64,000 bases of DNA from positions 15,174-79,173 of the forward strand of contig NZ_HE978513.1 in NCBI RefSeq assembly GCF_000311725.1, written 5' to 3'. The notes below the pieces were generated by a model. That model saw only the letters and a program-made list of their open reading frames with translations. It did no database searches and was not told the DNA's origin. Origin of the DNA: Robertmurraya massiliosenegalensis JC6 (GTDB lineage: Bacteria > Bacillota > Bacilli > Bacillales > Cytobacillaceae). This document shows, in pieces, positions 1 through 64,000 of this stretch. Each line of letters begins with the position of its first letter. The stretch's first letter is position 1. A program made the translations under genes and the position numbers.

Positions 1-199
1 CATTGATAAGAAAAAACGCATAAAAAAATACCCATTCGTTGATTTGATTAGAACCACATAACCATACAGAGAAGTTGTCCTCTATATGATAACGAATCAT
101 AACCAAACGAAGCAACTCACCAAATTCTATAAAAGCTACTTTTTTAAAATAATAAGTGTATTGAAACTTATCTAAAATAGATGATTGGTATCCGCTCAT
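1..199 (-). CDS. Hypothetical protein, 5' part only (runs off the window start)
   Basis: On the minus strand an ATG at 199 opens a frame that stays open for 66 codons to the window edge. The residues are rich in aromatics (Phe, Tyr, Trp) and look coding rather than random. I do not recognise the family. No convincing ribosome binding site precedes the ATG, so the true start could differ or the frame could be the tail of a decayed gene. A stop-free frame this long in AT-rich DNA is unlikely but not impossible by chance. It lies next to mobile-element debris, so it may itself be a remnant. Confidence 0.35.
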   Translation of the reverse strand, partial: MSGYQSSILDKFQYTYYFKKVAFIEFGELLRLVMIRYHIEDNFSVWLCGSNQINEWVFFYAFFLIN

Positions 200-594
200 G
201 GGCAGGTGATAGGTGATAATTAGTATTTGCAGCAAACTATTTTTTTAGCCATCTTTCTTTGTAATATGCTCTAGTGTCATTTTTAAGATGATGTATATCT
301 TCCGAGTTTGTTTTTTATTACTGCCTGGTATTCGCCATCCTTTGGAATCTAAAGCCAACTCTTTGAGGGAATTTTCAAGCTTAATATCTCCAACAGCGGC
401 TTTTCGTTATTTTTTATTGATTGATAACGAAAAGATGTCTGATGGATTTTTACACGGTATGTACAAATCTAGAATCCACTATTAACCGAGGAAGATAGGA
501 TAGAGAGGTGTTTCTTATATTAAATAGTGAATTCCACTCCCTACCTGACTCATTCAATGTTTGTGCTCTAAATATTTGGGAGTGTAGTACCACA
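200..594. other. Gene-poor stretch with a possible coding remnant
   Basis: No intact gene is seen. On the minus strand a stop-bounded frame of about 53 codons (245-406) has a coding-like, Lys- and Leu-rich composition but no start, so it may be the 3' end of a decayed gene. The plus-strand frame beginning at 288 has no ribosome binding site and no recognisable residues. The last hundred bases lead into the IS110-type transposase start. Confidence 0.3.
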
Positions 595-1224
595 ATGGAA
601 GTTTTTATCGAACGATGTGCCGGTTTAGATGTACATCTAGAAACAATCTTCGCTTGTGTTATTTATGGAAATCGAGAAGATAAGATGTTTCAAGAAATCG
701 AAACTTTTCCAACTTTAACCAAGGATCTTTTTCGATTATTGAAATGGATTGAGGTCCATGAAGTTACTCACATTGCAATGGAGAGCACCAGAGTATACGG
801 AAAACAGTATACAACATCTTAGAAGATTTTTTCGATATCACTTTGGCGAATCCACAAAGAAACAAAAATGTTCAAGAAAGAAACATAGATATTTCAGATA
901 CTGAGTGGATAGCTAAATTACTTCGACATGAGTTTTGTTCCACCTCAAGAAATTCGCAAACTTCGAGGTTTAACTAGACTGCGTAAGAAATGGATTGATC
1001 ATGTAACTTCTGAAAAAAACGAATACAGAAAGCGCTGGAGTCTTCAAACGTTAAACTCAGCTTAATTATTTCAGTCATTTTTTGGGTGTCAGGAAGAAAG
1101 CTTCTCCATAAACTAATTTCTCAAGGATATGTCGATGCTCACGATGTAGAGTCCAACATTCATGGAAGCATCATGAGTAAAAAACAAAAAATTACAGATT
1201 CCCTTTTTGGCACGATAAATGAAC
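595..1224 (+). pseudogene. IS110-family transposase, N-terminal half (split and frameshifted)
   Basis: The frame starting at ATG 595 gives the N-terminal DEDD-type domain of IS110 transposases: the first acidic residue in the GLDVH segment, then the conserved HIAMEST.RVYG block. The reading frame is lost at about 815 but continues in other frames (NILEDFF, later NVQERNIDISDTEWIAKLL and EIRKLRGLTRLRKK) with at least two further shifts to about 1224. There the similarity stops abruptly in the hinge before the C-terminal Transposase_20 domain. The missing C-terminal part resumes on the same strand at 6873, and joining the two restores a sensible reading frame. It is therefore one IS110 gene split by a 5.6-kb insertion. 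Confidence 0.75.
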
Positions 1225-1413
1225 TGTTATTGCTATCTTAAATTACCTGAAGTTGATGATATTGCCTGTCCAGAATTTGACGGTTATAATGTCATTATAT
1301 TTTATAGGGAATTTTAACATTTATAATTCTGTAGAAAGGAAAAGACGCCACCCATAATGTATATCTGCTCAAACAGATATAAAGGAGACGTCCCCAAACA
1401 AATCTTATGAGTA

Positions 1414-1905
1414 TTGTATCAGATTATCAACTTATTGAAAATACTCTACCAGGCGTTCTTGGTTAGAAGTGTGGGGAGGATTCCTTCTCCTTGTTGTGGG
1501 AAAAGCATGCGTGTTATTGATACTCGAAATAGAAAATCAAAAGAAGGTTCTGGAAAGACAAAAATTTATAATATTCGCCGTCTACGTTGTGGTCAATGTA
1601 GACGGATTCATCATGAAATGCCAGATTTCTTGGTTCCATATAAGAGATATGAGTCGGTTCTTTCGAACCCTTCCATGCATGACGTTCCAGCTGATGAATC
1701 TATCTGGTTTCGTTGGCATAAGTGGTTTGATAGTTTTGTAGACTATTGGATTAACTGCTTCATATCCATTATGCTTCGAACGAAACAGGAAATGATCCCT
1801 CTGAATTTGACTTCCACAAATTTAGAGACCGCACTTCAAAGAATTGGACGACTGGTGGGTTCACTTTACATTATCAATATGCACATTATTTATTCAACGT
1901 ATTCA
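1414..1905 (+). CDS. Zinc-ribbon DUF6431-like mobile-element protein
   Basis: A frame with TTG start at 1414, preceded by an AAAGGAGACG sequence about 25 bases upstream, encodes a Cys-rich N-terminal part. Its CC and CGQC pairs could bind zinc, followed by an RRIHHEMPDFLVPYKR block. This pattern resembles the DUF6431 family seen near transposases in Bacillus. Function is unknown; a zinc-binding role in transposition is inference. The frame runs on to 2001, but the last part is the antisense of the convergent recombinase gene, so the real product probably ends, or was truncated, near 1905. The position of the start is uncertain because spacing to the ribosome binding site is long. Confidence 0.45.
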
Positions 1906-2421
1906 ACCAAGTCAATAAACCCTCATTTTTTCCCATACTGGTTCATCAGTAGGAGATACATCTACATACGCTTTCTCAATTGCTTCTCTTTTTTGCTTTG
2001 AATCCGTTTTCGCATAGATTTCTGTTACCTGTACTGAGCAGTGACCTAGTATATCTCTAATATAAACGAGATTCACTCCTGCTTGAAGGAGGTGCATTGC
2101 CTTAGAGTGTCTTAGACAGTGACAGGAAAATACCTCAGGTATTAATATTTTATTTTCCTCGCATGCTAGTTTCTTATATTTGTCTACAATGTAATTGCTC
2201 CCCGTCCTAGTCAGTTTTACTCTTCTCCTATAAAAAACAAAGGATATAAGTTAGCGGAGTTTCGCAAAAGATTCTGCTCTACCATGTATTTTTTAACAAT
2301 CTGCATTGTTGGCTCCATTAATGGTAAGATCCTAGCTTTGTTCTCTTTACCAATCAACTTTATAATGTAAGGTTTGTCGAATCTAATCATAGAAGGTGTT
2401 AAGTCAATAATTTCCTGCACC

Positions 2422-2680
2422 TGTATTTGATAATTCAAATAGAGCCACTTCGCTCGTGAAAACGTGAGCCACTCCTTTTCCAGTTAGAACACGTCTTTAC
2501 ATGGAGTGAGAGGCATGATAGGTTTGTTGCCATTCGAAACAACCTTGGCGTTTCGCCTTTCGAGCAGAATCACGCCTCTGGAGGCTCCATTTCAAGACAT
2601 TCCAGATTTTCCAGTGACAATGTTAAAAGTGGCTTACATTTTGGTAATCGGAGTGGCTCAAAATGCAGTTATCAAAAACA
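2422..2680. mobile_element. IS21-like internal-deletion remnant (MITE-like), 259 bp
   Basis: The segment is flanked by the direct repeat GCACC (2417-2421 and 2681-2685). It starts TGTATTTGATAATTC and ends with the inverted counterpart (read inward: TGTTTTTGATAACTG). Both ends continue into GAGCCAC. Further GAGCCACT copies lie just inside each end (around 2470 and 2630). TG...CA ends, multiple internal terminal repeats and a short target duplication are typical of IS21-family elements. No istA or istB frame is left. Removing it joins TGARV directly to QEIIDLT in the recombinase gene, which confirms the boundaries. The family assignment is inferred from end structure only. Confidence 0.6.
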
Positions 2681-2918
2681 GCACCCTTGCTCCTGTGTCA
2701 TACATTAGTGTTAATAATGCTAAATCTCGCCGTCCAGCTTCTGTATTGAGATTGGGCATTGTTAACAGTAGTATAATTCCATCAAGGGTTAGATAGTTAA
2801 CCGATTTCTTTTCTGTCTTTTTAACTGGAATAGAGTAAGCCCGAAATATAAAAATAAGCATACCTTTTCGGTATGCACGACGAATAGCCAGCTAACTGAT
2901 GAAATTTTAGATAGTTGG

Positions 2919-4469
2919 CTATTTTGCACATGTCAGTTGGATGTTTTTTGACCAAGGCATGTAATTATGTAAAGTTTCTGGTTGTGAATGGAACGGTAAA
3001 TTTGGAAGTTCCGTCAATATCTTCACTAGGTATTGATAAAAATCTATGCCGTTTGCTTTAGCAGTTTCTGCTAAACTTAAACAAATGGTGTTCGCCTTTG
3101 CACCGGCTTCACTAACAGAGAAAAGCCAATTTTTTCGACCGATCACATTTGGACGAATCGCATTTTCTGCTGGATTATTGTCTATTTCAATTCGACCATC
3201 GTATAGAAAAGCTTTTAATCCCTCTACTCGATTTAATGTATAATCGGCAGCTTTCGCTAAGGCATTCTTACCGAAGAAAGGCGATTCATCTACCCATTTT
3301 AGAAACTGTTCTACAATTGGTTTTGAATGTTTTTGTCGGGCCTTTCGGCGTTTCCCCGGCGAGAGATTCTTAAATTGACGTTCTAACCGATATAATTGAT
3401 CGCAATATTTAACGCCAATTTGTCCGTTTTTGCTATCAGCTTTCAGCCAATAACGTCGTACATGTGCCCAACAATTGGCGAAAATGATATCGAGTAAATT
3501 CCCATATGCCGAATAGCCATCGCATATCACGGTTCCTTTAAATCCTCCTGTAAAACCTTCTAGAACTGCTCGACTTCGCGATAAAGCACTATGGAAAAGA
3601 ACGATAATCGTCCCTTGGCTTGCTACGCTTCGGAAGATCCAATTGTATGTATTTGATTGACCTGACTTTCCGTCAGAACGATTAAGAATTTGCGCATACG
3701 TTTCATCCGCATGCAGGACAGATTTTGAAAGTAGTACCTGCTTCATCTCCTGATAAATCGGTAAAAGCCAATCTTCCGCTACACGAATCACCCAATTCGA
3801 TAAATTCTTATCATTGGTAAGAAGACCATATCGATCCCATTCCTTCACCTGACGGTAAAGAGGCAAGTACTGGATAAACTTATCGTAGTTGAGTTTTGCT
3901 ATAACAGTCGGTCCTGCAATACTACGCAGAATGACAGGCTGGGATGCTTTCCCACGTTTCATTTGCGCTTTTTGTGAGAAATCCTTTTTACAGTGCTTAC
4001 ATTCATACGCATGCTCAACATGCTGGATGCGTATCATTTTTGCTGGAATGAACTTCGCTTCTTCGCGCACAATCGTGGTACCTGCTTCTGTCATTTAATC
4101 GTGGCAACAGTCACACTCTGTATCATCGGGATGATGGTGAATTTCTTCTATTTCAATCCCCTCATGAAAAGAATCATTTCGTTACTTCTTATTTAATTTA
4201 CGTACAACGGTATAACGAATGGTCTCCGTGCTTTGTTTTTCTGTGTGCTCAGAATCGCTAAAAGACGGATCATCTTCGAATAAAGAACCTTGCCCGTCAG
4301 GAGCTTAGTACTTTGATTTTTCCGATTTTGACCCATACAAGGCTTTCGTTAATTGGCGAACTTGTTCTGTAAGAACTTCTATTTGTTTGGATAAGTCTTT
4401 GTTTTGTTCTTTCATATATGCTAGTTGATCTTCAAGAAGTTGCATCACTTTTTCATTAGAAGCGCTCAT
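2919..4469 (-). pseudogene. tnpC: IS66 TnpC transposase with three in-frame TAA codons
   Basis: TnpC is the DDE transposase of IS66 elements. Starting at ATG 4469 a single uninterrupted frame runs to 2919. It has a leucine-zipper-like coiled coil at the N-terminus (EQVRQLTKALYGSKSEK), a zinc-binding segment (CDCCH, then YECKHCKKDF) and the IS66 catalytic region (DETYAQI, a WAHVRRYW segment, and a C-terminal DNNPAENAIRP block). Only nonsense changes break it: TAA at 4305-4307, 4182-4184 and 4095-4097, with no frameshift. Translation could restart at 4094 and give a 391-residue protein lacking the N-terminal DNA-binding region. Activity is unlikely. Confidence 0.8.
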
Positions 4470-4534
4470 CAGCTCATTCACCCCATTCCGTTCAGTATAG
4501 GATATGAATGATTATACCATCTAGATAGAGGAGT

Positions 4535-4888
4535 TTAAAAGACACCTTTTGCAGATTTCGCAATCGCTTTTGGTTGCTGCAACGATAACCCTTCTAACAA
4601 CCAGCGAAGCTCCTGTTGTGAAAGATTCCGTAGTTCATTTTCATCTTTTGGCCATTGAAGCTTGCCATTATCTAATCGCTTATAAAGCATGGCGAATCCG
4701 TCACTGTCAAAATATAAGCATTTATAACGGTCCTTGCTCCATCCAGAAAATAAAAAGATAGAATCACCATACGGATCTAATTTCAATGAATCTTGAATGA
4801 GTGTTGCTAGGCCATCAATGCCTTTTCGCATGTCCGTTTTGCCACAAATGATATAGATATTTTGCACGCTTGTGAAATCATGCTTCAT
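4535..4888 (-). CDS. tnpB: IS66 family accessory protein TnpB
   Basis: This 117-residue protein is the intact TnpB (IS66 Orf2) of the element. The hallmark sequence ICGKTDMRKGIDGLATLI near the N-terminus and the LFSGWSKDRYKCLYFDSDGF and LYKRLDNGKLQWP blocks in the middle identify it. It is required together with TnpA and TnpC for IS66 transposition; its biochemical role is not well defined. Its ATG overlaps the ancestral tnpA stop (ATGA). It is the only one of the three IS66 genes here without a nonsense codon. Confidence 0.85.
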   Translation of the reverse strand: MKHDFTSVQNIYIICGKTDMRKGIDGLATLIQDSLKLDPYGDSIFLFSGWSKDRYKCLYFDSDGFAMLYKRLDNGKLQWPKDENELRNLSQQELRWLLEGLSLQQPKAIAKSAKGVF

Positions 4889-4914
4889 TTATTGTTCAAC
4901 TCCTTCATGATCGT

Positions 4915-5079
4915 TTAGATGTTGCGCTCATCTACACCATTGAAGAAGGAGATTTCAAGAGTTTCTGTTTTAATTACACAGTGCGTTCCAGAGGGATTTT
5001 GAGGTAAATTGACAGAAGAAGGTTCGTCAGTGATAGGATCTAGTGTCACAGGGACTATGGTAAGTTTTTTCTCTAGCAT
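4915..5079 (-). pseudogene. tnpA: IS66 accessory protein TnpA, shortened by a premature TAA
   Basis: An ATG at 5079 follows a strong GAGGAGGTG ribosome binding site. The 54-residue frame ends ETLEISFFNGVDERNI and then TAA at 4915-4917. Beyond that codon the same frame continues TIMKELNNK and stops at TGA overlapping the tnpB start, so the ancestral gene ended at about 4885. The FFNGV block is typical of the small TnpA-type protein of IS66. The nonsense codon removes only about ten residues. Confidence 0.6.
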
Positions 5080-5499
5080 AAAAGGCACCTCCTCGAATTG
5101 ATATGTCTATCGTACCGAAGGTGTCAACTTATTTATATGCGTTATTTAATTACGGGCTTACGGAATAGAGAAGATTTTCTGCCATTCTACTAGATTGTCT
5201 GGGTTCTCGTATTACAGGTATTTAAAGAATGAGTGGAGAGCAGCTAATCGTGACATTTCTTGTTGAAGTACTGCACTGATGCTTATCTTCTGTCCAATCT
5301 AAATAATTCATCACTATACTTTTAGTTATCTTATTTAAGGTTAACTTCTCTACAGAAATTTTCTTTTCGTCTTTTAGGAAACGAAGAAATAGTATAAATG
5401 TATCTCTGTAAGATGCGATGGTATTTTTGCTTGCTCCAATTTCACCTGGGAGAAACTTGGAGAGGAAACCAGTTAGATAATATGAATAGTCTGTAGGTT

Positions 5500-6150
5500 T
5501 CATGGCAATTTTACCTCCGGAAACAAGTATGGAAAAAAGTAATCGCTCGGATTTTGTTTCGACAAACAATTCTCACTGTATTGAATACACACAGTTTTTA
5601 ATGAATCAGAAAGTAGAAGCACTCGATCACAGCCATTTTTTTCACGAATAGTAATGTAGCCTTCATCGAGATTTAAAGATTTACATTTAAGGTTTAATGC
5701 ATCTCTCACTCTCAATCCGCATCCATAAATCATGCGAAAAACAACAGGGAGAATATGCCTAATAGTTGTATTTCCTTTAATCTCTATGGTTTCACTTGCA
5801 TGAAAGAATGATTCTAACTCTTCCTTTGAGAAGATAAATGGTGTAAAAGTGGTTTTATAGGATTTTAGTTGCCTCGGAATGTATGATTCGTAACCTAGTT
5901 GATTCAGGTAAATAGAAAAAATTATTATAGTATTGACCCTCTTGTATCTTGTAACGTCAGATTCATTCGGACGTTTTTCTGCCCATTTAATAGCTAATTC
6001 TTTAGTCAACCCGATAGAGGTTGCTCCATTCTCAACTGTAAAATCATCAAACATCTTAAAAGTATGTTTTTTATCAAATGCATATCCCAAATTTCTTTTA
6101 AATGAAATATATTGTTCAATGAGTAGAGCATTAACTCAATAGAATTTCAT
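5500..6150 (-). pseudogene. Second tyrosine recombinase of the trio, C-terminal catalytic part lost
   Basis: The ancestral start is ATG 6150 behind GGAGG, directly after the stop of the upstream recombinase (TAA ATG). Codon 5 is TGA (MKFY*), after which the frame is open to 5500. The N-terminal half has the SAM-like DNA-binding domain. Then comes the catalytic core beginning (FRMIYGCGLRVRDALNLK holds the first catalytic Arg, and REKNGCDRVLLLS the beta-hairpin Lys region). The HxxR, LGH and tyrosine boxes are absent: the frame jumps from DYFFPYLF to PEVKLP and stop, suggesting an internal deletion. It cannot catalyse strand exchange. Confidence 0.7.
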
Positions 6151-6486
6151 TTAGTTCGCCTCCTGATAATGAGAATAAGGCGATGTTGGTGGCGCTACAT
6201 CCAAAGCACATTGACGAAGTGATTCTAGATCAATTCTAAGATAGGTTTTTGCTCTCAGTATTGGTATGACCAAGAACCTCCGAGATAACTGTAACTGGGG
6301 TCTTCTTTTCTAATAAAATTCCTGCGAGGCTATGACGTAATGCATGTGGACCATGCTTCTTCTTATCGATGTTGCTAATACCTGCTCGTTTTAAATAAAA
6401 GGAAACAATACTATGTAGGGTTAGTTCCTCAAGTTTGTCATAAGGTTGTCCAGCACGAATAAATATATAGGATAATTCCGATCTTC
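6151..6486 (-). pseudogene. First tyrosine recombinase of the trio, C-terminal fragment
   Basis: On the minus strand an open frame of about 110 residues without a start ends in TAA at 6151-6153. It contains the C-terminal catalytic boxes of a tyrosine recombinase: HALRHSLAG (HxxR), LGHTN and the nucleophile in KTYLRIDLESLRQ. The N-terminal two thirds are missing, and the similarity stops near 6486. The stop codon is immediately followed by the ATG of the second recombinase, with the GGAGG for that gene inside this coding end. It is the 5'-most member of the three-gene array. Confidence 0.7.
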
Positions 6487-6539
6487 ACCTTCCATATTTC
6501 AGATAATCAATTATCGTATTTCCAACTTGACAGATATAC

Positions 6540-6776
6540 ATGCAGTTTCACAAGGACTATGGATGTTGGTTAAAAGTTGTAGGAGATTACGGAAAAGCAA
6601 TGTATCCAGGGGAGTCTTTTCACCTCCTTCTTGGTAACAAACTACTTATACCTTGTCGGCTAAAAGTAGCTGGGCAACGACTTTGGTATGTAAAAATAGG
6701 AACGGAACATGTAAGGCTTAATTTGAGAATGAACGAAATCTATGAGATTCAAATTTTAAATATTTTGGAAGCTTGA
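6540..6776 (+). CDS. Small DUF5348-like protein
   Basis: This is a 78-residue protein with no membrane segment or signal peptide. The pattern GE.F.LLLGNKLLIPCRL, then RLWYV and RLNLR..E.YEIQI, resembles the DUF5348 family of small beta-rich Firmicute proteins often carried by plasmids and integrative elements. The function is unknown. It lies inside the RIT-like element on the opposite strand to the recombinases, 54 bases from the first of them. It has no clear ribosome binding site ahead of ATG 6540, so expression is doubtful. Confidence 0.45.
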   Translation: MQFHKDYGCWLKVVGDYGKAMYPGESFHLLLGNKLLIPCRLKVAGQRLWYVKIGTEHVRLNLRMNEIYEIQILNILEA

Positions 6777-6872
6777 TTATATATAACTTCCCATTCTTTT
6801 TGGTCATCAACTCAAGCAAAATAAGGAAAACTCGGTCAGTCAGTTGTTGGGCCTATGAAATTATCATTAACA

Positions 6873-7341
6873 ACGAACATCAAATCTTTTTAATTCATCA
6901 ATCTTGCAACACATCATTTATTTAGAACCCTTAATCTCTGAGCTCGAGGCACGAGTATCCGACTTATTAAAAAACTTTGAAGAAGAAATAAACCTACCTC
7001 TTACGATTCCAAGTATTAAGAAAGATACTGCGGCTATCATTATTGTGGAAATTGGAGTAGATATGTGACAATTCCCTACTTCTTAACATTTAGCTTCCTG
7101 GGCAGGTGTCTCGCCAGGTAATCACGAAAGTGCTGGAAAACGTAAAAGTACTCGCACTACAAAACGGAATCCTCACATAAAATCTGCAATGTGTGAAGCT
7201 ACATGGGCAATATCAAGAACCAGGAATCGTTGGTTAGCTACAAAATAATGGTCAATTGCCTCCAGACGAGGAAAGAAAAAAACACTCGTTGCGAAATCGC
7301 ATCGAATGCTTAGAAGTATCTACTTCATATTAATAAACTAG
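6873..7341 (+). pseudogene. IS110-family transposase, C-terminal half (frameshifted, nonsense codons)
   Basis: This segment continues the gene broken at 1224. The first residues NEHQIFLIHQS join the upstream fragment in frame. After a one-base shift come the linker helix (LQHIIYLEPLISELEARVSDLL) and the Transposase_20 domain: TIPSIKKDTAAIIIVEIG, then SWAGVSPGN and the GKRKSTRT, NPHIKSAMCEATWA blocks. TGA and TAA codons interrupt it after VEIGVDM and at FPTS*HLASW. The Ser-containing catalytic region near SWAGVSPGN is still readable. The gene is clearly dead. Confidence 0.75.
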
Positions 7342-7620
7342 GAGCCTTCCAAAGAAATGCAGAGTAACTAGTATCACCAAAACCAAATAGATTTATTCAA
7401 AGTTACCTTCCGACAGATAGCTCTGATTTCTTATTTGGCTTTTATAGGTAATTTATAGGGTATCCCTGCTCAAACAAATGTATACAGGGTATACAGGAGA
7501 CCTCTGACTTTTTTTATTTTCATAGAAAAAGGAGAATCCCGGAAAAAGAAGAAGCAAAATAGGAATGCGAAGCGCAATTTTTTGGTGTACTGAACGGGGC
7601 TCCCTTCCAATACAAAAAAA
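7342..7620. other. Gene-free stretch with a motif shared with 1300-1395
   Basis: No gene is seen. Around 7440-7495 a TATAGGG tract, then CTGCTCAAACA, then GTATACAGGAGAC echoes the leader of the DUF6431-like gene (TATAGGG near 1306, CTGCTCAAACA at about 1367, ATATAAAGGAGAC at 1378). It probably marks the remnant of a second copy of that element. The rest shows no recognisable feature. Confidence 0.3.
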
Positions 7621-7872
7621 TCAGCTGCTTAACATTGTTTTGATTAGGAATGAATTTACACATAATAATGAGCTTGACTGTACATGATCATTACAGGCTG
7701 TAGCTTCAATTATTTCCACGCCTTTTCTTTCACTTAATGTACAAAGTATTTCTCCTATATCCTTTTTAACCTTTCCATAAATTACTTGCCTTCTATACTT
7801 CGGCGCAAACACGATGTGATACTTACAATTACATGTTGTGTGTGCAAAACTATTAGTGTCTTTTGACGTCAA
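7621..7872 (-). pseudogene. tnpA: IS200/IS605-type TnpA transposase, truncated
   Basis: The first 55 or so residues match the Y1 (HUH) transposase TnpA of IS200 elements: NSFAHTTCNCKYHIVFAPKYRRQVIYG, then GEILCTLSERKGVEIIEATACNDHV. In active proteins the DH.H motif follows at this point and the catalytic tyrosine comes about 60 residues later. Here the sequence after DHV changes to an unrelated tail (QSSSLLCV...), so the second His of HUH and the tyrosine are gone. The product (83 residues) is about half the normal length of roughly 150. A large hairpin precedes it. Confidence 0.75.
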
Positions 7873-7940
7873 AACTCCTCCGTATGCTGATATTTGGGTT
7901 GGCGAACCAAAAATATTTTAGCACCGCTGAGGAGTTTTTT
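7871..7940 (-). repeat. IS200-type left-end hairpin upstream of tnpA
   Basis: Read on the minus strand, AACTCCTC at one side pairs with GAGGAGTT at the other. Inside, GGTGCTAAAATATTTTTGGTT pairs imperfectly with AACCCAAATATCAGCAT around a small loop. Such a structure at the left end and 5' untranslated region is typical of IS200 elements, where it limits tnpA expression. It directly adjoins the truncated tnpA start. Confidence 0.5.
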
Positions 7941-8105
7941 TATACCTCGTTAGAAGCTTTTTGGAACCCTAGGCATAGCCCAGAGTTTTCTTTTCCTCAA
8001 AAAGAGCCCAAAACATTGGATTAGTAAGGTTTTGAACCGTTTTTTTGGTGTTAAAGATGTTACAGATGAAAGAGTCAATTATTTAGCATATTCTACTCGC
8101 CCTTA
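7941..8105. other. Short stretch between IS200 debris and ypjB
   Basis: There is no intact gene. A plus-strand frame (about 8008-8105) reads KHWISKVLNRFFGVKDVTDERVNYLAYSTRP, which has a coding look and may be the fragment of another transposase, but I do not recognise it. No clear terminator for ypjB is visible here. Confidence 0.25.
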
Positions 8106-8894
8106 CTACATTCTTTTCTTCTCTCTTTCTCGTTCCTTATCCCCTTTATACTTTCTCCAACCGACATAGGATAATGTAACGATGATAATACTACCTGTTG
8201 TAATAATCACCCACCAAAGAGAAGGATCTGCTTCATCTTCGGACATCTGATTAAACAGATCCTTTAAATCCGTTTCTAAAGAGACGAGTTCCTGTTGGCT
8301 TTCTTCGTCCGTTAATAATCGTGGCCGGTATTCATCAATGAAATGAATTCTGGCGTCAATTTGTTGGACTCTTTGCACAGGAACATCTAGTTTCATACTA
8401 GGATAAATCACTTCATAAAGTGACAGAAAAGAATTTAAATGGGAATGGAAATTCTCACTGTTTCCCTCTAATGCTGCATCCTTCATTCCGCCAAATACAG
8501 CCATCATCGGGCCTTCCATTTCGGTCCATAATGGCTCTTTAGTTGATGTGATCGCATCCATCGCTAAACGAAATTTGGTCACTCGATTAATTCGTTCATC
8601 ATGAGCCAAATTCCCGTTTCCCATGGCTGCAATGGCTTCATCTTGCGCAAGCGTTACAATTCGTAATTCATCTATTGAGAAACCGTGACTTTCCATTGTA
8701 TAGGCAAGAAACTCATTTGAAAAATACTCAAGAAGCTTCTTTGCATCTTCGTATCTCGATGATTTCACCAATTGTAGAGCTTCATCAGAAATTTGATCAA
8801 GCTTTTCAATAGAGGAAATATGATGATTTGCTTGTATAGTTACCGGTGTAAGTATTAGGATTACAATTAAAAATATAGCGGCTTTTAGCTTCAT
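8106..8894 (-). CDS. ypjB: Sporulation protein YpjB
   Basis: The 262-residue protein has an N-terminal signal/anchor segment (residues 5-22) and a C-terminal membrane helix (about 225-247, ITTGSIIIVTLSYVGW) followed by a highly charged KGDKEREREKKRM tail. The helical domain between them would lie outside the cytoplasmic membrane. Length, topology and position after ypjA match YpjB of Bacillus subtilis (about 264 residues), a conserved sporulation-associated protein whose molecular role is unknown. ATG 8894 is chosen because AGGAGGGA sits seven bases upstream. It is the last gene of the conserved block before the mobile-element cluster. Confidence 0.85.
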   Translation of the reverse strand: MKLKAAIFLIVILILTPVTIQANHHISSIEKLDQISDEALQLVKSSRYEDAKKLLEYFSNEFLAYTMESHGFSIDELRIVTLAQDEAIAAMGNGNLAHDERINRVTKFRLAMDAITSTKEPLWTEMEGPMMAVFGGMKDAALEGNSENFHSHLNSFLSLYEVIYPSMKLDVPVQRVQQIDARIHFIDEYRPRLLTDEESQQELVSLETDLKDLFNQMSEDEADPSLWWVIITTGSIIIVTLSYVGWRKYKGDKEREREKKRM

Positions 8895-8976
8895 ACTTGT
8901 CCCTCCTCACATTACTATTAAATGGTATGAGAACTTGGACAAGGTTAGACCAAAAATATTGGTGCTAGCTGCTAAT

Positions 8977-9570
8977 TCACTTTAGCTGTAGTGTAAAACG
9001 AGTCTTTCTTAAACCAAAATAATAAGCTATCGCAATAGAAGCGATACTTAGCCAAAAAGTGAAGTAACCGATTTGTGGAATATAGTCATCTAGCATATGA
9101 TATCGCGGCATCATAAAAAAGACATAATCAATCACATCATTATGTAATGTCCATATAGCAGCAACTACCAGGTGCCATAACTTAAATCGGTAAAATGGAG
9201 CATATAATATCCCTTGTATCGCCATGGCACCGTGTGATAGTACAAGCATCATTCCGATTCCATCAATTTCACCGTTGATCATAAATACCAATACATTCAT
9301 GACAACGGCCCAAATACCGTATTTAAAAAGCGTCACCATTGCTAATGTTTCAAATAGTGGCCAATTTCTGCCGAGTAAAAAAGCGATGAGCACAAATAAG
9401 AAAAAAAGGCTGGCTGTTGGACTATCTGGTACAAACGCTAGAAAAATGGGTGGGGTAGCTGCCAATTGACTTTTATACCAATAGTATCCATAAACCGTAC
9501 CGAAAAAATTAACGATTAATAGTAAAGATAGAATTGAGCGATTAGCTAAAAGCGAGTACATCCATTTCAA
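8977..9570 (-). CDS. ypjA: DUF1405 membrane protein YpjA
   Basis: This 197-residue integral membrane protein has about six predicted helices and a short cytoplasmic end (RKTRFTLQLK). It belongs to the DUF1405 family, found in Bacillaceae next to qcrC and ypjB; no biochemical function is known. The start is taken as TTG 9570 because GAGGTG lies seven bases upstream. The first ATG (9561) would be 16 bases from that site, which is too far. It lies 131 bases downstream of qcrC and 82 upstream of ypjB. Confidence 0.8.
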   Translation of the reverse strand: MKWMYSLLANRSILSLLLIVNFFGTVYGYYWYKSQLAATPPIFLAFVPDSPTASLFFLFVLIAFLLGRNWPLFETLAMVTLFKYGIWAVVMNVLVFMINGEIDGIGMMLVLSHGAMAIQGILYAPFYRFKLWHLVVAAIWTLHNDVIDYVFFMMPRYHMLDDYIPQIGYFTFWLSIASIAIAYYFGLRKTRFTLQLK

Positions 9571-9660
9571 TATATTTCACCTCATTATATTTTCCACATC
9601 TTTCTTATAGTAACATATTTCCTTTGTGAACCGATTGTTTTATCATCCTTTTAACTAGAT

Positions 9661-9692
9661 AGAAAAAAGCTGACGAAGTTATCGTCAGCTTT
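9661..9692 (-). terminator. Rho-independent terminator after qcrC
   Basis: AAAGCTGACGA pairs with TCGTCAGCTTT around a five-base loop and is followed on the minus strand by a run of T. It ends the qcrABC operon. Confidence 0.85.
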
Positions 9693-9701
9693 AACATACT
9701 A

Positions 9702-10472
9702 TTATTCACTTTCAAGCGTAGAGATGAATTCAGCCAATGTTTGTAGCTCTTCATCAGTACCTTGGAACAATCCTGCTGGCATAGCACCACGACCGTTTTG
9801 TGCAATTTCAGCAACTTCTTCAGGTGTTAAACCAGTATCAATAAGCGGTGGTGAACCTGCTCCACCTTGCAGATCTCCTCCATGGCAAGTCACACAACCA
9901 TTTGCTTCAAAAATCTTATAGCCATCAGATTCTTTATCAATTTCTGCTTCTGCTACAATCTGACCTTGGAGTTTGGCAGCTTCCCAGTCATGCTGGTCTA
10001 CTGATTCCCAAGTAAGGTACGTAATACCTGCTAGTGCTAGAAGCATAAAGCCTGTTGCTAATGGACGCTTTGACGGGCGACGCTCTGGGCCTCTATCAAT
10101 GAATGGTGCGAGTAATAATGCACCAAAAGCAAGTCCAGGAATAACAAGAGCTCCGATAATATTATAAGGACCTGATGCGAAAGAATACTTCAATAGCTGA
10201 TACAAGAATAAGAAATACCAGTCAGGTAATGGAATATATGCTGTGTCACTTGGATCTGCAATTTTTTCGAGCGGTGGTTGATGCGCCGCAGTTAAACATA
10301 AAAATCCAACAAGAAAAACAGCACCGATCAGCCATTCTTTTAAAAGAAAGTTTGGCCAAAACGCCTCTGTTTTACCAGGATATTCCGAATAATCCTTTGG
10401 TATATTCGGTTTTCGACCTGAAGCTGCGACACGTGAATCTCCCACAAACTTCATACCTTTTCCACGATGCAT
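9702..10472 (-). CDS. qcrC: Menaquinol-cytochrome c reductase cytochrome b/c subunit QcrC
   Basis: QcrC is the fused subunit of the Bacillus bc-type complex. Its N-terminal half corresponds to subunit IV of b6f complexes (helices 3-4, with the quinol-site PLPDWYFLFLYQ block), and its C-terminal half is a membrane-tethered cytochrome c domain. The heme-binding motif CVTCH is near residue 190, and the likely axial Met lies in GAMPAG. It passes electrons from menaquinol toward cytochrome c on the outer face of the membrane. The start is ATG 10472 (MHRGKGMKFVGDSRV), which has AAAGGAGGGG upstream and matches B. subtilis; an upstream in-frame start would place the ribosome site inside the gene. Confidence 0.95.
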   Translation of the reverse strand: MHRGKGMKFVGDSRVAASGRKPNIPKDYSEYPGKTEAFWPNFLLKEWLIGAVFLVGFLCLTAAHQPPLEKIADPSDTAYIPLPDWYFLFLYQLLKYSFASGPYNIIGALVIPGLAFGALLLAPFIDRGPERRPSKRPLATGFMLLALAGITYLTWESVDQHDWEAAKLQGQIVAEAEIDKESDGYKIFEANGCVTCHGGDLQGGAGSPPLIDTGLTPEEVAEIAQNGRGAMPAGLFQGTDEELQTLAEFISTLESE

Positions 10473-10523
10473 TGAACAATTCCCCTCCTTTAAGTCATTC
10501 ACAAATCATGCGTGTTTATGATT

Positions 10524-11198
10524 TTACAATGGACCTGAAATACCTTGTTTACGAATCATCATAAAGTGGGCAGCCATCAATGCAAACAATGCAGCAGGTA
10601 AGAAGAATACATGGATTGCAAAGAATCGAGTAATTGTCTGTGCACCTATAATATCTGAGTGTCCTGCAATTAGGATCTTCAAATATTCACCTATGAATGG
10701 AACTGATTCGATAATGGTAATCGTTACCTTTGTTGCAAATAACGCTTTCATATCCCATGGTAATAAATAACCTGTTAAACCAAGGGCAAGCATGACGAAG
10801 AAAATAAGTACTCCAACAATCCAGTTAAGCTCACGTGGTTTCTTATAAGCTCCTTGGAAGAAAACACGTAACGTATGTAAAAACATCATTACGATAACTA
10901 AGCTAGCACCCCAGTGGTGCATCCCGCGGACAATCTGTCCGAAAGCAACTTCGTTTTGTAAATAATAGATGGATTCCCATGCATTTTTAATATCTGGAAC
11001 GTAGTACATCGTTAAGAACATACCAGACAATATTTGAATTACCGTAACAAAGAACGTTAGTCCACCGAAACAGTACACAAATGCAGAGAAGTGATGTGCA
11101 GGGTTTACATGTTCAGGTACTTCATGGTCTGCAATATCCCGCCACAAAGGCGTAATATCTAAACGCTCGTCTACCCAATCATAAATTTTATTCAACAA
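10524..11198 (-). CDS. qcrB: Menaquinol-cytochrome c reductase cytochrome b subunit QcrB
   Basis: QcrB (224 residues) is the four-helix cytochrome b of the b6f-like menaquinol oxidase. It carries two b hemes across the cytoplasmic membrane. The paired histidines of helices 2 and 4 are visible (RGMHHWGASLV, HTLRVF and the later FFAIHVFFLP, MAAHFMMIRKQG). Cys43-type covalent heme attachment seen in b6f-like proteins is plausible but not checked. It lies three bases after qcrA and 51 before qcrC, so all three are one transcript. Confidence 0.95.
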   Translation of the reverse strand: MLNKIYDWVDERLDITPLWRDIADHEVPEHVNPAHHFSAFVYCFGGLTFFVTVIQILSGMFLTMYYVPDIKNAWESIYYLQNEVAFGQIVRGMHHWGASLVIVMMFLHTLRVFFQGAYKKPRELNWIVGVLIFFVMLALGLTGYLLPWDMKALFATKVTITIIESVPFIGEYLKILIAGHSDIIGAQTITRFFAIHVFFLPAALFALMAAHFMMIRKQGISGPL

Positions 11199-11201
11199 GA
11201 T

Positions 11202-11708
11202 TTACGCCTCCTTTCGCGGTTCTGCTTTACCTAAAGCTAAGTAACCGTCAGCATCTTTGTAAGGATACACGTCTAATGGAGCTGCTGGTGGTGTACCAGG
11301 TACGTTTGTACCATCCTTTGTATATAGCCCATTATGACATGGACAGAAGAAATGTTCAGGGTGTGTCTCATCCTTATTCCAGTCAACTGTACAACCTAAA
11401 TGTTTACAAACTGGAGATAATGCGATAATTTCACCTTTCTCATCCTTGTATACCCAAGCAGTATTTGTTACTTCTGAAGTGTACCAAGCATCTTTTTGTT
11501 CAAATGTAAAGTCAACGCGAACTGGTTCATTGGAAATTTCATCAATTTTTTGGTTTGTAACAATAAAATCACCAGCTGCATTGTGCTTCAAAACTGGGTC
11601 AACTGCAAATCGGACCATTGGCATTAACATTCCTGCAGCCATAAATCCACCTACACCAGTAAGAGTATAGTTTAGGAATTGACGTCTTGTTACGCGTTGT
11701 TTGCTCAT
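11202..11708 (-). CDS. qcrA: Rieske iron-sulfur subunit QcrA of menaquinol-cytochrome c reductase
   Basis: This protein of 168 residues has a twin-arginine-like leader (RVTRRQFLNYT) and a single anchoring helix, then the Rieske fold. The [2Fe-2S] ligands are in the CKHLGC and CPCHNG boxes (about residues 115 and 135). It accepts electrons from menaquinol on the outer side of the membrane. The start is ATG 11708, with GAGGGGGG closely upstream; the longer in-frame extension has no ribosome site. It is the first gene of qcrABC, with a sigma-A-like promoter at 11783-11811. Confidence 0.95.
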   Translation of the reverse strand: MSKQRVTRRQFLNYTLTGVGGFMAAGMLMPMVRFAVDPVLKHNAAGDFIVTNQKIDEISNEPVRVDFTFEQKDAWYTSEVTNTAWVYKDEKGEIIALSPVCKHLGCTVDWNKDETHPEHFFCPCHNGLYTKDGTNVPGTPPAAPLDVYPYKDADGYLALGKAEPRKEA

Positions 11709-11782
11709 ACCTTTCCCCCCTCTATCATGAAATGGTAGTCCAACGGACATAAATAAACACAATATAAAACTAGGACATAACA

Positions 11783-11811
11783 ATGATATATCAATCTATA
11801 CTTTAGGTCAA
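11783..11811 (-). promoter_or_regulatory. Sigma-A-type promoter of qcrABC
   Basis: On the minus strand TTGACC and TATCAT are separated by 17 bases. The expected start site is near 11776, giving a leader of about 68 bases to qcrA. Confidence 0.5.
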
Positions 11812-11857
11812 TATAATAAATTGCTAAAGGATGGGTGCTGAGTGATTAATATCTCCA

Positions 11858-12322
11858 TTAGTCATTATTTTGCCACTTTTTCACAAATAAATGAATCAAT
11901 TGACTAATTTGATCCTCTAAAATTTGATTTCGATACTTATCATCCATGCTTTCCAGTGGTAGAGATGGTAACCAAATCAATGTTCCCTCTAGTTTTTCCT
12001 CTAATGATCTCCAATCACTATCAGATGTGATGTAGAAAATATGCTTGAATCCATACTTCTTAAACTCAGTTTCCCAATGGTTGATTAATTGTAAACGCCT
12101 ATCATCAGAATCACTCTTTAAATAGGGATAACCAGGAAGCATCATGAGCCTCCCTTTAAATTGGCGCTCTAGGGGAATGTTTAATAGAGAGATAAATTCA
12201 GTCATTGATGCTGATTGCTTGATATCGTCGCCAAACGATATAGGTAGCAGCGGTAACACGACCGTGTCTACATATTCTTTCGCTCCCAAATACATGTCAA
12301 TATCATTTGAAACCCATTTCAT
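11858..12322 (-). CDS. ypiF: DUF2487 protein YpiF
   Basis: This soluble protein of 154 residues belongs to DUF2487, a Bacillus family found between ypiB and qcrA. The sequence has an even mix of charged residues, no signal peptide and no membrane segment. Its role is unknown; linkage with qcr genes suggests but does not prove a connection with respiration. ATG 12322 is preferred over the GTG three codons earlier because TTGGAGTG sits at good spacing before the ATG and overlaps the GTG. Confidence 0.8.
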   Translation of the reverse strand: MKWVSNDIDMYLGAKEYVDTVVLPLLPISFGDDIKQSASMTEFISLLNIPLERQFKGRLMMLPGYPYLKSDSDDRRLQLINHWETEFKKYGFKHIFYITSDSDWRSLEEKLEGTLIWLPSLPLESMDDKYRNQILEDQISQLIHLFVKKWQNND

Positions 12323-12392
12323 TTCTATCACTCCAAGCTAATAAATTCCTTCTTATCATATCATTTCAGTGGTAGCTGGACAAAGATGACGC

Positions 12393-12422
12393 AAAAATAA
12401 TAGCCTGCAAAATTGCAGGCTA
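12393..12422 (-). terminator. Rho-independent terminator after ypiB
   Basis: AGCCTGCA pairs with TGCAGGCT around AAAT/ATTT and is followed on the minus strand by ATTATTTTT. It separates ypiB from ypiF. Confidence 0.7.
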
Positions 12423-12452
12423 CCAGTCTTATTCATTTCATATCAAGTAAAT

Positions 12453-12995
12453 TTACTTTAGGCGACTTAATTTTTTTGTTAAATCCTCAAACGCTTCCTT
12501 ATCTTGATTGTCCAGAGCTTCATCAATTAAATGAAGCAATTTTTCTCTCTGAAAATTTTTCAGCGTAGATGAGAGAAATTTTTCAGCTATGAGTCGGTCT
12601 TTTTCACTGATTTGCAGGCTTTTAGGCATGAACGGATTCTCTTCCAAGACGGCAGCATATTGATGGGCTTTATTTGATGCATGGAAATTGAGTTGAATAT
12701 AGATTTCTTCATCCCTATTCAAGCGAATATCATGGAAAGATTTTTCTGCATCTGTTGTCATTACATTCTCTTTGTAAAAACGGAACGGTACCTCATCAAC
12801 ACAATGAGTGGACATCACTAAGCCACGAGGACAATACTGAGCTTGCTCAACAAAATGGACTTTTTCCATGAGCCCATCATGACTCATTAAATAATTTAAA
12901 ATCCACACACACTCGCGTCTCTTCAATTGGTAGTGATTCAGGAACCAGCGAATAAAATCCTTTTTCTCGTTGACAGATACAGGGGTCTTCATCAT
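12453..12995 (-). CDS. ypiB: UPF0302/IDEAL-domain protein YpiB
   Basis: YpiB has an N-terminal UPF0302 domain (residues 1-120, with the very conserved [20 protein letters not shown] start and [10 protein letters not shown]) and a C-terminal IDEAL motif ([14 protein letters not shown], about residue 155). IDEAL motifs are found in several Bacillus adaptor or regulatory proteins; the exact function of YpiB is not settled. Length (180) is that of the family. Two ATG codons are adjacent: GGAGGG is four bases from the first and seven from the second (12992), so the second may be used. Confidence 0.9.
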
Positions 12996-13100
12996 TTTCC
13001 CTCCTCTGCGTACAACTATTTTTAATGAACCATTACGAATGAAAAATGGCTGTGAACGAAATATGCATACTTTCTAATATATCATGTACGAATAAACAAG

Positions 13101-14363
13101 CTATCCTTCATCAGATAGTCTTTGCACGACTTCAGCAAATTCTTCATTTGATGGATCGTTTGCTAATAATACATTAAATATTTCGGCAGCGTCATCTCGT
13201 TTTCCTTCTTCCATTAGAAAGTATCCATAATCTGTGAGAAACTCTTGATCATTCTTTAAAAAATTATATGCAAGTTGGTATTTGTTTAATGCCTGTGAAT
13301 ATTTTTCTAAATTTTGTAAAGCAACTGCCTCATCCCAAATCATATGGGGTTCTTCAATGCCATTAGACTCGAAAATTCCAACGATCTCTAACACATCTTC
13401 GTATCTTTCATGATGAAGGAATAGTTTATTAATGGTTAAGCCTGCCTCAATAAATTCAGGATCCAGTACGAGCGCCTGTCTTAAAAAGACCTCCGCTTCG
13501 TCTTCCTTTCCAAGCTTCAGCGCTATTTTCCCACCAATGAAATACAGTTCTTTATTATATTCATCATAGCGCAAGCCCTCTTGGATCGTTTCAAAACTTA
13601 GCTCAAGCTCTTCTTCTCGCTCATACGCTTTGGCTAAATAAAGGTATAAGGAATGATACTCATGATCAAGCTCTTTAAGCTCTGTAAATTTCTCAATGGC
13701 CGTCTTGGTCATCCCAGCTTGAAGTGCTGTAAAGGCATAATGGAAAAGCGTGTTAATTTCTAAGCTTTCATCCAACGCTCTCTCATAATGAGGAAGAGCC
13801 TCTTCAAAAGCACCACCAGCACTATAGGCATCTCCAAGTCTTTGATTTATGCTGACTCCAGCTATTTCTTTCTCCACAGGCAAGACTTTCTTATATGACT
13901 TTATCGCTTCAATAAATCTACCTTGCTCTAAATATAGTTCTCCTAGAGCAAAATCAACAATCACTTCATTAGGCAAGACCGATTTTGCTTTAAGCAATTT
14001 TTGCTCACTAACTTCATAAAGTCCTTCCATTTGATAAAGATCTGCTTGTAAAAGCAAACTCTCTGGAAAACTTGGATCAGTGTCTCTGATTTTATCGAGT
14101 GTTTGGAGAGCTTCGTCTTCTTTTCCTTGTTCCAAACAGATTTCAGCCAGTGTAACAAGAATTTCCCCTTCCTCAGGATACGCTTCAAGAAGTCGCTCAT
14201 AGAGCGCTTTTGCTTCATCTAAAAACCCATAATGAAATAGTTCTTCACCGAGAAGCAGTCTCTCATCATTTGTCCCATTTCTTAGTATTGCTTCATATTT
14301 TTTAATGGCTTCCTCATGTTGACCATTTTCTAATAGTGTAATAATTTTACTAATCTTGTCCAT
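13101..14363 (-). CDS. ypiA: Tetratricopeptide-repeat protein YpiA
   Basis: This 420-residue acidic protein consists almost wholly of tetratricopeptide repeats, about ten to eleven helix pairs with the usual G/A and Y/F positions (e.g. ALGELYLEQGRFIEAIKSYKKVL is one unit). TPR arrays bind partner proteins. YpiA is conserved at this position in Bacillus and no partner is established. No signal peptide is present. The ATG at 14363 has AAAGGATT upstream. Confidence 0.9.
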   Translation of the reverse strand: MDKISKIITLLENGQHEEAIKKYEAILRNGTNDERLLLGEELFHYGFLDEAKALYERLLEAYPEEGEILVTLAEICLEQGKEDEALQTLDKIRDTDPSFPESLLLQADLYQMEGLYEVSEQKLLKAKSVLPNEVIVDFALGELYLEQGRFIEAIKSYKKVLPVEKEIAGVSINQRLGDAYSAGGAFEEALPHYERALDESLEINTLFHYAFTALQAGMTKTAIEKFTELKELDHEYHSLYLYLAKAYEREEELELSFETIQEGLRYDEYNKELYFIGGKIALKLGKEDEAEVFLRQALVLDPEFIEAGLTINKLFLHHERYEDVLEIVGIFESNGIEEPHMIWDEAVALQNLEKYSQALNKYQLAYNFLKNDQEFLTDYGYFLMEEGKRDDAAEIFNVLLANDPSNEEFAEVVQRLSDEG

Positions 14364-14446
14364 TTAGCAATCCTTTCGCATTTCCTATTTTGCTTTCTAT
14401 CTACATTATAATGGAATTTGCTAAATTCTACTCGTAATAAGACTTT

Positions 14447-15349
14447 TTAATTAACGCGAAAAAAAGCCGGAGTTTTTATGAGGACATATTCTCCATAGCC
14501 TGGTCGGAAGTGTACATCCTTTCCTGCTCGAATGACCGTACCTTTATGAACCGTCACGAGTAAACGCTTATCCACTTGTTGAAACAAATCTCGTTCACAA
14601 ATTTCTTTCTCAGAAACATCCTTTCCATATAGATTATAACTGACTTCTCCACCATGATGTATCGCTGATTTAACTGGATAAATACCCATTTTACATAAAT
14701 TCTCATGAGAAATAGGGACATTCTCTTCTAACTCATGCTCAATATAAGGGATTTTCTCTTTATGAAGCAGCTCTCTCCACGTAACCTCTAATTGATTCTT
14801 CTTTTTCTCATTATCACTGACAAAAATGGGGATAAGAGGGCTGTTATATGGAAACATCGCCTCCCTTAACCATCCCCACGGAATTTCTTTGAGCTGGTAC
14901 TCATCTTCTACCTCAACAAATATAGCTGGAATCTTGGCCCGTTTACATTTGATGAGAAAACTCGTTGTTAAAAGTCGAATTGGAATTTTCACACCAACGG
15001 TATAATCAATCGGACTATTTAGAAGTGTTGTTTTCATCTTAGTAAATGCAGACTGTAATAAATACTCTTTGTCAATTTCCACATAAGTTAAAAACATCGT
15101 ACTACCTTTTGTAATAAGTTCATTGATAAAAAATTTCTTCATATCTTGAAAAGAAGAATCACATGGAAATCGAGGACAAAAAAGGATATGGGGTGGGGTC
15201 ATCACATAAGAACTGGCATTTACTCTCATATAAGAAAATCGTTCAAAAGAGGGCCTGATGGAATCAATTCGATCCGCTTTAATCAGCAAAGAACTCTGCT
15301 CAAGTCTGTCGTCTTTTAGCAAATTGGCATTTTCGATGATATAGGTCAT
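14447..15349 (-). CDS. Amidohydrolase-like protein lacking metal ligands, function unknown
   Basis: This is a 300-residue protein. The first 35 residues (IIENANLLKDDRLEQSSLLIKADRIDSI) look like the small beta composite domain that opens amidohydrolases such as imidazolonepropionase, and the last 50 (ERDLFQQVDKRLLVTVHKGTVIRAG) look like its closing half. Between them I see no HxH metal-binding motif and only about 200 residues instead of a full TIM barrel, so it is probably not a working hydrolase. There is no signal peptide or membrane helix. It is co-directional with aroA (110 bases downstream, beyond a terminator) and ypiA. B. subtilis has no gene here. AAAGGGTGG precedes the ATG. The family link is weak. 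Confidence 0.5.
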   Translation of the reverse strand: MTYIIENANLLKDDRLEQSSLLIKADRIDSIRPSFERFSYMRVNASSYVMTPPHILFCPRFPCDSSFQDMKKFFINELITKGSTMFLTYVEIDKEYLLQSAFTKMKTTLLNSPIDYTVGVKIPIRLLTTSFLIKCKRAKIPAIFVEVEDEYQLKEIPWGWLREAMFPYNSPLIPIFVSDNEKKKNQLEVTWRELLHKEKIPYIEHELEENVPISHENLCKMGIYPVKSAIHHGGEVSYNLYGKDVSEKEICERDLFQQVDKRLLVTVHKGTVIRAGKDVHFRPGYGEYVLIKTPAFFRVN

Positions 15350-15434
15350 AAAACCACCCTTTTAATCAGTCTTATGACAAACTATGCTTGTACAAAAATA
15401 ATTATGCCTTGATTCATCGAAAAGGTGGAAGTCT

Positions 15435-15475
15435 CAAAAAACAAAAAAGAGCTGCTAATTAACTTAGCAGGCTCT
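15435..15475 (-). terminator. Terminator at the end of aroA
   Basis: AGAGCCTGCTAA pairs imperfectly with TTAGCAGCTCT on the minus strand and a T-rich run follows. The stem overlaps the last codons of aroA and ends the aromatic operon. Confidence 0.7.
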
Positions 15476-16745
15476 GTAAATGCTCGAAAAAGTTTGGATA
15501 AGAAACAGAAATGGCTTCGATGTTTTCTAATCTCACTTCCTTTTCGCAAATGAGGGCAGCGACGGCAAGCATCATCCCAATTCGGTGATCCCCGTGACTA
15601 CTTACTGTCCCTCCTGTCAGCTCTTGGTTACCGTAAATAATCATCCCATCATTCGTTGATTCGATTTTGACACCGAGTTTTTGTAACTCATGAACGACAG
15701 TGTCGATCCGATTCGTCTCTTTCACCTTTAGTTCTTCCGCATCTTTTATAATCGTTACGCCATCCGCTTGGGTTGCAAGAAGGGCAATAATCGGGATTTC
15801 ATCAATTAAACGCGGGATGATACTACCTTCGATCGTTATTCCTTTTAAAGATGAAGTTTTAATGATTAGATCACCCGTCGGCTCAAAGGCAGCTTTTTCA
15901 TTTACGATCTGGAGGTCCGCTCCCATTTCTTTCAACACATCGATAATCCCTGTTCGAGTCGGGTTAAGTCCTACATTTTTCAATATAATTTCACTGTTAG
16001 AAACAATTGCTCCTGCAACTAAAAAAAAGGCAGCAGAGGAAATATCCCCTGGAACTTGAACATGAGTCCCTTTTAACTCTTGTCCACCCTGAACTTTAAC
16101 TGCAAGTCCATCTACTTGAATTTCTCCACCAAAGTGTCGAATCATTCTTTCTGTATGATCACGCGTTTTTGACGACTCCAAAACGGTCGTTTCACCTTTA
16201 GCTTGAAGGCCTGCTAAAAGAATCGCAGACTTCACCTGGGCACTGGCGACAGGTAATTCATATTCTATCCCTTCCAGGTTTCCTCCTCGTACAGAGATTG
16301 GCGTATATTCCCCATCGTTTCTCCCATCGATTTTCGCCCCTAAACTTAATAAAGGTTTCGTCACCCTTGTCATCGGTCTCTTCCCGATAGATTGATCACC
16401 TATAAGTGTAGAAAAAAATGGACGTCCTGCCAAAATTCCAAGCATAAGCCTAATCGTTGTACCTGAGTTCCCTACATCAAGTACTTCACTTGGCTCCTGC
16501 AGTCCACTAAATCCTTTTCCATAAATCGTAGCTTTGTCCCCTTCTTGTTCAATTTCAACTCCTAATTTTCGAAAACAAGAAATCGTACTTAAACAATCAT
16601 CCCCTGTTAAAAAATTCGATACCGTTGTCGTCCCATTTGCAATAGCTCCAAACATAATAGAACGGTGGGAAATCGACTTGTCTCCTGGTATGACAATTTG
16701 ACCTTGAAGTTTGTCTACATTTATTTGCAATGATGTTGTTTTCAT
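15459..16745 (-). CDS. aroA: 3-phosphoshikimate 1-carboxyvinyltransferase (EPSP synthase)
   Basis: The enzyme joins shikimate 3-phosphate and phosphoenolpyruvate to make EPSP, the sixth step of the shikimate pathway. At 428 residues it has full length. Visible signatures are [10 protein letters not shown] near the N-terminus (phosphate-binding Lys and Ser), [15 protein letters not shown] near 90-105, and KETNRIDTV and SHGDHRIGM in the C-terminal domain. It is the last gene of the aroC-aroB-aroH-hisC-tyrA-aroA run (named aroE in B. subtilis). AGAGGTGAG precedes the ATG. Twelve bases separate it from tyrA. Confidence 0.97.
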
Positions 16746-16756
16746 TTGCTCACCTC

Positions 16757-17863
16757 TTATATCCCTGTAGATGTATCATAATTGGTATAATGGCGAATGC
16801 ACTTTTCCGCGCGCTCCCGATCCTCTTCTGTTTGAAAACTAATGACGAGGATCCCAAATACTTCTTCTCTCGTTTCACGAATACGGATGTTTGTTAAATT
16901 GATTTTTTCTTTTGCTAAATAGCCTGTAATTTCGGAAATAACCCCAGGGTAATCAGGAACATCTACAAATAAATCGTAGAACGCCGGGATTGCCCCTTTT
17001 TCTTTTACAGGCATCTCATCACGAAAACGTTTTGCTTGTGAAAAATATTGAAAGATATCATCCTCATTTTCATTCGCTAACATATTCGTTACTCTTGCCA
17101 TTTCTTCCTGCCATTCCGTTAACAACTGTAAAAGGACGTCTTTATTATGTAAGGAAATATCCCGCCACATATCCGGGCTACTAGAGGCAATCCTCGTAAT
17201 ATCACGAAATCCTCCTGCAGCAAGTCGCGTAACTAAACTTTGGTGCTGACTCGTTCTTTCTGCCTGATGAACGAGAGAAGCCGCAATGACATGGGGAAAA
17301 TGACTTATAACACCTGTTAAGTAGTCATGTTCTTGAGGCAGTACCTGAAGAAATTTAGCTTTTGTTCCTTTTAACCACACTTTTAATCGTTCAACTGCCT
17401 CTTTATCCGTGTCAGCCTCTGGTGTCAGTAAGTAAAAAGCATTTTCAAAAAGAATTGACTTTGCTGCTTGAACGCCACTTTTATGGGAACCTGCCATCGG
17501 GTGTCCACCGATAAAAGTATACCCTTTTTCAGTAAGAGAGACTGCCTTTTTCACGATTTCCATTTTTGTACTTCCAGCATCAGAAATAATGACTCTTTTC
17601 TTGAGCGGAAGCTGACTGAGAAGCTCGATCATTTTTTCAATCTTTTTCACTGGCGTGGCAATTAAGATAAGGTCAGCATCAACTGCACCCATCTCCAGAT
17701 CATCCACTATTTCATCTACAACTCCAAGCATTATTGCTAATCTTGCTTGTTTCTTATTTATATCATAGCCTATGATTTTTGCTTGCGGATGCTCATGCTT
17801 AATACAAAGAGCCAATGAACCCCCGATGAGTCCAAGCCCGACAATCAATACACGACCTTTCAA
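16757..17863 (-). CDS. tyrA: Prephenate dehydrogenase
   Basis: The enzyme oxidises and decarboxylates prephenate to 4-hydroxyphenylpyruvate in tyrosine synthesis. The N-terminal Rossmann fold shows [11 protein letters not shown], the substrate region [12 protein letters not shown] lies near 130, and a C-terminal ACT domain ([20 protein letters not shown], from about 295) is the likely tyrosine-sensing part. TTG 17863 is preferred because AGGTGATC ends just before it and the B. subtilis protein starts at the equivalent place. ATG 17881 is in frame but lacks a ribosome site. A nested hairpin lies between hisC and this gene. Confidence 0.93.
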
Positions 17864-17891
17864 GGGATCACCTGCTTTCATAATTGCTAAC

Positions 17892-17941
17892 AGCTCCTGT
17901 TAAAAAGAAACCAATCTTATTGGCCACTTAAAACAGGAGCT
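17892..17941 (-). terminator. Nested hairpin between hisC and tyrA
   Basis: AGCTCCTGTT and AACAGGAGCT form a perfect 10-bp stem around 30 bases. Within the loop CCAAT pairs with ATTGG. On the minus strand a T stretch (GGTTTCTTTTT) lies inside the loop rather than after the stem, so it is not a textbook terminator. It may act as a processing site or partial attenuator inside the operon. Confidence 0.4.
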
Positions 17942-17962
17942 TTTCAATGTCGATAGTTATAT

Positions 17963-19087
17963 TTACTGTTGAGTATGAGTTTGTGACGATTGAGTGGCGA
18001 TTTTCTCAAAAACGAAAGCTTTCATGATTTCAATCATTTCTGCATTTTCAGCTTTAGAGCCTACCGTTACTCTTACTGAAGTTGGAAAACCAAGAGCTAC
18101 ACCTGAACGAACAATAAACCCTCTTTCAAGGAAGTATTGGAACACTTCATTTCCATCAACTTTGAAATCAATTAAAATGAAATTACCTTGTGATTTTGTA
18201 TAAGATAATTGCTGTTGATCACAAAATTGATAGTATTGCTCTAAGCCTTCACGATTTTTAAGTCTGCACATCTCTACATAAGATTGATCTTCGAGAGCTG
18301 CTTTAGCTGCCGTTTGGGCAAATGTACTTGTATTGAAAGGTTCTCTTGCCGGTTCAAGGGCTTGAATCACTTTTTCATTTCCAATACCATACCCAATGCG
18401 AAGACTAGCCAATCCATAGATTTTTGAAAAAGTCCTTAAGACAATGAGATTTTCAAATTGTTTAATTAGTTCGATAGAATCGTAATAATCATCTGCCACC
18501 ACATACTCATAATACGCCTCGTCTAATACGACAAGCGTCTCAGTCGGTACTCTCTTTAGAAAGGACAATAGCTTTTCTTCATTAATATAAGCTCCAGTTG
18601 GGTTATTAGGACTGCATAACCAAACAACATTTGTCTTTTCATCTATTTTGTTTAACATCCCTTCTAAATCATGTTCGCCACCTACAAGCTGGACTTCTCG
18701 TACTTCAGCCCCTTCAATCACTGCATTATGCTTATATTGAGGAAAGGTAGGAGCCGCCATGACCGTGTTAAAACCTGGTCTCAAAAGGGCACGAGAGATA
18801 ATCTGGATATTCTCATCAGAACCATTTCCAAATATTAACTGCCCTTCTGAAACCCCTAATTTGCTTGCAAGTGCTTCCCTTATCTCTGTTGCATAGCCAT
18901 CAGGATAAAGAGCCAACGAGTTATCGAAGGTACGAATTTTTTCTAGAACTTGCCCTGAACATCCAAATGGGTTTTCATTTGAAGCAAGCTTTACGATTTT
19001 TTCTAGCCCGTATTGTCTCTTAACCTCACCAATTGATTTTCCAGGCTGATAAGGAGTCAATTGGAGAACATCTTCCTTCCATCTCAC
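17963..19087 (-). CDS. hisC: Histidinol-phosphate/aromatic aminotransferase
   Basis: This PLP-dependent class I/II aminotransferase of 374 residues is typical HisC. The motifs are [10 protein letters not shown] near the N-terminus, [20 protein letters not shown] and [16 protein letters not shown] with the PLP lysine. In Bacillus this enzyme serves both histidine synthesis and the last step of phenylalanine/tyrosine synthesis, which explains its place among aromatic genes. It follows aroH by only 30 bases. In B. subtilis trpEDCFBA lies in this gap. Confidence 0.95.
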
Positions 19088-19117
19088 TTGTCTTCACCAC
19101 TCAATTCAATAATTTCT

Positions 19118-19480
19118 TTAAACCTGTAAATCAGGTCTTAAGCTAATCGCTTTTTCCAAATAAATATGTTTTATTTCTGTTTGACTCTTTTCTGTATTAT
19201 GGTGAATCATCACCCGAATGCAGCTTTTTAAAGAATTCTTTACTGGGATTTCCCGCATACACATGACAGGAACATATGTCCAACCTTCTATGTTTCGCAA
19301 CGCTTTTGCAGGAAAAGCAGCATCGATATCGTCTGTTACTGAAATGAATACAGATGCGACATTTTCAGCTTCAATGTCATTGACAGCAATCATTTCGCGA
19401 ATGAGCGTTTCTGTCGACGGTACAATCTCCTGTTCTACGTTTTCCTCTATCGTAGTGGCTCCCCTTACCCCTCTTATCAT
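19118..19480 (-). CDS. aroH: Chorismate mutase, AroH class
   Basis: The enzyme converts chorismate to prephenate. It is a 120-residue monofunctional mutase of the trimeric B. subtilis type: MIRGVRGATTIEEN at the start (active-site Arg) and the CMREIPV and CIRVMIHHNT segments later (the latter contains the second catalytic Arg). The start is ATG 19480 with AGAGGTG nine bases upstream; an in-frame GTG at 19489 lies inside that site and is rejected. The gene begins 18 bases after the aroB stop. Confidence 0.95.
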   Translation of the reverse strand: MIRGVRGATTIEENVEQEIVPSTETLIREMIAVNDIEAENVASVFISVTDDIDAAFPAKALRNIEGWTYVPVMCMREIPVKNSLKSCIRVMIHHNTEKSQTEIKHIYLEKAISLRPDLQV

Positions 19481-19498
19481 CTTAATCACCTCTTTAGA

Positions 19499-20578
19499 TC
19501 ATTCCTTTTGAAATTGCTCTAACTGTTCTAATATAAATGGATCCTCCAATGAGACCGTAACAGGCTTCCCAACCTTTTCTAATAACACATATTGAATATG
19601 ACCATCTACCGATTTTTTATCTTGCTTCATTCTCTCAAGTAAAGCTGGTCCATTCAAATGATTCGGGATCGAAGTTTTATAGCCAAGCTTTTTCACCCAG
19701 CTTATAAACTCTTTCTCATCAAAAGATAGATTGAAAATATGCTTACTTAATTTCAATGAAAAAATCATGCCTATTAAAACAGCTTCACCATGGGTGATCT
19801 TACCATATCCCGCTTCCCCTTCAATGGCATGTCCAAGTGTATGGCCAAAATTCAAAAAAGCACGAATCCCCATCTCCTTCTCATCTTGAGAGACGATAGC
19901 CCTTTTTATTTGAATCCCTTTTTTCAGCATAAACTCTAGTTGTTCAATTGTAAGATGATCCAAATCTACAATATTCGAAAGAAGCCATTGATAAAAAGAT
20001 TCATCTTGTATCAATCCATGTTTTATAACTTCAGCAAACCCTGATCTTCTTTCACCAATTGAAAGACTGTTAAGAAAGCTTAAATCATAGAATACTGCTT
20101 CTGGTTGATAAAAAGCACCGATCATATTCTTCCCTAAAGGGTGATTGATTGCTACTTTTCCCCCCACCGCACTATCATGAGCAAGGATCGTTGTAGGAAT
20201 TTGAATAAAAGGAATCCCTCGCATATACGTTGCGGCAACAAAACCACTAAGATCCCCAACCGCTCCGCCACCAAAGGCCAAAATAATCGATTTTCGGTCC
20301 AGTTTTTTTTCCAAACAAAATGTTAAACATTCCTGGTAAACAGAAAAAGTTTTTGCATATTCACCATTTGGAACGATATAGGTTAAAGGTTGAAAATCAG
20401 AGAGATTCCGTTCCAAAGTTGCTAAGTATCTTTCTCCGACATTTCCGTCTGTTAAAATAACTACCTTCGTTAATGAAGGAAACTGCTTTCTTAAAAAAGT
20501 TGGAAGGGTAGAAATAATCCCTTCCCCGACGAAAACTGGGTAGTTTCTAGATTCTGTCTGAATGAGAATGGGTTCCAT
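19499..20578 (-). CDS. aroB: 3-dehydroquinate synthase
   Basis: AroB catalyses the NAD- and metal-dependent cyclisation of DAHP to 3-dehydroquinate, the second shikimate step. The 359-residue protein shows LAFGGGAVGDLSGFVAATYMRG (NAD site), IPTTILAHDSAVGGKVAINHPLGKNMIG, the zinc-binding EVIKHGLI, NFGHTLGHAIE and HGEAV segments. Its ATG overlaps the aroC stop (TAATG), indicating translational coupling. Confidence 0.97.
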   Translation of the reverse strand: MEPILIQTESRNYPVFVGEGIISTLPTFLRKQFPSLTKVVILTDGNVGERYLATLERNLSDFQPLTYIVPNGEYAKTFSVYQECLTFCLEKKLDRKSIILAFGGGAVGDLSGFVAATYMRGIPFIQIPTTILAHDSAVGGKVAINHPLGKNMIGAFYQPEAVFYDLSFLNSLSIGERRSGFAEVIKHGLIQDESFYQWLLSNIVDLDHLTIEQLEFMLKKGIQIKRAIVSQDEKEMGIRAFLNFGHTLGHAIEGEAGYGKITHGEAVLIGMIFSLKLSKHIFNLSFDEKEFISWVKKLGYKTSIPNHLNGPALLERMKQDKKSVDGHIQYVLLEKVGKPVTVSLEDPFILEQLEQFQKE

Positions 20579-21750
20579 TAGAACTCCCTCGCATACGTAC
20601 GTTGCTGTTCGATTGTGCGAATCAATGTATCAAGTCTATCAGAGTAAAATTGATCGACAATTGCCGAAGCAATTTCCCATGCGATAACATGTTCTGCAAC
20701 GACAGCTGCTGCTGGTACCGCACAGCTATCAGAACGTTCTATGCTTGCTGAAAAAGGTTCCTTTGAATCAATATCGACACTTTGAAGTGGCTTATATAAT
20801 GTCGGGATTGGCTTCATCACACCTCGAACGACAATCGGCATCCCTGTTGTCATTCCACCTTCCAATCCACCTAAGCGGTTTGTTTTTCGAGTATATCCAT
20901 TTGTTTCATCCCAAATGATCTCATCATGTACTTCACTGCCAGGTTTTCTAGCTGCTTCAAAACCGATTCCAAACTCTACACCTTTAAAGGCATTAATGCT
21001 GACAATGGCTGCTGCTAGCTTCGCATCTAATTTACGATCAAAATGAACGTAACTTCCCACTCCAGCAGGCATTCCTTCTACGATCACTTCAACGACTCCA
21101 CCAATTGAATCTCCGTTTTCCTTGGCTTCGTCAATCGCCTTCATCATTGCTTTTTCTGCCTCTAAATCTAAGCATCTTACAGGGGAATTTTCAGTAATAT
21201 TCTTTAATGAGTTGATTGATTCATAATTTCTAACTTCACTCTTAATTCCACCTATTTCAATGACATGAGATGCTACTTCGATTCCGAGAAGAGAAAGTAG
21301 CTTCTTTGCTACTGCTCCAGCCGCCACTCTAACGGTTGTTTCACGGGCAGAAGAACGCTCCAGCACATTACGCAAATCACGATGGCCATACTTAATTCCA
21401 CCATTGAGATCTGCGTGTCCAGGCCGGGGCCGCGTAATCTTCCGCTTTACTTCTTCACCTTCATTAAGTTCAGGCGGCTCTTGTCCCATAATTTTCGTCC
21501 AGTGCTTCCAGTCATCATTCTCGACAACTAAAGCAACCGGTGAACCTAGGGTTAATCCATGTCGAACCCCACTTGCGATATGTACGGTATCTTTTTCGAT
21601 TTGCATTCTTCGGCCTCGTCCATATCCCTTTTGACGCCTCGCTAATTGTTCATTAATATCTTCCGCTAACAAGGGCATTCCAGCCGGTAATCCTTCAATA
21701 ATGGTCGTTAATTGTGGGCCGTGTGATTCTCCCGCTGTTAAGTATCTCAT
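20578..21750 (-). CDS. aroC: Chorismate synthase
   Basis: AroC removes phosphate from EPSP to give chorismate, using reduced FMN. It has 390 residues with the typical start [14 protein letters not shown], the middle block [31 protein letters not shown], and late MPIVVRG and [14 protein letters not shown]. The start is ATG 21750, preceded by GGAGGAAAG; an upstream in-frame start covers that site. It is the first gene of the aromatic operon (called aroF in B. subtilis). Confidence 0.97.
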
Positions 21751-21910
21751 AACTCTTTCCTCCTTCAACTCATTAAAGGATTATGTATCAATATAACATA
21801 CGCACGTAAAGAAGAATAGTAAAAGATTTAAAATATTGTCTATATTTCGTTCTTATTGTATGATAGCTGATATTTAAGCATAATCCTCATTTCTATGTAC
21901 ATTAATGGGT

Positions 21911-21933
21911 AGAAAAAAAAGAGCCTCGGCTCT

Positions 21934-21935
<2 letters not shown>
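21911..21935 (-). terminator. Rho-independent terminator after cheR
   Basis: AAGAGCC pairs with GGCTCTT around a three-base loop, with eight T bases following on the minus strand. It isolates cheR from aroC. Confidence 0.85.
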
Positions 21936-22725
<790 letters not shown>

Positions 22726-22781
22726 TTAACTTAATATAATGTAAGTATAGCGTAAAAATGGAAAAAAAAGAGTATAATTGT

Positions 22782-22827
22782 TAAAAAAAGAAGCACTTGC
22801 AGATTATACAAGCGCTTACTTTTTTTA
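22782..22827 (-). terminator. Rho-independent terminator after ndk
   Basis: AAGCGCTTG pairs with CAAGTGCTT on the minus strand around a nine-base loop and is followed by seven T bases. Confidence 0.8.
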
Positions 22828-22847
22828 AAAATATAATTGACTTTACC

Positions 22848-23294
22848 TTAATAAATCCATTCACTCATTTGCTTAGAATACGTAACTAGTTCTTCTTCTT
22901 TGAAGAATAATGAAATCTCCCTTTCAGCACTTGCAGGAGAGTCTGAACCATGAATAATATTTTTTCCAACTGTAGCTGCATAATCTCCACGAATCGTTCC
23001 AGCTGCTGCATCCTTTGGATTTGTTGCCCCCATCATACTACGTGCAGTCGCAATGACGTTTTCGCCTTCCCAAACCATCGCAAATACTGGACCAGAAGTA
23101 ATGAAATCAACTAACTCGCCGAAGAAAGGGCGTTCCTTATGCTCACCATAATGCTGCTCTGCTAATTCTTGAGGTATACTCATTAGCTTCGCACCTACTA
23201 GCTGAAATCCTTTTCTTTCAAAACGAGAAACGATGTCACCAATTAAACTGCGCTGTACACCATCAGGTTTTACCATTAAAAAAGTCTTTTCCAT
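22848..23294 (-). CDS. ndk: Nucleoside diphosphate kinase
   Basis: The enzyme transfers phosphate from ATP to nucleoside diphosphates through a phosphohistidine. It has 148 residues, from [19 protein letters not shown] to the family's catalytic block [16 protein letters not shown]. The start is ATG 23294, with TAGGAGTGG upstream; the extension beyond it is unrelated to the family. In Bacillus it sits between hepT and cheR as here. Confidence 0.97.
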
Positions 23295-23477
23295 AAGCTC
23301 CACTCCTAAAGTTTGTCTGTATGTACGGACTAAAAAAGCGATTAAACAGCCCACGAAAATATTACCATTATTTTCACATAATGGCAACAGAGTTAAAGGA
23401 TTTAAATTAGGGGGTGCTTTCCCTTTTTGACATGGGAAGGATAGGAGCTAGAATCTGTTTACACAAACTCTCGATAC

Positions 23478-24440
23478 TTATGATTTTCGTTTTCCAATAT
23501 AGAGCGCAATATCTCTTAATGTCTTTCTTGCCTTATTATTAGGCAATTCCGCAAGTACCTCAAGCGCCTTATCTAAATAACGATCGCTCATCTTAATGGA
23601 CTTCTCAATGGCGTCTGAATTTTTTATAAGCTGAATAATACGGTCCATTTCCTCTGAGTTCATATGTTCATGAACCTTTACAATTTCAGCATGAAGCTTT
23701 TCATCCTCCATCGCAAATAAAACAGGAAGAGTGATATTCCCTTGTAGCAAATCTCCTCCAGCAGGCTTTCCAAGTTCTTTTTCAGTGCCTGTAAAGTCAA
23801 GAACATCATCCGTAATTTGAAAGCTCATTCCTACAAAATATCCAAAACGAAAAAGCTTTTGATGAATCTCTTCTTCTACTCCAGCAGCAATTGCGCCAAG
23901 TTGACAACTTGCAGCGATTAATAATGCTGTCTTTCTTTTAATTCGTAGCAAATAATCCCGTAAATTCTGTTCGAATCGATACTTGTCTTTAATTTGCTCA
24001 ATCTCACCAATGGTCAATTCCACAATCGTATTGGATAAAATCTGATGAGCTTCTGGATTTTGTACATTTGTCATTAATTCCAATGACTTTGCAAATATGT
24101 AATCTCCGGAATACATCGCAAAACGATTATCCCATTTGCTCTTGATCGTTGGTCTTCCTCGACGCAAATCAGCATCATCAATGACATCATCATGAACTAA
24201 TGAAGCCATATGAATAAGTTCTAGAGCTACAGCAACATCTTTCACGACTTCAATATCATACCGTCCAAATTTTGCTGCCAACAAGACAAAAACAGGGCGA
24301 ATCCTTTTGCCGCCCGCTTGCAATAGATGCAAGGAAGCTTCCTGCAAAAGTGGAGATTCCCCTTTCACCGTCTCTTCTAATGATTTTTCTATTGTATTTA
24401 TATCAGAGCTCAAAAATGAATATACCATTTTTAGTTTCAT
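23478..24440 (-). CDS. hepT: Heptaprenyl diphosphate synthase component II
   Basis: HepT is the catalytic subunit that builds the C35 side chain of menaquinone-7, working together with HepS. The 320-residue polyprenyl synthase has LLQAGGKRIRP, the first Asp-rich motif HDDVIDDADLRRG, GDYIFAKS, and the second motif ITDDVLDF. It follows menG by 52 bases in the hepS-menG-hepT operon. Confidence 0.95.
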   Translation of the reverse strand: MKLKMVYSFLSSDINTIEKSLEETVKGESPLLQEASLHLLQAGGKRIRPVFVLLAAKFGRYDIEVVKDVAVALELIHMASLVHDDVIDDADLRRGRPTIKSKWDNRFAMYSGDYIFAKSLELMTNVQNPEAHQILSNTIVELTIGEIEQIKDKYRFEQNLRDYLLRIKRKTALLIAASCQLGAIAAGVEEEIHQKLFRFGYFVGMSFQITDDVLDFTGTEKELGKPAGGDLLQGNITLPVLFAMEDEKLHAEIVKVHEHMNSEEMDRIIQLIKNSDAIEKSIKMSDRYLDKALEVLAELPNNKARKTLRDIALYIGKRKS

Positions 24441-24492
24441 ATGACGTCACCAATCCTAAAAACTTTAACACGTTATAAGGCAGCTACAAAGC

Positions 24493-25197
24493 TTATTCCT
24501 TATGTCCAATGTGAACAGCAGCAGCTCCGCCACTGTATGGTTTATAGCTTACCTTTTTGAAGCCTGCATGTTCAAACATCTTCGCAAGTTCTTTCATCCC
24601 TGGGAAGTCTCTTGCTGATTCATGCAGCCAAGCATATTCATTATAGCTCTTGGCAAAAAGCTTCCCGAAAAACGGCATAATGAATCGAAAATAAAAAAAG
24701 AATAACTGTCGATAACCAAACATGGTTGGCTGTGAAGTCTCTAAGCAAACTCCGATTCCGCCCGGTTTGAGGACACGATTCATTTCCTTTAATACCTGTA
24801 AATAATCTGGTACATTCCGAAGACCAAAACCGATCGTTACATAATCAAATGAATGATCTGGAAATGGAAGTTCCATCGCATTCCCATGGACAAGTTGCAC
24901 CTGTTGCAAATCCAAATCCTTCACTTTTTCTTCGCCAACTTTAAGCATATTTTTGCTGAAGTCTAAGCCTATAACTTCACCACTTGGACCGACTTTGTCG
25001 GCAAGAGCAATTGTCCAGTCAGCCGTCCCACAGCACACATCTAATGCTTTCGTACCGGCCTTGACATTCATCTTTTTCATCGTGTCTTCACGCCATTTTT
25101 TATGCATTTGAAAACTGATCACCGAATTCATCTTATCATAGTTATCCGATATCTTTTCAAAGACGCCATGTACACGTTGTTCTTTTGACTGGTTCAT
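24493..25197 (-). CDS. menG: Demethylmenaquinone methyltransferase
   Basis: MenG (UbiE family) methylates demethylmenaquinone with SAM in the last step of menaquinone synthesis. The 234-residue protein shows [34 protein letters not shown] (SAM site), FGLRNVPD and RVLKPGG. ATG 25197 is chosen because AAGAAGGGT precedes it and the B. subtilis protein begins here. The start lies four bases past the hepS stop. Confidence 0.96.
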
Positions 25198-25201
25198 TTT
25201 C

Positions 25202-26023
25202 TTACCCTTCTTCCACAAGCGATTTCACAACGATTTGATGCTGCTTTAGTACTTTTTCGATTTTATTTTCAACCACTTCATTAACAAGCGGCAATTTATT
25301 CTTTGCTTTCACCAACAGCTCTTTATAAAAGCTAATATATTTATCACAAATAAAAACTAAATGATTTTTTTGTTCATTTGATAATTCTTTCACTGTTTGT
25401 TCATGCCTAGGGAATATCAATTTCTTTAAACCATCAAAAACAACTGAAGTTTGAGACTTCACAAACAGCTCTCTTTCTTTGCTTAACCGTTTTATTAGTA
25501 AAAAGTTGGTAATGACCTCATCCCAACCTTTTGCATGTAAATGTTTAACTAGTTTCTTATGTAGCGATGCTTCAATATTTTTAAGGCAATCCATTAATTT
25601 TTCAATTCCATCAAGTTCTTGCTGATAGACGATGATTTTTTGGTCATTAATTGTTTCGATTCCTTCAGCAAGTAAACGGATTACTTCAATATTATCCTTT
25701 TCTGCCAAAATTTTATAATATAGACCACTATAATATACCCCTGCAAGTACTGTTAATTGTCTATGCTTTAAATTCGCATCCCCTGATAGGTCATTTGTCA
25801 CCAAATCATGCGTATCAAGAGCAATTTGCAATAACATCGTAGGGACAACATAGTGTTCAATGTCTTCAATCGAAACCTGTAGATCATCTAGAAAAGAGAC
25901 AAGAAAGAAAAGCTTATCTTCATCAATTACCGGTGCTTCAATATTTTGTGCTAAGAAGGGATGATGGATCTTTCCTTCTATTTTTTTCCGAACATATTCT
26001 AGTTTTTGTTGAAGGTTTAGCAT
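25202..26023 (-). CDS. hepS: Heptaprenyl diphosphate synthase component I
   Basis: HepS is the small non-catalytic subunit of heptaprenyl diphosphate synthase. The 273-residue protein is mostly helical with the family's [30 protein letters not shown] block in the middle. It is needed for product binding and chain length. The start is ATG 26023, with AAGGGTGAT upstream; the in-frame extension to 26098 lacks a ribosome site and family similarity. Confidence 0.92.
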
Positions 26024-26197
26024 GAAATCACCCTTGTATCTCCTAGATTCTATTGTCACTTCTATAGCCGCTACTCTCAAAAATAAACGCTTGGACAATT
26101 ATATCATAAAAGACCCTACTATGGTCCTCTTAATAAAAATATAGATAATTCAGTAATTTGATTAATATTAATAATATTACCACATTGGAAACGTTTA

Positions 26198-26431
26198 TTA
26201 TTTCTCTTTCTGCTCACTTTCTATTTCACCATACGCAGTCAGGACTTTCGCATTTCCTCTTATTTTTATCGCAGAAGTATGCTCGGTAAACTGAGCAATC
26301 ATAACTTCACCTTTATCGAGTTTCTCAGAGTGATGAAAACGCGTATCCGTTCCACGTGTTAGTCCAATAACATTGACACCATCTTCAATCGCTTTTATCA
26401 CTAAATATTCACCATTTGGTTTGTTATCCAT
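26198..26431 (-). CDS. mtrB: Transcription attenuation protein TRAP (MtrB)
   Basis: MtrB forms an 11-subunit ring that binds tryptophan and then GAG/UAG repeats in RNA, causing termination or blocking translation of tryptophan genes. The 77-residue protein keeps the tryptophan-binding part ([16 protein letters not shown]) and the RNA-binding residues (K in EKLDKGE, and K and R in SAIKIRGNA). ATG 26431 is preferred over GTG 26440, which is only two bases from GGAG. No trp genes are found in this window, and a strong terminator separates it from folE. Confidence 0.95.
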
Positions 26432-26550
26432 CCGAACCACATCTCCATTTAATCATGATTATTATGGCTTTAAAAGTTGCCGTACAACCATCATATCAAT
26501 TATTGCCTTCATTTTCATATAACTTTTGCTAATTGTACGTTAACTATTTT

Positions 26551-26591
26551 AAAAAGTATCGACTAAATTTCACCATTAGTCGATACTTTTT
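26551..26591 (-). terminator. Strong terminator between folE and mtrB
   Basis: AAAAAGTATCGACTAA pairs perfectly with TTAGTCGATACTTTTT around about nine bases, with T-runs on both strands. It suggests that mtrB does not depend on read-through from folE. Confidence 0.85.
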
Positions 26592-26597
26592 GATTCT

Positions 26598-27164
26598 CTA
26601 TTGTTTTATTAATGATACAATCTCAGCTCTAGCAGTACTATCCTCTGCTAAAGTTCCTCTCACGGCAGTAGTGACCGTTTTCGCTCCCGGTTTTTTAACA
26701 CCGCGCATTGTCATACACATATGTTCAGCTTCTACCACAATCATCACACCATGTGGTTCAAGTTTTTCCATCATCGCATCGGCCACCGTAGACGTGATTC
26801 GTTCTTGAAGCTGTGGTCTTTTTGCAACAGCTTCAACTGCCCTTGCTAGTTTACTCAAGCCTGTAACTCGTCCATTCCTTGGGATATAAGCTACATGAGC
26901 CTTTCCGTAAAAAGGAACAAGATGGTGTTCACACATGGAGTAGAACGGGATGTCTTTAACCAAAACCAATTCTTCATGATCTTCGCTAAAAATCGTTTCA
27001 AAATACTCACGTGGATCTTGGTTTATTCCTTGGAATACTTCTTCATACATTTTAGCAACACGTTTAGGTGTATCTAATACTCCTTCACGATTCGGGTCAT
27101 CCCCTACCGCTTCTAATATTAAACGCACCGCCTCTTCAATTTGGGCACGATTGACGTTTGACAT
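26598..27164 (-). CDS. folE: GTP cyclohydrolase I
   Basis: FolE converts GTP to 7,8-dihydroneopterin triphosphate, the first step of folate synthesis (called mtrA in B. subtilis). The 188-residue enzyme has the zinc ligands in [13 protein letters not shown] and in [12 protein letters not shown], and [23 protein letters not shown] between them. A GAGGAGG site precedes the ATG. Confidence 0.97.
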
Positions 27165-27302
27165 GATAAATCCTCCTCAGCCTAATCCTCTACTAGTAAC
27201 AATAAATATAACATTAACATCTTAGCACAACTAACGAAAGACAGGCAAAAAGAAGGAATCCAATCATCTTTGTCATGTTATATTTGCTATTGATTATACA
27301 AA

Positions 27303-27338
27303 AAATAAAAAGGCCACGTATAAACGTGGACCTTTTTA
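27303..27338 (-). terminator. Rho-independent terminator after hbs
   Basis: AAAGGTCCACGT pairs with ACGTGGCCTTTTT on the minus strand around TTTAT, and T bases follow. T-runs on both sides make it potentially bidirectional. It lies in the 240-base gap between hbs and folE, which has no gene. Confidence 0.85.
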
Positions 27339-27403
27339 AAGAAGATAAGAATACCCGCTCAAAAGCAACATATCTTACCAAAAGTATAAAGTACTTTATG
27401 TAA

Positions 27404-27676
27404 TTACTTCACTGCATCTTTAAGCGCCTTACCTGGTTTGAAAGCAGGTACCTTGCTAGCAGAGATTTCAATTTCTTCTCCAGTTTGAGGATTACGACCT
27501 TTACGAGCTGCACGCTCACGTACCTCAAAGTTTCCGAAACCGATTAATTGTACTTTATCACCATCTTTTAAAGCATTTAAGATTGAATCAAATACTGCGT
27601 CAACTGCTTTAGTAGCGTCCTTTTTTGAAAGTTCACTGCTTTCTGCAACCGCATTAACTAGTTCTGTCTTGTTCAT
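27404..27676 (-). CDS. hbs: DNA-binding protein HU
   Basis: This is a 90-residue histone-like protein that bends and compacts DNA as a dimer. The sequence [29 protein letters not shown], then the HU signature [24 protein letters not shown] with the DNA-binding arm, is nearly identical to Bacillus HU. ATG 27676 follows GGAGGTGAAAGG; the longer in-frame extension is rejected for that reason. Confidence 0.98.
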
Positions 27677-28114
27677 GCCTTTCACCTCCTCCCAAAGAAT
27701 TCGATTCATTGTAGTTGAAAATTGCATTCTTATCATCATTTTTAAACAAAATTACTGATTTCTATACGTAGCGACTAGTATTTATCCCCTATTTTAGTCA
27801 TATTTTATGGCTAAAAGGTAAAAACAATAGAATTTTTATAAAAAAAGGCGAATTCACTCTAAAAGATGTGATGTTCTCACGATGCAAATTGAATGAACCT
27901 CTTTCCATATATTAAATGATAAAAATCAAGATTTCAACGCTTTTCTGTTAAAAAACCTTAATTTATAAGGCTTTTAGTCGCTTTCAGCAGTAATTCTGTT
28001 AAAAGATTATCACAATCATTTAATGTTATCAAGAAAATTTAGCGAAATGATGGTAATCTTTTCATTTTCAAGGGGATTTTGCAGGATTTTGTCGATAAAA
28101 TTGAATAATTTTGA
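27677..28114. other. Leader and spacer between hbs and spoIVA, no gene
   Basis: The first 100-200 bases upstream of hbs should hold its promoters, but I could not fix one by eye. A weak stem, CCTTA with TAAGG followed by T bases on the minus strand (about 27954-27975), is present. The plus-strand frame at 28023-28259 overlaps the spoIVA end and has no support. Confidence 0.4.
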
Positions 28115-28116
28115 GA

Positions 28117-28147
28117 TAAAAAAAAGACCCCATTTTTGGAGTCTTGA
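28117..28147 (-). terminator. Rho-independent terminator after spoIVA
   Basis: On the minus strand AAGACTCC pairs with GGGGTCTT around AAAAAT, followed by eight T bases. Confidence 0.85.
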
Positions 28148-28150
28148 CGA

Positions 28151-29629
28151 TTACAAGATAATAGCGATTAGCCCGCCTGAACCTTCATTGATGATTCTTT
28201 CAAGCGTTTCTTTTAATTTATATCTTGCATTTTCTGGCATTAAGGATAGCTTAGCTTGAATTCCTTCTCTTACGATAGAGCTTAGGCTTCTACCGAAAAT
28301 ATCCGAGTTCCAAATCGATAACGGATCATCTTCAAAGTCTTGCATCAAGTATCGGACAAGTTCTTCGCTTTGTTTTTCCGTACCAATAATCGGTGCAAAT
28401 TCTGACTCTACATCCACCTTAATCATATGGATGGATGGAGCAACCGCTTTTAACCTCACTCCGAATCTAGCACCTTGGCGAATAATTTCCGGCTCGTCTA
28501 AACTCATGTCAGCCAGTGTTGGAGCAGCAATTCCATATCCAGTTTGTTTCACCATTTTCAGTGCATCTGAAATTTGATCATATTCTTGCTTGGCATGTGC
28601 AAAATCTTGCATTAATTCTAGCAAGTGGTCTCTTCCCCTAATTTCCACACCGACAATTTCTTTTAAGATATCATCGTAAAGCTCATCTGGAGCAAATAGG
28701 TCAATTTCAGCTACCCCTTGACCCATTTCGATACCTGCTAAACCTGCTCGATCAATAAATTCATAGTCACTGAAAAGATGAACAACCCGATCGACATCAC
28801 GTAGTCTCTTAATATCTTTTACAGTATCCTTCACAGCTTCCTGGTAGCTTTCTCGGAGCCAATGGTCTTCCTTTAATACCATGACCCAGCTTGGAAGATT
28901 AACATTCACCTCTAGCACTGGGAATTCATACAATGCTTCACGCATGACATTTAGCACATCTGCTTCTCGCATTCCTTCAATACTCATCGCAAGTACTGGA
29001 ATATCATACTTTTCAGCTAATTCATTGCGAAGAGATTCCGTATTTGGATGATGTGGTTGAACGCTATTAATGACCATTATGAATGGTTTTCCAACCTCTT
29101 TAAGTTCTTCAATGACTCTCTCTTCTGCTTCAATATAATCAAATCTTGGGATTTCTCCGATTGTCCCATCTGTTGTCACGACAACACCAATCGTAGAATG
29201 CTCTTGAATGACCTTTCTTGTGCCAATTTCAGCAGCTTCATGGAATGGAATTGGCTCTTCGTACCAAGGAGTATTAATCATGCGGGGACCATTTTCATCC
29301 TCGTATCCTTTCGCTCCTGGGACCGTGTACCCTACACAATCTACTAAACGAATATTGACATCCAACCCTTCACTAACATGAACAGTCGCTGCCTGATTAG
29401 GAACAAACTTCGGTTCTGTCGTCATAATCGTTCTTCCTGCTGCACTTTGAGGCAGTTCATCTTGGGTACGAGCTCGCTCTGCTTCGTTATCCATATTTGG
29501 TAGAACGACAAGCTCCATGAATTTTTTGATAAAAGTTGATTTCCCTGTTCGAACTGCTCCTACAACACCTAAATAAATATCACCGCCCGTTCTTTCAGCG
29601 ATATCCTTAAAAATATCTACCTTTTCCAA
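28151..29629 (-). CDS. spoIVA: Stage IV sporulation protein A (SpoIVA ATPase)
   Basis: SpoIVA is the ATPase that polymerises on the forespore surface and forms the base layer of the spore coat. At 492 residues it equals the B. subtilis length. The N-terminal TRAFAC-type ATPase domain shows GAVRTGKST (Walker A), LVDCVGYTVPGAKGYEDENGPRM and VINSVQPHHP. The C-terminus ends GSGGLIAIIL, the conserved anchor for SpoVM and membrane localisation. The start is TTG 29629, with GGGAGGGGATC just upstream; an in-frame ATG at 29650 would place that site inside the gene. Confidence 0.96.
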   Translation of the reverse strand: MEKVDIFKDIAERTGGDIYLGVVGAVRTGKSTFIKKFMELVVLPNMDNEAERARTQDELPQSAAGRTIMTTEPKFVPNQAATVHVSEGLDVNIRLVDCVGYTVPGAKGYEDENGPRMINTPWYEEPIPFHEAAEIGTRKVIQEHSTIGVVVTTDGTIGEIPRFDYIEAEERVIEELKEVGKPFIMVINSVQPHHPNTESLRNELAEKYDIPVLAMSIEGMREADVLNVMREALYEFPVLEVNVNLPSWVMVLKEDHWLRESYQEAVKDTVKDIKRLRDVDRVVHLFSDYEFIDRAGLAGIEMGQGVAEIDLFAPDELYDDILKEIVGVEIRGRDHLLELMQDFAHAKQEYDQISDALKMVKQTGYGIAAPTLADMSLDEPEIIRQGARFGVRLKAVAPSIHMIKVDVESEFAPIIGTEKQSEELVRYLMQDFEDDPLSIWNSDIFGRSLSSIVREGIQAKLSLMPENARYKLKETLERIINEGSGGLIAIIL

Positions 29630-29731
29630 GTGATCCCCTCCCGAAATCATGAGTTAGTGGGATAATAGCTATCCTAATTTATTACCATTTGGAACCTTCA
29701 TATCGAATTTGTTACGATACTTTGACAATAT

Positions 29732-29763
29732 ATGTGTATGACGTTGTCCTACTCCGTTATGAC
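29732..29763 (-). promoter_or_regulatory. Candidate sigma-E promoter of spoIVA
   Basis: On the minus strand GTCATAAC and CATACACAT are about 15 bases apart, resembling the -35 and -10 of mother-cell sigma-E promoters. The spacing is one base long compared with the usual. spoIVA is known to be sigma-E controlled in B. subtilis. Confidence 0.4.
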
Positions 29764-30086
29764 AGTTTTCTTAAAAATTACCTCCTTATTTGAAAATTTC
29801 TTCATTCCTAGTTAAAAGGAATTATGAAAAAAATTCTTTTCTTAAGTTCTCTTTTTTACTTAGGCTCTTTTCGCAATCATTATTGCTTTTCAAGTGTTAG
29901 TTAGTAAATTAAAACCAAATTCTGCTATAAAAAACAATAAGAATGTCTTCGAAAAGGGCCGTGCAAAAAATAATATGTGCACATAAACCTAATTGCAGTT
30001 GTAAATGTCAGCTTTTGGACATTTACAAAAAAAATAACAACCAATACGAAAACAGCATTTACTAAAAAAGGAAACGGATTAAGTAT
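29764..30086. other. Spacer upstream of the spoIVA promoter, nothing recognised
   Basis: AT-rich sequence between the yphF terminator and the spoIVA promoter. No open frame with a ribosome site and no RNA gene was recognised. Confidence 0.4.
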
Positions 30087-30130
30087 AATAAAAACCCTTC
30101 TCCTACAATATATTCCGTAAGAAAAGGGTT
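30087..30130 (-). terminator. Terminator after yphF
   Basis: On the minus strand AACCCTTTTC pairs with GAGAAGGGTT around about 20 bases and TTTATTAT follows. Confidence 0.65.
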
Positions 30131-30161
30131 ATGACTGGAAATTTCGATATGAAAATATGGG

Positions 30162-30875
30162 TCACAAAGGCATAAAAATGATTTCATTTGTTTTCGCGTC
30201 AACAGTATACGGGAGGGAATAGGCTGGAACAAATAATGAATCCTCAAGTAAAAGATTCCTTACATCTTTCCCAGCTTCAAATAAAGATGGATCCTCTTGA
30301 AAGATCTGGTACAGATCCTTTCGATAATCGACAAACACTTCCGCATTTCCATTAATCACGAACGGCAAGTCTTGGTTCGAGAAGGGACTTATGACTACTG
30401 GCTCCTCTTTGAAACCAAGTTTTTCGTAATCTAATGAGAACACCCCATCAGCAATTCTTTCTTTATAGGGGGGATAATCCAGCATCGAGATGCGTAAATT
30501 AATATCTCGAATCATTTCTGCGATTCTTAAATCAAATATTTTTACAGTTGGATTTGTTTCTACATCAATTAGAACATACTGAAAAATACCACCTGATTCG
30601 AATGCATTCCCTGGTGGTTCAGCCATATATTGTGGAGCAAGTTGCTTAAAATCTATCAAATACTTTTGATAAATAGGTGTATCATTTTCCTTCGTTTTGA
30701 TCGGAAGAATTCCGCCTTTTTCCTCTTGAAATCTCTCAACTGCCGATTGAACGGTTGTAACTTGGTCTTGATAAGGGGTCTGATTTTGAGCCAACTTGTC
30801 CTGTGGGTAAGCACAGCCCGTTAAAATAGCGGATGTGATCAGGCAAATGAGCAATACACGCATTCCTTTTTTCAT
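30162..30875 (-). CDS. yphF: Lipoprotein YphF
   Basis: This is a 237-residue predicted lipoprotein. It has a short charged N-terminus (MKKGMRVL), a hydrophobic stretch and the lipobox LTGC at about residue 20, so it would be anchored to the outer face of the membrane (or of the forespore membrane). The rest is a soluble domain of unknown fold. Synteny with spoIVA and yphE matches B. subtilis yphF, whose role is unknown. ATG 30875 has AGAAGGATTG upstream; the in-frame TTG nine bases earlier is too close to that site. Confidence 0.8.
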   Translation of the reverse strand: MKKGMRVLLICLITSAILTGCAYPQDKLAQNQTPYQDQVTTVQSAVERFQEEKGGILPIKTKENDTPIYQKYLIDFKQLAPQYMAEPPGNAFESGGIFQYVLIDVETNPTVKIFDLRIAEMIRDINLRISMLDYPPYKERIADGVFSLDYEKLGFKEEPVVISPFSNQDLPFVINGNAEVFVDYRKDLYQIFQEDPSLFEAGKDVRNLLLEDSLFVPAYSLPYTVDAKTNEIIFMPL

Positions 30876-30914
30876 ATGAATCAATCCTTCTATTCTATGT
30901 AATGATAAAAACGT

Positions 30915-31115
30915 TTATGTTGTTGGGCCACTTATGACAACAAAAAATATAATAATTCCACTCACGATCATTAAGACGTATGCAATTAAAGCAGTAATAA
31001 ATTTGAACACACTATTTTTAATCTTAAATCTGCTTAAATAAATCATCATAATCGAGATAAACATAAATCCCATTCCTGCGATCGAGATCCACATTTTTAA
31101 CATCCCTGGTGACAT
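30915..31115 (-). CDS. yphE: DUF2768 membrane protein YphE
   Basis: This 66-residue protein has two membrane helices (about residues 8-26 and 38-60) joined by a short basic loop (SRFKIKNSVFK). It belongs to DUF2768, small Bacillus proteins found between gpsA and yphF. No function is known. It lies 40 bases upstream of yphF and probably shares its transcript. Confidence 0.75.
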   Translation of the reverse strand: MSPGMLKMWISIAGMGFMFISIMMIYLSRFKIKNSVFKFITALIAYVLMIVSGIIIFFVVISGPTT

Positions 31116-31211
31116 ATACTCAACTCCTTCAAGTAACTAAAGACTCAATTGTTCTATGGATCTAATCATGCCATCAGATGCCATTATCCGAAATATTATA
31201 ACATAGGAACG

Positions 31212-31255
31212 AAAAAAAGCTAAAGTAAAGTAGGGGGCCGCTCTTTACTTTAGCC
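31212..31255 (-). terminator. Terminator downstream of gpsA
   Basis: GGCTAAAGTAAAG pairs with CTTTACTTTAGC on the minus strand around a GC-rich loop, followed by seven T bases. It lies 280 bases after the gpsA stop; the bases between (31256-31534) hold no recognisable feature. Confidence 0.8.
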
Positions 31256-31534
31256 AACTTGACTAAATACACCATACACCCTGTTCATTTCACCAGTTTG
31301 CTTCGCTCCCATTGTATGCATTGCTTATATAAAGCGCATCCTCGAAAGCCTATATTTTGAAAATATTATAGACATGTACGAAGCTAAATTAAAATACGAA
31401 CATTTCTAGCATGATTGATTCGAACCCACCATAACATTCCAAAAGTTATTTTGTTTAGAGTTATATTCGTTCGTTTTTTAACTTGAGAAGCACAATTATG
31501 AAATTGATTTACATACAAACGTCTTCAAAACGAA

Positions 31535-32590
31535 TCACGACTCCAGCTGGTCATTTGAAAGAACGTTCGCTAAGTCTTCCATTTCATGTGTTTTCACTCG
31601 TGACATTAATGTATCCACTTCATCTTTCGGACTTGCATTATTGAAAAGAACATTGTATAAAGCTTTCGTAATCGGCATTTTCACTTGGAATTTTTCGGCT
31701 AACTGGTTGGCTGCCTTCGTTGTTCGAACCCCTTCAACAACCATTCCCATATTGTCCAATACTTCTTGAAGATTTTGTCCTTTTCCTAATAAATTCCCCG
31801 CTCTCCAGTTTCTTGAATGAACACTGGTGCATGTAACGATCAGATCACCAATTCCCGTCAGTCCTGAAAATGTTAAAGGACTTGCCCCCATTTTTGTACC
31901 GAGACGGGCAATTTCAGCTAGACCTCTTGTTATAAGTGCTGCTTTTGCATTGTCACCATAGCCAAGTCCATCGGTAATACCTGCAGCAAGGGCAATGATA
32001 TTCTTTAGCGCTCCGCCAATTTCCACACCAATGATGTCAGGGTTTGTATAAACTCGGAAATACGAATTAATAAATAAATCTTGTACTCTTTCAGCTGCTT
32101 CCAAATTTTTTGAAGAAGCAGTTACAGTGGTTATAAATCGTCGACTCACTTCTTCTGCATGGCTTGGGCCAGAAAGTACAACTACATCCTTTAGCAAATC
32201 TTCCGCCATTTCATCTTCAATCATTTCTGAAATGGTCATTAATGTATCAGGTTCGATTCCTTTACTCACATGAACAATCGTAAGTGGATTTTCTTGAACT
32301 TCCTGAATCTTTTTGAGCACTTCACGAATCGCTTTAGTTGGAACAGCTAAAAGAATAAGTTCAGTATTGCTAAGTGCTGATTGTAAAGAAGAGTAGCCAA
32401 CGATCTCCTGCGGAAGTTCAACCCCGGGTAAATACTTTTCATTGCTATGCTTCTCATTGATTTCTTCAATTTGTTGTGGATTATGTCCCCATAATCTGAC
32501 CTCATGCCCATTATCTGCTAGCACCATTGCCAATGCTGTACCCCAGCTACCTGCACCGATTACGGAAATTATTTCTCTTTTTCTTTCCAC
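31535..32590 (-). CDS. gpsA: NAD(P)H-dependent glycerol-3-phosphate dehydrogenase
   Basis: GpsA reduces dihydroxyacetone phosphate to sn-glycerol 3-phosphate for phospholipid synthesis. The 351-residue protein has the Rossmann motif VIGAGSWGTALAMVLADNGHEV, VHVSKGIEPDT, VLSGPSHAEEV, the catalytic region GGALKNIIALAAGITDGLGYGDNAKAALITRGL, and GDLIVTCTS. The start is GTG 32590. It follows der by 69 bases. Confidence 0.96.
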   Translation of the reverse strand: MERKREIISVIGAGSWGTALAMVLADNGHEVRLWGHNPQQIEEINEKHSNEKYLPGVELPQEIVGYSSLQSALSNTELILLAVPTKAIREVLKKIQEVQENPLTIVHVSKGIEPDTLMTISEMIEDEMAEDLLKDVVVLSGPSHAEEVSRRFITTVTASSKNLEAAERVQDLFINSYFRVYTNPDIIGVEIGGALKNIIALAAGITDGLGYGDNAKAALITRGLAEIARLGTKMGASPLTFSGLTGIGDLIVTCTSVHSRNWRAGNLLGKGQNLQEVLDNMGMVVEGVRTTKAANQLAEKFQVKMPITKALYNVLFNNASPKDEVDTLMSRVKTHEMEDLANVLSNDQLES

Positions 32591-32658
32591 AAGATCACGT
32601 CCTTAACTTTTATTAAGAAAAAGTTCAAAGCTTAAATAGGTAAGCTTTTATCACGCAA

Positions 32659-33969
32659 TTATTTACGTTCACGAGTAAATATTTTGATCGGTGTTCCTTC
32701 AAATCCAAATGCGTCTCGAATCCGGTTTTCTAAAAATCGTTGGTAGGAGAAGTGCATTAATTCTGGGTCATTTACGAACACAACAAAAGTTGGTGGGCCC
32801 ACTGCCACCTGTGTTGTATAGTAAATCTTCAATCTCTTTCCTTTATCTGTCGGTGTTGGGTTCATCGCAACTGCATCCATAATCACATCATTCAAGACGC
32901 TTGTTTCCACTCTTCTCATATGGTTTTCACTTGCCATATCAATCATCGGAACTAGCGTATGTATCCGTTTTTTGGTTAGAGCAGACAAGAACACAATTGG
33001 CGCATAGTCTAAGAAAAGAAAATGGTCTCTAATTTTCTGTTCAAAATCCTTCATGGTCTTTTCATCTTTTTCGACTGCATCCCACTTATTCACTACAATA
33101 ACAATCGCTCGTCCCGCTTCGTGAGCATAACCAGCTATTTTTTTATCTTGTTCAATAATGCCTTCTTCCCCGTCAATTACTACTAAAACAACATCTGATC
33201 GTTCAATTGCTCTTAAAGCACGCAAAACACTATATTTCTCTGTGCTTTCATACACTTTTCCTTTTTTACGCATCCCGGCAGTATCAATGATGACATATTT
33301 TTGGCCATTTACAGTTACCATTGAGTCAATCGCATCACGAGTAGTTCCAGCGATATTGCTCACAATCACTCGCTCTTCACCAAGAATGGCATTTACGAGT
33401 GAAGATTTCCCCACATTTGGACGCCCAATTAAGGAAAACTTAATCGTATCTGGATCATAATTATCGCCTTCGTCTTTTGGAAAATGCTTTGCTGCTTCAT
33501 CTAGTAAGTCACCTAAGCCTAATCCGTGTGCACCTGAAATTGGAAATGGTTCCCCAAACCCTAAAGCATAGAAGTCATAGATTTGCTCACGCATATCAGG
33601 GTTATCAATTTTATTTACTGCTAGCACTACCGGCTTCTTAGCCTTATACAATATTTTCGCAACTTCTTCATCGGCCCCCGTGACTCCTTCACGACCATTC
33701 GTTAAGAATATAATCACATCCGCTTCATCGATAGCGATTTCTGCCTGTTGGCGAATTTGATCTAGAAATGGCTCGTCACCAATATCGATTCCGCCTGTAT
33801 CAATAATATTAAAATCATGATTTAGCCATTCTGCACCACTATATATACGATCTCTTGTTACTCCTGGAATATCTTCTACAATGGAAACCCGATCTCCTAC
33901 TATACGATTAAAAATCGTCGATTTCCCAACGTTTGGACGTCCAACTATGGCTATTACTGGTTTCACCAT
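32659..33969 (-). CDS. der: Ribosome biogenesis GTPase Der (EngA)
   Basis: Der is an essential GTPase with two tandem G domains that assists maturation of the 50S subunit. G domain 1 shows [20 protein letters not shown] and NKID. G domain 2 (from about residue 176) shows [27 protein letters not shown] and NKWD. A C-terminal KH-like domain follows. It has 436 residues, identical in length to B. subtilis. The start is ATG 33969, seven bases past GAAAGGGTG; the ATG at 33975 overlaps that site. Confidence 0.97.
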
Positions 33970-34069
33970 GAACATCACCCTTTCCTTCTTTATAGACCAA
34001 CACACCCTTAGACTGCTCCCCAGGCATGTTTACATCCTCGTTTTTATCTACAATAAACTGTTCTTCTTA

Positions 34070-34101
34070 GTAAAGAAACCCTTCCATATTAGAAGGGCCT
34101 A
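34070..34101 (-). terminator. Terminator between the YIEGIA genes and der
   Basis: On the minus strand CCCTTCTAATATGGAAGGG forms a small stem-loop followed by TTTCTTT. Confidence 0.55.
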
Positions 34102-34216
34102 ACCTAATTATATTAACAAAGTGAAAACTTCCTCGCAATGAAAAGATTGCATCAACTAGTTCATTATGTTAAACATGACGTCAATGGAGCATGAAGAAGG
34201 TTTCTTAAGAAGGTCA

Positions 34217-34402
34217 TTAGTGTTTGACAATTACATATAAGTCTTCCGTTAAAGAATGGGCAATTCCATCCAAGATGGCCTCTAAATTAGTCGTAATTTT
34301 ATCCATTTCCTCTTTACTATCACAATGAAACACGGCAACTCCAGAAGGGACTTTTTTTGGACTTGTCGTGATCGCTGCTAGAATAAATTTATCAAGAGCC
34401 AT
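34217..34402 (-). CDS. Small capping-complex subunit for the YIEGIA protein
   Basis: This is a 61-residue soluble alpha/beta protein (ALDKFILAAITTSPKKVPSG, then the GVAVFHCDSKEEMDKIT segment). It lies five bases downstream of the YIEGIA-family gene. Families with this pairing are annotated as a capping complex for YIEGIA in spore formers. The role is presumed to be in sporulation through genetic linkage; the biochemistry is not known to me. Confidence 0.65.
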   Translation of the reverse strand: MALDKFILAAITTSPKKVPSGVAVFHCDSKEEMDKITTNLEAILDGIAHSLTEDLYVIVKH

Positions 34403-34407
34403 ACTCT

Positions 34408-35295
34408 TTACATCCCCTCTTCCTTTTTCTTTCTTTCTGATGGCATCCTAATAGCATTTTCAAGCGTTGGAACTTTGCCAATGATTTCAATCGCCCTTTT
34501 TACATCTCTTTCCTGCGGTAGTACAAACACGCCGATTCTGCCATCATCTAAATCTCTTTTCGCCAAAGGAACTAATGCTGGCGTTCCTGAATCACGATAG
34601 ACCCCAAGCGCTGTAGAGACATCATGAAGGATTGCTTGTCTTTGACCTAGATTAGCAATCGTCGATCGTGAATCAAAGTTTTTCGGTTTTAAAACAAATC
34701 CCATACCATATCGTAATACTTCCTTTTGCCTCTCTGGTAATCCGATGTTCATAATGTATATGTCATCAACGTATAGTCCTGCCCCATCAAATCTCGGTTC
34801 AATGTACTCTATATCTACAATATCACTAAGCTTTCCACCAGCCATTAAAATCTTCGATAGGAAAAAAGCAATGACACCGACGATAAGACCGCCCCAAATA
34901 TTCGTGAGTAAGTACCCGAGTGTAGTAAGAAGCGAGGTGAATATTACGAGATAATTGCGGCTCTCAAAAGCGATCGCAATACCTTCGATATACGTTTTTC
35001 CTCTTGGGACAAGGTCATAGCTATCCATTTCAGTTAGCGTATTTCGTTCCATATTGCGCACTTCTCTAAATTGTGATGCAGCAATCGTTAAAAAGGTAAC
35101 AGCTGTGAAATCCTCTTCCATAATTGATGGAACAGCAAGCGTCCCTAATCCAGCAGCAATAAAGCCAAGCGCAATATGAATAATTTTCCCATGTAGATAG
35201 GTGGGATATTGGCGATAGTCTGTTCTTAGCATATAGACTCTCGTAAGTGTACCAATTATTAGTCCAAGCAATATGGGGTATGTATATTCACTCAT
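34408..35295 (-). CDS. yphB: YIEGIA-family membrane protein (YphB-like)
   Basis: This is a 295-residue protein with about five or six membrane helices in the first 170 residues and a soluble C-terminal domain. The name-giving string YIEGIAIAF occurs near residue 102. Position between yphA and der matches B. subtilis yphB. Members occur in endospore formers, which points to a sporulation role. Its ATGA start overlaps the yphA stop, and the small capping-type gene follows at five bases, so the three are co-translated. Confidence 0.75.
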   Translation of the reverse strand: MSEYTYPILLGLIIGTLTRVYMLRTDYRQYPTYLHGKIIHIALGFIAAGLGTLAVPSIMEEDFTAVTFLTIAASQFREVRNMERNTLTEMDSYDLVPRGKTYIEGIAIAFESRNYLVIFTSLLTTLGYLLTNIWGGLIVGVIAFFLSKILMAGGKLSDIVDIEYIEPRFDGAGLYVDDIYIMNIGLPERQKEVLRYGMGFVLKPKNFDSRSTIANLGQRQAILHDVSTALGVYRDSGTPALVPLAKRDLDDGRIGVFVLPQERDVKRAIEIIGKVPTLENAIRMPSERKKKEEGM

Positions 35296-35897
35296 GATGG
35301 TTTTTGCTTTCCCCTTTCAAGATGTTTAATTTGATACTCAAAATACAGTGATACTCGTTTAAAGGCATGTATAATGAGCGTGATTCCTACAGACAGGGCA
35401 ATGACATCAAAAAATGCATACGAGCCAATCAAATAGGAAGAAGTAATATTTTTTAATGCAAATGCATACAAAAATTCGCCATGAATCATGCCACAAATAA
35501 GAATAACGATGCGAAATTTAAATTCATTGTGCAGAAGCAAAGTCAGATAGGTTAAAAGGCAAGACAACATGATATTTCGGTTGAAAATAAGCCAAACCGG
35601 ATCGTATAACTCAAACAAATGGAACGTTGCATATGCAAGCATAATAATGAAAGAAGCGATAAAGAGATAAATCCCCTTCAGTTCTTTTTGTTTAGCCATA
35701 AAAAGATATGATGTTAAGAGCAAAAACAAGGTTGTTAACGTTATTTTCATATTGAGTACTTCAATTGAATAAGTAGAAAAAATAATAGCTATAAGAATCG
35801 CGATTGAGATAAATTGACGCATTTTATTTTTCCCCATAAAAAAAGTGGCTACTATCCAATAAATCCAAAATAACCATAAAAAGATAATCCCTTCCAT
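35292..35897 (-). CDS. yphA: Membrane protein YphA
   Basis: This 201-residue integral membrane protein has six or seven hydrophobic helices, short loops and a basic C-terminus (KHLERGKQKPS). Synteny with yphB and der makes it the YphA counterpart; no activity is known. The start is ATG 35897, seven bases after GGAGG; the in-frame ATG at 35921 would have that site within the coding sequence. Confidence 0.75.
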   Translation of the reverse strand: MEGIIFLWLFWIYWIVATFFMGKNKMRQFISIAILIAIIFSTYSIEVLNMKITLTTLFLLLTSYLFMAKQKELKGIYLFIASFIIMLAYATFHLFELYDPVWLIFNRNIMLSCLLTYLTLLLHNEFKFRIVILICGMIHGEFLYAFALKNITSSYLIGSYAFFDVIALSVGITLIIHAFKRVSLYFEYQIKHLERGKQKPS

Positions 35898-36054
35898 TCC
35901 ACTACCTCCTATCATTTCCATTATGGCTCTTCGTTATGTACTTTAACCCTTTACCTGTTTAACTTTTACACGATTCTAAACTTGCCAGGAAATCGATTGC
36001 TTCTGTATAGAATAAGGGAAGATGATATATCTTAAAGATGAGGAGGTGTCTAGC

Positions 36055-36192
36055 ATGGGAAAGGATCGTCAAGAAAAAAAATTAAAAAAGAGCAAACAAG
36101 TTGAATCGGATAGAGATCAAGCCCTCCATTACCCTGGAGCCACTAAAATGGCGAGCCCAGAGGAAGCAGAAAAGCTTAACGATGGCAAGTAA
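36055..36192 (+). CDS. ypzI: Small YpzI-family protein
   Basis: A 45-codon gene on the plus strand starts at ATG 36055 with AGGAGGTG upstream and stops at TAA 36190-36192. The product begins MGKDRQEKKLKKSK and contains DRDQALHYPGATKMASPEEA. It is very hydrophilic and probably disordered. This matches the YpzI family, which lies between yphA and fni in Bacillus. The function is unknown. It is divergent from yphA. Confidence 0.8.
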   Translation: MGKDRQEKKLKKSKQVESDRDQALHYPGATKMASPEEAEKLNDGK

Positions 36193-36623
36193 AAATAAGG
36201 CTTGGTCAAAAAGTCGGTAGTAACGACTTTTTGATTCTAGTTTGGAGTGTATAATTTCCCTCGACTTGTGGAAACAGTTGGCGTATCGGTATGATAACAG
36301 GAAAAATTCCGCTTAATGAGCAACCATCATGAAAAAGAGCCGAAATAACAGGAAAAATTCCTGCTATTCACTCAAAAAATGCTAAAATAAACAATTTTGC
36401 CCTCTATAAGCGGAAAATCTTCCGTTATTTACCCTAAAAGGGAGTCCATTGAGGAGATAACAGGAAAAATTCCGCTAAAAGGGTGAGAGATGGTTGCAGC
36501 AAAATAGGGTCTGATAGTAGAAATTTAGACAAAGCGGAAATCGATTGGATTCTTGAAGGCTAATTTGCGTTTCACCCGATTTTTTGTACGAGGAAAATCG
36601 AAGGTCTTGCATGAATACAAAAA
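36193..36623. other. Repeat-rich intergenic stretch
   Basis: No gene is present. Four related copies of an ATAACAGGAAAAATTCCGC-type unit lie between 36294 and 36480 (listed separately). The remainder is unremarkable AT-rich sequence leading to the fni terminator. Confidence 0.6.
36294..36480. repeat. Four copies of a short palindrome-centred intergenic repeat
   Basis: Copies are at 36294-36317, 36345-36362, 36406-36432 (degenerate, inverted flavour with TCTTCCGTTATTT) and 36457-36480. The core is ATAACAGGAAAAATTCCGCT with GGAAAAATTCC palindromic. Copy 4 is followed by GGTGAGAGATGGTTG, as is the copy at 60227. A CCCTCGACTT sequence lies ahead of the array at about 36257 and also ahead of the 60-kb copy. 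Confidence 0.7.
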
Positions 36624-36667
36624 TAGAGAAAGGTGAATTTGAGTCCCCTCAGGATTCACCTTTCTCA
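36624..36667 (-). terminator. Terminator after fni
   Basis: AGAAAGGTGAAT pairs perfectly with ATTCACCTTTCT around 13 bases; on the minus strand CTATTTTTG follows. Confidence 0.75.
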
Positions 36668-36700
36668 TGATTTGAAGCTAGTTATGTCCGGAGCCTCTTT

Positions 36701-37753
<1,053 letters not shown>

Positions 37754-37771
37754 CTATATCACCTTTTTATC

Positions 37772-38908
37772 TTACTCTTTCATTTTTTTAAGTTGATCAC
37801 CAATCATTTCGCCTAATTGAAAGCCTTTTGATTCTTCAGGAAGCTCATAATCAGCAAAATCTGGTTCTTTCTCTTCAAGTTCTTTAATGCTTAACGATAA
37901 TCTTTGAATTTCCTCATTCACTTCAAGAACCTTCACTTTAATAGATTGCCCCTCTTGAAGCACTTCATGTGGAGTTCCGATATGTTTGTGTGAGATTTGT
38001 GAAATATGCACTAATCCTTCTACACCAGGAAATACTTCTACGAAAGCACCATATGAAACAAGTCGTTTCACAACCCCTTCAAGAACAGTGCCTTTAGGTG
38101 CTCTTTCAGCAAGATTATGCCAAGGTCCAGGTAAGGTTTCCTTGATCGATAGTGAAATTCTTTCGTTATCTCGATCAACACTTAGAACTTTCACGTTTAC
38201 TTGCTGTCCCTCTTGGACAACATCTGATGGTTTTTGAACATGTTCATGTGATAATTGTGAGATATGTACTAATCCATCGATCCCGCCAATATCAACAAAT
38301 GCACCAAAATCAGTTATTCTTTGAACCGTTCCCTCTAATACTTGCCCAAGTTGAAGAGAATCTAGAAGTGCCAGCTTTTGCTGTCCCATTTCTTCCTCAA
38401 CAACAGCACGGTGAGATAAGATTAATCGATTTTTCTCCTGGTCTAGCTCAACAATTTTGAAGGTTAACGTTTTATCCTTGTAATCTGAAAAATCTTCGAC
38501 GAAGTGAGCTTCTACTAGTGATGCCGGTACAAATCCTCTTACTCCTAGATCAACAACGAGACCACCTTTGACGACATCTTTCACTTCTGCCTCAAAGACT
38601 TCACCAGACTCAAATTTTTGTTGAAGAACGCTCCATGCTTTTTTAGCATCTGCTTTTCTTTTTGATAAAATGAACGCATCTTCTTCAACCTTTGTCACTT
38701 CAAGCTCTAGCTCTTGACCAACTTCTGCAACATCGCTTGCTTTTTCAATATGAAGACTCGAAAGCTCGCTAATCGGAATAATTCCATCTAGTTTACTATC
38801 CTGAATATTAACGATTACTTGCTTTTCCTCAACCTTTGAAACAGTCCCGGTGACACTATCACCGATTTCAAAACTTTTCACTTCTACTTGATTCATCTCT
38901 TCGGACAT
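37772..38908 (-). CDS. rpsA: 30S ribosomal protein S1 homologue (YpfD)
   Basis: This 378-residue RNA-binding protein has four S1 domains, starting near residues 16, 100, 185 and 270. Domains 3 and 4 carry the canonical DFGAFVDIGGIDGLVHISQLS pattern. Domains 1 and 2 are more divergent. Bacillus S1 homologues are shorter than the six-domain E. coli S1 and are not stably bound to ribosomes. AAGGAGGAG precedes the ATG. It lies 183 bases from the acyltransferase gene. Confidence 0.92.
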   Translation of the reverse strand: MSEEMNQVEVKSFEIGDSVTGTVSKVEEKQVIVNIQDSKLDGIIPISELSSLHIEKASDVAEVGQELELEVTKVEEDAFILSKRKADAKKAWSVLQQKFESGEVFEAEVKDVVKGGLVVDLGVRGFVPASLVEAHFVEDFSDYKDKTLTFKIVELDQEKNRLILSHRAVVEEEMGQQKLALLDSLQLGQVLEGTVQRITDFGAFVDIGGIDGLVHISQLSHEHVQKPSDVVQEGQQVNVKVLSVDRDNERISLSIKETLPGPWHNLAERAPKGTVLEGVVKRLVSYGAFVEVFPGVEGLVHISQISHKHIGTPHEVLQEGQSIKVKVLEVNEEIQRLSLSIKELEEKEPDFADYELPEESKGFQLGEMIGDQLKKMKE

Positions 38909-39091
38909 ATGTACTCCTCCTTAATCCAATCGCTACTTCCTTAAAAGAAAAATATAAATGAATTAATTCATTTTCCAAACATCAGTCCCTAGGATTTAAA
39001 TGACTAATCCTATTCAATGGTTTTTTTGCAAGACAACTTGCACTTTTCTTATAACTTCTTACAAATGTTCCTTTTTGTCAAGAAAGAAGAA

Positions 39092-39682
39092 TTAACGATT
39101 CTTCTTATGAGCCTCAATCAGAATCCGAATTTCATTCATAATCACTTCTGTTGTCTCTTCTGGTGAAGCTTTTTTCTCTCTTAATCTTTTCATATCTATC
39201 GGTTTTCCATAGACTACTTTTAATCTTGAAAAAGCTTTGTACGGACCAATTATTGCACAAGGCACAACTTCAGCATCTGTTCTTAAAGCAAAAAAACCAG
39301 CCCCCGCTAACCCTTTGCCTAGTTCCCCAGTTTTACTTCTAGTTCCTTCCGGGAAAAGTCCTAATACATTGCCCTCTTTTAATACTTTAAGTCCTTTACG
39401 TAGTGCTTCTCTATCACTCATTCCTCGTTTAACAGGGAAAGCATTCAAATGCGGAAGGAGTTTCCCTAATACAGGAACCGCGAATAATTCTTCTTTCGCC
39501 ATAAAATGAATCGTTCTCGGGGCAACAATTCCGACTATAGGTGGGTCAAAATTATGAATGTGGTTTGAACAAAGTAAAACCCCACCTTCTTTCGGAAAGT
39601 TTTCCTTGCCGATCACTTCCATACGATAAATCGGTTTTAAAATTCCATAAACGACCGATTTTGCAAATGTATAAAAAGACAT
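39092..39682 (-). CDS. 1-acyl-sn-glycerol-3-phosphate acyltransferase family protein
   Basis: This 196-residue enzyme of the PlsC/LPLAT family acylates lysophosphatidate at the membrane. The catalytic NHxxxxD motif is SNHIHNFDPP near residue 40. The glycerol-phosphate binding block LFPEGTRSKTG is near 115, and VPCAIIGP follows. It begins one base after the cmk stop, so the pair is coupled. B. subtilis lacks a plsC copy at this site; whether this is the main PlsC cannot be told. Confidence 0.88.
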   Translation of the reverse strand: MSFYTFAKSVVYGILKPIYRMEVIGKENFPKEGGVLLCSNHIHNFDPPIVGIVAPRTIHFMAKEELFAVPVLGKLLPHLNAFPVKRGMSDREALRKGLKVLKEGNVLGLFPEGTRSKTGELGKGLAGAGFFALRTDAEVVPCAIIGPYKAFSRLKVVYGKPIDMKRLREKKASPEETTEVIMNEIRILIEAHKKNR

Positions 39683-39683
39683 C

Positions 39684-40355
39684 TCATCCGATCCTTTCTT
39701 TTGCCAACTCCATAATTAATTCGACGACTTCATCAATTGATTTTGACGTTGTATCCATGACAATAGCGTCATCGGCTTTTTTTAATGGAGCTACTTCTCT
39801 CTCTGAATCAAGCTTATCTCTTGCGGCAATTTCTTTTTTCAATGTATCTAAATCGGAAGGATAACCTTTTTCTATATTTTCTGTATGGCGTCTTTGAGCT
39901 CTTTCCTCTACACTCGCTAACAAAAATATTTTCACTTCTGCTGTTGGCATGACATGTGTTCCAATGTCTCTACCATCCATCACAACTCCACCTTCAGCAG
40001 CCAAGCTTTTTTGTCTTCGTACCATTTCTTCACGAATTAATCGATGTTTTGCTACGATGGAAACTTGATTGGTTACTTCTGAATTTCGAATCTCAGCAGA
40101 AACATCTCGTCCATTTACGAAGACACGTTGACCATTCTCAGAAGGCTTTAATAATATCTCTGTGTTTTTGAGAAGGTTAATTAATTTAGATTCATCTTGA
40201 AGGTCAACCCCTTGTTGTAATGCCTGAAAGGTTATCCCTCTATACATCGCACCGGTGTCAACATATATGTAATTCAATTTTTTAGCCACAATCTTTGCAA
40301 CTGTGCTTTTTCCCGCAGCCGCAGGACCATCGATTGCAATGGATATTCTGTTCAT
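39684..40355 (-). CDS. cmk: Cytidylate kinase
   Basis: Cmk phosphorylates CMP and dCMP using ATP. The 223-residue protein shows the P-loop [34 protein letters not shown] and [36 protein letters not shown] precedes the ATG. It stands between ypfB and the acyltransferase gene, with rpsA beyond, as in many Bacilli. Confidence 0.97.
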
Positions 40356-40540
40356 AATTCCTCCTAGTTGTTCACCAAATATCTAGTAAATCTGCTAATG
40401 AAATGGTTTCGCGGAAATCTTCACGTCCAAATCTAACGCTGACTCTATTTTAACACATGTATCGCAAATGATATTAGAAAAAAGACAGCTATTTTTATTT
40501 TTTCATAACCGAGTAAGAATTATGTTTACACTTACTTGAT

Positions 40541-40568
40541 CAAAAAAAAGAAGCAGTCTCCCGCTTCA
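40541..40568 (-). terminator. Terminator at the end of ypfB
   Basis: GAAGCGGGAGACTGCTTC forms a short stem-loop on the minus strand followed by seven or eight T bases; it overlaps the last bases of the gene. Confidence 0.75.
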
Positions 40569-40748
40569 CTTTAATCCGTTAAATGTCTCCAATAAATCAG
40601 AGAAATTCGTATCTGTTACACCTTCATATTGAGTAATTTCTTTTAACTCGGGCAAGACATTCCACCTGTGTAAAAATACCTGTGTTACTAAGAGAAATAA
40701 AAATTGAACGACAATCATTTTTATGATGATTCTTTCTATCGTTTTCAT
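40566..40748 (-). CDS. ypfB: Small membrane protein YpfB (DUF5359-like)
   Basis: This 60-residue protein has one N-terminal membrane helix (IIIKMIVVQFLFLLVTQVFL) followed by a short acidic tail ending ETFNGLK. Size, topology and position between motI and cmk correspond to YpfB. The function is unknown. The start is ATG 40748 with GGTGGG seven bases upstream. Confidence 0.65.
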   Translation of the reverse strand: MKTIERIIIKMIVVQFLFLLVTQVFLHRWNVLPELKEITQYEGVTDTNFSDLLETFNGLK

Positions 40749-40822
40749 CGTATCCCACCAATACTTTTTATGCACTATATTTGCATTATGGCGGTTTTAG
40801 ATAAAATTTATTCCTTCTCGTA

Positions 40823-41482
40823 CTACTCCAACAAGCCCTTTTTCTTCAACGCTACTTGTCGATCAAAGCAAAAACGAAGTAAGATTTGACGTTGATGTGA
40901 ATCTACATCTTTGAACTCAAGGGAGACTTTATTTCTTCGTTCATCTAGAGGAATGATCCTGACAACCTTTGCGTGAAAATAGAAATAGTGATATTCCCCA
41001 TTCTTCATTGGAAATACCATCCACGTCGTGACTGTAAATCCAATTTCAAATTTCAGATCTTTGGAAACGATGATTGCAGCTCCTCCTGCACTAATATCAT
41101 CTGTCACCGTAACAAACGGTTTAAACTCAAAATTATTAGGATGAACGGCAACATCGACCGGAGTTTCAATACGTACATATTGGCGTCGCTGAATCTTCAT
41201 GAGCAGTTCGTCTCCTGGATAGGAGAGGATCATCATCGGAATATTTTGTTTGATCCGTCCTACTACTTCCGCTTCAAAGGAATATACGGTTCCATCTTTT
41301 TTCACAAATGAACACTTAATCTGAGTACCGTCAATAAAAAAAGCAGTCTTATTTGTCCCAACATTTATCGGATAATCAATATACAACTGTTGGCCTTTTC
41401 TTTCAACTAGCTTACATTTATATTTTTCTATTTTATCTCGATTTTTCAATTCTAGCGTAAGTGAGTCTCCGATTTTTATCAT
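40823..41482 (-). CDS. motI: PilZ-domain flagellar brake protein MotI (YpfA)
   Basis: The 219-residue protein has a YcgR-type N-domain (residues 1-95) and a C-terminal PilZ domain with the cyclic-di-GMP motifs RRQYVR (about residue 99) and DDISAGGAAI (about 135). In B. subtilis MotI binds c-di-GMP and then the flagellar stator protein MotA, slowing the motor. It works in the cytoplasm. Its transcript is separated from ypeB by a terminator. Confidence 0.9.
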   Translation of the reverse strand: MIKIGDSLTLELKNRDKIEKYKCKLVERKGQQLYIDYPINVGTNKTAFFIDGTQIKCSFVKKDGTVYSFEAEVVGRIKQNIPMMILSYPGDELLMKIQRRQYVRIETPVDVAVHPNNFEFKPFVTVTDDISAGGAAIIVSKDLKFEIGFTVTTWMVFPMKNGEYHYFYFHAKVVRIIPLDERRNKVSLEFKDVDSHQRQILLRFCFDRQVALKKKGLLE

Positions 41483-41789
41483 CTAATCACACTTCCCATA
41501 AAATCCATATTATCTCACATCAATTGATGAGCACGATTCAACTATACCGAAATTTGACCGAAGAAATTACATTATGTCTAATTATGACATGAGCATGAAT
41601 ACATGCGCAACATTAAAAATAAAGATTTGACCCTACTTAAACTTGTTGCTTTTCGAGCGTAATAAGGGTTTGATCTTTTGACAGTTCCTCTTTGAACTAT
41701 AACGAGGAAGCGAAAAGTGCCTTAGCTTAGCGGACTAAAAATTAAAGCCTCTGCGTTCATACAAAAAACCACATTCTAAAACCGCGAAC
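41483..41789. other. Spacer upstream of motI, no gene seen
   Basis: AT-rich sequence between the ypeB terminator and motI. I see no supported gene or RNA. It should hold the motI promoter, but none is clear by eye. Confidence 0.4.
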
Positions 41790-41832
41790 AAAAAAAGAAC
41801 TACCCAAAATAAATGAACAGGGTAGTTCTTTA
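41790..41832 (-). terminator. Terminator after ypeB
   Basis: AAGAACTACCC pairs with GGGTAGTTCTT around about 14 bases; T-rich runs lie on both sides. Confidence 0.8.
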
Positions 41833-41860
41833 TTTCCTTAAATGCTAGACAATACTTCTG

Positions 41861-43210
41861 TTATACGACGTCTTCATAGATTGGTTCAGCATTCTGTAAC
41901 TTTTCAACCTTTTCTTCTGTTCCACTATTGGCATTTATAAAGATTCTGTAGGTGTCATCCCCTAATGTTCCTAAAAACTCATAGCAAAGCACTTCTTCAT
42001 TTAAATCATTAATGATAATGGCTAAATTTTGTTCCATTATCTTAACATTTGAATTGATTTCTTTTTTCACTTCATCCTCAGTCATAGTTGGTTTTGCGAT
42101 TTCCCTTGTATGGTGCGCTTTCAAATAATCATCCGCAGAAAAGCCGATAATTTTCCCATTATCAAGAGCTACCTTTACATGGATTGCATCTGGATACACT
42201 CGGACATCATTCTCATTCGTAACAAAGGTAAAGACCCCGATATTATCGTACTGACTGCTTTCGAATAAATCCAAGTTTTCAAAGTTATTTTCCTTTAAAA
42301 ATTTGATCGCTTTATTGCTTGCATCGTTTAAGCTAATCTTTTGATCTTCGACATCTCTTGAAACGATAAACCAGATTGGAAAGCCGCCCTTTTTCGTTAT
42401 ATCCATGTCTGCCTCAATTTTTGATTTTTTATCCAGAATTGAGACACTATAAAAGCCAATGTCAGCGCCTTTCCCATTATCCGTAACTTGAATTTTTACA
42501 TTTTCCCCAAAACCTGTATACTTTTTAGCCGTTTTTTCTGCATCTTCCTTCGTAATTTCATCGCCTTCTAAATACTGATAGAGATCGTCCTTCTTTTTCA
42601 AACTAACGAAAGTAGGACCAAAATCTGTTTCTCCGTAACTTTCAACCGTTTTTTCTACTGTTTTAAACCCATCAATAATCGTGTTGTCTAATGGTTGTTC
42701 TTCTGAAGCAAGCGCAAGCTCAACATCCATCCATCTTAAGTTTTTACTTATAACCGTGTGCTGAACGTCCCTTAATTCTTTTTGGATATCAGCTGATTGG
42801 GCATATAAATCTTTAAGTGTATTGTATTCTTTATCTGATAATGGTTCTTTGTCAAGGTCTCGAATTGCCGTACGATAACTAAAATCTCCAATTTGGGCTA
42901 GAAACTCCTCTGTTTTGTTAAAAGGGAGGAGGGTAAGAGGAAGTTGTCCTACATCGCTATGTGCCTGTGATGTTATTTTCCATACCTCTGCAAGTGCAGG
43001 AGATAGAGATGTACGAGAATTCATTGCCAATGTTGTGCCAATTTTATCGTTCAACAGATCAATTTGATAGGATAAATCATGAAAGGCTCTTTGATAGTTA
43101 TTTTCAGCATTAATTAGAATCGCATTCTTTTCTCGATGCTCCTGATACCCCCAAAATGCTGTTCCTGCGACACCTAGAGCTAATACTCCGATAAGAATTC
43201 CTCGAATCAT
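41861..43210 (-). CDS. ypeB: Germination protein YpeB
   Basis: YpeB protects and localises the cortex-lytic enzyme SleB in the dormant spore. The 449-residue protein has an N-terminal membrane anchor (residues 3-20), a helical domain, and C-terminal repeats of the PepSY type (for example DAEKTAKKYTGFGENVKI near 220 and a later copy around 380). ATG 43210 is preceded by GAGGGGTGAG. It lies 15 bases after sleB, and the two are expressed together in the forespore in B. subtilis. Confidence 0.95.
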   Translation of the reverse strand: MIRGILIGVLALGVAGTAFWGYQEHREKNAILINAENNYQRAFHDLSYQIDLLNDKIGTTLAMNSRTSLSPALAEVWKITSQAHSDVGQLPLTLLPFNKTEEFLAQIGDFSYRTAIRDLDKEPLSDKEYNTLKDLYAQSADIQKELRDVQHTVISKNLRWMDVELALASEEQPLDNTIIDGFKTVEKTVESYGETDFGPTFVSLKKKDDLYQYLEGDEITKEDAEKTAKKYTGFGENVKIQVTDNGKGADIGFYSVSILDKKSKIEADMDITKKGGFPIWFIVSRDVEDQKISLNDASNKAIKFLKENNFENLDLFESSQYDNIGVFTFVTNENDVRVYPDAIHVKVALDNGKIIGFSADDYLKAHHTREIAKPTMTEDEVKKEINSNVKIMEQNLAIIINDLNEEVLCYEFLGTLGDDTYRIFINANSGTEEKVEKLQNAEPIYEDVV

Positions 43211-43225
43211 GCTTGTCTCACCCCT

Positions 43226-44230
43226 CTATTTACAGAATATATGCTTTCCAATTCGCTTAATTTGTGGTCTTGACCATATCCAACCACTCGTTGCTGTATC
43301 AGGGTTAAAGTAATAGATGGCCTCTCCAGTCGGATCCCAGCCATTGATCGCATCTAACACCGCTTTTTTTGCTTGCTCATTAGGCGTTAACCAAATTTGT
43401 CCATCAGCCACCGCTGTAAATGCCCGAGGCTCAAATATGACTCCAGAGACAGTGTTCGGAAAAGTTGCACTCTCAACACGGTTTAAAATGACTGCTGCAA
43501 CGGCAACCTGACCTGTATAACTTTCACCTCTCGCTTCTCCATAAACAGCATTAGCCATAAGTTGAATATCATTTTGTGAGAAACCGTTTGGAACATTTGC
43601 CGCTGTCGGTTGTTGAGGCTGTTCGTTTGCTTGGTTATTTTGTTCAGCTGGTGCTTGCCCTGACGGTGTTTGTTGACCCGTATTTTGCTGAGCAGGCGTT
43701 TGTTTGCCTGTATTCTGTGGTGCGGGAGCTTTTTGCCCTGTATTTTGCTTAGCTGGTGCTTGCCCTGACGGTGCTTTTTGTGCTGGAGCTTTCTGTCCTG
43801 TATTGCCTTTGGCCCCACCTGACTTATCTGGACCCTTTTGCTTGTTTAAATCAACACCGCCATAATGTGTGAATTTATTTCCTTTATTAATTTGTTCCTT
43901 CACATGTTGTTCATGATATTTCGATGCTCTTGCTAACATATTCTTCGTTTTCTGACCCGCTAAACCATCTATTGGCAGGCCAAATTCATATTGAAAATTC
44001 CGAAGTGCCCAATACGTACTCCAGCCAAAAACTCCGTCGATCTTCTTATTGTAAAACCCTAAATATTGGAGTCTTGACTGTAATTCGATCACATCATCTC
44101 CAACAGCTCCATGCTGAATCACTTGGTCGGAGAAAGCATCTGCAGTCTTCTCGTTCATACTCAATGGAACACAAATTATACAAATTGAAAAAATAAGGAA
44201 GACTTTTGATAATAAAAGCTTCTTGCTCAA
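43226..44230 (-). CDS. sleB: Spore cortex-lytic enzyme SleB
   Basis: SleB is a lytic transglycosylase that degrades muramic-delta-lactam peptidoglycan during germination. The 334-residue protein has a signal peptide, then a PG_binding_1 domain (GAVGDDVIELQSRLQYLGFY, about 40-100). A low-complexity linker of QNTG/QKAPA/SGQAPA repeats follows (about 130-200). The C-terminal Hydrolase_2 catalytic domain includes the predicted catalytic Glu in AVYGEARGE. The start is taken as TTG 44230, six bases after GGGGGTG; an in-frame TTG at 44245 overlaps that site. ypeB follows. Confidence 0.95.
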   Translation of the reverse strand: MSKKLLLSKVFLIFSICIICVPLSMNEKTADAFSDQVIQHGAVGDDVIELQSRLQYLGFYNKKIDGVFGWSTYWALRNFQYEFGLPIDGLAGQKTKNMLARASKYHEQHVKEQINKGNKFTHYGGVDLNKQKGPDKSGGAKGNTGQKAPAQKAPSGQAPAKQNTGQKAPAPQNTGKQTPAQQNTGQQTPSGQAPAEQNNQANEQPQQPTAANVPNGFSQNDIQLMANAVYGEARGESYTGQVAVAAVILNRVESATFPNTVSGVIFEPRAFTAVADGQIWLTPNEQAKKAVLDAINGWDPTGEAIYYFNPDTATSGWIWSRPQIKRIGKHIFCK

Positions 44231-44397
44231 TGAATGCACCCCCAATTGAATTTGTTTCCTAAGATGAACTTGTTCCGTAATCTTACTTTAAAAGGCAATG
44301 TACTCCACTTGAGCCTATTTTTTGTAGTAAGAGGGTTTTTATTCAAAAAAATCAAGATGCTTTCTAAAAACAAGCATGGAAACTTAGCTAACAAACA

Positions 44398-44432
44398 TAA
44401 AAAAACCCTCCATTTTTTATAATGGAAGGCCC
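44398..44432 (-). terminator. Terminator after prsW
   Basis: CCTTCCATT pairs with AATGGAGGG on the minus strand around six or seven A/T bases, then seven T bases follow. The stem overlaps the end of prsW. Confidence 0.8.
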
Positions 44433-45097
44433 TTATTTACTTCAATATGATTTTGTGAGTGTAGCGTCCTTGCAAGTTTCGCTTTTCTCAATGCAAGCCA
44501 CCATAAAAATATCATAAACGGAAACATGTACATGACCCAATTTTTTAAAGAAAGCAAGATGTAGTCATAAATTCCGTGCAGAAGAAATGGGAGCAGCAAG
44601 GAAAGGATAAACCATTTCACTCTAGATTCGTGACTAAATTTTGCCTTCCCTAAATAGTAACCCATAATGACACCAAAAAGCGCATGACTAGACACTGGCA
44701 ATAATGCTCTTCCCATTGCATATTCTAGGCCGTTTCCAACCAAGTAAAAGATATTTTCAGCAGTTGCAAATCCTAAAGATACGGCCGCTCCATAAACAAT
44801 GCCATCGTATGGCTCATCAAATTCTATATGTTGATAAACGGTATAAATAAGGATAAACCATTTAAAAAATTCTTCAAGAAGACTGGTTGAAAAGAAAGCG
44901 TGAATCACTTCTGATTGAACCAAATTCTCTATCTCAAGGACATACTGAATAAACATGATCGGAAACACGAGAAGTGCCCCATAAATAAATGCCCTGAAAA
45001 CAAAAGAAACTGGTTCTGAGTCATATTCATCTTTCAAATAAAAATAGCTTAATAACGCCAACCCAGGCGCTATCCCAGCTGATAAGATCCCCAACAT
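44417..45097 (-). CDS. prsW: Site-1 protease PrsW
   Basis: PrsW is a membrane-embedded metalloprotease-like protein. In B. subtilis it makes the first cut in the anti-sigma factor RsiW, activating sigma-W during envelope stress. The 226-residue protein has about seven helices. The conserved features are YDSEP near the start, [14 protein letters not shown] (EE motif), a later FATAENIFY (E..N) and [14 protein letters not shown] (H). It lies upstream of sleB but ends at its own terminator. Confidence 0.92.
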
Positions 45098-45290
45098 TTA
45101 TGTTCCTCTTTTCAAGGCTATTTATAGAGCTCTATATCTCAATCTATACATTAAATCCACAATTTACATAAATTACTCAATCGGAATTAATTTTGTCAAA
45201 AATAAATAAAAAGAATTGAGGAAATCCCTCCTTTAATCGTATCATGGAATAGATAGAATGAAAATGAGAAATACACACGGAGGCTTCATA

Positions 45291-46265
45291 ATGAAGAAAA
45301 AGATACTTGTCATTCATACCGGTGGAACCATTTCAATGAGCGAAGACGAAAAAACCGGTGCAGTAACACCTAATGAGTCAAACCCATTGACGAAAAAAAC
45401 AGAGGAATTAGTGGAATTTGCTCACTTAATTATAGATGAACCATTTAATTTGCCTTCTCCTCATATCACACCCACCGAGATGCTCAAAATTCGCGAGCAC
45501 ATTTCTCAACGAATCCTGAGCGATAAAATAGATGGCGTTGTGATAACTCATGGTACAGATACCCTTGAAGAGACAGCCTACTTTCTTGACTTAACACTCG
45601 CAAGCACACTCCCTATCGTCGTCACAGGAGCGATGCGTTCAAGTAATGAAATAGGTGCTGATGGTTTATATAATTTAATCTCATCAATAAAGGTCGCAAG
45701 TAGTGACGAAGCCCGTGGTAAAGGGGTCCTTGTCGTATTAAATGACGAAATCCATACAGCTGAAAATGTAACAAAAACTCATACCAGCAATATTAGTACG
45801 TTTCAAAGTCCACAGTACGGACCGATTGGGATTGTGACAAAGCGAGGTGTCGTCTTCCACCATAGTCCAACTCGTGCAGAATGTTATCCGATCTCAGATG
45901 TTTCGAAAAAGGTCGTTCTAATAAAAGCTCATGCTGGAATGGATTCAACTTTACTAGACGCCATTAATGCATTACCTTGTGATGGAATTGTCATCGAAGC
46001 TCTTGGCCAAGGAAATCTTCCACCAGCGACTCTACCAGGAATAAAGGCATTAATTAACAACAATATTCCTGTCGTATTTGTATCACGCTGCTTTAATGGA
46101 ATCGCACAAGATACCTATGCCTATGAAGGTGGGGGAAAACAACTAAAAGAAATGGGCGTCATTTTTTCCAATGGATTAAACGGACAGAAAGCCCGTTTAA
46201 AACTTCTTATCTTATTAGCAACAACGACTGACAGGAATCAAATCGAACAAGCCTTTGCGATTTGA
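45291..46265 (+). CDS. ansA: L-asparaginase, type I-like
   Basis: The enzyme hydrolyses asparagine to aspartate and ammonia. The 324-residue protein has both active-site signatures: HTGGTISM (nucleophilic Thr) at the N-terminus and VITHGTDTLEETAYFL (Thr-Asp pair) near residue 85, followed by GAMRSSNEIGADG. There is no signal peptide, so it is cytoplasmic. ATG 45291 has CGGAGGC upstream; the in-frame extension to 45258 lacks one. It is a plus-strand gene in a minus-strand region and is not at this site in B. subtilis. Confidence 0.92.
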   Translation: MKKKILVIHTGGTISMSEDEKTGAVTPNESNPLTKKTEELVEFAHLIIDEPFNLPSPHITPTEMLKIREHISQRILSDKIDGVVITHGTDTLEETAYFLDLTLASTLPIVVTGAMRSSNEIGADGLYNLISSIKVASSDEARGKGVLVVLNDEIHTAENVTKTHTSNISTFQSPQYGPIGIVTKRGVVFHHSPTRAECYPISDVSKKVVLIKAHAGMDSTLLDAINALPCDGIVIEALGQGNLPPATLPGIKALINNNIPVVFVSRCFNGIAQDTYAYEGGGKQLKEMGVIFSNGLNGQKARLKLLILLATTTDRNQIEQAFAI

Positions 46266-46460
46266 TTGGAACATTTAGAAAACGCACCAAAGAGGTCCGT
46301 TTTTGAGCGCACTCTATTTAATCTATCGCAGTTTTCGTATAGATTGTGGTTATTTGTAAAAACCAAGAAGCCAGTTATCATGGTTATGGCGATACATGAA
46401 GTGTACGACGGCGGCATTTTGTTTTTTATTACGTTGAAAAGAGAGCCTAATAAATACAAA

Positions 46461-46491
46461 AATTGACGTATGAATGATCATACGTCAATTT
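46461..46491 (+). terminator. Hairpin after the asparaginase gene
   Basis: AATTGACGTATGA pairs with TCATACGTCAATT around ATGA, a near-perfect stem. A TTAATTTAA tail follows on the plus strand, and A/T flanks suit either direction. The 195 bases between the gene and this stem hold only unsupported overlapping frames. Confidence 0.65.
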
Positions 46492-46649
46492 AATTTAAGG
46501 GTTCAAGTCCGAGTATCTCTGAAAAGACATCTCTTGCTTTATTTTCCGTATCTTTTTGGTGCAAGCTCTTTTATAGAAATAGCATAACAGCTCATCCATC
46601 TATAACGTTGTCTCAATTGAAACGTGAAGTGGATTTGTCAAAGTTTTCC

Positions 46650-46703
46650 CTCCTTTGAAGTATGGAATCACAAATTTGCAAATAAACCCAAGCTTCAAAG
46701 GAG
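46650..46703 (-). repeat. Perfect 11-bp inverted repeat after ypdA
   Basis: CTCCTTTGAAG (46650-46660) and CTTCAAAGGAG (46693-46703) are perfect inverted copies separated by 32 bases. No T-run follows on the minus strand, so it is not a standard terminator; it may stabilise the ypdA 3' end. Confidence 0.55.
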
Positions 46704-46713
46704 CACTAATTTA

Positions 46714-47679
46714 TTACTTCTGTGATTTTATGGCGTTTGCAATTTGCTTTCCGTGAAAACGTCCATTTTCAATAAAGATTTCATTCGCATTATTTCCAGC
46801 TGCGATCACTCCAGCAATGTATATCCCTGATACATTCGTTTCCATCGTCTCTTCGTTAAAGATTGGTCTGCCTGACGCTTCGTCAATTTCCACACCCATT
46901 TGTTTAAGAAAATGATGATCGGGGTGATAACCTGTCATCGCAAAGACAAAATCATTTTTGATTTTAATTTCCTGACCTTCTTTTACATAGACCACTTTAT
47001 CCTCAGTAATTTCTTTCACATGTGCCTGAAACTCCATCGTCACAATTCCATTACGAATTAAAGATTCAAACTCCGGAAGAATCCATGGCTTAATGCTTGA
47101 AGAAAAGCTAGATCCACGATAGAGAACCGTTACCCTCGCCCCTGCTTTTACAAGTTCAATCGTTGCATCCACACTTGAGTTTTTCCCTCCAATGACAACA
47201 ACATCTTTATCAAAGTAAGGGTGCGCTTCTTTAAAATAATGAAATACTTTAGGCAATTCTTCACCAGGCACATTCATATAATTGGGATGATCATAATAAC
47301 CTGTAGCAATGACAACATGTTGACATCTATAAACTTGTTTGTCCGTCACAACTGTAAAGGTTTCATTTTCCTCTTTCTGAACAGATTGTACCTTCTCATA
47401 CGTATTTACGCGTAACTGTTCTCTCTTTACAACTTCACGATAATAAACTAATGCTTGATTGCGCTTTGGTTTATAGTGTTCGGTTACGAAAGGATAATTG
47501 CCAATTTCAAGCTTCTCACTCGTACTAAAAAAGGTTTGATGTGTTGGATAATGATAAATGGCATTTACAATATTCCCTTTTTCAATAATGACCGGCTCGA
47601 TGCCAATTTTCTTTAAGGAGATTGCGGCAGCTATGCCACACGGTCCTCCTCCAATAACAATAACCTCTTCTTGTTTCAT
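46714..47679 (-). CDS. ypdA: Bacillithiol disulfide reductase YpdA
   Basis: YpdA (Bdr) reduces oxidised bacillithiol with NADPH through FAD, keeping the thiol pool of low-GC Gram-positives reduced. The 321-residue flavoprotein has the FAD site VIGGGPCGIAAAISLKK with its Cys near residue 14, the NADPH site VVIGGKNSSVDATIEL near 165, and a late GIYIAGVIAAG block. ATG 47679 has TTAAGGAGTGG upstream; the in-frame extension is rejected. It is followed upstream by the glutamate dehydrogenase gene, as in B. subtilis. Confidence 0.92.
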   Translation of the reverse strand: MKQEEVIVIGGGPCGIAAAISLKKIGIEPVIIEKGNIVNAIYHYPTHQTFFSTSEKLEIGNYPFVTEHYKPKRNQALVYYREVVKREQLRVNTYEKVQSVQKEENETFTVVTDKQVYRCQHVVIATGYYDHPNYMNVPGEELPKVFHYFKEAHPYFDKDVVVIGGKNSSVDATIELVKAGARVTVLYRGSSFSSSIKPWILPEFESLIRNGIVTMEFQAHVKEITEDKVVYVKEGQEIKIKNDFVFAMTGYHPDHHFLKQMGVEIDEASGRPIFNEETMETNVSGIYIAGVIAAGNNANEIFIENGRFHGKQIANAIKSQK

Positions 47680-47724
47680 GTAAAAACCACTCCTTAACGA
47701 CAATAACTAAGGAGGACTCACCAA

Positions 47725-47925
47725 GTGGTAAGTCCTCTCCGTTATAGAATTAATATATGTTTTGCGCTCAGCTTTTCTCTATCCAGCTCCAGGACCTATT
47801 GTCCTACAAGCCACCACCCTATTATAAGTCGATCTCGAATCGCTTTCGCTCGTCGTATCCTTTATCTCAGTCGCTGTCTCTCCAGGGCCTTACGGTGTGA
47901 AACAGAGTCCTTCCGCTATTACGTA
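47725..47925. repeat. Degenerate bcr-type intergenic repeat
   Basis: The gap between gudB and ypdA contains CAGCTCCAGGACCTATTGTCC, an AATCGCTTTCGCTCGTCG tract and TCTCCAGGGCC, in the order and palindromic style of dispersed Bacillus intergenic repeats (AGCTCCAG... and ...GCGAAAGCG). Base composition is higher in GC than the surrounding spacers. The assignment is by resemblance only. Confidence 0.4.
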
Positions 47926-49203
47926 TTAAATCCAGCCTCTAAATCTGGATGCTTCTGCCATTTTTCTAACTCCAACCATGTAGGCAGCGAGCCTCATGTC
48001 GACTCGACGGGATTGAGCAGTATGATAGATGTTCTCAAATGATTTTACCATAACGGCTCTAAGTTTTTCTTCTACTTCTTCTTCTGTCCAATAATAACCT
48101 TGATTATTTTGAACCCATTCAAAATAAGATACGGTCACGCCGCCAGCTGAAGCCAGTACGTCTGGCACAAGAAGAATTCCTCGATCGGTTAAAATTTGTG
48201 TGGCCTCTAAAGTAGTCGGGCCATTGGCTGCCTCCACGACAATTTTGGCTCTAATGTTATGAGCATTATCTTCTGTAATTTGATTTTCAATGGCTGCCGG
48301 AACGAGAATATCACAATCTAATTCCAACAGTTCTTTATTTGAAATCGTGTTATTAAATAGTTTCGTTACCGTTCCAAAGCTGTCACGACGATCAAGTAAA
48401 TAATCGATATCTAATCCATCCGGATCATACAAGCCACCATATGCATCGGAAATTCCAACTACTTTGGCACCTGCATCATGCATAAATTTAGATAAGAAGC
48501 TTCCCGCGTTTCCAAACCCTTGGACTACCACACGAGCTCCTTCTATTTCGATACCTTTCTTTTTTGCAGCCTCTTCAATACAAATCGTTACTCCCTTTGC
48601 TGTTGCAGATTCTCTCCCATGGGAACCTCCTAAAACAAGTGGCTTACCGGTAATAAAGCCAGGAGAATTAAATTCATCAATACGGCTATATTCGTCCATC
48701 ATCCATGCCATGATTTGTGAATTGGTAAAAACATCAGGTGCCGGTATATCTTTTGTTGGTCCAACAATTTGGCTGATCGCTCGAACATACCCACGGCTTA
48801 AACGTTCCAATTCTCTAAATGACATATCTCGCGGATCACAAACGATCCCACCTTTACCGCCACCATATGGCAGATCAACTATTCCACATTTTAAACTCAT
48901 CCAAATGGAGAGTGCTTTTACCTCTTTTTCAGTTACGTTAGGGTGAAAACGAATTCCACCTTTGGTAGGCCCTACCGCATCGTTATGCTGGGCTCGGTAG
49001 CCAGTAAAGACTTTTACTGATCCATCATCCATTCTTACTGGAATTTTGACCGTCATCAATCTTAAAGGTTCTTTTAATAGCTCGTAGACTTCCTCAGGGT
49101 ATCCAAGTCTTTCGAGTGCATTGTGTATGACAGTTTGAGTAGACTTTAAGACATCAAGCTTGTCTTCTTGATTTATATTTTCAGTACCTTTCTCGGCTAC
49201 CAT
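47926..49203 (-). CDS. gudB: NAD-specific glutamate dehydrogenase
   Basis: The enzyme oxidises glutamate to 2-oxoglutarate and ammonia. It is a 425-residue hexameric-type dehydrogenase with [42 protein letters not shown] (catalytic Lys region), the catalytic Asp in [10 protein letters not shown], and the NAD fold [15 protein letters not shown]. No tandem duplication like that inactivating gudB in the B. subtilis laboratory strain is seen. Synteny with ypdA and ypbH points to gudB, but the cre site upstream is more like rocG regulation. AGGAGGTTTA precedes the ATG. Confidence 0.94.
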
Positions 49204-49255
49204 CTAAAATAAACCTCCTAAAATCGCTTTCAATAATTGTCCTCTTTCAGTCACA

Positions 49256-49283
49256 AGTATACACGTTTGGATAATTAATGCAA
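49256..49283 (-). promoter_or_regulatory. Candidate sigma-A promoter of gudB
   Basis: On the minus strand TTGCAT and TATACT are separated by 16 bases; the start site would be near 49249, about 46 bases before the ATG. Confidence 0.4.
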
Positions 49284-49321
49284 GATGAATGAGAGCCTTT
49301 TTTACATACAATTTATAATCA

Positions 49322-49335
49322 TGTAAACGTTATCA
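49322..49335. promoter_or_regulatory. CcpA-binding cre box upstream of gudB
   Basis: TGTAAACGTTATCA fits the catabolite-response consensus TGWAANCGNTNWCA at every position. It lies about 119 bases upstream of the gudB ATG, and about 80 bases upstream of the start site predicted from the nearest promoter. A second -10-like TATAAT (49341-49346) would place the box over its start region instead. Confidence 0.65.
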
Positions 49336-49383
49336 TTCTTATTATAATAGAAAGTTTCTTTTTACTATTCCTTAAAAGACAGA

Positions 49384-49428
49384 AAAAGACTCCTGTAAGA
49401 GTAATTGCCCTTAGCAAGGAAGTCTTTG
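49384..49428 (-). terminator. Terminator after ypbH
   Basis: On the minus strand AAAGACT and AGTCTTT bracket about 28 bases with inner pairing (CTTGCTAAGGGCAA region), and T bases follow. The stem is modest. Confidence 0.5.
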
Positions 49429-49436
49429 TATCGCTC

Positions 49437-50021
49437 TCATTTAGCTAAAAAATACTCGATAATCGTTTCGATCGCATGATCGTTTATCACGTTCTGTCCG
49501 TATTCTTCGAGCCAAGGAATGCCCCTTAGCGATACGTCGCCAAATTCTGATAAAATCGCAATAACACTATCTGGTTGATGTAGCGAGTCCTCTTTGAGAG
49601 ATAAAAAATACTTTTGATTCCAATTATATAGTTTCCCACCTAGTACATTTAAGTTCCGGAGATGTTTTGTAAGCTGGATAATATCCTCAAAACTTTCAAA
49701 TTCAAAAAGGATATTTTCGTTATTATTAGCTGTAACCGCCATATCTATAAACCCATCTTGTAGGGATTGTTCTTCTTCCTCTTCTTCCATCGTCACAATC
49801 ATGATCATGCCTTGTGCATGCATAGAGAAGATCTCTACCGCTACCGAACCTTCAATTTTAACTCCAAACTCATCGCTTGCCTCTTCAAGCATATCATGAA
49901 AAAGTTGATGCCATTTGAGGGAATCTTTCCAAATATCCTCTTTTGTCAATCCTCTTTCCATTAAATCGTCTGATGTAAGGAAGATCTTAATTTTATTATA
50001 ATTTAATCGCTCAATGCGCAT
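49437..50021 (-). CDS. ypbH: MecA paralogue YpbH (ClpC adaptor)
   Basis: The 194-residue protein belongs to the MecA family. It starts MRIERLNYNKIKIFLTSDDLMERGLTKEDIW (target-binding N-domain), has a short acidic linker (EEEEEEQ, about 80), then the C-terminal ClpC-binding domain (FESFEDIIQLTKHL). MecA-type adaptors feed substrates such as ComK to the ClpCP protease. Length and synteny with gudB fit YpbH rather than MecA itself (about 218 residues), though a second mecA elsewhere cannot be seen. Confidence 0.88.
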   Translation of the reverse strand: MRIERLNYNKIKIFLTSDDLMERGLTKEDIWKDSLKWHQLFHDMLEEASDEFGVKIEGSVAVEIFSMHAQGMIMIVTMEEEEEEQSLQDGFIDMAVTANNNENILFEFESFEDIIQLTKHLRNLNVLGGKLYNWNQKYFLSLKEDSLHQPDSVIAILSEFGDVSLRGIPWLEEYGQNVINDHAIETIIEYFLAK

Positions 50022-50104
50022 ATTTTTTGCCCCCTACTGTGACAACTCTTGCTTTAGTTTATGTAAATCGAGAGGGATGGTGAGTCGTCTAAAAAGGGTT
50101 TTTA

Positions 50105-50884
50105 TTATTCTTCGTTGCCTTTTTTTAACGTAATAACGTGAGTTTCAGGGCTAGCACCTAGTCGGAGTGGCAATGAGGTAGTGCCATAACCGTTGCTCAC
50201 CAAAATGGTTGTCTCCCCTAAACGCTTCAATTTTCCAATCTCATATGGACCGATTCCAAATATTCTTATTTGACCACCATGCGTATGTCCACTTAAAACA
50301 AGCGAAATATGATCTTCTTCTTTTAATTGATGCTGAATTTTGGGATCATGGCTAATCAATACCTTAAATCCTCCTTTTCCAGAATCTTGAAGAGCCAAAT
50401 CCAGGCGATCCCTTTCCCGAGAAATATCATCTGTCCCTAACAAAACAAAACGTTCCCCCTCTTCTGACTCAAAGGAAACTGCCGTATTGTCCAAAATTTT
50501 GACCCCGTATTTTAAAAGTAATCCATCAATTAACCGAGGATTAATTTCATAGTCATTATTGCCCCAAACAAAATAGGTTGGTCCTATTTCAGTTAATAAT
50601 TTGATGTTTCGCTCAACTCGTTCAATCGGTACCCTTTTTTCTAGAAGGTCTCCACCAATGATCACTATGTCTACTTTTCCCTTTACTTCTTTTACAATCT
50701 CCTCAGAAATAACTCGGCGATGGAGATCGGATATAAAAAACAGCTTTACTTCACCTAAGCTGTCAGGAAAGTTTGGAAATGTGATTTCTTGATATAAAAC
50801 ATGATCAGAATGGGCTAATTTATACATATATGTGATAAGAGCAACCCCAAAGCTCAATATGCTAATTGCTAAAATGTAAACCAT
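50105..50884 (-). CDS. ypbG: Membrane-anchored metallophosphoesterase YpbG
   Basis: This 259-residue protein has an N-terminal membrane helix (residues 2-20) and a calcineurin-like phosphoesterase domain. The metal-binding motifs are FISDLHRR, IIGGDLLE, WGNNDYE, LISHDP and SGHTHGGQ. The substrate is unknown. The start is ATG 50884, four bases after GGAGG; the in-frame ATG at 50896 contains that site in its coding sequence. Confidence 0.85.
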   Translation of the reverse strand: MVYILAISILSFGVALITYMYKLAHSDHVLYQEITFPNFPDSLGEVKLFFISDLHRRVISEEIVKEVKGKVDIVIIGGDLLEKRVPIERVERNIKLLTEIGPTYFVWGNNDYEINPRLIDGLLLKYGVKILDNTAVSFESEEGERFVLLGTDDISRERDRLDLALQDSGKGGFKVLISHDPKIQHQLKEEDHISLVLSGHTHGGQIRIFGIGPYEIGKLKRLGETTILVSNGYGTTSLPLRLGASPETHVITLKKGNEE

Positions 50885-50943
50885 AGTTCCTCCCATATTG
50901 CCTTGCTATTTTAAAAATCATACCATATCGCTATAAAAAACAG

Positions 50944-50982
50944 AAAAAATCCCTCTCATAATCAATTTATGAAAGGGATTCT
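50944..50982 (-). terminator. Terminator after the CBS-domain gene
   Basis: AATCCCTTTCATAA pairs with TTATGAGAGGGATT on the minus strand around seven bases, followed by TTTTTTC. Confidence 0.8.
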
Positions 50983-50991
50983 TTTTCTTGC

Positions 50992-51624
50992 TCAATCCTC
51001 GTAAATATCTAAAATTCGGAAACCAGAACCTTCCAGCTTCTTCACAAATTTATCGACATTGTCTTTTTTCTCGATCTTCATCACAATTCTACGCACAAGC
51101 TTATCCGTTTCATCAAAAGTAACTAAAGAGATGATGTGCTCATGGAATTGATGTGCAATTTCAGCAAGACGAGCAAGGCGTCCTTCTGTTTCAATCGATG
51201 TAAAGGCAATCCTCACTCCAGGTCTCTTTACTCCAAATGCAGATTGGAATTGCTCCAATACATCAAATCTTGTCACAACACCTAAATATTCATTTTTATC
51301 GTTTACAACCGCAAGTAGTGGGAAATCCTTCAGTTCAAGCAATGTTTTCTCAAAAATTTCTTGTCCTTGTAAATATTTATCTTCATTTGTTGCAATATCT
51401 GCGCAACTCTTTTTCTCCAAATAATCATCCCTAGAAAGGTTAGAGGTAAAAAAATTCTCATAGAGATTATACCTTGTCACTATACCTGCATATTGATTGC
51501 CTTTTAACACAGGCAAACCATCGATTTTATGCTCTTCTAATTTGTCCAAGGCAACTCTTAAAGGTTCATCCGCCCGGACGGTAAATGTTTGATGTTTCGG
51601 CATCATAATATTCTTAACAAACAT
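50992..51624 (-). CDS. CBS-domain protein with C-terminal ACT-like region
   Basis: This 210-residue cytoplasmic protein has two CBS domains (MFVKNIMMPKHQTFTV onward, residues 1-60, and a second around 75-130 with FPLLAVVNDKNEYLGVVTRFDVL). They probably bind an adenine nucleotide. A C-terminal region (RIAFTSIETEGRLARLAEIAHQ to SGFRILDIYED) resembles an ACT fold, as in AcuB-like proteins. The ligand and partner are unknown. ATG 51624 has CGGAGGTG upstream; the long in-frame extension has none. Confidence 0.82.
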   Translation of the reverse strand: MFVKNIMMPKHQTFTVRADEPLRVALDKLEEHKIDGLPVLKGNQYAGIVTRYNLYENFFTSNLSRDDYLEKKSCADIATNEDKYLQGQEIFEKTLLELKDFPLLAVVNDKNEYLGVVTRFDVLEQFQSAFGVKRPGVRIAFTSIETEGRLARLAEIAHQFHEHIISLVTFDETDKLVRRIVMKIEKKDNVDKFVKKLEGSGFRILDIYED

Positions 51625-51710
51625 TTTTTTCACCTCCGTATTAATATGTACACTCTTACTATATTCTACAATAGTAGAAAGAACTCCTTTCCTTATAATG
51701 AAAATAACTG

Positions 51711-51738
51711 TCATGTCTGCCGTTTTTTTTCATAAAAT
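51711..51738 (+). promoter_or_regulatory. Candidate sigma-E promoter of cotJABC
   Basis: TCATGTC and CATAAAAT are separated by 13 bases, resembling mother-cell sigma-E elements, and end 30 bases before the cotJA ATG. cotJ is sigma-E controlled in B. subtilis. Confidence 0.4.
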
Positions 51739-51768
51739 TGAATGATATATCCATAAAGGAGGTCAACT

Positions 51769-52002
51769 ATGTTTACACCTTATAAAACCTACTCCCCCTT
51801 CGTTGGTCCATTTGATCCTTGTCCACCGATTAAAGTTAAAAAATATTCCACACCACCGAATTTATACATCGGATTTCAACCAAATAATTTCCCCCAATTC
51901 TCACCAATGGAAGCATTAAGAGCTGGAACTCTATGGAAGCCCTTATACGACCCTTATTACAATTCTCGAGAATTAGCTGCTAAGGGAGGAAAATCTTCAT
52001 GA
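51769..52002 (+). CDS. cotJA: Spore coat-associated protein CotJA
   Basis: This is a 77-residue Pro-, Tyr- and Phe-rich protein (FTPYKTYSPFVGPFDPCPPIKVKKYSTPPNLYIGFQ). It belongs to the CotJA family, needed in B. subtilis for assembling CotJC into the inner spore coat. AAAGGAGGTC precedes the ATG. Its stop overlaps the cotJB ATG (ATGA). Confidence 0.93.
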   Translation: MFTPYKTYSPFVGPFDPCPPIKVKKYSTPPNLYIGFQPNNFPQFSPMEALRAGTLWKPLYDPYYNSRELAAKGGKSS

Positions 52003-52262
52003 GTAAACAATTGCCACCAGAGTTTTATGAGCTGATGGAGCAACTTCAAGCAGTTGATTTTGTACTTGTCGAGCTAAGCTTATATTTAAATACCCATAAC
52101 AATGATTTAGAAGCGATCAATCAGTTTAATCATTACGCAAAGGAGAGAAAAAAGTTAAGAAAAGCGGTTGAGAGCGTGTACGGTCCATTGATGCAGTTCG
52201 GGCATAGCTATTCCGGTCAACCATGGAATTGGGACGACGCCCCGTGGCCATGGCAAGTTTAA
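51999..52262 (+). CDS. cotJB: Spore coat protein CotJB
   Basis: This 87-residue protein is the middle member of the cotJ operon. It has a helical first part (YELMEQLQAVDFVLVELSLYLNTH) and ends with the family's Trp-rich PWNWDDAPWPWQV tail. Function in the coat is not defined. The start overlaps the cotJA stop, and cotJC begins 38 bases after its own stop. Confidence 0.93.
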   Translation: MSKQLPPEFYELMEQLQAVDFVLVELSLYLNTHNNDLEAINQFNHYAKERKKLRKAVESVYGPLMQFGHSYSGQPWNWDDAPWPWQV

Positions 52263-52300
52263 TCATATAAACAATCCAACAGTAGGAGGGATAGATTCAT

Positions 52301-52870
52301 ATGTGGATTTATGAAAAAAAGCTCCAATATCCAGTGAAGGTCAGTACGTGTAATCCGATGCTTGCGAAATTTTTGATTGAGCAGTATGGAGGGGCCGACG
52401 GAGAATTGTCTGCAGCGCTTAGATATTTGAACCAGCGTTATTCGATTCCAGATAAAGTAATTGGTCTCTTAACGGATATTGGCACTGAAGAATTTGCTCA
52501 TTTAGAGATGATCGCAACGATGATCTATAAGCTCACAAAGGATGCAACTCCTGAACAGATGAAAGCTGCAGGACTTGGCGACCACTATGTAAATCATGAT
52601 AACGCCCTCTTCTATCATAACGCCGCCGGAGCACCTTGGACATCAACCTATATTCAAGCAAAAGGGGATCCAATTGCCGATCTTTATGAGGATATTGCGG
52701 CAGAGGAAAAAGCACGAGCTACTTACCAATGGATCATTAATGTTAGCGATGATCCTGACTTGAACGATGGGTTGAGATTTTTAAGAGAACGAGAAATTGT
52801 TCATTCTCAACGTTTTCGAGAAGCTGTAGAAATTCTGAAAGAAGAACGTGATAAGAAGATATTTTTTTAA
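52301..52870 (+). CDS. cotJC: Spore coat protein CotJC, manganese catalase-like
   Basis: This 189-residue protein of the manganese catalase family lies in the inner spore coat. The di-metal ligands are expected in the YGGADGELSAALRYLNQRY and IGTEEFAHLEMIATMI helices (Glu and Glu-x-x-His) and in the later AAEEKARATYQWI and HSQRFREAVE helices. It is shorter than free manganese catalases, as usual for CotJC. AGTAGGAGGG precedes the ATG. Confidence 0.94.
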   Translation: MWIYEKKLQYPVKVSTCNPMLAKFLIEQYGGADGELSAALRYLNQRYSIPDKVIGLLTDIGTEEFAHLEMIATMIYKLTKDATPEQMKAAGLGDHYVNHDNALFYHNAAGAPWTSTYIQAKGDPIADLYEDIAAEEKARATYQWIINVSDDPDLNDGLRFLREREIVHSQRFREAVEILKEERDKKIFF

Positions 52871-52878
52871 TCTCTTTA

Positions 52879-52910
52879 AAGAGGCAGTCTAGCTTTACAC
52901 TGCCTCTATA
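52879..52910 (+). terminator. Hairpin after cotJC
   Basis: GAGGCAGT pairs with ACTGCCTC around ten bases; ATATACT follows, a poor T tail. It lies between convergent cotJC and ypbF. Confidence 0.55.
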
Positions 52911-52923
52911 TACTAAGCTGAAA

Positions 52924-53382
52924 TTATTTATTCTCGTGATAAAGGTTGATATCATAATTTTTTTTCATCATTTCAAAAACGAGATGACGATTTTTCCAAG
53001 CTTCTTCTGGTTTCCATAAGTCCTTGCTTTTATCAATGATTTCACAACGCAAGGCATGGTATTCTTTTTCCGCCTTATCCTTCTTCTCTTTCAATAGATT
53101 CATTAATCCGTACAAGCCTACTATGATGACAAGAGCATATAGATTATAAGAGTGATCAACAAAGGCAGAAAACATCGCTGCAAAAGAATACGAGTACGGT
53201 ATCATGAGTGTTTTATATAAGATAAAAAGGTAGATAAAAGACGAAAATACAGTCAACCAGATGACAACAAAATGCCTGAATGTAAAGGCATCAAATTTTC
53301 TTTTTCTTTCTACTACTTTTTGGAGCATTTGCTTCGTTGCCTTATCCGTACGATCATCAAGCATTTTAATCGATGTCTCCAT
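52924..53382 (-). CDS. ypbF: DUF2663 membrane protein YpbF
   Basis: This 152-residue protein has two central membrane helices (about residues 40-60 and 78-100) flanked by a basic N-terminal part (QKVVERKRKFDAF) and a charged C-terminal helix. It fits DUF2663, the YpbF family, with unknown function. ATG 53382 has GAGGAAC upstream. Synteny with cotJ and ypbE is as in Bacillus. Confidence 0.75.
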   Translation of the reverse strand: METSIKMLDDRTDKATKQMLQKVVERKRKFDAFTFRHFVVIWLTVFSSFIYLFILYKTLMIPYSYSFAAMFSAFVDHSYNLYALVIIVGLYGLMNLLKEKKDKAEKEYHALRCEIIDKSKDLWKPEEAWKNRHLVFEMMKKNYDINLYHENK

Positions 53383-53512
53383 TGTGTTCCTCCTTGTTAC
53401 CTACAAATCCCATGCTGCTTTTGTAAAAATATATGATCTTGTCCTTCGATTTATGATTAAAAAAGTCTCTTTTCGGAAACAGCGTAAAAAACACAATCAT
53501 TGCGAAACAGGG

Positions 53513-53551
53513 TAAAAAAAGACAATGCTATTTTGAAAATAACATTGTCTT
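53513..53551 (-). terminator. Terminator after ypbE
   Basis: No wait is needed to read it: AAGACAATG pairs with CATTGTCTT around a loop of about 13 bases that is itself partly paired (TTATTTTC/GAAAATA-like), with seven T bases following on the minus strand. Confidence 0.8.
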
Positions 53552-53555
53552 CTCC

Positions 53556-54227
53556 TTATTTCTGGATCGGTATTTTTAATGTTTGTCCGAGCTGTATCTC
53601 ATTTCCTTGAATGCCATTTGCTTGTTTAATAATGTCAATTCCCGCTTGCGATTTATAATATTTCATCGAAATCCGGTAAAGTGTATCTTCCTTCTGTACT
53701 TTATGATATATGATTTCTTCTTGTTCAGTTGCTTTATCATTGTGCGAAGCCTTGTCTGGTACTGTTGAGGCTGCAGATGGAGTACTCTCTACTTTCACTG
53801 GCTCAACCTCTTCTGGCTCTGGAGTAGGTTCTTCTTCATGCTCAACCTTTTCTGGCTCTGGAGCAACTTCTATTTCTGGCTCTTCCTCTTCTTCAACCAC
53901 TTTCTCTACAGGGTCATCATTTCTAACATCGACTGACTCTACATTTCCTGATAAATTTTGCTCAACTGACGCAGAACGTTTCGCTTTACTTTCATTAATG
54001 GAATAAATACTGAAGCTAACAATCGGTAAAAGAATAAAAAAGATCGCTAATAGTCGAATAAGTGGGTATTTTAACTTTACCTTTGTCCTCTTCGCTTTTT
54101 GATAATGCACCCTACTTCTTGGTGGCAATTCTTTAGACGGCTCTATATGCTCCAAGGGTTCCTCTTTCTTTGTAATTCGTTTACGTAACCGTTCCGCTTG
54201 ATCACGGTATGGTTTCTCATTATTCAT
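53556..54227 (-). CDS. ypbE: LysM-domain membrane protein YpbE
   Basis: This 223-residue protein has a basic cytoplasmic N-terminus (about 50 residues, RLRKRITKK...RTKVKLKYP) and one membrane helix (55-75). A long acidic Glu/Pro-rich segment (about 100-150) follows, then a C-terminal LysM domain (YHKVQKEDTLYRISMKYYKS) that binds peptidoglycan. It would link the membrane to the wall. The start overlaps the end of ypbD by eight bases. Confidence 0.85.
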   Translation of the reverse strand: MNNEKPYRDQAERLRKRITKKEEPLEHIEPSKELPPRSRVHYQKAKRTKVKLKYPLIRLLAIFFILLPIVSFSIYSINESKAKRSASVEQNLSGNVESVDVRNDDPVEKVVEEEEEPEIEVAPEPEKVEHEEEPTPEPEEVEPVKVESTPSAASTVPDKASHNDKATEQEEIIYHKVQKEDTLYRISMKYYKSQAGIDIIKQANGIQGNEIQLGQTLKIPIQK

Positions 54228-54828
54228 GATTAATTCCCTCCTGTTCCTGAGGTAGTTGTTTATTAAATCGCACCGATAAACCTAATAGAAAATCGACAAT
54301 AAAATGTAGCACAATCGTGACGAGAAGATTCTCCGTCATGTAATAAATGTAGCCGATAAAAAAACTGAGAACGATAATATTGACAAAAAGAAATTTATTA
54401 AACAAATAACGATAATGGATAAGTGCAAAGAGAATACTTGTGACAACTAATCCGAAATGGGTTTGGATCACCCCTCTAAATAATATCTCCTCACTTACAG
54501 CAACCATCGCAGCAATTCCAGCAATTTGCCCAATCGTCCTATTTTCAAACATCCGTTTATTCAAACCACCATCATCATAATAAGATGGTGGCAAAATTTT
54601 CATTAACAAGACATCCAAAAAAACAATTGCTAATCCAGCAACTCCACCTACGTACCATATCTTCCAATCATTCCAAACGAAAAGATCCCAGAACGATGAA
54701 AAATCTTCAAACAAAAAAAATCCCATCACTAATGCAATAACTAGTAATAACACTTGCGTTGCAACAAGATGAAACGTGATTTCTCGATCTGTTAACCCTT
54801 GAATTAATTCTGTATATTTGTTTTTCAT
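54220..54828 (-). CDS. ypbD: CPBP-family intramembrane protease YpbD
   Basis: This 202-residue membrane protein is of the CAAX-protease/bacteriocin-processing (CPBP, Abi) family. The motif 1 EE is in AVSEEILFRGVIQ (about residue 112); motif 2 (F..xH) is SILFALIHYRY and motif 3 HFIVDFLLG near the end. The substrate is unknown. It begins ten bases after the recQ stop and overlaps ypbE, so ypbB-recQ-ypbD-ypbE form an operon. Confidence 0.88.
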   Translation of the reverse strand: MKNKYTELIQGLTDREITFHLVATQVLLLVIALVMGFFLFEDFSSFWDLFVWNDWKIWYVGGVAGLAIVFLDVLLMKILPPSYYDDGGLNKRMFENRTIGQIAGIAAMVAVSEEILFRGVIQTHFGLVVTSILFALIHYRYLFNKFLFVNIIVLSFFIGYIYYMTENLLVTIVLHFIVDFLLGLSVRFNKQLPQEQEGINHE

Positions 54829-54838
54829 GGACTCACGC

Positions 54839-56332
54839 TCACTCTTTTAATAAAATGGTGGATAAATAGGATTTCCAATCAAAAGGAAAAGTTATTGCCT
54901 CTGTTTTCTCCTCTTTTTTCCTAAATGGCTCAAAATCTATCCCACATACATCACAACAATCTTTAATCACTATTTTCTTTTCTTCATCAAAATAATTCAA
55001 GATTTTTTCTCTACGACATTGATGAGATTGTGCCCAATTCTTGATTTCTTCAATTTTTTTCTTCTTTAAGCTAGTTCTTTCTTCGACAAAACGGATAAAT
55101 TTTTTCATATTGGATTGCAAATATTCGGTACTTTCCATACTTTGAATAAAATCATTTATTAATCGCCATTGAATATCATTTAAGCCAGCAAAGTTCCGAA
55201 CCTCTTCCTCATGATATTGAATGGTGTTATGGGAAGAACCGTCCATCCATTCGATGACACGCTCAATTTGGAATTCATTTGGCAATTCATTTTCGACTAA
55301 ATGATAGGAAAGAGCTTCATCACCTGGTGCATATAACAAAATAGCTATGCTTTTTTTTCCGTCTCTTCCAGCACGTCCAATTTCTTGTAAATAGGATTCG
55401 ATTTGCAATGGCAGATGATAATGTATAATAAAACGAATATCTTCTTTGTTCACGCCCATGCCAAAAGCACTCGTAGCACAAATAAGATCAAGCTGACCAT
55501 GGATAAATTGTTGTTGAATCAGAGTTCGACTTTCTTGATCCATTCCTCCATGATAAGCCATCACGCTGTCTATTCCCCTAGACCTCAATCGTTCCACGAT
55601 GGCTTCTGCCCTCTTCCGACTTGAAAAATAGATGATCCCTGGTCCCTGTAAGGATGCAACTAAATCTAGAAGTCGTTGTTCTTTTAGTTCTGGATTCTCC
55701 ACTTCTTCGACCTTCAATGCGATATTAGGACGATCGACAGAAAATAGATGCTCTTCCCAAGAATGCAAATGTAAGGATTTGACAATATCACTTACTACTT
55801 CTTTCGTGGCAGTCGCTGTCAATGCTAATGTTAACGGATTATCCAGCTCTTCTCTTACCGAACCGAGCTTCATATAATCTGGGCGAAAATCATATCCCCA
55901 TTGCGATATACAATGAGCTTCATCTATGACAAATAAGGAAATGGACAAAGCTCGAAGCTTTTTCTTTATTTCCTGGAGATTTAGCATTTCAGGTGAAATG
56001 AAGATGAACTTATACTTTTTGAGTTGACTGAGCACCCTCATTCTCTCAGTCCCCGTTAAAAATGAGTTGAGGGCAATCACTCTTTTTTCTCCCTGCATTT
56101 GCATCTGTTCAACCTGGTCTTGCATCAGTGACAAGAGAGGAGAAACAATCACCACGGCACCTGGCAATAAATAGCCTGGAAGTTGATAGCACAATGATTT
56201 TCCTGTACCCGTAGGCAGAACAGCTACCGTATGTTTGCTGTCTATAACAGAAGACACAACCTCCTTTTGCCCAGGTCTAAATGAAGGAAAGCGGAAATGG
56301 TCTTGTAATTCTTTCTCTAAATTATGACTCAT
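54839..56332 (-). CDS. recQ: ATP-dependent DNA helicase RecQ (short form)
   Basis: RecQ unwinds DNA 3'-5' in recombination and repair. The 497-residue protein has Walker [18 protein letters not shown] box [19 protein letters not shown], helicase motif IV-VI region ([29 protein letters not shown]) and the zinc-binding cysteines ([16 protein letters not shown]). No HRDC domain follows, as in B. subtilis RecS/YpbC-type short forms. ATG 56332 is preferred over TTG 56344. It overlaps the end of ypbB by 11 bases. Confidence 0.93.
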
Positions 56333-57383
56333 CGTTATCACCAAATTTGCTCAACACTAAGCGTATTTGAAAATAGGTCGCTTCTGGTACCAATTCACGT
56401 ATATACCTTAATTGTTTAGATGCTGCCTCTTCGCGCGCTTTTAATATCAGATTCATTGTTTGCTTGTCCACAAAAGGGTCAATTTGAAATGATTTCATCT
56501 GAAGAGCAAGCTCCACAATATGATCCTGTATGGTACTGACTTTCAATTTTCTTATTTGCGCGATTCTTTCAATTGAAAGTCCTTTATTTAAGAGGTCTAA
56601 CGTTTTTTTACTCGATTCTGTAATCTGGAAAGTGGTTTGCAAATCCATTATTAGAGAGGATAAAAGGGCAAATCTCCCTGGAACATTTTGAACTTTTTCC
56701 AATATATAATGTAGTAATGCTTGAAACTGGTATTGGTACAGCGTTTGCTCCATCTCTAGATAATCACATGCTTGTTTTTCCGTTAATCCAATGTTTTCGT
56801 AACCTGTAAAACGAATAACTAAAACATTGGGACTGATTTCAGCACTCTGATCCAGTACAAGGTGAAGTTCTTCATAGAGATTTCGACTAAATTCCTTACG
56901 ATTAAGCCGATGATGTAAGAAAAAACTTTTTAACCAGTTAAGCAAATGTCTATTTCTCTGAATTGGAATGTAATTCCGATCTTTATTCACTAAATGGGAG
57001 GTGACTTGAACCACTAATGATAATCTTTGCCAAAATACCTCTGAATACTGATAATTCCAGCCATCTAAATAAGATAAAAAAGGATAACTTTTCAACTCAT
57101 TCTCCAAAAACACTCTTCCATCATCCGTTAGAACGTAATGCTGCTCCTTCGTTAGAACAATTAAATTTAATCTTTCAAGCTCGATAATGATGTTCTCGTA
57201 TTGTTTTCTAGTTAACGAATTATATGTTCTATAAAATTGCGTAATTTGGAAAAGATGTGCATCTTGGATCGTTTGGGAAGATTTCTTTCCGCATAGGAGA
57301 TGATATAAAGAGTAAATCGTTCTCTCACTATTTATTCTTTGTAAACATAGAAGAACGACCAAATGTAAAAAAGGAGTTGGCAT
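56322..57383 (-). CDS. ypbB: Helix-turn-helix protein YpbB
   Basis: This is a 353-residue protein found directly upstream of recQ in Bacillus. The C-terminal part has a helix-turn-helix like that seen at the end of RecQ helicases ([38 protein letters not shown]), so it may supply a domain missing from the short RecQ. The N-terminal 230 residues are helical with no recognised motif. ATG 57383 has AGGGTGATA upstream. The recQ start overlaps its end. Confidence 0.82.
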
Positions 57384-57559
57384 TCTATCACCCTATTACT
57401 ATATTTTGGAAAATAATGGATTAAAAGATTCTATAAACAACGATACAAGTATTTCTATAATTCGACTTGTTTCTCCATTTATTTTACCATGAAAACGAAG
57501 GAAAGGATCATATTCCATTCGAAAACGTTGTTATGATAAGCATTCTCATTATTTTTTTA

Positions 57560-57588
57560 TTGAAATGTTCCTCATACAGTTTTACAAT
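57560..57588 (+). promoter_or_regulatory. Sigma-A promoter of fer
   Basis: TTGAAA and TACAAT are separated by exactly 17 bases. The expected start lies near 57595, giving a leader of about 69 bases. Confidence 0.55.
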
Positions 57589-57636
57589 AAAGGATGAGGG
57601 ATACGTTTCAGATACTTTATGAAATGTAAAAAATAA

Positions 57637-57912
<276 letters not shown>

Positions 57913-57920
57913 AATACAAA

Positions 57921-57953
57921 AAACTCCTCTCTTACATTAGAGAGGAGTTTTTT
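57921..57953 (+). terminator. Bidirectional terminator between fer and ribU
   Basis: AACTCCTCTC pairs with GAGAGGAGTT around about nine bases; runs of T follow on the plus strand and of A precede it. Confidence 0.85.
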
Positions 57954-57994
57954 TCAATTTATATAAAAGCATTTCCTTCATTTTCGAAGAAACA

Positions 57995-58576
57995 TTATTT
58001 AAAAGCAATCTGCCGCTGTTTACCAATCCACGTACTCATTCTAGTAAAGAGAAGCATGAATACGATTGAAATCATGATTCCTTTTAGAATATTAAATGGA
58101 AGAATACCTGCCACAATCATTTGGCGTGCTTCCTCCCCTGACATCGCTGGGAATCCCATAAACATCGTGTAAGCTGGTAAAAAGATAAAATAATTCAATA
58201 CGCTCATAACAAGAGCCATCAAAATGGTTGACGTTAATAAGGCATATGTCATTCCCTTTTTCGTTTTCAGTTTCTCATAGATGTAATATGCAGGTACTAC
58301 GAATAGAACGCCTGCGACGAAATTCGAGAAATGCCCGACTGGAATACCAGTATCACTGCTTGTCAAAATGTAATCTAAAACATTCTTAAATAATTCAACC
58401 AATACCCCTGCAACTGGACCAAAAATAAGCGCTGCAATTAAGGCAGGAATATCACTAAAATCCACCATTAAAAACTTTGGAAAAGGTGGTAGCGGAAAGT
58501 TTAAGAGCATCAGAACAAACCCGATACTACTCAACATTCCAATTGAGACTAAAGCTTTGACATTGTACTTCTTCAT
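57995..58576 (-). CDS. ribU: Riboflavin ECF transporter S component RibU
   Basis: RibU (YpaA/FmnP) is the substrate-binding membrane subunit of an energy-coupling factor importer for riboflavin. It has 193 residues, six helices, and the typical MLNFPLPPFPKFLMVDFSDIPALIAALIFGPVAG block in the first half. The ATPase and EcfT units are elsewhere. The FMN riboswitch at 58804-58986 with a terminator confirms the vitamin. AGGAGAGAG precedes the ATG. Confidence 0.95.
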   Translation of the reverse strand: MKKYNVKALVSIGMLSSIGFVLMLLNFPLPPFPKFLMVDFSDIPALIAALIFGPVAGVLVELFKNVLDYILTSSDTGIPVGHFSNFVAGVLFVVPAYYIYEKLKTKKGMTYALLTSTILMALVMSVLNYFIFLPAYTMFMGFPAMSGEEARQMIVAGILPFNILKGIMISIVFMLLFTRMSTWIGKQRQIAFK

Positions 58577-58705
58577 TTTCCTCTCTCCTTTTTAGGATCC
58601 ATCTCTCCTAAAGAAGAAAGGTTCAGCATTACTAAGCTTGCCTAATTTAGAATCATACAATGATGTCCATAAAACGTATTCACTTTTTAAACATCATCCT
58701 ATTAT

Positions 58706-58750
58706 CCCAATAAAACAGAAACTCCCCCAAGTAAACTTGAGGGAGAATTA
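58706..58750 (-). terminator. Riboswitch-controlled terminator upstream of ribU
   Basis: On the minus strand CTCCCTCAAG pairs with CTTGGGGGAG around TTTA, followed by TTTCTGTTTTATT. Lying between the FMN aptamer and ribU, it is the likely expression platform. Confidence 0.8.
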
Positions 58751-58803
58751 CGGCACGCTTAATAAACATTCAAACTAGCAAAATTTGAACGTTTGCAGAA
58801 CCT

Positions 58804-58986
58804 CCATCTTCTCCCATCCAGACTATACTGTCGGCTTTGGAATTGCACCAAATCCTGCCAAAGCATTTGTCTATATTCAAGAAGCATTTCTTCTCGAATA
58901 CAACTCCATGCTTATTAGTGGCTCGCGGGCTTTAGAGAAAAATATCTCATTACCGCCGGTCGGGAATTACACCCTGCCCCGAAGAT
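58804..58986 (-). ncRNA. FMN riboswitch (RFN element) of ribU
   Basis: Read on the minus strand it starts ATCTTCGGGGCAGGGTG and includes the conserved CCCGACCGGCGGT, AGCCCGCGAGC, GCAGGATTTGGTG and CCGACAGT blocks. It ends AGTCTGGATGGGAGAAGATG, whose last bases pair with the first. All six stems of the RFN fold can be drawn. FMN binding should favour the downstream terminator and turn off ribU. Confidence 0.95.
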
Positions 58987-59010
58987 AGACCAATATTTAA
59001 TTACATCATT

Positions 59011-59039
59011 ATTATAGCGTACTAAAGCTTCTTTGTGAA
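59011..59039 (-). promoter_or_regulatory. Sigma-A promoter of the ribU transcript
   Basis: On the minus strand TTCACA and TATAAT are separated by 17 bases, with the FMN aptamer starting about 25 bases downstream. Confidence 0.6.
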
Positions 59040-59070
59040 GAACTTAACCTTATACTCCTTATTTTTGTTA

Positions 59071-59099
59071 TTTTCAACGATTTTATGGTAAATTATAAT
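59071..59099 (+). promoter_or_regulatory. Candidate sigma-A promoter of ppaC
   Basis: A consensus TATAAT at 59094-59099 has a weak TTTTCA 17 bases upstream; the ppaC start is 75 bases further on. It is divergent from the ribU promoter. Confidence 0.4.
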
Positions 59100-59173
59100 A
59101 GGAATTTCATAAAAAGATAGGCCAATCGCTTTAGAAAGAAACCTATCAACATTTTATGTTAAAGGAGATAAAC

Positions 59174-60106
59174 ATGGATAAAATTCTTATTTTCGGTCAC
59201 AAAAATCCAGATACGGATACGATTTGTTCTGCAATTGCATATTCTCATTTAAAAAATCAACTTGGACTAGATACTGAGCCAGTTCGCTTAGGCGAGATAA
59301 ACGGTGAAACGGAGTATGCTCTTAAAACATTTGATCACGAGGTACCTCGTCTTATTACTACTGTCGCTTCAGAAACGAAGCAAGTTATTTTAGTCGATCA
59401 TAATGAACGTCAACAAAGTGCAAATGACATCAACGAAGTACGTGTTTTAGAAGTAATTGACCACCATCGAATCGCTAATTTTGAAACGAGTGAACCTTTA
59501 TACTATCGTGCAGAGCCTGTAGGATGTACTGCTACTATTCTTAAAAAGCTTTACAAAGAAAATAACATAGAAATCGAAAAGAATATTGCAGGTTTAATGC
59601 TTTCAGCAATCATTTCTGATTCTTTATTATTCAAATCCCCTACTTGCACAGAAGAAGACATCCAAGCGGCACGTGAACTAGCTCAAATCGCTGGAGTAGA
59701 CGTGGAGAAGTATGGCTTAGACATGCTTAAAGCGGGAGCTGATTTAAGCCAGAAATCGATTGAGCAATTAATCACCCTAGATGCGAAAGAATTCCAAATG
59801 GGAACAAGGAAGGTTGAAGTCGCACAGGTTAATACAGTTGATGTTCAAGATGTCCTTTCAAGACAGACTGAATTAGAAGCAGCACTTCAAACTGTCATTG
59901 ACAAGAAAGGCTTAGATTTATTTGTTTTTGTGATCACGGATATTTTAAACAGTGATTCAACTGCTATCGCTTTAGGTCAATCAGCTGATGCTGTAGAAGA
60001 AGCCTATGATGTGAAATTAGAAAACCATTCAGCCCTATTAAAAGGGGTTGTTTCTCGTAAAAAACAAATTGTTCCAGTCCTAACAGACGTTTTGAACAAA
60101 AGATAA
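59174..60106 (+). CDS. ppaC: Manganese-dependent inorganic pyrophosphatase
   Basis: This family II (DHH) pyrophosphatase hydrolyses pyrophosphate in the cytoplasm. The 310-residue protein shows the metal sites in [29 protein letters not shown] and [11 protein letters not shown], and the C-terminal DHHA2 domain with SRKKQIVP (substrate-binding Arg/Lys). No CBS insert is present. ATG 59174 has AAAGGAGAT upstream; the in-frame start at 59156 does not. In B. subtilis ppaC is at another locus. Confidence 0.95.
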
Positions 60107-60116
60107 TGAATACGTA

Positions 60117-60154
60117 AAAAATCGTAGGTTCAATGTTGGCCTACGATTTTTTTA
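60117..60154 (+). terminator. Terminator after ppaC
   Basis: AATCGTAGG pairs with CCTACGATT around 11 bases and seven T bases follow. Confidence 0.85.
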
Positions 60155-60174
60155 TTGATATCAAGGAATTTACA

Positions 60175-60260
60175 AATTCCCTCGACTTAATGTTCGTACA
60201 AACAGTAAGAATATCGTTATGAAAAAATAACAGGAAAAATTCCGCTTAATGGTGAGAGAT
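60175..60260 (+). repeat. Further copy of the ATAACAGGAAAAATTCCGC repeat
   Basis: The unit at 60227-60250 is preceded by CCCTCGACTT and a CAGT...ATATCGTTATGA stretch and followed by GGTGAGAGATGGTTG. Both flanks also occur beside the copies at 36.25-36.50 kb. The longer unit of about 85 bases is thus shared between two intergenic regions 24 kb apart. Confidence 0.7.
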
Positions 60261-60377
60261 GGTTGAATCGAATGAGACAAACTGAAGCTCCTTACATTTT
60301 GTAGGAGGTTTTTCTTACTTATTTATGTCATCTACCACAGAAAGCGTTTTCATATTAATACGAACATTAATTCTTCA

Positions 60378-60406
60378 TTGACAGATTAATATTCGTTTTG
60401 TAAAAT
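60378..60406 (+). promoter_or_regulatory. Sigma-A promoter of serA
   Basis: A consensus TTGACA is 17 bases from TAAAAT. The start site would be near 60413, 29 bases before the ATG. Confidence 0.7.
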
Positions 60407-60418
60407 AATCAGAAAATT
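60404..60418 (+). promoter_or_regulatory. CodY-like box over the serA start site
   Basis: AATAATCAGAAAATT matches 13 of 15 positions of the CodY consensus AATTTTCWGAAAATT and overlaps the -10 element and start point of the serA promoter, where binding would repress. Confidence 0.5.
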
Positions 60419-60441
60419 GATAATTAGTGGGAGATGTTCAA

Positions 60442-62016
60442 ATGTATCAAGTTTTAGTAGCTGATGCAATTAATGCAGAAGGCTTACAGCCATTATTAGA
60501 CTATGCAGACGCTCAATTAATTGAAAAAAAAGTCACAGATGCAGATGTCGACTTAGAAAAAATTGACGCCATCCTTGTAAGAAGTGCAACCAAAGTGACC
60601 GAAGAACTCCTTGAAAAAATGCCCCAACTAAAAATCATCGCCAGAGCAGGTGTCGGTGTTGATAATATAGATGTTGATGCAGCAACGAAACGAGGAATTA
60701 TTGTCGTCAATGCTCCAGATGGAAATACGATTTCAACTGCTGAGCATACTTTTGCGATGATGGCCTCATTAATGCGTAATATTCCTCAAGCACATGCTTC
60801 TGTTAAAAATATGGAATGGAAAAGAAATACCTTTGTTGGAAATGAATTATATGGAAAGGCACTTGGAATCGTTGGATTAGGTAGAATCGGATCAGAAATT
60901 GCAAAAAGAGCAAAAGTTTTCGGAATGACAGTACTCGTCTTTGATCCTTTCCTAACCAAAGAAAGAGCACAAAGTCTAAATGTCCAAAGCTGTACACTTG
61001 ACGAAGTACTTGAACAGGCTGATATTATCACTGTACATACCCCTCTAACAAGTGAAACAAAAGGGCTAATCAATGAACAAGCATTGGAAAAAACGAAAAA
61101 AGGTGTTTATTTTCTAAATTGTGCCCGTGGTGGGATCATCGATGAACAAGCATTAGCTGTCTTTATCGGAAATGGACATGTTGCAGGTGCTGCCCTTGAT
61201 GTATTTGAAGTGGAGCCACCAGGAGAGCACCCGCTTTTAAAATTCGATAATGTGATCGTGACCCCACATTTAGGAGCTTCTACGAAAGAAGCACAATTAA
61301 ACGTGGCAACACAGGTGGCACAGGAAGTAAGAACGTATTTTGAAGATAAACCGGTCACAAACTCGATCAATCTTCCAGCTATGTCAAAGGATATTTATGA
61401 TAAGATCCGCCCATTCCACCATCTATCAAAGCAGATTGGCTCTATCTTATCTCAATGTGTAAAAGAAGGTGTTCATGAATTATCGATTACTTATGCGGGA
61501 AGTGTCTCAGATCTTGAAACAACCTACTTAACAAAAGCACTTTTATCCGGTTTCTTTAAGAACCGAATTGACGTCCATGTAAATGAGGTTAACGCTCTTC
61601 TTACCGCAAAAGAACGTGGTATTACCGTCGGTGAAAAAATTTCAACGAACTCTTTTGGCTATGCAAACAGTATTACCGTCACTGCTAAAATTGAAAATAG
61701 ACAGTTTACCCTTAGAGGTACCTATATCGATCATTACGGTCCTCGAATTGTCTATATGAATGATTTCAATATTGATTTTCACCCTGAAGGAAATTTACTC
61801 TATATACAACATATGGATCGCCCAGGTGTCATTGGCCGCGTTGGGAAAATATTAGGCGATCATTCTATTAATATAGCGACCATGCAAGTAGGTCGAAAGG
61901 AAGCAGGTGGTGAAGCCAGTATGGTTCTATCCTTTGATAAACCACTAGAATCTACTGCTTTCGAATTGCTTTCAAAACTAGATGATATCGTAATAATGAA
62001 TCAAATTAGCCTTTAA
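60442..62016 (+). CDS. serA: D-3-phosphoglycerate dehydrogenase
   Basis: SerA oxidises 3-phosphoglycerate, the first step of serine synthesis. The 524-residue long form has an NAD fold ([21 protein letters not shown], near 140), the catalytic Arg in [10 protein letters not shown], Glu in DVFEVEPP and His in VTPHLGAST. The ASB domain follows (about 320-440), with a C-terminal ACT domain ([23 protein letters not shown]) that may sense serine. ATG 60442 has GGGAGATG upstream; the in-frame start at 60427 overlaps that. Its terminator overlaps the end of the convergent M23 gene. Confidence 0.97.
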
Positions 62017-62028
62017 TAATTATTTGGG

Positions 62029-62056
62029 ATCGGAGGAGCAAATCCTCCGATTTTTT
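62029..62056 (+). terminator. Terminator after serA
   Basis: ATCGGAGGA pairs with TCCTCCGAT around GCAAA and six T bases follow. Confidence 0.9.
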
Positions 62057-63101
62057 ATGGTTTCTTAATGGTTAGTACTTGTTGTGGATGAATAACTTCA
62101 TTACTCAAATGATTGATTTCCTTCAAATCTTCTACCGTTAAATTGGCTTCCTTGGCTATGCTTTCCAATGAGTCTCCAGGTTGAACAATATATTGTTCAT
62201 CAGAAAGCTCCTCTATAATTAATTGTTGATTTGGCAGAATGACATCATCGGTCAATTGATTTGATTCCATAATGCTAACAACAGATGATTCATATTTTTC
62301 AGCTAGGTCCCATAAAGTATCTCCGCTTTGAACGATGTGAATCACTTCCTCTGATGCCGCTTCTCCACTTTCCTCACGATCTGCTTCTTCTTCCCCTTTC
62401 AATAATTCGAAATCGCTACTAAGTAAATATTTCGACAAATCATCTATGGATGCTGTTTCAATCGTTTGATTTTCTTGTGTAGTCTCACTCTCCTGTTTTT
62501 CCTCGACAACTACATTCTCTTTGTCTGTTTCTTCCATTATTCCTGCAACCTGTCCATTTTTCCGTTGCTCTACCATAGCTTGAACTGTTTCTCCTACATC
62601 AACTTTTCCAAGAATAACAACAGGATTAAGAGAGTTTTCTTTATTTACTGTCCATTCATGTTTATGTACTTCAAAATGCAAATGCACACCAGAGGAGCGG
62701 CCCGTACTTCCCATATCTCCTATTATTTCTCCTTGTTTTACCTTTTGTCCTTCACTTACTTTACGTTTACTGAGATGTGCATACACAGTTTCAAAATGAT
62801 TCGGGTGCTTGACGAATACGACATGCCCATAAGAACTGGAGTAATATGACCTTGTAACAATCCCTTCGTCTACCACATGAATCGGTGTTCCAAGTCCACC
62901 TGCAATATCAATCCCTTTATGTTTTCCGTTCCTCGTTCCGTATGTATCTGTTATGACTCCATCCGCTGGCCACATCCAATGTGCCGCCGCTTCCTGTATA
63001 TCAATGGTTTCCGCTTGCGTATTTTTTCCTCCTATAAATAACAGGCTTATAAAAAAGGCCATGATCCCAGCAATTAATAAACGTTTTGCAAAGTCTCTCA
63101 T
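62055..63101 (-). CDS. M23 endopeptidase with two LysM domains
   Basis: This secreted or membrane-anchored cell-wall protein has 348 residues. An N-terminal hydrophobic segment (about residues 8-27) comes first. An M23/LytM domain follows, with zinc ligands in GKHKGIDIAGG (His and Asp) and VHLHFEVH (His-x-His). An acidic linker (about 190-255) leads to two LysM domains (IHIVQSGDTLWDLAEKYESS and YIVQPGDSLESIAKEANLT). It probably cuts peptide cross-bridges of peptidoglycan. Which wall process it serves is not shown. It has AAGGAGGAT upstream. Confidence 0.88.
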   Translation of the reverse strand: MRDFAKRLLIAGIMAFFISLLFIGGKNTQAETIDIQEAAAHWMWPADGVITDTYGTRNGKHKGIDIAGGLGTPIHVVDEGIVTRSYYSSSYGHVVFVKHPNHFETVYAHLSKRKVSEGQKVKQGEIIGDMGSTGRSSGVHLHFEVHKHEWTVNKENSLNPVVILGKVDVGETVQAMVEQRKNGQVAGIMEETDKENVVVEEKQESETTQENQTIETASIDDLSKYLLSSDFELLKGEEEADREESGEAASEEVIHIVQSGDTLWDLAEKYESSVVSIMESNQLTDDVILPNQQLIIEELSDEQYIVQPGDSLESIAKEANLTVEDLKEINHLSNEVIHPQQVLTIKKP

Positions 63102-63290
63102 TAGTATCCTCCTTAATTTGAGCTTTTCCCTACACGATATGACAGCATGTACTTTGTTAGAACTGCGAATTAAGCGGAGTAAAATGAAAAACCTCTGAAA
63201 TCCTCTTCCCCCTAAGCACTACCACTTTACAGAGACACATTTGTTATTATTTGGATAGCTTTCGTTTTTTTATACAAAAAATTTTTATTA
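63102..63290. other. Spacer between the M23 gene and the rsiX-like gene
   Basis: No gene is seen; it should hold the promoter of the M23 gene. Confidence 0.3.
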
Positions 63291-63322
63291 AGAATTAAAA
63301 AAGACCAGCTAATTAGCTGATC
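63291..63322 (-). terminator. Terminator after the rsiX-like gene
   Basis: GATCAGCTAATTAGCTGGTC forms a stem on the minus strand followed by TTTTTTAATT. Confidence 0.75.
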
Positions 63323-64000
63323 CTAGTTCAGTAAATCCATTTTATTTGGTGCGACAGGAACATTTATTTCCTTGTTAAAGGTAAATTTTCCAATACTTTC
63401 AAGATTATTGTATTCTATTTTTACTTTCTCAAAATCAAATTCTTTTGCTGTTAGTAATATTGCTTCGATGGTTTGCAAGATGGTAGGAGTGTCAGAAACC
63501 TCTGATTTCTCTTTAAGCTGCAGGGTTAACATTTCCTTATCCTCCGAGTGAACTTCTTCTATCTCTAAATTCTCTGGTATTGAAGCCTCTAATTGATGAG
63601 TATTGACATTTTCCTTCATCGCATCCAGGGCTGATTCGACATTATTAAACGTACCACCATATGGGACTAGATATGGGGTCCTTGAATTCGTTCCTGAGTA
63701 ATAAAAATAATAAGCAAAGTTTGCGTCTTCTGACAGATCTAATGTCTGTAAATTCCCACTATTTCCCATTTCAATTCCTGGTTGATCATCCGTATATAAT
63801 TCAATTCCGTTCAATCCTAGAGTTTTAGCTGTTCGTTTAAGTGCTGAAGTAAATGCGATTTCATTTGAAGAGCCTTGTAAAGTTTGCCCACTTGGAATAT
63901 TCACCTTTAAAATTCCATCTTCATCCACTGATAACTCTACGTCTTTTAGCGGGAAATACTCTTTTAGGCCCCATTCATTTTCAAGTAATTTTGGCATCGT
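63323..64000 (-). CDS. rsiX: RsiX-like anti-sigma-X factor, C-terminal part (runs off the window end)
   Basis: The visible 225 or so residues form a soluble, acidic domain with two similar halves. Each has a GerMN-like pattern (LSVDEDGILKVNIPSG... and ...ILQTIEAILLTAKEFDFEKVKIEYNNLESIGKF). A likely extracellular domain without a membrane helix fits the C-terminal region of anti-sigma-X factor RsiX, whose gene lies next to serA in B. subtilis with sigX upstream. The frame is open to the window edge, so the true start and the membrane anchor lie outside. The assignment rests mostly on position and end similarity. Confidence 0.6.
   Translation of the reverse strand, partial: TMPKLLENEWGLKEYFPLKDVELSVDEDGILKVNIPSGQTLQGSSNEIAFTSALKRTAKTLGLNGIELYTDDQPGIEMGNSGNLQTLDLSEDANFAYYFYYSGTNSRTPYLVPYGGTFNNVESALDAMKENVNTHQLEASIPENLEIEEVHSEDKEMLTLQLKEKSEVSDTPTILQTIEAILLTAKEFDFEKVKIEYNNLESIGKFTFNKEINVPVAPNKMDLLN

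Follow-up and report, generated by a model that had tools for sequence, protein, structure and literature searches.

A decayed stack of mobile elements with a recombinase-in-trio (RIT) remnant nested in a DDE transposon, and a putative two-site RIT circle with lineage-specific cores

The window, a stretch of 64,000 nucleotides from Robertmurraya massiliosenegalensis JC6, contains as its outermost layer a probable IS110-family transposase gene in two pieces. The decayed 5' part (positions 595–1224, plus strand) matched PF01548 (E-value 1.3e-4) with a score under the family cut-off, and its longer matches to relatives showed 65–77% DNA identity. The 3' part (6873–7341, plus strand) was delimited by comparing relatives across the break; the 54-aa C-terminal piece gave no family match. 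This 3' part opens with the second copy of a 6-bp target duplication, the left copy of which reads ATGAAC (1219–1224, plus strand) and the right copy ACGAAC (6873–6878, plus strand). Both pieces were collinear, with no such insert at the break, in 10 of the 11 relatives compared. In loci L081 and L087, the counterparts of window positions from 550 or 595 up to 1224 and from 6872 up to 7485 or 7531 join with a 7-base overlap, and the sequence of L081 across the break point is ..FGTLNEHQIFLIRQS. This shows that the two pieces are one gene, interrupted at 1224/6873. A single broken gene with these break points and near-identical flanks had been proposed in a first-pass annotation of the DNA, and the empty site that it suggested looking for in a relative does exist.

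The DNA that interrupts the IS110 gene begins and ends with a four-gene DDE transposon, here given the working label TnX. Its genes code for a transposase with rve and Mu-transpos_C domains, a TniB-like/AAA_22 ATPase, a DUF6431 protein and a small DUF5348-like protein. In the window, the left end (TGTTATTGC..) and the 5' part of the DUF6431 gene lie at 1225–1859 (plus strand, about 79.5% identity to L018 and L019); the homology to these two loci starts exactly at 1225 and ceases at 1859. The right end, with the DUF5348-like gene (6540–6776), lies at 6529–6872 (plus strand) and terminates in ..CATTAACA (6865–6872). Two 92% copies of this right-hand piece, at C6 and C16 of the same genome (G000), finish at the identical base, and the C6 copy continues into what was judged by eye to be the end of an ATPase gene. 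The zinc-ribbon gene was assigned to DUF6431 with an E-value of 4.8e-25, while the 78-aa gene scored 19.2 bits against DUF5348, below the cut-off of 22.8. A search of plasmids with the DUF5348-like query gave no match at 1e-5, and no Rfam family was found at gathering scores in positions 1–12000 of the window. In other genomes of the same family, this transposon occurs without the recombinase trio (L018, L019 and most of L099–L117), as a 3.25–3.30-kb element with matching ends. TnX relatives display TGTT..AACA ends, and 6–7-bp duplications were seen in 15 of 20 loci examined, the exceptions being L104 (5 bp) and L101, L111, L116 and L117 (none found). The window copy has kept the TGTT..AACA ends and its 6-bp duplication, together with part of the DUF6431 gene and the DUF5348-like gene, while its transposase and ATPase genes are gone. 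It is a TnX remnant, and the entry of TnX into the IS110 gene made the duplication.

Inside TnX lies a truncated RIT (1863–6528, minus strand), with A at the right and C at the left, which is 89–91% identical in pieces to L118, the nearest relative found, and 73–77% to L005. All its gene pieces are on the minus strand. The 3' part of ritA (6150–6528) is 89% identical to positions 7238–7696 of L118 and contains four stops in the single frame inspected. The degraded ritB (5500–6142) shows a Phage_integrase domain (PF00589, E-value 4.5e-10) and one internal stop. A 5' part of ritC (5222–5569) carries the SAM-like N-terminal domain (PF02899, E-value 1.5e-6), and its 3' part (1863–2834) was recognised from relatives. 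The first-pass annotation had described three overlapping tyrosine recombinase genes in the interrupted IS110 gene. The trio is indeed there, with its pieces in A–B–C order, TAAATG at the A/B junction and an ATGA overlap between B and C, but it is neither intact nor complete, as the 5' part of ritA and the A-side end are absent and ritC is split by two insertions. In L005 the trio is intact and the Phage_integrase domain was detected in RitA, RitB and RitC, whereas only pieces match it in the window. All 21 loci checked matched A, B and C, with A partial in L125, where it starts at the contig end. Residues R172, H273, R276, H299 and Y308, which we take to be catalytic, were invariant across 12 RitC proteins; L119 was omitted from alignment A1 because of a stop within its stretch. 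RitA has 415 aa in L118 and 427 aa in L005, a length sufficient for two core-binding domains, and two such domains in sequence are a criterion for RitA in the available part of the source (PMC8138268). The RIT body of relatives measures 3453–3455 bp with inverted repeats of its own, whereas the window copy has no outer ends. What the window keeps is therefore a remnant and falls short of a complete RIT.

Two elements entered ritC. An IS66-family insertion sequence (2835–5161, minus strand, ends GTAAGCCCG/CGGGCTTAC) is flanked by an 8-bp duplication, GGAATAGA, at 2827–2834 and 5162–5169, and it scored 321.6 bits for the IS66 transposase and 104.4 bits for IS66_TnpB, each above the NCBIfam cut-off. 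With TnpB, transposase, inverted ends and 8-bp duplication it is an ordinary member of its family, except that the transposase frame is shortened to 391 aa, compared with 526 aa in the L118 copy. The other element is a 259-bp insertion (2422–2680) in the 3' part, with TGT..ACA ends and a 5-bp duplication, GCACC, at 2417–2421 and 2681–2685; it is absent from L118 and L005, and a search of its own genome matched only itself.

In the first-pass annotation, the entire insert was taken for a single RIT that runs from 1225 to 6872 and carries the zinc-ribbon and DUF5348 genes. Imperfect inverted ends, 6-bp flanks and a recombinase trio are all present, yet this reading is extremely improbable and was ruled out, since the same ends bound the trio-free DDE transposon of other genomes. 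In addition, piece 6529–6872 recurs without the trio in its own genome, next to an apparent ATPase gene end at C6, and intact RIT relatives end elsewhere, two of which (L005 and L118, frames listed) hold neither a DUF6431 nor a DUF5348 gene. Intact homologues bounded differently are the very outcome that the first-pass annotation had named as refuting its reading. Homology assigns both outer ends (1225 and 6872) to TnX, together with the DUF6431 and DUF5348-like genes; all of these are foreign to the recombinase element.

Most of TnX, including the transposase and ATPase genes, and both RIT ends are missing at junctions 1859/1863 and 6528/6529, and because the window keeps neither RIT end the original RIT site is unreadable. 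The lineage of the window RIT targets KGxxE of DDE transposases, which makes the TnX transposase its probable original target. The RIT would have entered this gene at the KGKVE codons, and two later deletions would have taken both RIT ends and produced the present junctions. The RIT of L143 occupies KGKVE in a transposase of the TnX type (65% identity), after which comes a TnX-type ATPase (73%). L118 lies at KGKIE of another rve transposase, with a DUF6431-like gene, just under the cut-off, upstream of the RIT site. TnX copies read AAAGG or AAGGG at that transposase site in 20 of 22 loci inspected, and the site falls within the stretch lost from the window. The DUF6431 and RIT homologies adjoin within three bases, which would suit a RIT inserted straight into the DUF6431 gene at 1859, with a single later deletion on the right side. 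This route is nevertheless unlikely: the site at 1859, CTGGTGGG, differs from the AAAGG core of the window's lineage, and the route was rejected as the likelier one because the outer C arm and core of the RIT are absent at the 1859 junction and all seven labelled rows of the clade (six distinct places) target KGxxE.

RIT-related stretches numbered at least 586. A joint made of a 6-bp core, a 20-bp palindrome and the inverted core was detected at one end in 58 of 101 RIT loci, under a rule that required an arm and 12 or more of 16 pairs. Arm rules were added to the palindrome scan because a first scan without them also caught unrelated hairpins. The other 43 loci, many of them short contigs, had no clear joint under this rule. 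In 61 places picked on the inner 10 pairs alone, core pairing reached 4.67 of 6, compared with 1.61 of 6 just beyond, and 285 of 366 core positions matched (shuffled mean 101, maximum 134). The same 6-20-6 joint is found in the canonical RIT of pHG1, alone among three plasmid RITs inspected. An uninterrupted group II intron gene has a single core and reads CCGCAA-GGTGGA-GTAATATC. The far-end core agrees with the near core at three or fewer of six bases in 16 of 47 cases. The side of the target on which the palindrome lies does not depend on the direction of the RIT, yet the orientation of the palindrome tracks the RIT in 11 of 11 copies from three lineages found on both sides.

From these intact relatives, it is proposed that a RIT moves as a putative circle, the joint of which would hold two inverted recombination sites sharing the 20-bp palindrome, namely C-arm–core6–palindrome and palindrome–core6'–A-arm. 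Either site would recombine with a 6-bp target core and duplicate it, placing the palindrome on a fixed target side with the RIT in either direction. A palindrome fixed to the target side and oriented with the RIT is what such a circle would give. Contrary to the prediction of this simple model, four loci (L154, L170, L174 and L199) have the palindrome at both ends. As core and core' are inverted, the RIT could also have inverted in place between them, and L154, L170 and L174, in which both ends carry one and the same target-gene half, speak for it. Such inversion would, however, fix the orientation of the palindrome to the target, and in all 11 copies of the three lineages it is fixed to the RIT; inversion was therefore rejected as the source of both orientations and is judged improbable in comparison with integration of a two-site circle.

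Targets were tallied for 63 loci, after 38 of the 101 had been dropped and L118, L125, L143, L193 and L213 restored by hand. Eight conserved motifs account for 44 of the 63 readable joints, of which 37 fall in genes of transposons or introns and seven in RadC. The remaining 19 are in other or unassigned sequence, although GRKN is also seen in L167, one of the unassigned loci. The sorting patterns read mainly the palindrome side, and both flanks were rechecked in six frames, 16 of the 63 loci having no far flank. The only motif on a wrong side in this recheck of the 63 loci was GRKN, which flanks L154 and L170 on either side; the IS4-type RWxIE was on the far side in four of four. Uninterrupted target relatives were drawn from plasmids. 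Within genome G034, a search for an empty IstB target returned just two interrupted IstB copies, and one for an empty group II intron target returned the query itself, one full-length match beside a listed RIT and five short matches. Target class follows RitC descent: it changes 8 times, where shuffling gives a mean of 29.1. Each RIT lineage appears to use a core of its own, which often falls in conserved and sometimes catalytic codons of genes of other mobile elements.

On balance, we lean towards RITs being hyperparasites of mobile elements, with circles carrying two inverted sites on one 20-bp palindrome and a lineage-tuned 6-bp core in conserved, often catalytic codons (transposase, helper ATPase, intron reverse transcriptase, RadC), so that insertion would disrupt the host element in its active site. 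A simple preference for well-conserved DNA in multicopy genes, with no meaning for mobile hosts, is only somewhat less probable. RadC, SSB (L146) and DUF932 genes are hit as well, the PQGG and IS66 TnpB motifs are conserved and to our knowledge not catalytic, and the targets were tallied without a conservation-matched control. Against it, KGxxE of DDE transposases and Walker A of IstB are each used by RITs whose lineages are widely separated on the RitC tree.

Taken together, the stretch very likely represents layered, decayed mobile elements with a RIT nested in TnX, and RITs very likely use a putative two-site circle with lineage-specific cores. The window illustrates that ends read off a decayed locus can belong to another layer of the nest. 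Both the structure of the joint and the rule that ties targets to motifs lend themselves to direct tests, as they predict the circle joint, the 6-bp core and the landing place, and they offer an objective means of delimiting RITs in genomes.

Among known systems, TnX shares with DDE transposons that have an AAA ATPase helper the transposase, the ATPase, TGT..ACA ends and mostly 6–7-bp duplications, and differs from them by the DUF6431 and small DUF5348-like genes. Its best NCBIfam match was IS481 (172.8 of 224 bits, below the cut-off); it presumably resembles Tn552/Tn5053/Tn7, and we know of no published name for it. Inteins likewise choose active-site codons, to which RIT targeting can be likened if RITs are hyperparasites. 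RadC, the target of seven RITs here, is also used by Tn554. Like RITs, Tn554, SE and GInt elements have more than one tyrosine recombinase and insert target-specifically, SE and Tn554 with a 6-bp footprint (PMC10214605). Their gene sets differ from those of RITs, and the available parts of the sources (PMC10214605, PMC5385486) make no mention of a common 20-bp palindrome and inverted cores for them. For several GInts the insertion site is an ssb gene (PMC5385486), as it is for one RIT (L146) here. Reports on RITs of Cupriavidus place them in the transposase gene of a transposon of the Tn6049 type and, in one case, in radC of an ICE, and inverted repeats with an overlapping palindrome have been described, while the double site and the motif rule are absent from the available parts of these accounts (PMC3414803, PMC10214605). 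Neither a double landing site nor a target rule was found in the literature searched, a scope outside which lies Ricker 2013, the main RIT paper. The RitC proteins of C. necator pHG1 and L118 share 43% identity over 97%. Three adjacent, slightly overlapping tyrosine recombinase genes, a body of about 3.45 kb and inverted end repeats are common to the RITs of Cupriavidus and those described here (PMC3414803, PMC10214605), from which the window copy differs by the loss of both ends and by the IS66 that interrupts it.

The window (G000:C3:15174-79173, from an own genome of 4.96 Mb in 24 contigs) carries an interrupted IS110-type gene at 595-7341. Both pieces of this gene were collinear without such an insert, the empty site which the first-pass annotation had proposed to look for, in 10 of 11 relatives compared. 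They abut with a 7-base overlap on loci L081 and L087, the sequence of L081 over the break point being FGTLNEHQIFLIRQS. Since the relatives are collinear and the pieces meet at these two loci, the flanks ATGAAC/ACGAAC and outer break points claimed earlier stand. A short frame resembling, by eye, an IS200/IS605-type transposase adjoins the IS110 remnant at 7621-7872 (minus strand).

The proposal that 1225 and 6872 are the ends of a recombinase-in-trio (RIT) element was not borne out. In L018 and L019, loci from two other genomes of this family, homology of a DDE transposon, here named TnX, to the window starts exactly at 1225, breaks off at 1859 and restarts at 6530 (L019) or 6552 (L018). Four genes are located between the TnX ends of L018, namely DUF6431, a transposase (rve, Mu-transpos_C), an AAA_22/TniB-like ATPase and a DUF5348-like gene. 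Domains were assigned from the L019 proteins, and the 79-aa L018 protein of the DUF5348-like gene matched no family. A search with the transposase of L019 gave hits at E 1e-80 in 17 of the family's 193 genomes. Analysis of the TnX ends in 20 loci (L018, L099-L117) revealed duplications of 6-7 bp outside TGT..ACA in 15 loci and of 5 bp in one, while none was found in four; the length of TnX is 3255-3297 bp among loci with a duplication. In the own genome, 6529-6872 has 92% copies with an identical end base at contigs C6 and C16, and the C6 copy continues into the apparent end of a TnX-type ATPase gene (by eye). Judged by homology, 1225 and 6872 are the ends of a DDE transposon. The window TnX has lost the segment corresponding to bases 646-2938 of L019 (reverse strand).

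The remnant of a RIT trio (adjacent tyrosine-recombinase genes ritA, ritB and ritC) was identified at 1863-6528, with 89-91% identity in pieces to L118, a locus of genome G034, and 73-77% to L005 of the own genome. L005 consists of an intact trio alone on a contig of 3443 bp (C18, 1-3443), probably a collapsed repeat. The trio announced within the IS110 insert is thus present, but ritC is split by an IS66 element (2835-5161, duplication GGAATAGA) and by a 259-bp insertion (2422-2680, duplication GCACC), and ritA is truncated at 6528. The end near ritC (C side) is broken at 1863, just outside the inner repeat. By its location, the trio is a passenger in TnX. The 259-bp insertion, with TGT..ACA ends and a 5-bp duplication, resembles by eye a non-autonomous relative of TnX- or IS21-type elements; no other copies were found in the own genome. 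Another IS66 copy, about 71% identical to that of the window, lies at another point of the RIT, in ritB, in the 90%-identical G034 element (L118:4868-7237); RIT genes themselves get IS66 insertions.

The structure of RIT was investigated in 101 loci, comprising 20 stretches round 20 of the 29 RitB matches listed, L005, and the best 80 of at least 591 stretches from a RitC-alignment search; L119/L140 and L125/L213 are each one place present in both collections. The RIT body measures 3453-3455 bp among near-identical copies. A joint consisting of a 6-bp core, a 20-bp near-palindrome and the inverted 6-bp core was detected at one end in 58 of the 101 loci (at least 12 of 16 pairs plus an arm), on the A side (near ritA) in 21, on the C side in 33 and on both in four. 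Selection on only the inner 10 pairs gave 61 places in 57 loci; there, pairing extended to pair 16 and then dropped, from 4.67/6 in the core to 1.61/6 in the next six. Core pairing reached 285/366, against a mean of 101 and a maximum of 134 in 1000 shuffles. The core at the far junction equals the near core at 197/282 bases (shuffled mean 76, maximum 109), with a match at three or fewer of six bases in 16 of 47 loci. Beside an intact RIT, L132 has extra matches to tyrosine recombinases at 482-2305, minus strand, with 25-29% identity to RitA, RitB and RitC, perhaps another recombinase cluster. A RIT-type RitC (62% identical) was also seen on L159, a short contig in a Methanosarcinaceae archaeon bin, which could be a binning error.

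L136 displays the order CCGCAA-GGAGGA-palindrome-TCCACC-RIT-GGTGGA-GTAATATC, L227 (uninterrupted ltrA of a Peribacillus plasmid) CCGCAA-GGTGGA-GTAATATC and L228 CCGCAA-GGTGGA-GTGATATC. Comparison of L136 with the uninterrupted L227 and L228 thus shows that RIT insertion duplicates the 6-bp core and brings in the palindrome.

Targets were sorted by pattern, with flanks read separately, for 63 loci (the 58 with a joint and five added by hand): DDE KGxxE (9), IstB Walker A (8), IstB Walker B (1, by eye), group II intron PQGG (7), RadC HNHPSG (7), IS66 transposase (7), IS66 TnpB (1), IS4-type RWxIE (4) and other or unassigned (19). KGxxE, Walker A/B, RadC HxHPSG and RWxIE contain catalytic residues; the PQGG and IS66 TnpB motifs are conserved, and no catalytic role is claimed for them. 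Pfam analysis of chosen target pieces bore out IstB, RVT_1, TnpB_IS66, RadC, DDE_Tnp_IS66 and DDE_Tnp_1, and identified SSB, AbiEii, Resolvase, DUF932, ORF6N, Phage_lysozyme and DDE_Tnp_IS66 (at another place) among the 19 remaining loci. No Pfam family was matched by the piece of L119 read as IstA or by four further pieces (two queried with tails not present in the sequences), so that target names there are based on sequence pattern. A RitC tree of 102 rows was built with fasttree, with long branches flagged. On it, the eight labelled target classes need 8 changes, where 7 is the minimum possible and the shuffled mean is 29.1; none of 200 shuffles was as low as 8, a result favoured by near-copies. 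KGxxE and Walker A require two changes each, on distant branches. L005 and L118, representing the lineage of the window, belong to a clade of 14 in which KGxxE is the target class of 7/7 labelled rows, representing six distinct places.

Both RIT orientations were found at group II intron, Walker A, KGxxE, RadC and IS4-type sites. The palindrome stays on a constant side of the target in these classes (7/7, 8/8, 9/9, 7/7 and 4/4, respectively); at IS66 transposase sites GRKN is on the palindrome side in 7/7, but on both sides in L154 and L170. In three lineages whose palindrome is asymmetric and which occur in both placements (L121-L124, L130-L133, L134-L136; 11 copies), the orientation of the palindrome is constant relative to RIT in all 11 copies, whereas inversion of RIT in place would have fixed it to the target. 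We infer from these sequences a RIT circle carrying two inverted attachment sites with a common palindrome, which would account for both the fixed side and the RIT-linked orientation. In L154, L170 and L174, the same half of the target gene is present on both flanks, inverted, with a palindrome at each end; the flanking protein pieces are identical in L170 and L174 and similar in L154, reflecting either mixed orientations in assembly or a true rearrangement. L128, too, has a pair of similar DDE-gene left halves (by eye).

In 20 of 22 loci looked at, the KG(K)(V/I)E codons of TnX transposases contain AAAGG or AAGGG; L101 and L116 did not yield the pattern. In L143 (uncultured Desulfosporosinus), RIT occupies this site. 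The transposase that it interrupts there is of TnX type, with 65% identity over 199 aa, and is followed by a TnX-type ATPase (73%). The RIT of L118 lies at KGKIE of a different rve transposase, 28% identical to that of TnX, adjoining a DUF6431-like gene scoring just below the cut-off. As the KG(K)(V/I)E site falls within the stretch missing from the window TnX, these sites suggest as the likeliest history, of which the window by itself is no proof, that RIT would have inserted first into the TnX transposase gene, followed by two deletions.

PMC3414803 mentions an inverted repeat of 28-9 bp with an overlapping palindrome, as well as RITs within the transposase gene of a Tn6049-type transposon, and RIT target specificity, the empty site and movement are listed as not tested in PMC10214605. 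No account of a double site or motif rule was found in the literature searched, Ricker et al. 2013 being outside that search. The joint of core, palindrome and inverted core was not seen in the scanned stretches of two other plasmid RITs, L231 and L232. Plasmid pHG1 of C. necator is named as RIT-rich in PMC3414803, and its RitC is 43% identical to that of L118. The A side of the pHG1 RIT reads TAGCGC-AAATGTGCTGCAGCACATTT-GCGCTA with 16/16 pairs, and TAGCGC occurs again beyond the C end. The joint of this known RIT is of the same type as that of the relatives examined here.
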